Assembly (NCBI GenBank): GCA_003223555.1 | Contig: QHVM01000018.1 | Coordinates: forward strand, 14,806-58,134 | Source: Acidobacteriota bacterium | Lineage (GTDB): Bacteria; Acidobacteriota; Vicinamibacteria; Fen-336 | Length of the DNA stretch: 43,329 nucleotides | Direction of reading: 5' to 3' | In this document: positions 1 through 43,329 of the stretch, piece by piece | Layout: each line of letters opens with the position of its first letter | How positions within the stretch are numbered: the stretch's first letter is position 1 | Notes under the pieces: generated by a model | Told to the model about the DNA's origin: nothing | Seen by the model: the letters and a program-made list of their open reading frames with translations, nothing else | The model's database searches: none | Translations under genes and position numbers: made by a program

Positions 1-999
1 AAGCAGTTCGAGCAGGACCTCGCGCGGTACTTCGGCATGAAGCACGCGGTGGGACTGAACTCGGGCACCGACGCCCTCTGGCTCGTGTTCCTCGCCCTCG
101 GCATCAAGCCGGGAGATGAAATCATCACTACGGCCAATACCTTCTTCGCCACCGCCGAAGCGATCTGGATCGCGAGGGCCAAGGCGGTGTTCGTGGACTG
201 CGACCCGAAGACGAGCAACATCGACCCGGCGCGGATCGAGGCCGCTATCACGCCACGCACGCGGGCCATCGTGCCCGTCCACCTCTACGGCCTCTGTGTG
301 GACATGAAGGCCGTCTCGGAGATCGCCCGCAAGCACAAGCTGTTCGTCGTAGAGGACGACGCCCAGGCCATCGATGGCCACGGGGCGGACTGGAAGCAGG
401 GCCAGCTCAGCGACGCCGTCTGCACGAGCTTCATCATCCAGAAGAACCTGGGGACGTTCGGGGACGGCGGCGCCGTGGTCACGAACCGCGACGACATCGA
501 CGCCACCGTGCGCAGGCTGCGCAACCACGGGTCGACCGTCCGCTCCGTCCACAGCATGGGCTACAACAGCCGGCTCGACGACCTCCACGCCGCGATCCTG
601 GGCGTCAAGCTGAGGCACATCACCCGCTGGACCGATCGGCGCCGCGAGATCGCCCGGCGCTACTCCCGCGGCCTCGAAGGCACGAGCTTCAAGCTTCCCT
701 ACGAGCCTCCCGGCTACCGTCATGTCTTCCACCTCTACGTCATCGAGACGCCGCGGCGGGACGCCCTCGAGAAGCACCTGCTGGAGCAGGGTGTCGACGT
801 GAAGCTCCACTATCCCATCGCCATCCACCAGCAGGAGGGCTATCCCTGGGGGCAGCTCGCCGACGCGCGGCCGAACGTGCCCAACTGCGAGCGCAACGCG
901 GCCCAGTGCCTGTCGCTTCCCATGTTCCCGGAGCTCACCGACGCCGAGGTCGACTACACGATCGAGAAGTGCGTGGAGTGGGACCGGAAGAACCGGTGA
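1..999 (+). CDS. DegT/DnrJ/EryC1/StrS-family PLP aminotransferase (5' partial)
   Basis: The frame is open from the first base and ends at TGA 997-999, so the start lies outside the window. The visible ~332 residues are most of a DegT-family sugar aminotransferase, usually about 370-400 aa. Family hallmarks are the cofactor-binding stretch GLNSGTDALWL, VVEDDAQAIDGH with the PLP-contacting Asp, and IIQKNLGTFGDGG, whose Lys is the expected Schiff-base lysine. The family moves an amino group from Glu or Gln to a keto-sugar, often a nucleotide sugar or 3-keto-hexose. The gene overlaps the following Gfo/Idh/MocA oxidoreductase by 4 bp (GTGA), so the pair probably oxidises and then aminates a sugar. 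The exact substrate cannot be read from sequence. The family call is secure. Confidence 0.93.
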   Translation, partial: KQFEQDLARYFGMKHAVGLNSGTDALWLVFLALGIKPGDEIITTANTFFATAEAIWIARAKAVFVDCDPKTSNIDPARIEAAITPRTRAIVPVHLYGLCVDMKAVSEIARKHKLFVVEDDAQAIDGHGADWKQGQLSDAVCTSFIIQKNLGTFGDGGAVVTNRDDIDATVRRLRNHGSTVRSVHSMGYNSRLDDLHAAILGVKLRHITRWTDRRREIARRYSRGLEGTSFKLPYEPPGYRHVFHLYVIETPRRDALEKHLLEQGVDVKLHYPIAIHQQEGYPWGQLADARPNVPNCERNAAQCLSLPMFPELTDAEVDYTIEKCVEWDRKNR

Positions 1000-2075
1000 G
1001 CCAGGTCTACAAGGTCGTCGTGGTCGGCCTGGGCAAGCGCGGCATGCACCACGCGGCCGCATTCAAGAAGAGCGCCCGCTTCGAGCTGGCCGGGATCTCG
1101 ACCCGCGATCCGGGCCGGCTCGAGAAGGCGGCGGCGGAGCTGGGGAGCCCCCGGGCCTCCACCGATCCCCTGGCCCTCGTCCGGCAGGTGCGGCCCGACA
1201 TCTTCTGCTTCTGCACGCCCCCCACGGTGCGCCTCGACCTCATCAAGCTGGGCATCGAATCGAAGGCCCGGCTCATCGCCTACGAGAAGCCCATCGCGCT
1301 GTCGATGAACGAAGCCATCGAGATGCGGAAGGCCGTCCAGGCGGCCGGCGTGAGGACGGTCGTCAGCCACCAGCACCGCTACGGGCAGCACTATCAGGAA
1401 GTGGCCCGGATCATCGAGAGCGGCGCCATCGGCCGCGTCCACACCGTCTACGGCCACTCCGTCGGGTGGATGCTCCATCTCTTCACCCACCTCGTTGATT
1501 ACGTGCGCTGGTACAACGGCGGCGCCGAGGCGGCGTGGGTCATGGGCCAGGCCGCCGGACGGGGCAAGCTCGCCGACAACCATCCCTCTCCGGATCACGT
1601 GGCCGGCATCGTGCACTTCGCCAACGGCGTCCGCGGCTATGTCGAGTCGGGCGCGGGCGCGCCCGACGTCCCCGAGGTGGACTACTGGTGGCGCAAGAAC
1701 CGCATCGGCGCCCAGGGCACCGAGGGCTTCGCGGAGGTCCTCACCGGCGGCGGCTGGCGGGCGGTGACGAAGGACGGACCGCAGTCGGGCGAAGGGTGCA
1801 TGAACTACGAGCTGGACATGCCACCCTACGTCGAGGACATGGCCCGGTGGCTGGACGACGAGCGCCAGGTGCACCCCTGCAACGGCGAGAGCGCCTACAA
1901 GGGCTTCGAGATCACCATGGCGGTCCTGCGCTCCGCGGTTGAGCGCGGACAGATCAGGCTCCCCCTCGGGCCGGGAGAGCCGGAGCTCGAGGCCTTGAAG
2001 AAGGCGCTCCCCGACCGGCCCGTGCTCCTCTCGACCGAAGCCAGCCGGAAGGAATACCCGACCGCGTCGTCTTAG
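996..2075 (+). CDS. Gfo/Idh/MocA-family NAD(P)-dependent sugar oxidoreductase
   Basis: The start is GTG 996, overlapping the previous stop as GTGA, with GGAAG a few bases upstream. The open frame reaches further 5' but only as a shadow of the aminotransferase. The 359-aa product has the normal family size. The N-terminal Rossmann strand is VVVVGLGKRGMHH, followed by EKPIALSMNEA (the EKP motif) and SHQHRYGQHY, and then the alpha/beta substrate domain. Members oxidise or reduce hydroxyl groups of sugars or cyclitols with NAD(P). Coupling to a DegT aminotransferase suggests amino-sugar formation, as in the NtdA/NtdC or Wlb pairs, but the substrate is unknown. The stop codon TAG (2073-2075) is also the first three bases of the IS end. 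Restoring a TA target still gives TCT TAG, so the protein appears untouched by the insertion. Confidence 0.92.
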   Translation: MSQVYKVVVVGLGKRGMHHAAAFKKSARFELAGISTRDPGRLEKAAAELGSPRASTDPLALVRQVRPDIFCFCTPPTVRLDLIKLGIESKARLIAYEKPIALSMNEAIEMRKAVQAAGVRTVVSHQHRYGQHYQEVARIIESGAIGRVHTVYGHSVGWMLHLFTHLVDYVRWYNGGAEAAWVMGQAAGRGKLADNHPSPDHVAGIVHFANGVRGYVESGAGAPDVPEVDYWWRKNRIGAQGTEGFAEVLTGGGWRAVTKDGPQSGEGCMNYELDMPPYVEDMARWLDDERQVHPCNGESAYKGFEITMAVLRSAVERGQIRLPLGPGEPELEALKKALPDRPVLLSTEASRKEYPTASS

Positions 2076-2093
2076 CTACTTCCCGGTGCAAAA
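2073..2093 (+). repeat. IS left terminal inverted repeat
   Basis: These 21 bases, beginning TAGCTACTTCCCGG, are the exact reverse complement of 4021-4041. The first three bases double as the TAG stop codon of the oxidoreductase. The leading TA may be target duplication. Confidence 0.93.
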
Positions 2094-2184
2094 GTAGGAG
2101 ATCGGCGCCAGGTCCAGGGCCCTGGCACCCTCCCGTCTGCTGCAGCTCTGCATGTTATCCCGTCGCCCGGCCACTGCGCGCCCA

Positions 2185-3552
2185 TCACGCGGCTGCCCGG
2201 CCGAGCACCAAGAGGTTGTTCGCGACAACTCCGAGACCCACCCATCGGTCCATCCCCGCGAGCCCCCGATAGCGGCAGCGCCTCAGTCCGTGCCGGCGCT
2301 TCAAGGCACTGATCCTTCCCTCGCATCCTGTCCGCCACCGTAGGGCGCGACGGAACCAGCGCTTGCGCTCCTTCTCCTTCGTCCGCTTCGACGCACCGGG
2401 GAGCACCACCTGCTTAATGCCCAACGCCGTCGCGGCCACCTCGTTCGCCCGGGAAGCGAAGCCCGTATCGGCCACCGCCATCCGTGGCGGTCGGCCGAAC
2501 AGATCGCGGTGTTTCTTCAGCGACGGTACCCACAGGTCCTGGTCGGCCACGCGCGTCGCGCACACCTCGTAGTCAGTGATGAATTGGCCCTCGGCCTCCT
2601 GGATCTTGACGAGCTTGCCGAACTCCGTGGGCTTGGCGGCCTTGCCTTTGCGGATCGATTCGGTATGCGGCTCGAAGATGCTCAGCACCTTCCCAGGGTA
2701 GTGGGTATCACCCTTGAAGACGCGGGCGCGAGTCTGTCCGATCACGCGGGTGACGATCTCCACCGTCTGGCGGATCTGCTGCACTAAATCAGCTCCCAGC
2801 GCGCGCACTTGGCCCTCAACGCTCTCTACCGCCGCCTTGGCCTCACGCACAACCGCCCGCGTGATGCTCAAGACCTCGCCGTACAACTGCTGCAAACGGG
2901 GCTTGCCCTCCTCTTGGACCAGCTTCCGGCTCCGCTGCGCAAGCTCGAACACCCGATGCGCCAAGCCACGGCTGCGATCGCGAACCGCCACCAGCCCCTC
3001 GCCGACCTCTTCCTTCAGCTTCTTCAGAGTCCGCGTGAGCACTGTCACGCCGTCGGAGAGCAGGGAGCTGTCGGTCGGGTAATGAACATTGGTCTCCACC
3101 ACCGTCGTGTCCACGCGCAGCTTCCAGCCACGCACTACCTTGCGCTCACATGCCAGGTCGACCAGTCGCGCCAGCACCTTCTTCAGAACATCGGCGTCGA
3201 GCGCGTGCGAGAGCCGGATGAGCGTCTTGGCATCCGGCACTCTCTCGCAGTCGATGCGGCAGAAGGCACGGTAGACCAGGCTTCCTCGAACTTCGCGTTC
3301 ACACTCGTCGAAGCTCCAGTCGTAAAGATGCTTCAGGACCAACATCCTCAGCACCACCTCGGCCGGGGTGCTCGGACGGCCCTTCCTCCGGCTGCCTGGC
3401 CGTCGGCGTCCGAGTGCGTCGGCCACCAAGTCGACGAGTTCCTCATCCTCGAGAACCTCGTCGACTCGACGCAGAGCGGGGTCCCACAGCTTGTCCGCGT
3501 CCGGCAACAGCACTTCGAACACGCTTCGCTGGCCGTGCTTGCGACGAACCAC
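2185..3552 (-). CDS. DDE transposase of the IS (ISNCY-like)
   Basis: This DNA transposase cuts and joins the ends of the surrounding element. I chose GTG 3552 (455 aa) because AAGGAGG lies 4 nt upstream. The frame extends to an ATG at 3615, but those 21 residues lack transposase features and overlap the accessory gene. Recognisable blocks are ALRRVDEVLEDEELVD, a helix-turn-helix-like region (RPSTPAEVVLRMLVLKHLYD), RVDTTVVETNVHYPTD with the first expected catalytic Asp, AVADTGFASRANE with the second, and CEGRISALKRRHGLRR with the C-terminal Glu. No frameshift or stop interrupts it. It sits within the terminal repeats and overlaps the 3' end of the accessory gene in another frame. The transposase call is strong; the IS family name is from memory. 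Confidence 0.88.
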   Translation of the reverse strand: MVRRKHGQRSVFEVLLPDADKLWDPALRRVDEVLEDEELVDLVADALGRRRPGSRRKGRPSTPAEVVLRMLVLKHLYDWSFDECEREVRGSLVYRAFCRIDCERVPDAKTLIRLSHALDADVLKKVLARLVDLACERKVVRGWKLRVDTTVVETNVHYPTDSSLLSDGVTVLTRTLKKLKEEVGEGLVAVRDRSRGLAHRVFELAQRSRKLVQEEGKPRLQQLYGEVLSITRAVVREAKAAVESVEGQVRALGADLVQQIRQTVEIVTRVIGQTRARVFKGDTHYPGKVLSIFEPHTESIRKGKAAKPTEFGKLVKIQEAEGQFITDYEVCATRVADQDLWVPSLKKHRDLFGRPPRMAVADTGFASRANEVAATALGIKQVVLPGASKRTKEKERKRWFRRALRWRTGCEGRISALKRRHGLRRCRYRGLAGMDRWVGLGVVANNLLVLGRAAA

Positions 3553-3913
3553 TCTTCCTCCTTCGCACCCGCGAAGCCGCGGCCGGGGAAGCATGGGAGA
3601 CCCACAGGCGCTCACGATTCAGCTCGGCCAGCTCACGGGCGAGGGTCTGGAGCTTCTTCCAGGCCTCGACACCATCGCGCACCGCGTCGGCCAAAGGCGA
3701 GGGCACGTAATAGCCCGTGGTCTTGCCCTCCTTGCCCCGGAAGCTGATGTAGAAGTGCGGCCCGTGCTTCTCCCCCTGCTTGCAGCGGCAATCCGGCTGG
3801 CCGCAGGTGCGGTAGGTCTCGGAGAGAGACCCGAAGATCGCCCGCTCGGACAACCCGGCCATCTGGCGCTGTAGCCGCTGCTGGGCCCGCTGGATGCTCC
3901 TAATCGATGACAT
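3443..3913 (-). CDS. DUF6788-type IS accessory protein
   Basis: This 156-aa protein is encoded immediately upstream of the transposase on the same strand. The conserved part is roughly residues 25-100: IFGSLSETYRTCGQPDCRCK, then HGPHFYISFRGKEGKTTGYY and a helical stretch ending near LNRERL. The C-x4-C-x-C pattern suggests a small metal site. The last ~45 residues are basic, low in complexity and overlap the transposase in another frame, so they may not be conserved. Proteins of this kind accompany transposases, but I know of no firm molecular role; a DNA-binding helper or regulator is an inference. The ATG at 3913 lies at the centre of a 27-bp palindrome and has no Shine-Dalgarno sequence ahead of it. 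Confidence 0.75.
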   Translation of the reverse strand: MSSIRSIQRAQQRLQRQMAGLSERAIFGSLSETYRTCGQPDCRCKQGEKHGPHFYISFRGKEGKTTGYYVPSPLADAVRDGVEAWKKLQTLARELAELNRERLWVSHASPAAASRVRRRKSGSSQARPAKRVRSAVAGRGQAVGPRSASSRRGSRG

Positions 3914-3923
3914 CGATTAGGAG
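3897..3923. promoter_or_regulatory. 27-bp palindrome centred on the accessory gene's start codon
   Basis: The arms CTCCTAATCGATG and CATCGATTAGGAG pair over 13 bp around a single central base. The start codon of the DUF6788-type gene is within the palindrome. Either it is an operator for a dimeric repressor, or in mRNA it forms a hairpin that hides the start codon. Several IS elements use such a structure to stop translation from outside transcripts. The palindrome is observed; its role is inferred. Confidence 0.6.
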
Positions 3924-4020
3924 TGTACAGGCACCAAGCCCACCGCGTCCAGCGAAAAATCCACGATCTGCCTCCTTTGCGGTATCCTCGGGACTCTACA
4001 AACGGGACTTAGGGTCCCTG

Positions 4021-4041
4021 TTTTGCACCGGGAAGTAGCTA
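4021..4041 (-). repeat. IS right terminal inverted repeat
   Basis: This is the exact 21-base reverse complement of 2073-2093. Just outside it the flank reads GGCTAGGCTAG, a short tandem CTAGG. A TA at the outer edge matches the TA at the other end and could be the target duplication. Confidence 0.93.
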
Positions 4042-4058
4042 GGCTAGGCTAGCGCACT

Positions 4059-5871
4059 GTGGTGTTTGCTGGGTTTCAAGGCGCTCATTGCAGCGGAGCA
4101 CGCATGGCAATTCCGGGATGGACAGGTCAGCGGAACCTGGCTGTCATCTTGGCCAGCTTCGATGATCAAGTATCGCCCGCGGCCTGGACAGCCCAGGAGC
4201 AGCAGCGATTCTTCGTGGGTCTCCGTGACTACATTGCGACCGCGTCATATGGCCGGGCGCTGCTCTCTGGCAGTGTCATCGGACCGTACAGCATTGGTAA
4301 TAGCGCAACCTTTGGGGGCAACTATGGTCCGGCCATATGCGCAGCACTGAAGGCGGCCAAGGCGGATCCAAACGCCGATCTCACCTCGTTCGACGCTGTG
4401 TGCGTCGTGTTTAATAGTGCAGCCGGCGCCGGATTGATCACCGTTCCACACTGGCACATGCTGGGTCGAGCAAAACACGCCTGCAGGAACGATTGCACAT
4501 GAAAACCTGCATGCGATCGCGGGTGTTGGCGATCTTTACGGTACCTGGAACGCGCCGGCGCAGTGGGACATCATGGACTGCGCCTGCGGTACACATCCAT
4601 CAGCCTTCACCAAGTTGCAGTTGCGCTGGCTGGATCCGGCCGACACGACAACGTTCGAACCGAATAAGGCTCGTGGCTTTGCAGGCATTGGCATTGGGGG
4701 CGGGCGGGTTACCCTTCGAGCGCTTGAGCTCCCTCCTCAGAGGGGTTCCGCGTCCGCGGTCATTATTCGGCTCGACCAATCTCGTATCTATTCGTTAGAG
4801 CTCCGGCAACGCCTCGACGCATACGACAGCTCGCAACCGCTCAAACCGGGGATCCCAGATGAAGGCGTCCTTATTTCTTACATCGAGGAGAACCAAGGCG
4901 CGGCGCGGCCAGTGCATGTCAGACGGTTGCTAAAAGCTGGCGAGCGATTCGCGAACATGACGGAACACGTGCTGACGGTCGCGTGTGAGTCGATAACGCA
5001 GGGGAGCGCTGCAATCGGTGTCGCCTATCAGGCCCAGATATTCAGTTTCTGGCCACCCCCGCCGAAGGTCCTGCCGCAGCTAGCGGCGTTCTTCGCGGTG
5101 GAGGCGCTGGCGCTTGCTCAGCTCGGTGGTTACACAATCCCCTCTCGGAATACTTATGATCAGTTCGTCCAGTTCAACTCCGCCGTTGGCCAGGACCCAC
5201 AAACAGTCACCGCAGATCTCATCGACCGATTCAAATTACAATTTGATCGCCAATGGCAGCGCTCTTCTGAAAATGGAGCCTCATTTTATGCGAACACCTC
5301 GGTGCGATGGGCGGCGAACGGGGTGAATACGGGCGACCGCGATCCCCTCGACTTCTCTGTGCTCAACCAGTCAAGTTCACCAGATTGGCGGTAGCATCAT
5401 GATGCCGCCCTCACTAATCCAAGCGGCGCTAAGGGTTGGCTTGAGGACCATCTGCGGGCCTTCGTGCTGTTTTTTGCCGAGGAGCAGCGGAACTTCTTAT
5501 GCGCGTTGTTCACGAGCGAAGCGGTTTGGCTGGCCAGCGTCGGGGGTTATCAGGAACCCGCCCGCAATTCGACCGACCCCGGCGTCCATTTCCGCTGGGC
5601 ATGGCCGCATTCGATAAGTACTATTCGTGACGAGCTTATCGACAGGTACTCGAAGCAGCTAGATTCGTGGGGTGCGGCTTTCCGCGCACCCTCGACCCTT
5701 TACAGTCGGATCGCGCTTCGACTGAACGCACTGGGTGTCAGCTTTGGCTCTGCGGACGCAAATTCGCTTGATGCGAGCGTGCATTCCACGTGGGCAAACC
5801 GGGTCGGCCTAGCGGGCATGAAGAACGAAACGGCTCGCAGAGTGAATGTGATCTTCGCGGCGCTGGCGTAG
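4059..5871 (+). pseudogene. Decayed M6/M11-like zinc metallopeptidase, frameshifted and with an internal stop
   Basis: Three pieces read as one protein. From GTG 4059 to about 4450, one frame gives an M6/M11-like N-terminal part (NLAVILASFDDQ, DYIATASYGRALLSGSVIGP). Between about 4438 and 4470 the reading shifts by one frame. The new frame holds IAHENLHAIAGVGDLYG, an HExxH zinc site encoded at 4498-4512, followed by WDIMDCACGTHPS. It stops at TAG 5392-5394, but the same frame continues without a break to TAG 5869-5871. The sequence before and after that stop is related: AAFFAVEALALAQLGGY, LIDRF and LDFSV match FFAEEQRNFLCALFTSEAVW, LIDRY and LDASV. This indicates two copies of a ~100-aa C-terminal domain. 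There is no signal peptide, so the 5' end is probably lost at the IS. GC content is clearly lower than in the neighbours, suggesting foreign origin. Confidence 0.72.
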
Positions 5872-6095
5872 TATCCAAGGTGAGTACTATCGAGCCTCCG
5901 CTAGCATAGCAGGCCGCGGAAAAAACCGCCCATGAACGTCATTCGGCCCTCGGCTGAGGAGATCGGCGCGATCCCGACGCCTGGCGGGCTATCCAGGATT
6001 CAAGCTCAAGTACTACTTGAAGCAACTTGGTCTGGAACAAGTACGAAAGGTAACAACGTCGCGGTGTCAGGAAGCCTTCGCTAGGGCCGGTTCGT
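5872..6095. other. Intergenic stretch with no recognisable gene
   Basis: These 224 bases lie between the peptidase pseudogene and the nitrilase gene (converging strands). A 51-codon frame starts at the ATG near 5932 but resembles nothing I know. Another frame reads PGFKLKYYLKQLGLEQV without a start. Composition is like the pseudogene rather than the nitrilase, so it may be the rest of the same foreign segment. I see no clear terminator or RNA gene. Confidence 0.5.
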
Positions 6096-7058
6096 TCATG
6101 AAGTGGGGTCCACCTTCCAACCCGGCTCAGTGATCGACCGCTGCCCGGCGGGATGGGGCTCGACGAGCTTCGCGTACAGCTCCGGGCGCCGCGCCCGCAG
6201 GTAGCGGCGGCCGGGGGCTCGCTGCAGCTTCTCCGCCTTCAGCTCCGTCACCACCACGTCGTCGCCCAGGGCGCGGCTCTCCGCCTGCACCTCACCGAAG
6301 GGATCCAGGATCATGGCCGCGCCGGGTTTGATCGTGTCGTCGTCGCGACCGACGGCGTTGGAAAAGACGATGTAGACGCCGTTCTCCCAGGCCCGGGCCG
6401 GCAGCCAGCGCATGAGCCAGGCCCGGCCCTTCGGCCCGTCGAACTCGCGCCGCAGCGTCTCGGGGTCATCATGCCGGCCTTCCCAGAGGGCGGGATCGAT
6501 CGGTCCGCGGCCCGGCATCTCCGAGGGCGTTCCGCCGGTAACGTGGGGAGCGAAGATCACCTCCGCGCCCATGAGCGTCGTGGCGCGGACGTTCTCGGGC
6601 AGGTTGCAGTCGTAGCAGACGAGGAAGCCCGCGCGCATGCCGCGCAGCTCGCTGACCTGGTGCGCGTCACCCGCGGAGATGTGGCGGTTGATGAAGGGAT
6701 GGAGCTTGCGGAAGCGCGTGATGAAGCCCTCCGCTCCCACCACGACGTAGGTCTTGTAGAACCGGCTGCCGTCCGCCTCGATGAGCCCGGCCATGATCAC
6801 GACCCCGTGCCTGCGCGCGGTCTCGATCAAGCCGGCGGTGGAGGGACCGCCCGGCACGGGCTCGGCCAGCCGAGCCAGGCCGGCGCGGTCCAGGCGGCGG
6901 AGGAAGGTATAGCCCGTGACCGAGCATTCGTGGAAGCTGACGATCCCGGCGCCCTGCCGGGCGGCCTGGCCCGCGAGCGCGTCGATGCGGGCGAGGTTGT
7001 AGGCCTTGTCCCCGTCCCGATGCTCGAACTGGGCCGCGCCCACGAGGACGTCGCGCAC
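6096..7058 (-). CDS. Nitrilase-superfamily carbon-nitrogen hydrolase
   Basis: The product is predicted to hydrolyse an amide or nitrile through a Glu-Lys-Cys triad in the cytoplasm. All three residues are visible with the start at GTG 7058 (320 aa): E44 in SFHECSVTGY, K118 in FRKLHPF and C151 in CYDCNLPEN. Length and residue spacing are normal for the family. The frame is open up to 7475, but that part is out-of-frame shadow of the next gene. No good ribosome site precedes GTG 7058, so the start is uncertain by a few codons. There is no signal peptide. The gene is third in a minus-strand run after a cytochrome c and a TIM-barrel isomerase-like gene, 71 bp downstream of the latter. The substrate cannot be deduced; beta-ureidopropionase-like or aliphatic amidase-like activity are options. 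Confidence 0.9.
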   Translation of the reverse strand: MRDVLVGAAQFEHRDGDKAYNLARIDALAGQAARQGAGIVSFHECSVTGYTFLRRLDRAGLARLAEPVPGGPSTAGLIETARRHGVVIMAGLIEADGSRFYKTYVVVGAEGFITRFRKLHPFINRHISAGDAHQVSELRGMRAGFLVCYDCNLPENVRATTLMGAEVIFAPHVTGGTPSEMPGRGPIDPALWEGRHDDPETLRREFDGPKGRAWLMRWLPARAWENGVYIVFSNAVGRDDDTIKPGAAMILDPFGEVQAESRALGDDVVVTELKAEKLQRAPGRRYLRARRPELYAKLVEPHPAGQRSITEPGWKVDPTS

Positions 7059-7129
7059 TAGCAGCGTGCTGAATGACTTGCTCCGACGCGGGTTTTTGGC
7101 GCGCGGAGCGGAGCGCGCCGCATTTGCGC

Positions 7130-8371
7130 TTACGACCTGTACGCCTCCCGCCCCCGGCCCTGCACGGGAATGCCCTGCGCGGGAAGCACCTCGTGGTGCA
7201 GGGCGTACATGCAGGCCGCCGCCTCGTCGATCTTGCGCGTGAACGCGATCGAGCCCTTGAGGATCGGCTTGAGCTTCTCCTTGTCCTGGATGCGGGCCGG
7301 CGGGTACTCGTGCTCCACGATGAGGTACGTGTTCGCGACGTCCAGCTTCAGCAGCTCGCGGGCGGCGAGCTGGTGGTCCAGCCAGTCGACGGTCCGGTTC
7401 TGGAGGTAGGCCAGCGGGTCGTGCTTCGCCGTGCCCGGCAGCTCGTGTTCGCACAGCACCGTCTGCTTCTTCCACGCGTTGACCTGGTCGGCCGGGTTGT
7501 CCGAGGGCTTGCCGCCCTTCCAGTCACCCCGCTCCACGGTCTGGCCGCCGTAGCCCCAGGCCGAGACGCCCTTGGCGTCGACGACCTGGCCCTTCACGTG
7601 GAAGCCGCCGATGAGGAAGTTGTACCCGGTGTCCTTCAGGTACTGGAAGAGCGACCGCGTGTCCTGGCCCATCAGGATGGCGTGGGAGGGGTCGTAGTGG
7701 ATGCGGAGCTGGTCGCCCACCCCTGCCTTCTCGCAGATGCGGTGCAGCGCGATCCAGGTCCCCGGCGCGTAGGCGATCTGGTTGTGGAAGTTGTCGCCGG
7801 TCGTCCAGCCCGGCATCGGGCATTGCTCGACACGATACGTGAGGCCCCGGGACTTGGCCTCCTTCAGCAGCGGCACGAACCACTCGCGGAAGTCGTCGAG
7901 GTTCTGGTCCATGCTGTGCTGCTGGTTGCGGCCCACGAAGCCGCACACCGCTTCCACCCCCAGCAGCGACGCGGTCTCGAAGACCCGCATCATGAAGTCG
8001 TGCTTCTTCTTCCGGATCGCCGGGTCGTGGTGGAGCATGTTGTCGAAGTAGCCGATGTCGGAGATGCCGACCCGGTACTCCTTGAGGGCGGCCTGCACCC
8101 GGCGGGCGCGGTCCTTGTCGAAGGGCCGGCGCAGGTCGAGGGTGTTGGCCACCGGGTCGAGCATCGCCTCGGGCGGCACGTCGGTCTCGGTCGGGTGCAG
8201 GGCGGCCGAGAGCTGGATGTAGTCGGCGTCCAGCTCACGGGCGAAGGCCAGCCACTCCTCGATCGCGCGGTCGGGGTCGGGATCACGGACCGAGCGCGGC
8301 GTCAGCTCCTGGAGCGCCGCGGTCAGCACCCCCACCTTCATGAACTTCGGCTCGAAGCTCTTGACGGACAT
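7130..8371 (-). CDS. Sugar phosphate isomerase/epimerase-like TIM-barrel protein (AP_endonuc_2 fold)
   Basis: This 413-aa protein resembles xylose-isomerase-like TIM barrels that bind a divalent metal. Candidate metal ligands lie at strand ends in the expected order: Glu in [11 protein letters not shown], Asp and His in [15 protein letters not shown], His in GGFHVKGQ and Glu in [10 protein letters not shown]. The start is ATG 8371, preceded by a G-rich GGGGGGA; ATG 8341 is an alternative. It has no signal peptide and is longer than the ~280-aa core, with about 60 extra C-terminal residues. It follows a secreted cytochrome c by 31 bp. Similar proteins act as ketose 3-epimerases, inosose dehydratases or deglycosidases of 3-keto-glycosides. 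The nearby GMC dehydrogenases make the last role attractive, but it is unproved. Confidence 0.85.
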
Positions 8372-8402
8372 CGTCGTCCCCCCTGAGACGCCCGCGCGGG
8401 GG

Positions 8403-8819
8403 CTATTGGCCCTTGCGGGGCTTGGCCGTCTTGCCGTCCGAGGCCTTGCCGGCGGGCTTGGTCTTGGTGCCGCCCGAGGCCTTGACGGGAGTCTTGTCGA
8501 ACGAGCGCACGTAGTGGGCGAGACCGACGATCTCCTCGGGCGTGAGCTGGCTCTTGAAGGGCAGCATCGCCGTGCCCGGGACGCCCTCGCCGATGACCTT
8601 GACCAGGTCCTCGATCTTGTCGCCGTGGGTCCACTTGCCGTCGACGAAGTTCAGCGGCTCGAGGGGTGAGTTGCCGTCGGCCATGTGGCACTGCTGGCAC
8701 TTCGCCTTGTAGAGGTCGAGGGTCGCTTCGCTCGGCTTGTAGGCGTCGGCCGACCAGGCCGCCGCCGCCCAGCCCAGGAACACGCCCACCATCGTGCCCA
8801 CCCGTGCTCGTTCGCTCAT
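8403..8819 (-). CDS. Secreted mono-heme class I c-type cytochrome
   Basis: This is a periplasmic electron carrier of about 138 aa. From ATG 8819 the N-terminus [20 protein letters not shown] is a Sec signal peptide with likely cleavage after WSA. The heme site is CQQCH, and the Met in GTAMLPFK is the probable sixth ligand. The C-terminal ~30 residues are a Lys/Gly/Thr-rich tail after the cytochrome fold. GTG 8849 gives a version ten residues longer with a less typical n-region, so I prefer 8819. It is the first gene of the cytochrome, TIM-barrel and nitrilase run. A likely job is accepting electrons from a periplasmic FAD sugar dehydrogenase such as the GMC enzymes in this window, but no direct link is visible. 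Confidence 0.9.
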
Positions 8820-8913
8820 TTGTCGGAGGCTATACCCGGCTTTGCGCACGGGTCAAGTGCGTGGCGCCGGTCCGTCGTGTCGGCGGGCCGGCGCGGCCAG
8901 GAGCGGGCGGTCT

Positions 8914-10098
8914 TCAGGCCGGGATGGCCGTGACCACCGCCGTGGTGTTGTGCCAGCCTTCGAGCTGGCCCTTGAACCGGGCGATCTCGCCGTAGGTGAG
9001 CAGGCCGGCCACCGGCACGCTGGGAAAGACCGAGCGGACGGCCTCGATCTCCTTCCCGAAGCCGCCGTTCAGGATCATGCCCCGGCAGACGCAGTCGAAC
9101 AGCACGACGGCGGCCGCCCGGCCGCCGCCCAGGTTGCGGTGCGCCTCCTCGGCCGCCCGGCGAGCGGCCGCCACCATCTGGGTGGGCTCGCCGTCCAGGA
9201 TCGACACGTGAGCGCCCTCGGGGATCTCCGCCGCGCAGGTGAGCGACCCGTCCGCCCCGACCGAGAGCGGCGCCCGGGCCTTCTTCAGGCCGTTGAACAT
9301 GTACACGCCCAGCTCGTTGGCGATGAGGAAGGGTCCGGCATTGGCCGGCGTGAGCGCGACGCCGCGTGACGCCGCGTACTCCTTGTAGACCTCGAAGGCC
9401 GGCCGGCCATCGAGCTGATGGACGACGTTGTGGGTGGCTCGCGTGACCCGCATGCGGGCCGTCGTCGGCTGGAGGCCGTGATCCACGCCTACCCCCCACG
9501 CCTTCTTGGAGAACGCGTGCAGGGCCGCGGCGGAGTCCTTGGCCGCCCGCCCGCGCCCGCCCACGTAGGTCGCCTGGAAGGCGCCGTCGTCGCCGGCCGC
9601 TCCGCCCACGACCTGCTGGAACGAGCCCGTTCCCTTCAGCACCTCCGTCACCAGTGTTTCCCCCGCTCCGTTGAGCCCGTCCACCAGGAGGACCGTGGTC
9701 GACATGGCGAGGCCCCATCCGGACGCCGCCTTGGCCGCATTGCCGAACCCGGCGCACAGCATCCTGGCCGCCGCGCCGGGATCCGCCTTCACGGCGGAAG
9801 CGGTGGAGAGGGCGACGGCGATCTCGTCGCTGGCCACCACGAGCGCGGCCACGCTTCCGCGGGTCAGCCCGCGCTCGGTGATCTCGCCCGCGGTGGAGCA
9901 CCCGAAGAAGGCCGCACCCGGCGCCTCCTTCTCGGCCGCCGCTAGCGCGACCGCCAGGTCGTGCCGGGGAGAGGCGAAGATCAGCCCGAAGGCCGGCTTC
10001 GAGATCCCGAGCGGGTTCAGGGCTTCCCGGACGGCTTCGGCGGCGGCGCTTCGGGTTTCGGCGGCGAGCGAGCGGCCGCTTCCGGCAACGGTCGACAT
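8914..10098 (-). CDS. Stand-alone FIST-domain sensory protein
   Basis: The 394-aa product is a FIST N-terminal plus C-terminal domain pair with nothing attached. FIST modules are proposed to bind small ligands in signalling proteins. Visible hallmarks are GAAFFGCSTAGEITERG in the N-terminal domain and VVLFDCVCRGMIL, then PVAGLLTYGEIA near the C-terminus. There is no signal peptide or membrane segment, so it is cytoplasmic. The start ATG 10098 has AAGGA about 11 nt upstream. It is transcribed divergently from xylA across a 232-bp gap, which makes a sensing role linked to sugar supply conceivable, but no output domain or partner is encoded next to it. The domain call is strong; the ligand is unknown. 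Confidence 0.88.
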   Translation of the reverse strand: MSTVAGSGRSLAAETRSAAAEAVREALNPLGISKPAFGLIFASPRHDLAVALAAAEKEAPGAAFFGCSTAGEITERGLTRGSVAALVVASDEIAVALSTASAVKADPGAAARMLCAGFGNAAKAASGWGLAMSTTVLLVDGLNGAGETLVTEVLKGTGSFQQVVGGAAGDDGAFQATYVGGRGRAAKDSAAALHAFSKKAWGVGVDHGLQPTTARMRVTRATHNVVHQLDGRPAFEVYKEYAASRGVALTPANAGPFLIANELGVYMFNGLKKARAPLSVGADGSLTCAAEIPEGAHVSILDGEPTQMVAAARRAAEEAHRNLGGGRAAAVVLFDCVCRGMILNGGFGKEIEAVRSVFPSVPVAGLLTYGEIARFKGQLEGWHNTTAVVTAIPA

Positions 10099-10176
10099 CG
10101 TCAGTTGTTCCTTTCCGTCGGAGGCAGGCGGGCACTATAGCAATGGCGATCATGCGCAGACGGTGTGCATCGTCAC

Positions 10177-10191
10177 CGGGCATTTTGCCCG
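10177..10191. promoter_or_regulatory. Short inverted repeat in the FIST-xylA divergent gap
   Basis: CGGGCA and TGCCCG form a perfect 6-bp stem around TTT. It lies about 80 bp upstream of the FIST start and 140 bp upstream of xylA. It could be an operator half-site pair or a small hairpin. There is no T-tract, so a terminator is unlikely. Confidence 0.3.
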
Positions 10192-10279
10192 CGAGATGAC
10201 CGACTCGTTCCGGAGCGACTCGAATCACGACTGCTGAACGATGTGGAGGCCTGAGGACCCGCCCGGCCGGAGGTCATAC

Positions 10280-10309
10280 TTGACCGCGTTCGCTCGTCGG
10301 AGCGATAGT
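10280..10309 (+). promoter_or_regulatory. xylA: Possible sigma-70-type promoter of xylA
   Basis: TTGACC (10280-10285) is followed after 18 bp by GATAGT (10304-10309), which matches TATAAT at four positions. Transcription would begin only about 15 nt before ATG 10331. A G-rich ribosome site, GAGGTGG, lies in that leader. This is read by eye only. Confidence 0.35.
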
Positions 10310-10330
10310 CGACCATCAAAGAGGTGGAGG

Positions 10331-11503
10331 ATGCCCGATCCCTACGCGCCCAAGAAGTCCGACAAGTTCACCTTCGGCCTGTGGACCGTGGGCAACCGCG
10401 GCCGCGACCCGTTCGGCGAGGCCGTCCGTGACACGATCCCGCCTGCCCGCATCGTCCAGAAGCTCTCCGAGCTGGGCGCCTACGGCGTGAACCTGCACGA
10501 CAACGACCTCGTGCCTTTCGGGGCGAGCGCCGCGGAGCGCGACCGCATCGTCCGTGACTTCAAGAAGGCGCTCGCCGATCACGGCATGAAGGTGCCGATG
10601 GCGACGACGAACCTGTTCTTCCACCCCGTCTTCAAGGACGGCGCCTTCACCGCCAACGACCCCAAGGTCCGCGCCTTCGCCGTCCAGAAGACGATGCGCT
10701 CGATCGACCTCGGCGTGGAGCTGGGGGCGACGGTCTACGTGATGTGGGGCGGCCGCGAAGGCGTGGAAGCCGACGCCTGCCGCGATGCGCGCGAGGCCAT
10801 CAAGCGCTACCGGGAATGCGTGAACTTCCTCTGCGAGTACGTCCTCGACCAGCGTTACGAGATGCGCTTCGCGCTCGAGGCCAAGCCCAACGAGCCGCGC
10901 AGCGACATCTACCTCCCCACCACCGGCCACATCCTGGCCTTCATCGAGACCCTCGACCACCCCGAGATGGTGGGTGTGAACCCCGAGGTGGCCCACGAGC
11001 ACATGAGCGGGCTCAACTTCTACCACTCGATCGCCCAGGCCATCGACGCGGAAAAGCTCTTCCACATCGACCTCAACGACCAGAAGCCGGGCCGCTACGA
11101 CCAGGACCTGCGATTCGGCAGCGAGAGCCTGAAGGGGATGTTCTTCCTGGTCAAGCTGCTCGAGGAGTCCGGCTACGACGGCTCCCGACACTTCGACTCC
11201 CACGCCTACCGCACCGAGGACGAGGAAGGCGTGTGGGAGTTCGCGCGCGGGTCCATGCGGAGCTACCTCATCCTCAAGGAGAAGGCGCGGCGCTTCGGGG
11301 AGGACCGGCAGATCCAGGCGATCCTGAAGGAGATCGGGGCGACGGGGAACGGCGACGACCCCTACGGTCTCGGCCGCTACGGGCGCGACACGGCGAGTCG
11401 GCTCAAGGACACGAGCTTCGAGGTGGACGCGCTCGCGCGCAAGGGACTCGGCTACGAGCGATTGGACCAGCTCGTAGTCGACCTGCTGCTGGGCGCGCGA
11501 TAG
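10331..11503 (+). CDS. xylA: Xylose isomerase (class I, actinobacterial type)
   Basis: XylA converts D-xylose to D-xylulose (and glucose to fructose) in the cytoplasm. The 390-aa product has the class I length. The catalytic pair is H56/D59 in [10 protein letters not shown], equivalent to His54/Asp57 of Streptomyces enzymes. Metal ligands follow in order: Glu in [10 protein letters not shown], Glu and His in NPEVAHEHM, the Asp cluster in [15 protein letters not shown] and Asp in [11 protein letters not shown] 10331 is chosen because GAGGTGG precedes it and the protein then starts [16 protein letters not shown] as usual; the frame extends to 10241 without similarity. Its kinase partner xylB is 11 kb away in another operon. 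The last 13 codons are echoed at 11608-11646 with only synonymous differences. Confidence 0.97.
11465..11503 (+). repeat. Direct repeat copy 1 (xylA 3' end)
   Basis: These 39 bases encode the XylA C-terminus [12 protein letters not shown] plus stop. They match 11608-11646 at 35 of 39 positions. Confidence 0.9.
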
Positions 11504-11569
11504 CTCGCCGAGATCGGAATCAAGGCTGCGAGCGGAGCGGGATTCACTCCCGCGAAGCGAGCGGGGGTT

Positions 11570-11598
11570 CAAGGGGGCGCGCCGCTAGCGCCCCCTTG
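11570..11598. terminator. Strong GC hairpin downstream of xylA
   Basis: The arms CAAGGGGGCGC and GCGCCCCCTTG form a perfect 11-bp stem with a 7-nt loop. It lies 67 bp after the xylA stop and just before the duplicated xylA tail. No T-run follows, so it is either a stem-only terminator or a REP-like repeat. The preceding bases (GCGAGCGGAGCGGGATTCAC and on) look like part of a dispersed intergenic repeat. Confidence 0.5.
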
Positions 11599-11607
11599 CT
11601 CAAAGAC

Positions 11608-11646
11608 GACCAGCTCGTGGTCGACCTGTTGCTCGGCGCGCGGTAG
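11608..11646 (+). pseudogene. Remnant of a second xylA 3' end
   Basis: Thirteen codons here again read [12 protein letters not shown] and stop. The four differences from the real xylA end are GTA/GTG, CTG/TTG, CTG/CTC and CGA/CGG, all synonymous. This is the pattern expected of a diverged homologous gene under protein-level selection, not of a fresh copying error. The rest of the second gene is absent; a GC hairpin lies directly upstream. It has no start and is not functional. Confidence 0.65.
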
Positions 11647-11657
11647 CCGGACGACCC

Positions 11658-12467
11658 TCAGCCCTGCTTCAGCCCCAGCTTGGCCACCACCTCCGGCGGG
11701 CAGCCCTTCCAGTCGTAGGGCTGGTTCCCCATGAAGCCGAGGTCCTTGATGCCGATCTCGCTCGTGAAGAAGCCGGTGGCGGTCAGGTCGCGGAACAGGC
11801 TGAAGAACGCGATGCCGGCCGAGTACGCCGTGGCATGGCGCTCGGGCTCCTCGAGCGGCACCACGGTGGGCGGTCCGGCCATCCCGGTCTGCGGCGTGGG
11901 CGTCGGAGGCGAAGGCGGCTCCTTCTCGGGGTGACCGACGGCCGCGGCGCCCGCCTGCGCCGTCGGCTCCCGGCGGCCGATGTCCGGCCGGCCGCTCGGC
12001 TCGTCCTTGGGCGGGTAGGCGATGAGGTCGAGCACCTGCCGGCGCTGCTCGTCGGTGCAGTCGGCGAACCGCTTGTCGAATCGGCGGCTGCACTCGCGGT
12101 CGAGCCACATGAGCCCTCCGCGCAGGCGGGGCTGCACGCGCGAGCCCCAGAACGCCGCGTACTCGTCGACGTACTCGACGGTGCGGGCGTCGGTGGCGCT
12201 GCCCGACCGCTCGTCGCGCGGGATGATCATGTCGGCGAGGATGCGGGCCGCCTTCCACTCGTCCTCGCTGAAGAACTTGGGCACGTAGGCTCCCCTGGCC
12301 ACGGCCAGGGGAGGCGGAGCGGGCAGGCCCGTCACCGAGGGCGCCGGGGCCTGCTGCGGCGAAGCCGAACGCGCCGGCCCGGCCGCCGCCGCAACGGGCA
12401 GGCTGCCCAGCACCTTCAGGGCCATCCGCCGCGAGACGCCCTTCTTGACGTCGGGTGCGTCGCTCAT
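11658..12467 (-). CDS. Gluconate 2-dehydrogenase subunit 3-family small subunit with Tat signal
   Basis: This 269-aa protein resembles the small (gamma) subunit of membrane-associated FAD sugar dehydrogenases. That subunit carries the Tat signal for the complex and helps fold the FAD subunit. The N-terminus has VSRRMALKVLG followed by a hydrophobic stretch to ARSASP, a good twin-arginine signal. The core includes FFSEDEWKAARILADMIIPR, the family's opening helix, then TVEYVDEYAAFW. The C-terminal half has TGFFTSEIGIKDLGFMGN. A ~50-residue Pro/Glu-rich insertion lies between the two core parts. The start ATG 12467 is 11 bp after the stop of the GMC dehydrogenase gene, so the two are surely co-transcribed and form one periplasmic enzyme. 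Confidence 0.9.
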   Translation of the reverse strand: MSDAPDVKKGVSRRMALKVLGSLPVAAAAGPARSASPQQAPAPSVTGLPAPPPLAVARGAYVPKFFSEDEWKAARILADMIIPRDERSGSATDARTVEYVDEYAAFWGSRVQPRLRGGLMWLDRECSRRFDKRFADCTDEQRRQVLDLIAYPPKDEPSGRPDIGRREPTAQAGAAAVGHPEKEPPSPPTPTPQTGMAGPPTVVPLEEPERHATAYSAGIAFFSLFRDLTATGFFTSEIGIKDLGFMGNQPYDWKGCPPEVVAKLGLKQG

Positions 12468-12478
12468 CGCCGCCTCCT

Positions 12479-14167
12479 CTAGAGGTTCCCCTTCTTCAGC
12501 TCGTCCGCGATGTAGTCCGACGCCCGCCAGCCGACGGCCATGATGCTGAGGGTCGGGTTCTTGTCCGCGTTGGAGACGAAGCAGCCCCCGTCGGTGACGA
12601 ACAGGTTCTTCACGTCCCAGGCCTGGCAGAACTGGTTGAGCACCGACTTCTTAGGGTCGTCGCCCATGCAGGTCGTGCCCACCTCATGGATGATCTCCCC
12701 GCCCTTCTTGATGCCCCAGTCCTTCAGCGGCAGCTCCGGCCGCCAGACCTGGCCGCCCATCGCGTCGATCAGCTCCCAGAACGTCTCCTGCATGTGGCGG
12801 GCCTGCAGGATCTCGGCGTCTGCCCACTTCCAGTGGAAGCGCAGCACCGGGATGCCCCACTGGTCGACGACCTCGGGGTCGATCTCGCACCAGCAGTCGT
12901 CGTTGGGGATCATCTCCCCGCGGCCCGAGAAGCCGACGAACGCGCCGTACACGCTGCGGTACTTCTTCTTGAGGTCGGCCCCATAACCGCCCCCCACGAT
13001 GCGGTGGGCGCCCGAGAAGATGCCCGAGCCCGGCATGCCGCGCCCCCCCCACACCTCGATGTGGTACCCGCGCGGGAAGGGCATCTTCTTCTGATAGTTC
13101 CACCATGGCATGTAGAGGTGCATGCCGCCCACCCCGTCTTCGTTGTGCGCCGGCATGTCCATCAGGGCGGGGAAGAACCCGCCCACGCTCACGCCCACCG
13201 TGTCCATCAGGTACTTGCCCACCAGGCCGCTGGAGTTGGCCAGGCCGCCCGGGAAGCGCTCCGAACGAGAATTGAGCAGCAGCCGTGCCGACTCGCAGGC
13301 GCTGGCGCAGAGGACGACGACCTTGCCGCGGACCTGGACCTCCTGCCGCGTCTTGCGGTCGACGTAGGAGACGCCGGTCGCCTTGCCGGCGTCGTCGGTC
13401 AGCACCTCGCGGCACATCGCGTCGGTCCGGATCTCGAGGTTGCCGGTCTTGAGGGCGGGCGGAAGCAGGACGGTCGGCGAGGAGAAGTTGGAGCCGGTCG
13501 CGCACGAGCGGCCGCACTGGCCGCAGTAGTGGCAGGCCGGCCGGCCGTTGTGGTTGCGGGTGATGATCGACAGCCGGCTCGGGATGCAGGGGATGTGCAG
13601 CTTGTCGCACGCCTGCTTCACGAGCAGCTCGTAGCAGCGGGGGGCGGGCGGCGGGAGGAATACGCCGTCCGGCGTGTTCTCCAGACCTTCCTTGCTGCCG
13701 AAGACGCCGATGAGCGATTCCACCTTGTCGTAGTAGGGCGCGACGGCGTCGTAGGTCATCGGCCAGTCGAGGCCGAGGCCGTCGCGGCTGCGCGGCTTGA
13801 AGTCGTAGGGTCCCATGCGGAGCGAGATGCGGCCCCAGTGGTTGGTGCGGCCGCCGAGCATGCGCGAGCGCCACCACAGGAACTCCGTCTCGCGGGCGGT
13901 GGTGTACGGCTCTCCCTCCACGGTCCAACCGCCGTAGGAGGCGTCGAACCAGCCGAAGGGCTTCTGGGGCGTGCTGCCGCCCCGCAGCGGCGCGTCGTAG
14001 GGCCACTGGAACATCTTGGAGTCGCGGGCGGTGTCGAAGTTCGCCCCTGCCTCGAGCATCAGGACCCTGGCGCCGGCCTGACACAGAACCAGCGCCGTCA
14101 TGCCGCCGGCGGCGCCGGAGCCGACGACGATGGCGTCGTACACCTTCGGTTGCCGAAGGATCTGCAT
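12479..14167 (-). CDS. GMC-family FAD sugar dehydrogenase, catalytic subunit
   Basis: The 562-aa product oxidises an alcohol group of a sugar or glycoside using FAD. The N-terminal dinucleotide motif is [12 protein letters not shown]. The cysteine-rich loop ACHYCGQCGRSCATG resembles the [3Fe-4S]-binding region of bacterial FAD-glucose dehydrogenases. The C-terminal catalytic region is HEVGTTCMGDD, followed by NPTLSIMAVGWR. It has no signal peptide of its own; export would depend on the Tat signal of the next gene's product. Substrate candidates are glucosides (3-keto formation), gluconate or glucose. A paralogue is encoded at 36672. The start is ATG 14167. Confidence 0.92.
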   Translation of the reverse strand: MQILRQPKVYDAIVVGSGAAGGMTALVLCQAGARVLMLEAGANFDTARDSKMFQWPYDAPLRGGSTPQKPFGWFDASYGGWTVEGEPYTTARETEFLWWRSRMLGGRTNHWGRISLRMGPYDFKPRSRDGLGLDWPMTYDAVAPYYDKVESLIGVFGSKEGLENTPDGVFLPPPAPRCYELLVKQACDKLHIPCIPSRLSIITRNHNGRPACHYCGQCGRSCATGSNFSSPTVLLPPALKTGNLEIRTDAMCREVLTDDAGKATGVSYVDRKTRQEVQVRGKVVVLCASACESARLLLNSRSERFPGGLANSSGLVGKYLMDTVGVSVGGFFPALMDMPAHNEDGVGGMHLYMPWWNYQKKMPFPRGYHIEVWGGRGMPGSGIFSGAHRIVGGGYGADLKKKYRSVYGAFVGFSGRGEMIPNDDCWCEIDPEVVDQWGIPVLRFHWKWADAEILQARHMQETFWELIDAMGGQVWRPELPLKDWGIKKGGEIIHEVGTTCMGDDPKKSVLNQFCQAWDVKNLFVTDGGCFVSNADKNPTLSIMAVGWRASDYIADELKKGNL

Positions 14168-14205
14168 GCTCGGGTCCTCCTCAGGGGCTGGTCGGCGCCG
14201 GCATT

Positions 14206-17982
<3,777 letters not shown>

Positions 17983-18096
17983 CAGGTCCCGGGTGTGCCC
18001 GCGCAAGTGCCGTCGGAGCACGGCGGGCGAGCCGCGCCATCTTGGCACAGCGCCGACGAAAAATCATTGGCGCCCGGGCCGCGCGCCGGAAGGGTA

Positions 18097-18969
18097 CTAG
18101 AGGTCGAAGTGGACAGTGACGGTCAAGATCACGGGCACGGGCACGCCGTCCTTCAGCGTGGGGGTGTAGGCCCACTGCTTCACGGCGTCGATGGCCGCCT
18201 CGTTGAGGAGGGGAATGCCGCGCACGACCTTCACCTCCGTGACATGGCCCTGCCGGCTGACGATGCACTCCAGGACGATGCTGCCGTGCACCTTCGCCCT
18301 GGCTGCGATCTCGGGGTAGACGGGGCTCACGTGCTTCAGCTTCTTCGGCTCCTTGATCTCGCCGCCCACCCGCACCGGGACGACCGGCGGCGGCGGCTCG
18401 GTCCTCGCCGCCAGCACGCCGCCCACGATGCCGCCGGCGACTCCTCCGGCAACGCCGCCCGGCTCGCCGGCGGGCGCGCCGTCACCCGCGGGTCCGGGCT
18501 CAAGCGGGTCGGCCAACACCACCGGGTCGGGCACGTCGATCGGGGCCGTGAAGGCCGCCGCAGGGGGCGGGCTCGGCGGGACCGTGGGTCGTGGCGCGGA
18601 GGGTCGCGCAGCGGCAGGAGGTGCAGCCGGGGGCGGAGGCGGCGGCGTGACCATGGCCGGCCCGACGAAGAAGGCCCTGGCCTCCCGCGTCGGGACCGGC
18701 AGCGGCTCCGACATCAGCAGCGGCACCACGACCACCGCCACGAGAAGCCCCGCGTGGATCAGCAACGACGCCGGCCACAGCCACGACTTCGTCCGGGAAC
18801 CCGAAGGGGGACGACCACTCACCACCCTCGTCTCGATCCTGAGGTCCAGCTCCGGTCCAAGGTGGCGATCCTGGGCGTGCGAGGCCTGACGGCCGGACCC
18901 GGCCAGCATCCTCTCCCGGCGGATCTCCGCCAGCAGGACCCCCAACGGAGAAAGTACCGATTGCGCCAT
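18097..18969 (-). CDS. TonB-family energy transducer protein
   Basis: The 290-aa product anchors in the inner membrane and spans the periplasm. After ~60 cytoplasmic residues comes one membrane segment (LLIHAGLLVAVVVVPLL). A long Pro/Ala/Gly-rich linker follows. The TonB C-terminal domain begins near SPVYPEIAARAKVHGSIVLE and ends LTVTVHFDL. TonB proteins drive uptake through outer-membrane receptors, though many Acidobacterial members of this domain family have unknown partners. No intact receptor gene is present in the window; only a receptor-like C-terminal remnant at 24347 is seen. It is upstream of the kinase gene and divergent from the 19029 gene over 59 bp. The cytoplasmic N-terminal extension is longer than in typical TonB. 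Confidence 0.9.
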   Translation of the reverse strand: MAQSVLSPLGVLLAEIRRERMLAGSGRQASHAQDRHLGPELDLRIETRVVSGRPPSGSRTKSWLWPASLLIHAGLLVAVVVVPLLMSEPLPVPTREARAFFVGPAMVTPPPPPPAAPPAAARPSAPRPTVPPSPPPAAAFTAPIDVPDPVVLADPLEPGPAGDGAPAGEPGGVAGGVAGGIVGGVLAARTEPPPPVVPVRVGGEIKEPKKLKHVSPVYPEIAARAKVHGSIVLECIVSRQGHVTEVKVVRGIPLLNEAAIDAVKQWAYTPTLKDGVPVPVILTVTVHFDL

Positions 18970-18996
18970 GATCCTATCGCTTGAACAGACGACGCC

Positions 18997-19010
18997 ACCT
19001 CGGGCGAGGT
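18997..19010. promoter_or_regulatory. Inverted repeat between tonB-like and 19029 genes
   Basis: ACCTCG and CGAGGT form perfect 6-bp arms around GG in the 59-bp divergent gap. A shared operator is possible. I see no convincing promoter hexamers for either gene. Confidence 0.25.
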
Positions 19011-19028
19011 TCCGTCTAGACTCGGGCA

Positions 19029-21284
19029 GTGAGCCGGCTCCGGCGGGAGCTCGAGGACGTTGTGACGCTCGCCACAGCCCTCGCCATCATACCCCTGAGC
19101 TGGCTCGTCCTCGGCTGGCGCTGGCCGCGGTCCGTATCGGGCCACGACGGCCTGGCCAACGTCCTCGTCCTCCTCCAGGCCCTCGTCGAGTCGGACGGCG
19201 ACTGGTCGCGCCTGGCCTACCGGGCCGACCTGCTCGGAGGCATGAAGCTGCGCGACGCGGTCGGGCCCTTCCCGGTCTTCAGCCTCCTCGCCCGCTTCGG
19301 ACTGGCGCCGACCGCCATCCTCGACCTCACCAGTTTCCTCCTCCAGGCCGTGATCGCCTTCCTGGGCCTGCGGGCCGCCGCCGACCACGCCTCGGCGTGG
19401 TCGGGCCGCGACGTCCGCCTCGGCTCCTGGGCCAGGATCGGCGGCGTCTGGGCGTTCGGATTCGCGCCCGTCCTCGGCTGGAAGATCGGCGCCGGCCACC
19501 AGACGCTGATCACCGGCATGCTTCCGTTCCTTTCTGCCGTCAGCCTCGTTGCGGCGGCGGGGGCCGGCACGGTGAGCACGACGCTCGGGGTCGTGGCGGC
19601 GGCCGCCATGGCCGCAGGCGTCCTCTTCACCGGGCACCAGATGGTGGTGTACGGCGCCGTCTTCGGGGGACCGGTCCTCCTCGGAGCCTGGTGGGCCCTC
19701 GGCCGTCGGCCGGCCGCCCTGGTCACGCCGGTGGCGGTAGGCGCCGGCGCGGCGCTGCTGGTGCTGCCCGACCTGTGGGGCGTGCTCGCCCACGCCTTCG
19801 GCAGCGATTCGCTGCGGGCCCTGCACGGGATGCGCCTCACGTACAGCTATCTGACCGCGCGGCCCCTCGACTGGCTCCGCTCGCTGCTGTGGGCCCGCGA
19901 CGTGCTCTGGCCGGGCGAGCCGCAGATCCTCCACCACGAGATCAACAACCCGATGGGGCCGATGCTCCTGCTGCTCGTCCTCGTGCCGTGGCGGCGTACC
20001 CGGGGCCTCGCCGCCGGCCTCGGGGCCAGCGTGATCGCGGCGCTTCTGTTCAGCATGAACACCCATCCTTTTTCGGATGCTCTGCTGATGATCGTTCCTC
20101 CCCTCGGCAGCTTCCGCGTCCCCACCCGCGCGCTGCTGCCCGCGCTCTTCATGCTGCCGATCCTCGCCCTGGCCGCGATCCTGGTCGAGCCTGATCCGCC
20201 GGCGCCGCGGCGGGCGGCGGGGCTGCTCGCCGCCGCCATGGTCTTCCTGTCGCCGCCCCTGCTGCGGGAGCTGGCCGGATGGGCCGTCGCCGCGGCGGTG
20301 GCCTTCCGGCCGCCGCGCCTCGGCCGGCTGGCGCGGATCCCTCGCACGGCCGCCTTCCTGGTGATCTCCGCCGGCGGCCTGGCCGCCTTTCGCGAGCGCG
20401 CGCTCTCGTTCTCCGACGGCTTTCCCGACGGCGCCGCCTTGCTCGCCCGCGCGCGCGAGCTCGGCGACGAGGCACGGCGCGCACAGCCGGCCCTCAAGTC
20501 CAGCCTGGTGCGCGTCAGCCCGTCGTTCGAATGGCCGGAGCTGCTGTCCAACACCGCCGCGGCGGGCGGGCTCTCCAGCCTCGACGGCTACTACTTCCCG
20601 CAGCGGCGCCTCGTGGAGCTGATGTGCGCCGCCCGGGGACAGGGCTACCAGCCGAACTCGCTGCTGCTGCGCTTCCCCCCCGAGCGACCCTCTTCCCAGG
20701 CGCTCTTCCAGCTCTACGACGTCGCCTGGCGGCTCGACGAGGCGGGCCGCGTCTCGCTCCTGGGCCAGACGGCCGGTGAGGCGTGGTTTGCCAGCCGATG
20801 GATCCATGCCGATTCGTTCGCGTCGCTCGGCCACGAGCTGGTGACGCTGCGGGACGGCCTCGCGCGGCAGGCCCGGCGAGCGGTGTGGCTCGTGGCCTCC
20901 GACCCGCTGGTGCGCCGGGCGCGGCTGCCGGACGCCGTCGACGCGCGCTGTCACGAGGGCCGCGTGGAAAGCGTCGACGCGCCACGCGGGGCGACGGCGG
21001 TGGCCGCCCGCGTCTTCGTCCCTGCCGACTGCCCGCTGACCTTCGCCATGAACTACGCGGAGACGCTGCGGGGAACCGCGAGCACGAGCGACGGCCGATC
21101 GCAAGCGGCTGCGGTGTTCCCGGCCTACGGCGCGCTGGCCGGCGTATGGGTCCCCCGGGGCACGGCCGAGGTGCGGGTGGACGCGGAGGTTCCGCGGCCC
21201 CCGCGCTCGGCGCTGTGGCGCGCGCTCGGCGCGGCCGTCCTGCTGTGGCAAACGATGTATAGTCCGCGCCGGCGCCGGCCATGA
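19029..21284 (+). CDS. Large polytopic membrane protein of unknown function
   Basis: This is a 751-aa protein with around ten hydrophobic segments in its first ~470 residues and a soluble, probably periplasmic, C-terminal ~280 residues. The first segment is [17 protein letters not shown]. The loop after it ([16 protein letters not shown], then [17 protein letters not shown]) recalls the DUF6044 or glycosyltransferase-C-like membrane proteins, whose acceptor is a lipid-linked sugar, but I cannot name a family with confidence. The start is GTG 19029 with no strong ribosome site. Its stop overlaps galT as ATGA, so it is translationally coupled to sugar genes. A role in cell-surface glycan building or sugar handling is inference. 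Confidence 0.8.
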
Positions 21285-22330
21285 CGCTTCCCGCGGGTGC
21301 GCACCGCCGCTACAACCCCCTGCTCGACGAGTGGGTCCTGTGCTCGCCGGGCCGGCTTCAGCGGCCCTGGCAGGGCCAGGTGGAGGCGGCGCCGCCCGGG
21401 CAGCTTCCCGCCTACGACCCTGGGTGCTACCTGTGTCCCGGCAACGCGCGCGCGGGCGGCGCGCGCAACCCGCCCTACACGGCGACCTTCGCGTTCGACA
21501 ACGACTTCCCGGCCCTCGGGCCGGCGCCCGAAGCGGCCACCAGCGAGCCGGCGGACGGCCTCCTCGTCGCGCGTCGGGTGAGCGGCGTCTGCCGGGTCCT
21601 ATGCTTCTCTCCTCGACACGACCTCACCCTCGCCTTGATGTCGCCGGCCGAGATCCGCCCGGTCGTCGACGCCTGGGCGGAGGAATCGGCGCGCCTCGCC
21701 GCCCGGGAAGACGTCGTCCACGTGCAGGTCTTCGAGAACAAGGGCGAGATGATGGGGGCCAGCAACCCGCACCCCCACTGCCAGGTCTGGGCCACCGCCC
21801 ACCTGCCGACCCTGGCCGCGCGCCGCCTGGCCGGCCAGCGCCGCCACTTCGAGACGCGTGGCGCCGACCTGCTCGGCGACTGCCTCGCCCGTGAGCTGTC
21901 CGACGGCACGCGCCTCGTGTGCGACAACCCCCACTGGGTGGCGCTCGTCCCGTTCTGGGCCGTGTGGCCCTTCGAGACGATGTTGCTTCCCCGCCGCCGG
22001 GTCCCCGACCTCCCATCGCTCGCGTCCGAAGAGCGCGACGCGCTGGCCGAGATCCTGTCGCGCCTGAACGTCCGCTACGACAACCTCTTCGGCTGCTCGT
22101 TCCCCTACTCGATGGGCTGGCATGCGCGGCCGGCCGACGGCGGCGAGCATCCCTGGTGGCGTCTCCATGCCTCGTACTCGCCGCCCCTGCTGCGCTCGGC
22201 CACCGTGCGCAAGTTCGTGGTCGGCTACGAGCTGGCCGCCGAGGCGCAGCGCGACCTGGCCCCGGAGGAAGCGGCGGACCGTTTGCGGACCGCCTCCGAG
22301 CGGCATTACCGCGCGGAGGCGGCGCGATGA
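21281..22330 (+). CDS. galT: Galactose-1-phosphate uridylyltransferase
   Basis: GalT exchanges UMP between UDP-glucose and galactose-1-phosphate (Leloir pathway, cytoplasm). The 349-aa product has the usual length. It begins [15 protein letters not shown] and has a CYLCPGN zinc-site-like motif. The catalytic [10 protein letters not shown] contains the nucleophilic His of the HPH triad. [15 protein letters not shown] just before it is conserved. ATG 21281 overlaps the previous TGA, and its own TGA overlaps the xylB ATG, so three genes are chained by 4-bp overlaps. Galactokinase is encoded in the opposite-strand xylan operon at 34619; no galE is visible. Confidence 0.96.
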
Positions 22331-23877
22331 GCGACGGCTTCCTGGGGCTGGACATCGGCACCAGCGGCGTCAAGGCCGTGGTCATCGATGCGCGCGGCGC
22401 GGTGAAGGCCTCCCTCACCACCCCCATGGCCCTTTCGACGCCGCAGCCCGGTTGGGCCGAGCAGCGGCCGCAAGAGTGGTGGGCGGCGGCCGTCGCCTCG
22501 CTACGCCGAGCTACGAGGGCGGCGGGCCGGACGCGCGTGGCCGCAGTGGGCCTGTCGGGCCAGATGCACTCGTCGGTCTTCCTCGATGGGCGAGGCTCGG
22601 TGATCCGCCCCGCCCTGCTCTGGTGCGACGGGCGCACGAGCGCCGAGTGCCGCGAGGTCACCGCGAGGCTCGGCGAGGACCAGCTCCGGGACTGGCTCGC
22701 CAACCCGGCCCTCGAGGGCTTCACGCTGCCCAAGGTGCTGTGGCTGCGCGCGAACGAGCCCGAGCGCTTCGCCCGCCTCGACAAGATCGTGCTCGCCAAG
22801 GACTACGTCCGCTATCGCCTGACGGGGTCGCTGGCCACCGAGCCGTCGGACGCCTCGGGGACGCTGATGTTCGACACGGCGCGACGCCGCTGGAGCGAGG
22901 ACCTCATGCGGGCGGTCGGGCTCCCCCCGAGACTGCTGCCCGAGCTGGGGGAATCGTCGGAGGTGCTGGGCCGGGTCAGCGCGGGGGCGGCGCGCCTCAC
23001 CGGCCTCGTCGCCGGCACGCCGGTCGTCGGCGGGGGCGCCGACAACGCCTGCGGCGCCGCCGGCGTGGGCGTGGTCTCTCCCGGAGACGCGGTGGCGAGC
23101 TGGGGCACCTCGGGGACCGTATTGGCTCCCACCGCCGAGCCGAAGGTCGATCCCAGCCTGCGCGCGCATACCTTCTGCCACGTCGTGCCCGGCACCTGGT
23201 ACGTGATGGGCGTGATGCTGTCCGCCGGCGGGGCCTTCGCCTGGCATCGCGACGTGATGGCCAGGGAGCTGAAGGCCCGCCGCGACGGGAACCTGGCCCT
23301 CAACGACGAGGCGCAGGAGGTGCCCATCGGCGCCGGCGGGGTCACGTTCCTGCCCTACCTGCAGGGTGAGCGCACGCCGCACCGTGACGCGTCCGCCCGG
23401 GGCGCCTTCGTCGGGCTCAGCCTGGCCCACACGCGCGCGCACCTGACCCGCGCGGTCATCGAAGGGATCTGCTTCGGCCTCCGGGACTCGCTGTCGATCG
23501 TCCGCGGGCTCGGCCTGCCCATCGACAGCCTGCTCCTGACCGGCGGCGGCGCCCGCAGCGCGTTCATCCGGAGGATCCAGGCCGAGGTCTATGGACTGCC
23601 GGTCGTCCGCGTGAACCGCGAGGAGGGCCCGGCCTACGGCGCCGCGCTGCTGGCCGCGGTGGGCGTGGGGATGTTCCCGGACCTCGCCACCGCCTGCCGC
23701 GCGACGCTGAAGCGGCTGTCTCCCGAGCGCCCGCGGCCCGAAGCCCACCGGGCCTACGAAGAGCCCTACCGCCGCTTCCAGGCTCTCTACCCGGCGTTGA
23801 AGAGCTGGGGGACGCTGGCGGCGCGCCCCCCAGACCTCCCTCGCAACAAGGTGCGACGCTCCCGCGTCGCGTCGTAG
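22327..23877 (+). CDS. xylB: Xylulokinase (FGGY family)
   Basis: XylB phosphorylates D-xylulose to xylulose-5-phosphate for the pentose phosphate pathway, completing the route begun by XylA. The 516-aa product starts at ATG 22327 inside an ATGA overlap with galT. FGGY marks: [15 protein letters not shown] (ATP phosphate loop), [13 protein letters not shown] (xylulokinase-type substrate loop), [27 protein letters not shown] with the catalytic Asp and [15 protein letters not shown] near the C-terminus. The QMHS motif and overall match favour xylulose over glycerol or gluconate. The basic C-terminal tail ([12 protein letters not shown]) is a short extension. Confidence 0.95.
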
Positions 23878-23884
23878 ACGCGGG
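23861..23884. terminator. Hairpin at the xylB stop codon, between convergent genes
   Basis: CCCGCGTC and GACGCGGG pair over 8 bp around GCGTCGTA; the TAG stop overlaps the loop and the start of the right arm. An alternative nested stem CGCGTC/GACGCG (23868-23882) overlaps it. There is no T-tract. It could stop transcription from both sides. Confidence 0.4.
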
Positions 23885-23902
23885 GGTCGACGCTCGCAGC
23901 GG

Positions 23903-24289
23903 TTACCTTTCCTGCCTGGGCACCAGCTCAGTCGTCGTCGCCCGGGACTTGGCGCGCCCGAGGTCGCGGGCGTACTTGATCGATCCGGGCGTGTGGTATT
24001 TCTCGAGGTAGGCCCGGTCGACCGCGTCCTTGAAGCGCTCGCTGCTCGTGCGCACCGCGTGGACGGCGATCTCCTGCCCGGCGACCTGGATGGCTCCGTG
24101 CGGCTCCTCCAGGAAGGTGCGGTACCAGCTCCGCGGCTTCAGGCTCCAGGACCGTACGAAGACCCGCCCCTCCACCACCACCGCCCAGATGCCGATGAAG
24201 CGGTGCGGCGCGGTGCCGGCCCGGATGGCGAGCATCTTGCCGTCGCGGATGGCGGCCAGGACGTCACGATCGAACAGTCGTTTGGTCAT
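23903..24289 (-). CDS. DUF2255-family protein
   Basis: This 128-aa cytoplasmic protein begins MTKRLFDRDVLAAIRDGK. It has the family's core IWAVVVEGRVFVRSW and then RSWYRTFLEEPHGAIQVAGQEI. The fold is expected to be a split-barrel, flavin-reductase or nitroreductase-like; its reaction is not established. The start is ATG 24289. It converges with xylB over 25 bp and is followed upstream by gene remnants, so it appears to be transcribed alone. Similarity is seen over the whole length. Confidence 0.82.
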   Translation of the reverse strand: MTKRLFDRDVLAAIRDGKMLAIRAGTAPHRFIGIWAVVVEGRVFVRSWSLKPRSWYRTFLEEPHGAIQVAGQEIAVHAVRTSSERFKDAVDRAYLEKYHTPGSIKYARDLGRAKSRATTTELVPRQER

Positions 24290-24346
24290 GACGCGAGATC
24301 TACAGCCTACAGCAGCGCGCGAGCGACATTGGGGGGGAGCGCGAAT

Positions 24347-24400
24347 CTAGAACTTCAGCTTCATGGAGAGCTGGATCTGGCGCTCGTGTATGGCGGGCTG
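24347..24400 (-). pseudogene. C-terminal remnant of a TonB-dependent receptor-like outer-membrane protein
   Basis: On the minus strand the last codons before TAG (24347-24349) read AIHERQIQLSMKLKF. A terminal RQIQLxxKLxF is the typical final beta-strand of Acidobacterial TonB-dependent receptor-like proteins, with the terminal Phe used for outer-membrane assembly. Upstream codons lose all resemblance within about 20 residues. The remnant joins, head to head, a fragment of an aspartic protease gene on the other strand. Confidence 0.45.
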
Positions 24401-24688
24401 TTCCGCGTCGACACCGGCTCTGCGGAGTCCGTCGCGCCCGCCAGCGCGCTCGAAGCCATCGGGATCGTCCCCGCCGGCGTGATCGCGGTCGAACATGCCG
24501 ACGCGACGGTGGAAGACCTTCCGTTCGGGGTCATGCGCATCGAGTTCATGGGCGAGATGAGGGAGGGCCGGGTGGTCTTCGGTCCCGAGGACGTCGAGCC
24601 CGTCATCGGCACCGCCGCCCTGGAGGCGATCGGGATCACCGTCGATCCCGAGACGAAGACGCTCCGGCGCGTGACCGCCGAGCAGTGA
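24386..24688 (+). pseudogene. 5'-truncated clan AA (retropepsin-like) aspartic protease
   Basis: The frame ending at TGA 24686-24688 encodes FRVDTGSAESVAPASALEAI, with the D-T-G active site, and then VIGTAALEAIGITVDPETK, the usual C-terminal block of small stand-alone bacterial aspartic proteases (~115-120 aa). The first beta-strand that should precede the DTG is missing. The only starts nearby are GTG 24386 or none. It abuts the receptor remnant, so the 5' end was probably deleted. If it is still translated, the product is about 100 aa. It ends 10 bp before the opposite-strand xylonate dehydratase stop. Confidence 0.55.
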
Positions 24689-24698
24689 CGGGACCTGC

Positions 24699-26684
24699 CT
24701 AGCCGTCGCCGAGGGCTCGACGTCCCGCTTCGAGCAGTCGGACGATGCGGTCCGCGTCGTAGACCGAGCCCGCCCAGGGACCGCCGCTCGCTTCCTGCAG
24801 CGCGGCCCACAGGCGAGTGTCGTCCGGCAGGTCGGCATCCGCGGCCAGGCCCGGATGCGGCGGCCGCGCGGCCAGCTCCTCGTCCGCCGGGAACAGCGTG
24901 CCGTCCGCCGCGCGCCGGACGAAGTCGATCGCCCCTTCCAGCCGGCGGGTATCGACGACGAGGCGGACGAGGTCGCCGTCGCGCAATCGGCCGATCGGCC
25001 CGCCGGCCAGGGCCTCCGGGGCGACGTGGCCGATGCAGGGGCCGGTGGAGACGCCCGAGAAGCGCGCGTCGGTCACGAGCGCCACGTCCTTGGCGAGATC
25101 GAGATAGCGCAGCGCCGCCGTGACCTGGTAGACCTCCTCCATCCCGGCGCCTCGAGGACCGAGACCGGCCAGGACCAGCACCTCGCCCGGCTCGACCCGC
25201 TGGCCGCCTCGCTGCTTGATCGCAGCGATCGCGTCGCGCTCGCTGGTGAAGACGTGGGCCGGGCCGACGTGCCGGTAGACGCCGTCGGACCCGACCAGGC
25301 CCGGGTCGATGGCCGTGCTCTTCACGAGCGCGCCCTGGGGCGCGAGGTTGCCGCCCAGGAAGCTCACCGTGCTCGTGAGGCCGCGGGCGCGCGCGGCCGC
25401 CGGGCTCAGGATGACGTCGTCGGCCTCCACTCCTTCCGCTTCGCGCAGGCGCTCGCGCAACCGGCGGCGCCGCTCCGAGCCCTCCCACCACTCGAGCGTC
25501 GCGCCGAGCGTCTCCCCGGTCGCGGCCCGCGCCGACAGGTCGAGCAGGCCGAGCTGCCGGAGGTGCAGCAGCACCTCGGGTACGCCGCCGGCCAGGAACA
25601 CGCGCGCCGTCGAGTGCGGGCCGTTGGGCAGGGCGTCCACCAGCCGCGGGACGCGCGAGTGGACGTCCTTCCACTCCGCGAAGGTCGGCGGCGGCAGGCC
25701 GGCGGCGTGGGCGATGGCCGGCAGGTGCAGCACGAAGTTCGTCGAGCCGCCGAAGGCGGCGTAGGCGGCCAGCGCGTTGCCCAGCGCCGCCTTCGTGACC
25801 ACGTCGCGCGCGCCCAGGCCCAGCGCCCGCTGTCGCAGCGCGGCCCGGGCCGAGCGCCTCGCCGCGTCCTTCCAGATCGGCTGGCCGGAGGGCGCGAGCG
25901 CGCTGTGCGGAAGCGCGAGGCCGAGGGCTTCCGCGATCACCTGCGCGGTGGCGGCGGTGCCGAGGAACTGGCATCCCCCGCCCGGCGAGGCGCAGGCGCG
26001 GCAGCCGATCTCCGCCGCCTGCTCCAGGGTGATCCGGCCGTGGGCGAAGCGCGCCCCCACCGTCTGGGCCTTCCCCGCGTCCTCGCCGTCGCTGGCGGAC
26101 AGGCTCACGCCGCCGGGCACGATGACGGCGGGCAGCGCCCGGCATGCCGCGAGGGCCATGGTCATGGCCGGCAGGCCCTTGTCGCAGGTCGCCACTCCCA
26201 GGACGGCGCTGCGGGTGGGAAGCGAGCGGATGAGCCTCCGCAGCACGATCGCGGCGTCGTTGCGGTAAGGCAGGCTGTCCAGCATGCCGCTCGTGCCCTG
26301 CGTGCGGCCGTCGCAGGGATCGGTGCAGAACGCCGCGAAGGGAATGGCGCCCTGGGCGCGCAGCTCTTCCGCGGCCGCCTGCACCAGCAGGCCCACCTCC
26401 CAGTGGCCGGTGTGATAGCCGAGGGCGAGCGGCGTGCCGTCCGGGTTGCGGATGCCGCCCAGCGTGCTCAGGACCAGCACCTCGGGTCGGCGCAGCTCGG
26501 CGGGCGACCATCCCATGCCCACGTCCTGCGACCAGCCGAAGACGTCGCCGCTCGGCCGGTCCAGGAGATCCTCGGGCGACAGGGGCAGGCGGCCGGCCGG
26601 GCCGGGCTGGGAGGCCGTCGCCCGGTAGAGCGCATCGTCCCCCGAATCGAGGACGCTCTCCAGCGTCGGCCCCCCGTCTCTCAC
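24699..26684 (-). CDS. YjhG/YagF-type D-xylonate dehydratase (IlvD/Edd family)
   Basis: The enzyme removes water from D-xylonate to give 2-keto-3-deoxy-D-xylonate, the entry to the Weimberg and Dahms routes. The 661-aa product matches E. coli YagF/YjhG (655 aa) end to end as I remember them: [12 protein letters not shown]-like [48 protein letters not shown] and AFGGSTNF. The expected Fe-S cysteines are in [19 protein letters not shown] and GGGCQFLG. The start is GTG 26684, 9 bp after the FAH-family gene's stop, last in the six-gene operon. This subgroup differs from the shorter Caulobacter XylD. Substrate assignment is strong by subfamily, and the neighbour fits. Confidence 0.93.
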
Positions 26685-26693
26685 CCGTTCACT

Positions 26694-27581
26694 CTAGACC
26701 ATCACCACCGGGTTGCGCAGCTCGCCGATCTCCGGACAGTCGATGATCACCACGTCTCCCTCCTCCAGCCCCGTGCCCAGGGGCTGGATGATCCCCGTTC
26801 CGGTCGAGAGAACCGTGCCGGGAGGGACCTCGTTGGACCGCAGCAGCCAGTCGACCAGGTCGGGCAGGCGGCGCTTCAGTTGGGCCGTGCTCGCCGCCCC
26901 GGTGAACACCTCGCGGTCGCCGCGCTCCACCCGGCAGCGCAGCTCGAGCGCATACGGGTCCGGGACTTCGTCGGGCGTCACGATCACCGGCCCGAACGCG
27001 AACGAGCCGCGGTAGATCTTCGACTGGGGCAGGTAGAGCGGGTTCTCGCGCTCGATGTCCCACGCCGACACGTCGTTGGCCAGCGTGAAGCCGAGGATCG
27101 ACCCGTGGCGTCCGATCACCACCGCCAGCTCCGGCTCGGTGGCCGTGAAGCGCGAGTCCCGCCTGCGGCCGATCGGCTGGCCGGGCCCGGCGCAGCGCGC
27201 GGCCGAGGCCTTGAAGAACAGCTCGGGGCGCTCGGCGTCATAGACCTTGTCGTAGATGCCGGAGCCCTCCTCGCGGAAGTCGGCGCTGCGCCGGTAGGTC
27301 ACGCCCGCGCCCCAGACTTCGGGCGGCGTGAGGGGGACCGTGAGCCGCAGAGGCGACCGTCCGGCCGCCAGGTCGCTCCACCCCACCTCCGCGAACGCGC
27401 CGGCCGCCTCCGCGGAGCGCCGCCACGAGCGGGCGTCGAAGCCGGGCTCGGCCGCCGCCGCCAGCAGGTCGAGGCTGGTCGCCACGGCTCCATGCGGTCG
27501 TTCGAGGACGAGGACCCTCTGGCCTTCGAGCAGGCCGGGATGCACGGCGCCGCCGGCGGCGGTGACCTGGAGGCACCTCAT
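26694..27581 (-). CDS. FAH-family dehydratase, probably 2-keto-3-deoxy-D-xylonate dehydratase
   Basis: The likely reaction turns 2-keto-3-deoxyxylonate (or -arabinonate) into 2-oxoglutarate semialdehyde. The 295-aa product has the fumarylacetoacetate hydrolase fold: GAGVTYRRS, PELFFKAS, EPELAVVIG (metal-binding Glu), NDVSAWDIERENPLY (Asp), SFAFGPVIVT and STGTGI. ATG 27581 overlaps the stop of the GH3 gene as ATGA; a longer open frame to 29573 is only shadow. It precedes xylonate dehydratase by 9 bp, matching the order of Weimberg-pathway neighbours. The Caulobacter counterpart is called XylX. Other FAH enzymes (e.g. L-sugar acids) are possible, but the context makes the pentonate route most likely. 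The last enzyme, semialdehyde dehydrogenase, is not in the window. Confidence 0.88.
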   Translation of the reverse strand: MRCLQVTAAGGAVHPGLLEGQRVLVLERPHGAVATSLDLLAAAAEPGFDARSWRRSAEAAGAFAEVGWSDLAAGRSPLRLTVPLTPPEVWGAGVTYRRSADFREEGSGIYDKVYDAERPELFFKASAARCAGPGQPIGRRRDSRFTATEPELAVVIGRHGSILGFTLANDVSAWDIERENPLYLPQSKIYRGSFAFGPVIVTPDEVPDPYALELRCRVERGDREVFTGAASTAQLKRRLPDLVDWLLRSNEVPPGTVLSTGTGIIQPLGTGLEEGDVVIIDCPEIGELRNPVVMV

Positions 27582-29908
27582 CTCTCGACCACCTCGAGGG
27601 GGAAGCCGTTCAGGCTGGTGGAGCTGTTCCCGACGAGGATGTCGAAGAGACCGGGCTCCACCGCGCGGGCCATGTCCTCGCCGGTGAAGCGCAGCTCCTC
27701 CGGCCCGACGCGGAAACGGACCGTCTTCGTCTCTCCCGGGGCCAGGCTCACGCGCTCGAAGCCCCGCAGCTCCTTGACCGGCCGCGTGACCGACGCCACC
27801 CGATCGTGGACGTAGAGCTGCACGACCTCGTCGCCCGCGCGAGCGCCGGTGTTCGTCACCTCGACCGTGACCGCCGCCTCCCCCGCCGGGCCGACCTTCG
27901 GCGGATCGACCTTGACGTTGTCGAGCTTGAAGCTCGTGTAGCTCAGGCCGTGGCCGAAGGGGAAGAGTGGCTCGCGGGTCATGTCCAGGTACGGCCGGAA
28001 GGAAGTCGGCTTGCGTCCATAGTAGACCGGGAGCTGGCCGACGTGGCGGGGCACGGAGATGGGGAGCTTCCCGCCCGGGTCGACGTCGCCGAAGAGGACC
28101 TCGGCCAGCGCCGTGCCTCCTTCCTGGCCGAGGTAGAAGCCCTCGACGATGGCGGGGACGGTCTCGGCGATCCGCGTCACCGCCAGCGGCCGGCCGTTGA
28201 TGAGGACCACCACGACCGGCTTGCCCGCCGCGCGGACGGCCTCCACCAGCTCGTCCTGCTGGGAGGTGAGCTGGAGGTCGGCCACGTCGCCCCGATGCTG
28301 GTCGGACCAGGCTTCCCGCGACGTCGACTCGTTCGTCCCGATGACGACGACCGCCGCGTCGGCCCGGCGGGCGACCGCCACCGCTTCCGCGATCCGCCGC
28401 CGGTTCTGGACGGGGTCGCCGAAGACGACGTCGTCCGCCGTCCAGTTCGGCTCGTGCTCGGTGATGCGCACGCCCTCGGCGTAGAGCACGTTGACGCCCG
28501 CGCCGGCCTTGTCCCGGATCCCCTGCACGATGTCGACGCCTCGGCCGGGGTCGCTCGAATAGCCTCCCAGGCGGACGCCCCTGGCGTTGGGACCCACGAC
28601 CGCGATCGTCCTCATCTTCTTGCGATCGAGGGGGAGCAGGCTCCCGTCGTTCTTGAGGAGGACGATGGACCGCCGCGCCGCCTCCAACGCCAGCGCCTGG
28701 TGCTCGCGCGTATTGCTCACCGCCTCGGCGCGGTCGGGATCGGCGTAGGGGTCTTCGAACAGGCCGGCCAGGAGCTTCGCCCGCAGGATCCGCGCCACGG
28801 AGCGGTCCAGCGTCGCCTCGGAGACGCGGCCCGAGCGGACCAGATCGACGAGCTTCTCGTAGGCCTGGGGGTCGGGAAGCTCGACGTCCACCCCCACGTC
28901 CAGCGCCTGGCGGGCCGCATCGGCGAGGTCGGCGGCGACGCCGTGGCGGCTGGCGAGCTGCTCGATGGCGTAGTAGTCGGAGACCACGATCCCCTGGAAG
29001 CCCCACTCCTGCCGGAGGACCCGCTCCAGGAGCCAGCGGCTCTTGTGGGACGGGATGCCGTCGACCTCGTTGTAGGAGGGCATCACCGCCATGACGCCGG
29101 CCTTGGTGATCGCCGCCTCGAAGGAGAAGAGGTACTGGTCGCGGATGATGCGCTCGGAGAAGTTCGCGGGAGCCGTGTTGATTCCGCCTTCGTGAGGGCC
29201 GTGGACGGCGAAGTGCTTCGCGGTGGCGAAGACCTTGTCCTTCGCGAGTGTCTGGCCCTGTCCCTGGTAGCCCCGGATCGCTGCCATGCCCATGCGAGAG
29301 ACCAGGTAGGGGTCCTCGCCGTAGGTCTCCTCGGTGCGGCCCCATCGCGGATCGCGGGCGAGGTCGACCACCGGCGAGAGCACCTGGTGGGTGCCGCGGG
29401 CGCGTGCTTCCTGGGCGGCGACGCTCATCACCCTCTCCACCAGCAGGGGGTCCCAACTGCTGGCGAGGGCGATGGGGACCGGGAAGCTCGTCGCCTTCGG
29501 CGCCACGAGGCCGTGGAGGGCTTCTTCGTGGGTCAGCGCCGGGATGCCGAGGCGGGTGCTCTCCACCAGCCACTTCTGGACGGCGTTGACGAAGACCGCG
29601 TTCTCCCGCGGGCCGAGGACGATCCGGGTAGGCCGGTCGCGCAGCTCGCTGGGCCGGGCGATCTCGCCGATCCCGTGGGGCAGGACCTCGGCCGCCTTGG
29701 CCGCCACGAACCGCCCCGCGTCGTCGGTGATGCGGTCCTTGCGCTTCCAGACGGCGAGCGTCTGGGCCACCTTCTCCTCGAGGGTCATGCGGGCGAGGAG
29801 GTCGGTCACGCGCGCCTCGACCGGCTGCGACGGGTCCTTATAGAGGGGACGATCGGCCGGCGCCGCGGCCAGGAAAGCCAAGGGAAGGCCGAGCAGAGCG
29901 CGTCGCAA
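27578..29908 (-). CDS. Secreted glycoside hydrolase family 3 beta-glycosidase (beta-glucosidase/xylosidase)
   Basis: The 776-aa enzyme has an N-terminal signal (LRRALLGLPLAFLAAAPA), a GH3 TIM-barrel domain (~30-390), the C-terminal alpha/beta domain (~410-650) and a fibronectin III-like domain at the end. Landmarks are RDPRWGRTEETYGEDP, KHFAVHGP, the nucleophile Asp in GIVVSDYYAIEQL, LPFG-like PLFPFGHGLSYTSF and VTNTGARAGDEVVQLYV. The start is TTG 29908 with AGGAGG six nt ahead, part of which is the stop codon region of the GH67-GH3 gene. It probably acts in the periplasm on xylo- or gluco-oligosaccharides; subfamily specificity is not readable. It is cotranscribed with the xylonate genes. 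Confidence 0.94.
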   Translation of the reverse strand: MRRALLGLPLAFLAAAPADRPLYKDPSQPVEARVTDLLARMTLEEKVAQTLAVWKRKDRITDDAGRFVAAKAAEVLPHGIGEIARPSELRDRPTRIVLGPRENAVFVNAVQKWLVESTRLGIPALTHEEALHGLVAPKATSFPVPIALASSWDPLLVERVMSVAAQEARARGTHQVLSPVVDLARDPRWGRTEETYGEDPYLVSRMGMAAIRGYQGQGQTLAKDKVFATAKHFAVHGPHEGGINTAPANFSERIIRDQYLFSFEAAITKAGVMAVMPSYNEVDGIPSHKSRWLLERVLRQEWGFQGIVVSDYYAIEQLASRHGVAADLADAARQALDVGVDVELPDPQAYEKLVDLVRSGRVSEATLDRSVARILRAKLLAGLFEDPYADPDRAEAVSNTREHQALALEAARRSIVLLKNDGSLLPLDRKKMRTIAVVGPNARGVRLGGYSSDPGRGVDIVQGIRDKAGAGVNVLYAEGVRITEHEPNWTADDVVFGDPVQNRRRIAEAVAVARRADAAVVVIGTNESTSREAWSDQHRGDVADLQLTSQQDELVEAVRAAGKPVVVVLINGRPLAVTRIAETVPAIVEGFYLGQEGGTALAEVLFGDVDPGGKLPISVPRHVGQLPVYYGRKPTSFRPYLDMTREPLFPFGHGLSYTSFKLDNVKVDPPKVGPAGEAAVTVEVTNTGARAGDEVVQLYVHDRVASVTRPVKELRGFERVSLAPGETKTVRFRVGPEELRFTGEDMARAVEPGLFDILVGNSSTSLNGFPLEVVER

Positions 29909-29914
29909 CCCGAA

Positions 29915-29920
29915 CCTCCT
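29915..29920 (-). promoter_or_regulatory. Ribosome binding site deciding the TTG start of the GH3 gene
   Basis: AGGAGG on the minus strand overlaps the TAG stop of the upstream fusion gene (29919-29921) and lies six nt before TTG 29908. The terminating ribosome would sit directly on the next gene's site, so translation is probably coupled. Confidence 0.7.
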
Positions 29921-32900
29921 ACTGTACGGTCACGCGCTGTACGGTCACGCGGCCGGCGAGCCGGATGTCGCGGCTCGAGGCTCCGACCTGGACCTCGTAC
30001 TCGCCCGTCTCGACCGCGAAAGCACGGGCCGCCACATCGTAGTGGGCGAAGTCCTCCGCCGGCGTCAACCGGAACGTGACGCGGCGCCGCTCGCCGGGAT
30101 CGAGGGCGATGCGCTCGAAGCCGCGGAGCTGATGGAGCGGCATCGGCAGCTTGGGCGCGACGGCGCGTGCGTAGAGCTGGACCACCTCCCCGCCCGCCTG
30201 CCCGCCGGTGTTCTTGACGCTCACCGACACGTCCACCGCCCCGCTCGCACCGACGCTGGTCCGGCTGATCGTCAGGTCCGAATATTCGAAGCGCGTGTAG
30301 GAGAGCCCGTGGCCGAACGGGTACAGCGGGTCTCCCTGGAAGTAGCGATACGTCCTTCCCTTCATGTCGTAGTCGGCGAAGGGCGGAAGCTGGGCGACGG
30401 AGCGATAGAAGGTGACGGGCAGGCGGCCGGAGGGGCTGACGTCGCCGAAGAGGACGTCGGCGACCGCGCTCCCTCCCTCCTGCCCGGGATACCAGGCGAC
30501 CAGGATCGCGGGCAAGGTCCGCTGGGCCCACTCGACGGCGAGCGCCGAGCCGGTCATGAGGACCAGCACGACCGGCTTGCCCGTGGCCTGGAGCGCCCGG
30601 AGCAGCCGGTCCTGCGTCGCCGGGAGCGCGAGGTCGGTGCGGTCCCCGCCCGCGAACCCGGGGTACGAGACGCTCATCTCCTCGCCCTCCACGTCTCCGG
30701 TGAGGCCGCCCACGAACACGACGACGTCGGAGGCGTGGGCGGCCTGGAGCGCCTCGGCGAAGGCGTCCCTGGCCCCGGGCAGCCGCCAGCCCAGACGCAC
30801 CTCGGCGTCGCGCGTCGCCTCGAAGTACTCCAGCCGCACCTCGTACGCCTTCCCCGCCTCCAGGTCGAGCAAAGCGCTCTTCGCGCGCGCCCGCGGCGTG
30901 GTCGTCCATTCGTCGATGACGCGGCGGCCTTCGACATCCAGCCGGAAGCCGTCGTCGCCGGTGACCGTCAGCTCGTATCGGCCGGAGACCGGCGGCACGA
31001 GCTGGCCCCTCCATCGCACCGAGAAGTCGTCGTTGCCGAGCGCGCGGTCGGCCGGCAGCTCGCCCCGGGCCACCAGCTCCGTGGTGGGCGAGCCGCGGTC
31101 CCAGCGGAAATCCACGGTCGCGTCGACCCTGGTCAGCATCGGCGGGCCTTGAAGCTCGCGTCCCCGGAAGTACTCGCCGCGGAGTCCCGGCGGCGCCGAG
31201 CCCGCGCCCGAGCGCAGGTGCGCGGAGTCGATCGCGGGCACCGCTCGCGGGTCCGTCCGGCCTTCGACGAGGTCGGCGCCGCGCGCGTAGAGGACCTTCG
31301 TCCCCGGGGCGACGGCGTTTCGTATCCCGGCCAGGACGGTCACCGGCTTGGCCGGCGTGCCGTAGTAGTTGCCGAGCAACGTCATCACCTCGTCGGCGTT
31401 CGGCCCGACGACGGCGATCGTCTTGAGGCCGCGAGACAGAGGCAAGAGTCCGTCGTTCTTGAGCAGCACGACCGACTCCTGGGCCATCCGCCGCGCCAGG
31501 CGGTCGTGGTCCGCGGATTGGTTGACGCGGTAGGGAACCTGCGCGTAGCGCACGCGCTCGGGCGGGTCGAACATCCCGAGCCGGAAGCGCGCGAGCATCA
31601 GCCGCCGCACCGCCGTGTCGATCTCCTTCTCGCTCACGAGCCCCTGCGCGAGCGCCGCCGGAAGCGACCGGTACACCGTGCCGCACTCGAGGTCGCAGCC
31701 GCTCCGAACGCCGAGCGCGGCGGCGGCCTCCGGAGTGGGCGCGATCCGGTGGCCCCGGTGGATGTCGTCGATGGCGCCGCAGTCGGAGACGACGTAGCCG
31801 CCGAAGCCCCAGTCCCGCCGCAGGATCTCACCCAGCAGGCGCCGGCTGGCGGAAGCCGACTCGCCGTTCACGCGGTTGTAGGCGCCCATGACCGAGGTGA
31901 CTCGGCCCTCCTGGACGAGGGCGCGGAACGCCGGAAGGTAGGTCTCGAAGAGGTCCCGCTCGCCGGGCCGCGCGTCGAAGTGGTGGCGCTCGGGCTCGGG
32001 CCCGCTGTGCACGGCGAAGTGCTTCGCCGTCGCGACGACCTTGAGGTACCGCGGGTCGTCTCCCTGCAGCCCCTTGACGAACTCGACGCCCATGCGCCCG
32101 GTGAGATAGGGATCCTCGCCGTAGGTCTCCTGGCCCCGCCCCCAGCGAGGGTCGCGGAAGATGTTGATGTTGGGCGACCAGAAGGTCAGGCCGTGATAGC
32201 GGCCCCGCTCGCCCCTCCGCACGGCCTCGTGGTGCTTGGCCCGCGCCTCGTCGCCGATGGCGGCCGCCACCTCGCGCATCAGCGCCGTGTCGAACGAGGC
32301 CGCCATGCCGATCGCCTGGGGGAACACCGTCGCCCCCCCCGCCCGCGCCACCCCGTGCAGGCACTCGTTCCACCACTCGTAGGCCGGGATCCCCAGGCGC
32401 GGGATGGCGGGCGCGTCGTTCATGAGCTGGGAGACCTTCTCTTCGACGGTCATCCGCGCCACGAGCTCCGCCGCCCGCGCCTCGAAGCCGTCGAGCGCTT
32501 CGTCTCGATCGACGTCGGCGGCCACCGCGCCCGGCTCAAGCAGCGGCTTACGGCTGAAGCGCTGGAAGTAGCGGAGGCACTTCTCGCTCCACGCCGCCCC
32601 CTCCCCGGCCTGCTTTCGCAGCTTGGCCAGCACGGCCTGGTATCGCTCGTCGTCGATCTTCCCTTGGAGCGCCTCCCATCGCGCCGCGAAGCCGCGGGCC
32701 GCTTCCGCGCCGCGGCGGTAATGGCGGACCAGCTCCTCCCAGAGCGTGCGCCCCGACCGCAGCGGGTCGTCCCAGGCCAGACGATGGAACCAGAGCAGGA
32801 GCTTCTCCGGCGTCGTCGCGGGGTCGGCCCACTGCTCGCGCAGCGGCGAGCGATACTGATCGACCGCGCCGCTCCCCTGCCGCGTGCGGTCGTAGCCGAT

Positions 32901-34618
32901 GCCTGACGGGTCGGCCCGGTGGTAGTACGTCGCCGACCAGTCGGCCCGGCGCGGGTCGGTGTTCTCCGGCATCGGGGCGTAATGGTCTCCGCCGATGAGG
33001 TGGTGCAACCCGAGGGGCATCGTGTAGTCGACGAACGCCTCGCGCGAGCCGAGCATCGTCGAGCGGATCGCCGCCACCAGCTCGGGCTCCCCTCCCCAGG
33101 TCATGCCGATCCACTCGTCGGCGATCTCTTCCGCGCCGAGGCCGGGGTCCCACGCCAGGCGGCCGAACGCATACCAGTTGGCCTGGGCGAAGTCATGGCC
33201 GCACCAGTTCGGGACACGGCCGGTGTTGGCCACCCCCGCGATCCCCGTGCGCCGATGGCCCTCCAGGGTGCCGTCGACCACCTTCGCCACCCGCGAGCCG
33301 GAACCCTGGGCGTAGGTGTCCGCGTCCAGGAACTCCCTCCACATCGGCGCCAGGTAGACGAGGTGGGTCGCCTGGCCGAGGTACTCCTGGGTGATCTGCA
33401 GCTCGGCCATCAGGGGCGTGTGCGGCATCGCGCCGAAGAGCGGGTGGAACGGCTCGCGGGGCTGGAAGTCGAGGGGCCCGTTCTTGACCTGGACCAGCAC
33501 GTTGTCCCCGAACCGTCCATCCAGGGGCACGAACTCCTCGTAGGCTCGCTTGACGCGGTCGGCGTCCACGGCGGCGTCGTACACGAAGGCCCGCCACATG
33601 ACCACACCGCCGTGCGGCCGGACCGCATCGGCCAGGACGTTGGCGCCGTCGGCGTGCGTCCGGCCGTAGTCCTGCGGTCCCGGCTGGCCCTCGCTGTTGG
33701 CCTTGACGAGGAAGCCGCCGAAGTCGGGGATGAGCCGGTAGATCTCGGCCGCCTTCTCCCGCCACCACCGGGCCACCCCGGGATCCAGCGGGTCGGCCGT
33801 GGGCAGGCCGCCCAGCAGCTTGGGCGCGGCGAAGTTCGCCGAGAGGTAGACGCGGATGCCGTAGGGGCGGAGCGCGCCGGCCAGGGCGGCCGTCTTCTCG
33901 AGGTAGCGCGGGCGCAGCGAGTCGGGGCTGGCGTTGACGCTGTTCAGCACCGCGCCGTTGACGCCGATGGACGCGTTCGCGCGTCCGTATTCGAGCACGC
34001 GGGGGTCGATCCGGCCGGGCAGCTCGCTCCAGGTCCAGAGAGAAGCGCCCGCGTAACCGCGCTCGATGCTGCCGTCGAGGTTGTCCCAGTGGTCGAGGAG
34101 CCGCAGGGCGACCCGGGGCCGCTCGGCGACGTCCAGCGCCGCGATGGGCTGTCCCGTCTGGATGAGACGGAGGAAGTGGAAGGCGCCGTAGAGCATGCCC
34201 GCCTCGCCCGGGGCGGCGATCACCGTCACGGCATGGCCGCCGATCGTCGTCGATCGGATCAGGTAGCCTTCGCCGCCCAGCCGCGCCAGCGGCCCGGACC
34301 ATTCCCGCGCGGCGACGAGCGGCGAGCCCGACGGGGTGCCGGCCACCACCGCGCCGCCGGCTTGCACCGCCGGCGCCACCGGGACCTGCGTGCCGAGGAG
34401 GCCACTGAGGCCGCGCTGGAGCTCGGCCCGCACGATGCGTGCGGTGGGAGAGTCTTCCTGCACCACGATCGACGAGGCGAGGCGCAGGCAGGCGCTGCGC
34501 CGCGCGGGATCTTCCACCTGCACGTAGCGGAGCCAGAGGTCATGGCCGGTCTCGGCGCTCGCGGCCACGCTCGCGCCCAGCCCGAGGAGGACGGCGCGGA
34601 GGGCCAGACGCGAGCCTC

Positions 34619-34622
<4 letters not shown>
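29919..34622 (-). CDS. Secreted GH67 alpha-glucuronidase fused to GH3 beta-xylosidase with PA14 insert
   Basis: One uninterrupted 1567-aa frame joins two xylan enzymes. Residues 1-23 are a signal peptide ending ASVAASA. GH67 (~24-690) is complete. Its catalytic residues are E311 in KANSEGQPGPQ, D385 in GPLDFQPREP and E413 in LQITQEYLG; the D385-E413 spacing equals that of Cellvibrio GlcA67A (D365-E393). The GH67 C-terminal helix ends near WSEKCLRYFQRF. After a ~15-residue linker comes GH3 (~705-1567) of the plant/fungal beta-xylosidase type: EWWNECLHGVARAG, RDPRWGRGQETYGEDP and nucleophile D947 in VVSDCGAIDDI. A PA14 domain (~1146-1279) interrupts the second GH3 domain; a fibronectin III-like domain ends the chain. 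The likely task is removing (methyl)glucuronic acid and then xylose from the same oligosaccharide. GTG 34622 overlaps the galK stop. Confidence 0.93.
29922..29951 (-). repeat. 15-bp tandem duplication at the 3' end of the GH67-GH3 gene
   Basis: CTGTACGGTCACGCG occurs twice head to tail, immediately before the stop. It gives the C-terminus RVTVQRVTVQ. An exact in-frame duplication of five codons adds a duplicated end strand and suggests a recent slippage event. Confidence 0.85.
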
Positions 34623-35767
<1,145 letters not shown>

Positions 35768-35775
35768 CGCTCGGC

Positions 35776-36624
35776 TCAGGCCGACGAGCCGGCCAGCGCG
35801 GCGACGCGCGTCGGAGGCGGGCTGAGCATCCAGGCGGTGATCCACCCGAACACGAAGTTCGAGGCGCCGACTTCGAAGAGGTGGGCCCAGCGCACCACGT
35901 CGGGAAGGTACGGGTTCGGGATGAGGAGCGGCGCCGCGCCCCCGAGAAGCGACAGGACCGCTCCGGCCAGGCCGGCCTTCTCCCATCGCTCGCCGTCCAC
36001 CATGCGGGCCACCAGCAGAGTGAGCCCGATGAAGATCGGTCCGCGAACGAAGACCTGCATGGCGGCGACGACAGCGCGGGCCGGCAGTCCACGGTCCTCG
36101 TAGAACTCACGCACCCACGGAAAGATCACCGCCCCGGCGGCGAAGTAGCAGGACACATACAGCAGGTCGGCCGCGGCCAGTCGCCACGCGGCCGGAAGCT
36201 CGAACCGGTCAGACGCGCGGGACGGCCCCGGGCGCTCCGCGCGGCGGAGGCCGAGGAGGCCGACGAGCGCGAAGGAGAACGGGAACGCCGTGAGCGCGCC
36301 CTGGAGGAGGTAGCGCACGAATTCCCCTGCGCTCACGACGTGGAAGAACAGGGCCTCGATCATGTTGTTGAACGTCGAGACCCCGAAGAAGACGGCGGCC
36401 AGTCGGACCGCGAGGCCCGCGCCCCGCTGCGACGAACGGAGCGCGATCAGGGCCAGGATGCCCGCGGTCAGCAGGTTGGAGACCACGATCCAGCCGATGG
36501 CGTTCGCCGGAAGCCGGGGCGCGGGTCCGAACCAGGCGGAGACGAGGCCCGACGCCACGGCCTGGACGACCAGCAGCGCCGCGCCGGCGGCGATCACGCG
36601 CAGGAGCGTTGAGAGCAAGGGCAC
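35776..36624 (-). CDS. Polytopic inner-membrane protein of unknown function
   Basis: This 282-aa protein has about seven hydrophobic segments, for example [50 protein letters not shown] and [16 protein letters not shown] do not recognise a family, and there is no transporter signature. The start is GTG 36624. It is the first gene of the operon running to the xylonate dehydratase, with galK 8 bp downstream. Being first in a sugar operon it could help uptake or membrane sensing, but that is speculation. Upstream is a 47-bp gap shared with the divergent GMC gene. Confidence 0.75.
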
Positions 36625-36671
36625 GGGAAATATATCATCCGGGTTCTACGAGGGGGCGGCCGGGGCATGTG
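36625..36671. promoter_or_regulatory. Divergent 47-bp gap between the xylan operon and a GMC gene
   Basis: The only AT-rich part, AAATATATCATCC (about 36628-36640), gives a -10-like TATATC on the plus strand and TATATT on the minus strand. On the minus strand it is only about 5 bp from GTG 36624, which would make that mRNA almost leaderless. No -35 is convincing. Both operons probably fire from here, so they may be regulated together. Confidence 0.3.
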
Positions 36672-38324
36672 ATGCAGGTGATCGAGCCGAAGAAGGTCTA
36701 CCCGGTGATCGTGATCGGCAGCGGCGCGGCCGGCGGCATGGCGGCGTGGAACCTCACGCGCAAGGGAGTCGAGGTCCTCCTCCTCGACGCGGGCGACCGC
36801 TTCGACCGCTCGAAGTACTGGACCCACGTCCGCCCCTGGGAGGCGCGGGTGCGCCTGGCCAAGGGCGACCACCCGCCGCAGTTCTTCCTCGACCCCAAGG
36901 AGCAGCCCTACCTGACGCCGGAAGGCCAGCCCTTCGAGCTGATCCGCGTATGGGGCCACGGGGGAAAGACCAACGTGTGGGGCCGGGTCAGCCTCCGCTA
37001 CGCCGACCTCGACTTCAAGTCCGCCGAGCGCGACGGATGGGAGATCCCGTGGCCCATCTCCTACGCCGACGTCGCCCCGTACTACGACCAGGTCGAGCAG
37101 CTCATCGGCGTGTGCGGGGGCAACGACGACTCCGAGGTGCTGCCGGGCAGCAAGTACCTCCAGCCTCCCCCGCGGCCCCGCTGCGGCGAGAACCTGCTGA
37201 AGCGGGCGGCGGCCGGCGTCGGCATCCCGATGGTGGCGGGGCGGCGGGCCAACATGACCCGGCCCACCCGCGGCTTCCCGGCCTGCCACTACTGCGGCAA
37301 GTGCGGCAGCGGCTGCGACACCGCCTCGTTCTTCTGCTCCGCCGACCACCTGCTTCCGTTCGCGATACAGACCGGCAAGCTCGAGGTCCGCTCCAACGCC
37401 GTGGTGGCCCGCATCCTCGTCGACGACCACGGCCTCGCGCGAGGCGTCCAGTACTTCCACCGCCGGACCGGCGAAGAGCGCGAGGTCCACGGCAAGGTCG
37501 TGGTGCTCGGCGCGAGCTGCGTCGACTCCACCCGCATCCTCCTCAACTCGAAGTCCGAGCGATACCCCAACGGCGTCGGCAACGGCTCGGACGTCATCGG
37601 CCGCTACCTCTGCGAGCAGATCCGCATCCACGTCAAGGGCTTCCTCCCGGAGCTGTATGGCATGCCGTGGCAGAACGACCGCGGCATCGGCGGCGAGCAC
37701 GTCTACATGCCGCGCTTCAACCACCGTCCCGGCTTCACCCGCGACTACCTGCGCGGCTGGGGAGCGCAGTTCTGGAACACCGGCTGCAACCCCGACGGCG
37801 TGAGCCACTTCGCGAACGGCCTGCCCGGCTTCGGCGTCTCGCTGAAGAAGAGCATCAAGCGCCACTTCCCGGCCTGGTTCGAGTTCCATCCCTTCGGCGA
37901 GGTCCTGCCCTACGCCCACAACCGGATCACGGTCGACGAGAGCCGGAACGACCGCTACGGCGTGCCGCTCCTGAAGATCGACTACCGCATCGGCGACAAC
38001 GAGAAGAAGATGGCCGACCACATGTACGACACCCTCGAGGAGATCGGCCGGGCGGCGAAGGCCGAGCTGGTCGTCTTCGAGCGCGGCGTCCTCGACAAGA
38101 ACGGCTCCGCGATCCACGAGCACGGCACCTGCCGCATGGGGGAGGACCCGAAGCGTTCGGCCCTGAACCGCTTCAACCAGATGCACGAGGTGAAGAACCT
38201 CTTCGTCGTGGACGGCTCCGCCTTCACCACGGCCAGCGAGAAGAACCCCACGCTCACGATCCTCGCCCTGTCGTGGAGGGCGACCGACTACCTGGCCGAG
38301 GAGATCGGCCGGGGGAACCTGTAG
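36672..38324 (+). CDS. GMC-family FAD sugar dehydrogenase, second paralogue
   Basis: The 550-aa product is a paralogue of the GMC enzyme at 12479. It has [17 protein letters not shown] (FAD), [17 protein letters not shown], the cysteine loop [18 protein letters not shown] and the C-terminal catalytic [12 protein letters not shown] with [12 protein letters not shown]. The family oxidises sugar hydroxyls, and the Cys loop again suggests an Fe-S cluster feeding electrons outward. Unlike its paralogue it has no small-subunit gene next to it and no signal peptide, so if exported it must borrow a Tat subunit. The start is ATG 36672; the frame extends to 36609 without similarity. It is divergent from the xylan operon, which makes xylose, xylo-oligosaccharides or glucuronides possible substrates. 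Confidence 0.91.
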
Positions 38325-38342
38325 CGAGCGATCGCGGTGGTC

Positions 38343-43329: not shown

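Follow-up and report, generated by a model that had tools for sequence, protein, structure and literature searches.

In the window, by which we mean the whole 43,329-nt stretch of acidobacterial DNA that was analysed, the end of a xylA-like gene occurs twice, and the ~104 nt separating the two tail copies are mostly a dispersed two-hairpin element. It is highly probable that this element, a non-autonomous mobile unit of ~85 nt, landed at the 3′ end of xylA, its insertion duplicating ~40 bp of target (GACC...TAGC). A dispersed hairpin element, its insertion, target duplications of variable length and the usual preservation of gene edges are established. On this reading, the duplication would cover the last 13 codons and the stop, so that copy 1 would supply the xylA body with a full tail, and the original one would be stranded behind the element as copy 2.

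The xylA Locus and Its Repeated Tail

The features of the locus, in window coordinates, are as follows.

10331–11503, + strand: intact xylA-like gene (xylose isomerase-like TIM barrel), 390 aa; Pfam AP_endonuc_2; orthologs in genomes G001 and G009
11465–11504, + strand: copy 1 of the putative duplicated target, the attached, functional xylA tail plus C
11505–11520, + strand: 16 nt that separate the duplication from the conserved element, with no match beside other element copies
11521–11607, + strand: copy of the dispersed two-hairpin element (CAAGGCTGCGAGCGGAGCGGG...GCTCAAAGAC), from local matches, pattern matches and a 93-copy profile
11537–11553, + strand: element hairpin 1 (GCGGGA-TTCAC-TCCCGC), with compensated G-C/C-G pairs
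11570–11598, + strand: element hairpin 2 (CAAGGGGGCGCGCCGCTAGCGCCCCCTTG), with compensatory changes at 3 pairs (U-A/A-U/C-G, G-C/A-U, U-A/C-G)
11608–11647, + strand: copy 2 of the putative duplicated target, a detached xylA tail without gene body
11658–12467, − strand: convergent neighbour of the gluconate 2-dehydrogenase subunit 3 family, with its stop codon ~11 nt past copy 2

The last 13 xylA codons, including the stop (11465–11503), recur at 11608–11646 with 35 of 39 bases matching, and the four differences (GTA/GTG, CTG/TTG, CTG/CTC and CGA/CGG) are all synonymous; the preliminary description had reported this repeat with the right coordinates and the right account of its silent changes. 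The match extends one base past the stop (TAGC) and then breaks off in both copies. Its ungapped score is 28, against a maximum of 14 in a control of mismatched element flanks, and it is far above chance for such flanks. Copy 2 opens with GAC, in frame and immediately adjoining the element's right end. On the left side, other element copies align to the locus only from about 11516–11525 onward, and the 16 nt at 11505–11520 are probably an element end or donor flank.

The xylA orthologs of G001 and G009, the two nearest relatives, are 83–85% identical and have a single tail, with no repeat and no element. A search of the window's genome (G000) found one xylA only. Tandem xylA genes, which the preliminary description had suggested might be seen in relatives, were looked for and were present in none of those examined. 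The 39-bp sequence itself has no exact match elsewhere in the genome contigs; it is the adjoining element of ~85 nt that is scattered.

Structure, Copy Number and Placement of the Element

With 11440–11660 as the query, 63 local matches were obtained in G000, nearly all of which cover just 11521–11611, some of them in tandem. The pattern of hairpin 1 occurs at 136 places in G000 (5.4 Mb) and at 133 in its congener G001, and the reversed pattern, used as a control, gave zero matches. Further copies were found in G003, G007, G008 and G010; none was found in G009 (xylA 83% identical).

As defined from a profile of 93 copies, the unit is ~85 nt long and comprises hairpin 1 (GCGGGA/TCCCGC), hairpin 2 and the right end GCTCAATGAnGA, and its ends are weakly inverted (left ...AGCMA, right TTGCTCA). 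It folds better than shuffled sequence (z −3.3). Two-sided compensatory changes are present at five predicted pairs, at three of them in many copies, as drawn from alignment A2 (A1, with rows L088 and L308 mis-stranded, was set aside); these changes show that the hairpins are maintained. No Rfam family scored above threshold for the element, with matches at chance level only, and no intrinsic terminator was found at it, the hairpin being G+C-rich and without a T-run. A variant in L016, L018, L022, L025 and L032 carries GGCGGCGAATTCACTTCGCCGCC in place of hairpin 1, which suggests modular exchange of that hairpin. The tandem arrays at L017, L023, L114 and L278 have units that also contain parts of the flanks, which suggests that element and flank were duplicated together in ordinary tandem fashion.

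The placement of the element is enriched at gene 3′ ends. With our own simple GC3-based gene calls for the neighbourhoods, the upstream neighbour shares the orientation of the element in 69 of 95 arrays, and 36 convergent settings stand against 9 divergent ones. Convergent genes often have their stop codon at or beneath the right end (TCA), for instance at L024, L038, L041 and L139, and some left ends overlap the stop of the upstream gene; both ends may supply stop codons.

Duplicated Gene Edges at Other Loci

At 8 of 190 distinct element sites, xylA included, the flanks contain a direct repeat that crosses a gene edge (scores 19–104), while mismatched flanks scored at most 15 except for one outlier pairing. 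At least seven other copies of the element thus lie between duplicated edges of 25–107 nt, beside unrelated genes in four genomes. The duplicated edges are mostly 3′ tails, together with one gene start and one operon junction:

xylA tail, G000: 40 nt duplicated
XerD-like recombinase tail, G000: 25 nt duplicated
Glyoxalase-like tail, G000: 55 nt duplicated
MFS-like gene start (name read from the translation), G000: 71 nt duplicated
Methylmalonyl-CoA-epimerase-like tail (name read from the translation), G001: 107 nt duplicated
Operon junction (stop of one gene, start of the next), G007: 83 nt duplicated
Two gene tails, G008: 42 and 35 nt duplicated, the copies identical at both

The usual right junction reads GCTCAnnGAn followed by GAC, and the GAC is common to 6 of the 8 cases. 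At about 180 of the 190 copies there is no duplication; it has either been lost with age or is not always made. Excluded as other repeats were the flank matches at L078 (two tRNA-like ends), L092, L131 and L135. The weak element matches at L131 and L135 are accompanied by perfect direct repeats (50 and about 90 nt) that apparently belong to a different repeat family, and a 32-nt flanking duplication with one difference at L097 (G007) was left out of the count. An open frame that runs from the element into copy 2 in three G000 cases was considered and given no meaning; the frame is stopped in the G001 case. The glyoxalase-like gene with a duplicated tail (L014:428-978; G000:C138:267627-268177) looks broken upstream, its first domain ending in one frame and the duplicated tail lying in another, and the break appears to resemble an internal deletion with a frameshift.

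Filled and Empty Sites

The epimerase-like locus is filled in G001, and its ortholog in G000 has no element. The G000 locus aligns to the G001 gene body joined to the detached copy and the convergent downstream gene with a score of 234, whereas the alternative G001 join, of attached copy and element, aligns less far (score 152.5). This filled and empty pair directly demonstrates insertion plus target duplication. The xerD-metK junction is likewise element-free in G001 and other relatives. The filled/empty comparisons therefore argue for insertion with target duplication and not for deletion of a second gene.

Silent Differences and Alternative Origins of the Duplication

Across nine coding comparisons, 15 of 16 differences between copies are silent, in matches trimmed by ungapped local score, so that divergence at match ends can be hidden. 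A null model in which the attached copy takes silent changes only and the detached copy takes any change expects 40–53% silent differences (P about 1e-5 to 6e-4 by mutation model). The silent excess is too great for plain drift of a non-coding copy; the earlier argument that silent changes do not fit a fresh non-coding duplication was therefore sound, and the copies did not simply drift apart. Each copy thus has the look of a coding allele. Judged by eye against the G001 and G009 sequences, copy 1 appears to carry three derived xylA changes and copy 2 the remaining one. The pattern would be explained by recombination between element-bearing and element-free strains or by strain mixing in the assembly. 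Recombination is its simplest reading: tracts would halt at the heterologous element and refresh each copy with a functional tail, and purifying selection on copy 1 would add to the silent-only pattern. The mixing of strain alleles in metagenome assembly may yield the identical pattern.

Recombination may also have made the duplication itself. A sister-strain fragment with gene body, tail and element would then have recombined into an element-free chromosome, with the right end of the element joining within the resident tail, and duplication and silent divergence would arise in one event. The silent excess across loci and the distribution of derived xylA changes over both copies favour this origin, as does the noncoding sequence past the two xylA stops, which is unrelated where the coding parts match. 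However, the copies are identical at the two G008 loci, so that divergent alleles are not required for duplication, and homologous recombination by itself gives no reason why the junction should in every case coincide with the end of the element; we regard such replacement as unlikely, though the best of the alternatives. Slippage, in which tail and element would have been duplicated in tandem and the second element then lost, is considerably less probable. Tandem element arrays are common, and at two loci sequence resembling the left end of the element follows the detached copy, but the second element would have to be lost at every locus, and the detached epimerase copy continues straight into the ancestral downstream gene.

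A junction made by a metagenome assembler that joined two strains at the repeat is more improbable still. The draft assembly of G000 comprises 151 contigs, a high-copy repeat is present at the junction, and a chimera may explain the silent differences; against this, four independent genomes show the arrangement, the junction is consistent among them and the gene edges are for the most part intact. The preliminary description had taken copy 2 for the tail of a diverged second tandem xylA whose body was deleted, with the hairpin at 11570–11598 at the deletion edge. Copy 2 is a genuine xylA tail and the hairpin exists, but the hairpin is the second one of the dispersed repeat, and a lost xylA is barely credible: although all four differences are silent, xylA is single in the genome, its tail is single in G001 and G009 and no relative carries a tandem pair, the spacer is a high-copy element that recurs with its junction sequence at no fewer than seven unrelated genes, among them a gene start and an operon junction, and independent deletions of duplicate genes would not all stop at one repeat.

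Insertion Model and Possible Mechanism

Insertion with target duplication is the reading preferred here. The target would be cut with a variable stagger, or a template switch would occur during replication; the switch is hinted at by the GAC shared at the right junction in most of the duplicated cases. The 3–4 nt match at this junction suggests target preference or microhomology-primed template switching, between which the data do not separate. Intragenic insertions would be purged unless the duplication rebuilt the gene, hence survivors would be found at gene edges. Several observations weigh against the insertion model: the left xylA junction is less clean than the right one, with 16 nt unplaced; most element copies lack a duplication; the predominance of silent differences is not predicted by insertion plus drift; and no mobilising enzyme was identified. 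Y1/RAYT transposases (PF01797) are absent from G000, G001, G003, G007 and G008 (drafts 63–98% complete), and a RAYT transposase was accordingly rejected as the mobiliser in these element-bearing genomes. As a more speculative proposal, which we hold to be rather doubtful, the element may spread by a transposase-independent process resembling template switching, in which its 3′ end (GAnGAC) would pair with a target GAC and give variable duplications that rebuild gene edges, stranded copies being kept coding-like by recombination with element-free alleles.

Where the target duplication is long enough to include a gene's last or first codons, a mobile repeat can insert into coding sequence and leave the gene unbroken. 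Such duplications may help to explain how repeats fill tightly packed genomes and gather at gene ends, and the stranded tails would keep a small record of allelic exchange within this uncultured soil lineage. Annotators should not take a duplicated tail for a lost paralog when it lies beside a repeat of this kind.

Comparison with Known Systems

No published description of this acidobacterial family was found; coverage of the literature was partial, so one may exist. Of the published systems found, the nearest is YPAL/RU-2 from Yersinia and relatives. These are small palindromic, mobile, non-autonomous elements that are not A+T-rich and lack 5′-TA ends; YPAL is 168 bp long, with target duplications that vary from 3 to 26 bp (PMC2229807). 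Both YPAL and the acidobacterial element are dispersed non-coding palindromic units of <200 bp with target duplications of variable length, shown here by filled and empty sites. The acidobacterial element differs in its length of ~85 nt, its duplications of 25–107 nt and its phylum.

Like REP/BIME/REPIN sequences, the element consists of high-copy extragenic hairpins, often in tandem and near gene ends. Unlike them, its unit is longer and has two hairpins and target duplications, and no Y1_Tnp gene is present in the genomes searched. ERIC, RUP and Correia MITEs are likewise small and non-autonomous and duplicate their target when they insert (PMC2229807); they are TA-ended and most are A+T-rich, whereas the acidobacterial element is G+C-rich with long, variable duplications. 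Unusually long target duplications, of 16–28 bp, have also been reported for the IS1202 family (PMC10132070). The acidobacterial element shares this property, and no partner of the IS1202 kind was identified for it; members of the IS1202 family differ in being full insertion sequences (about 1.5 kb or more) that encode a DDE transposase.
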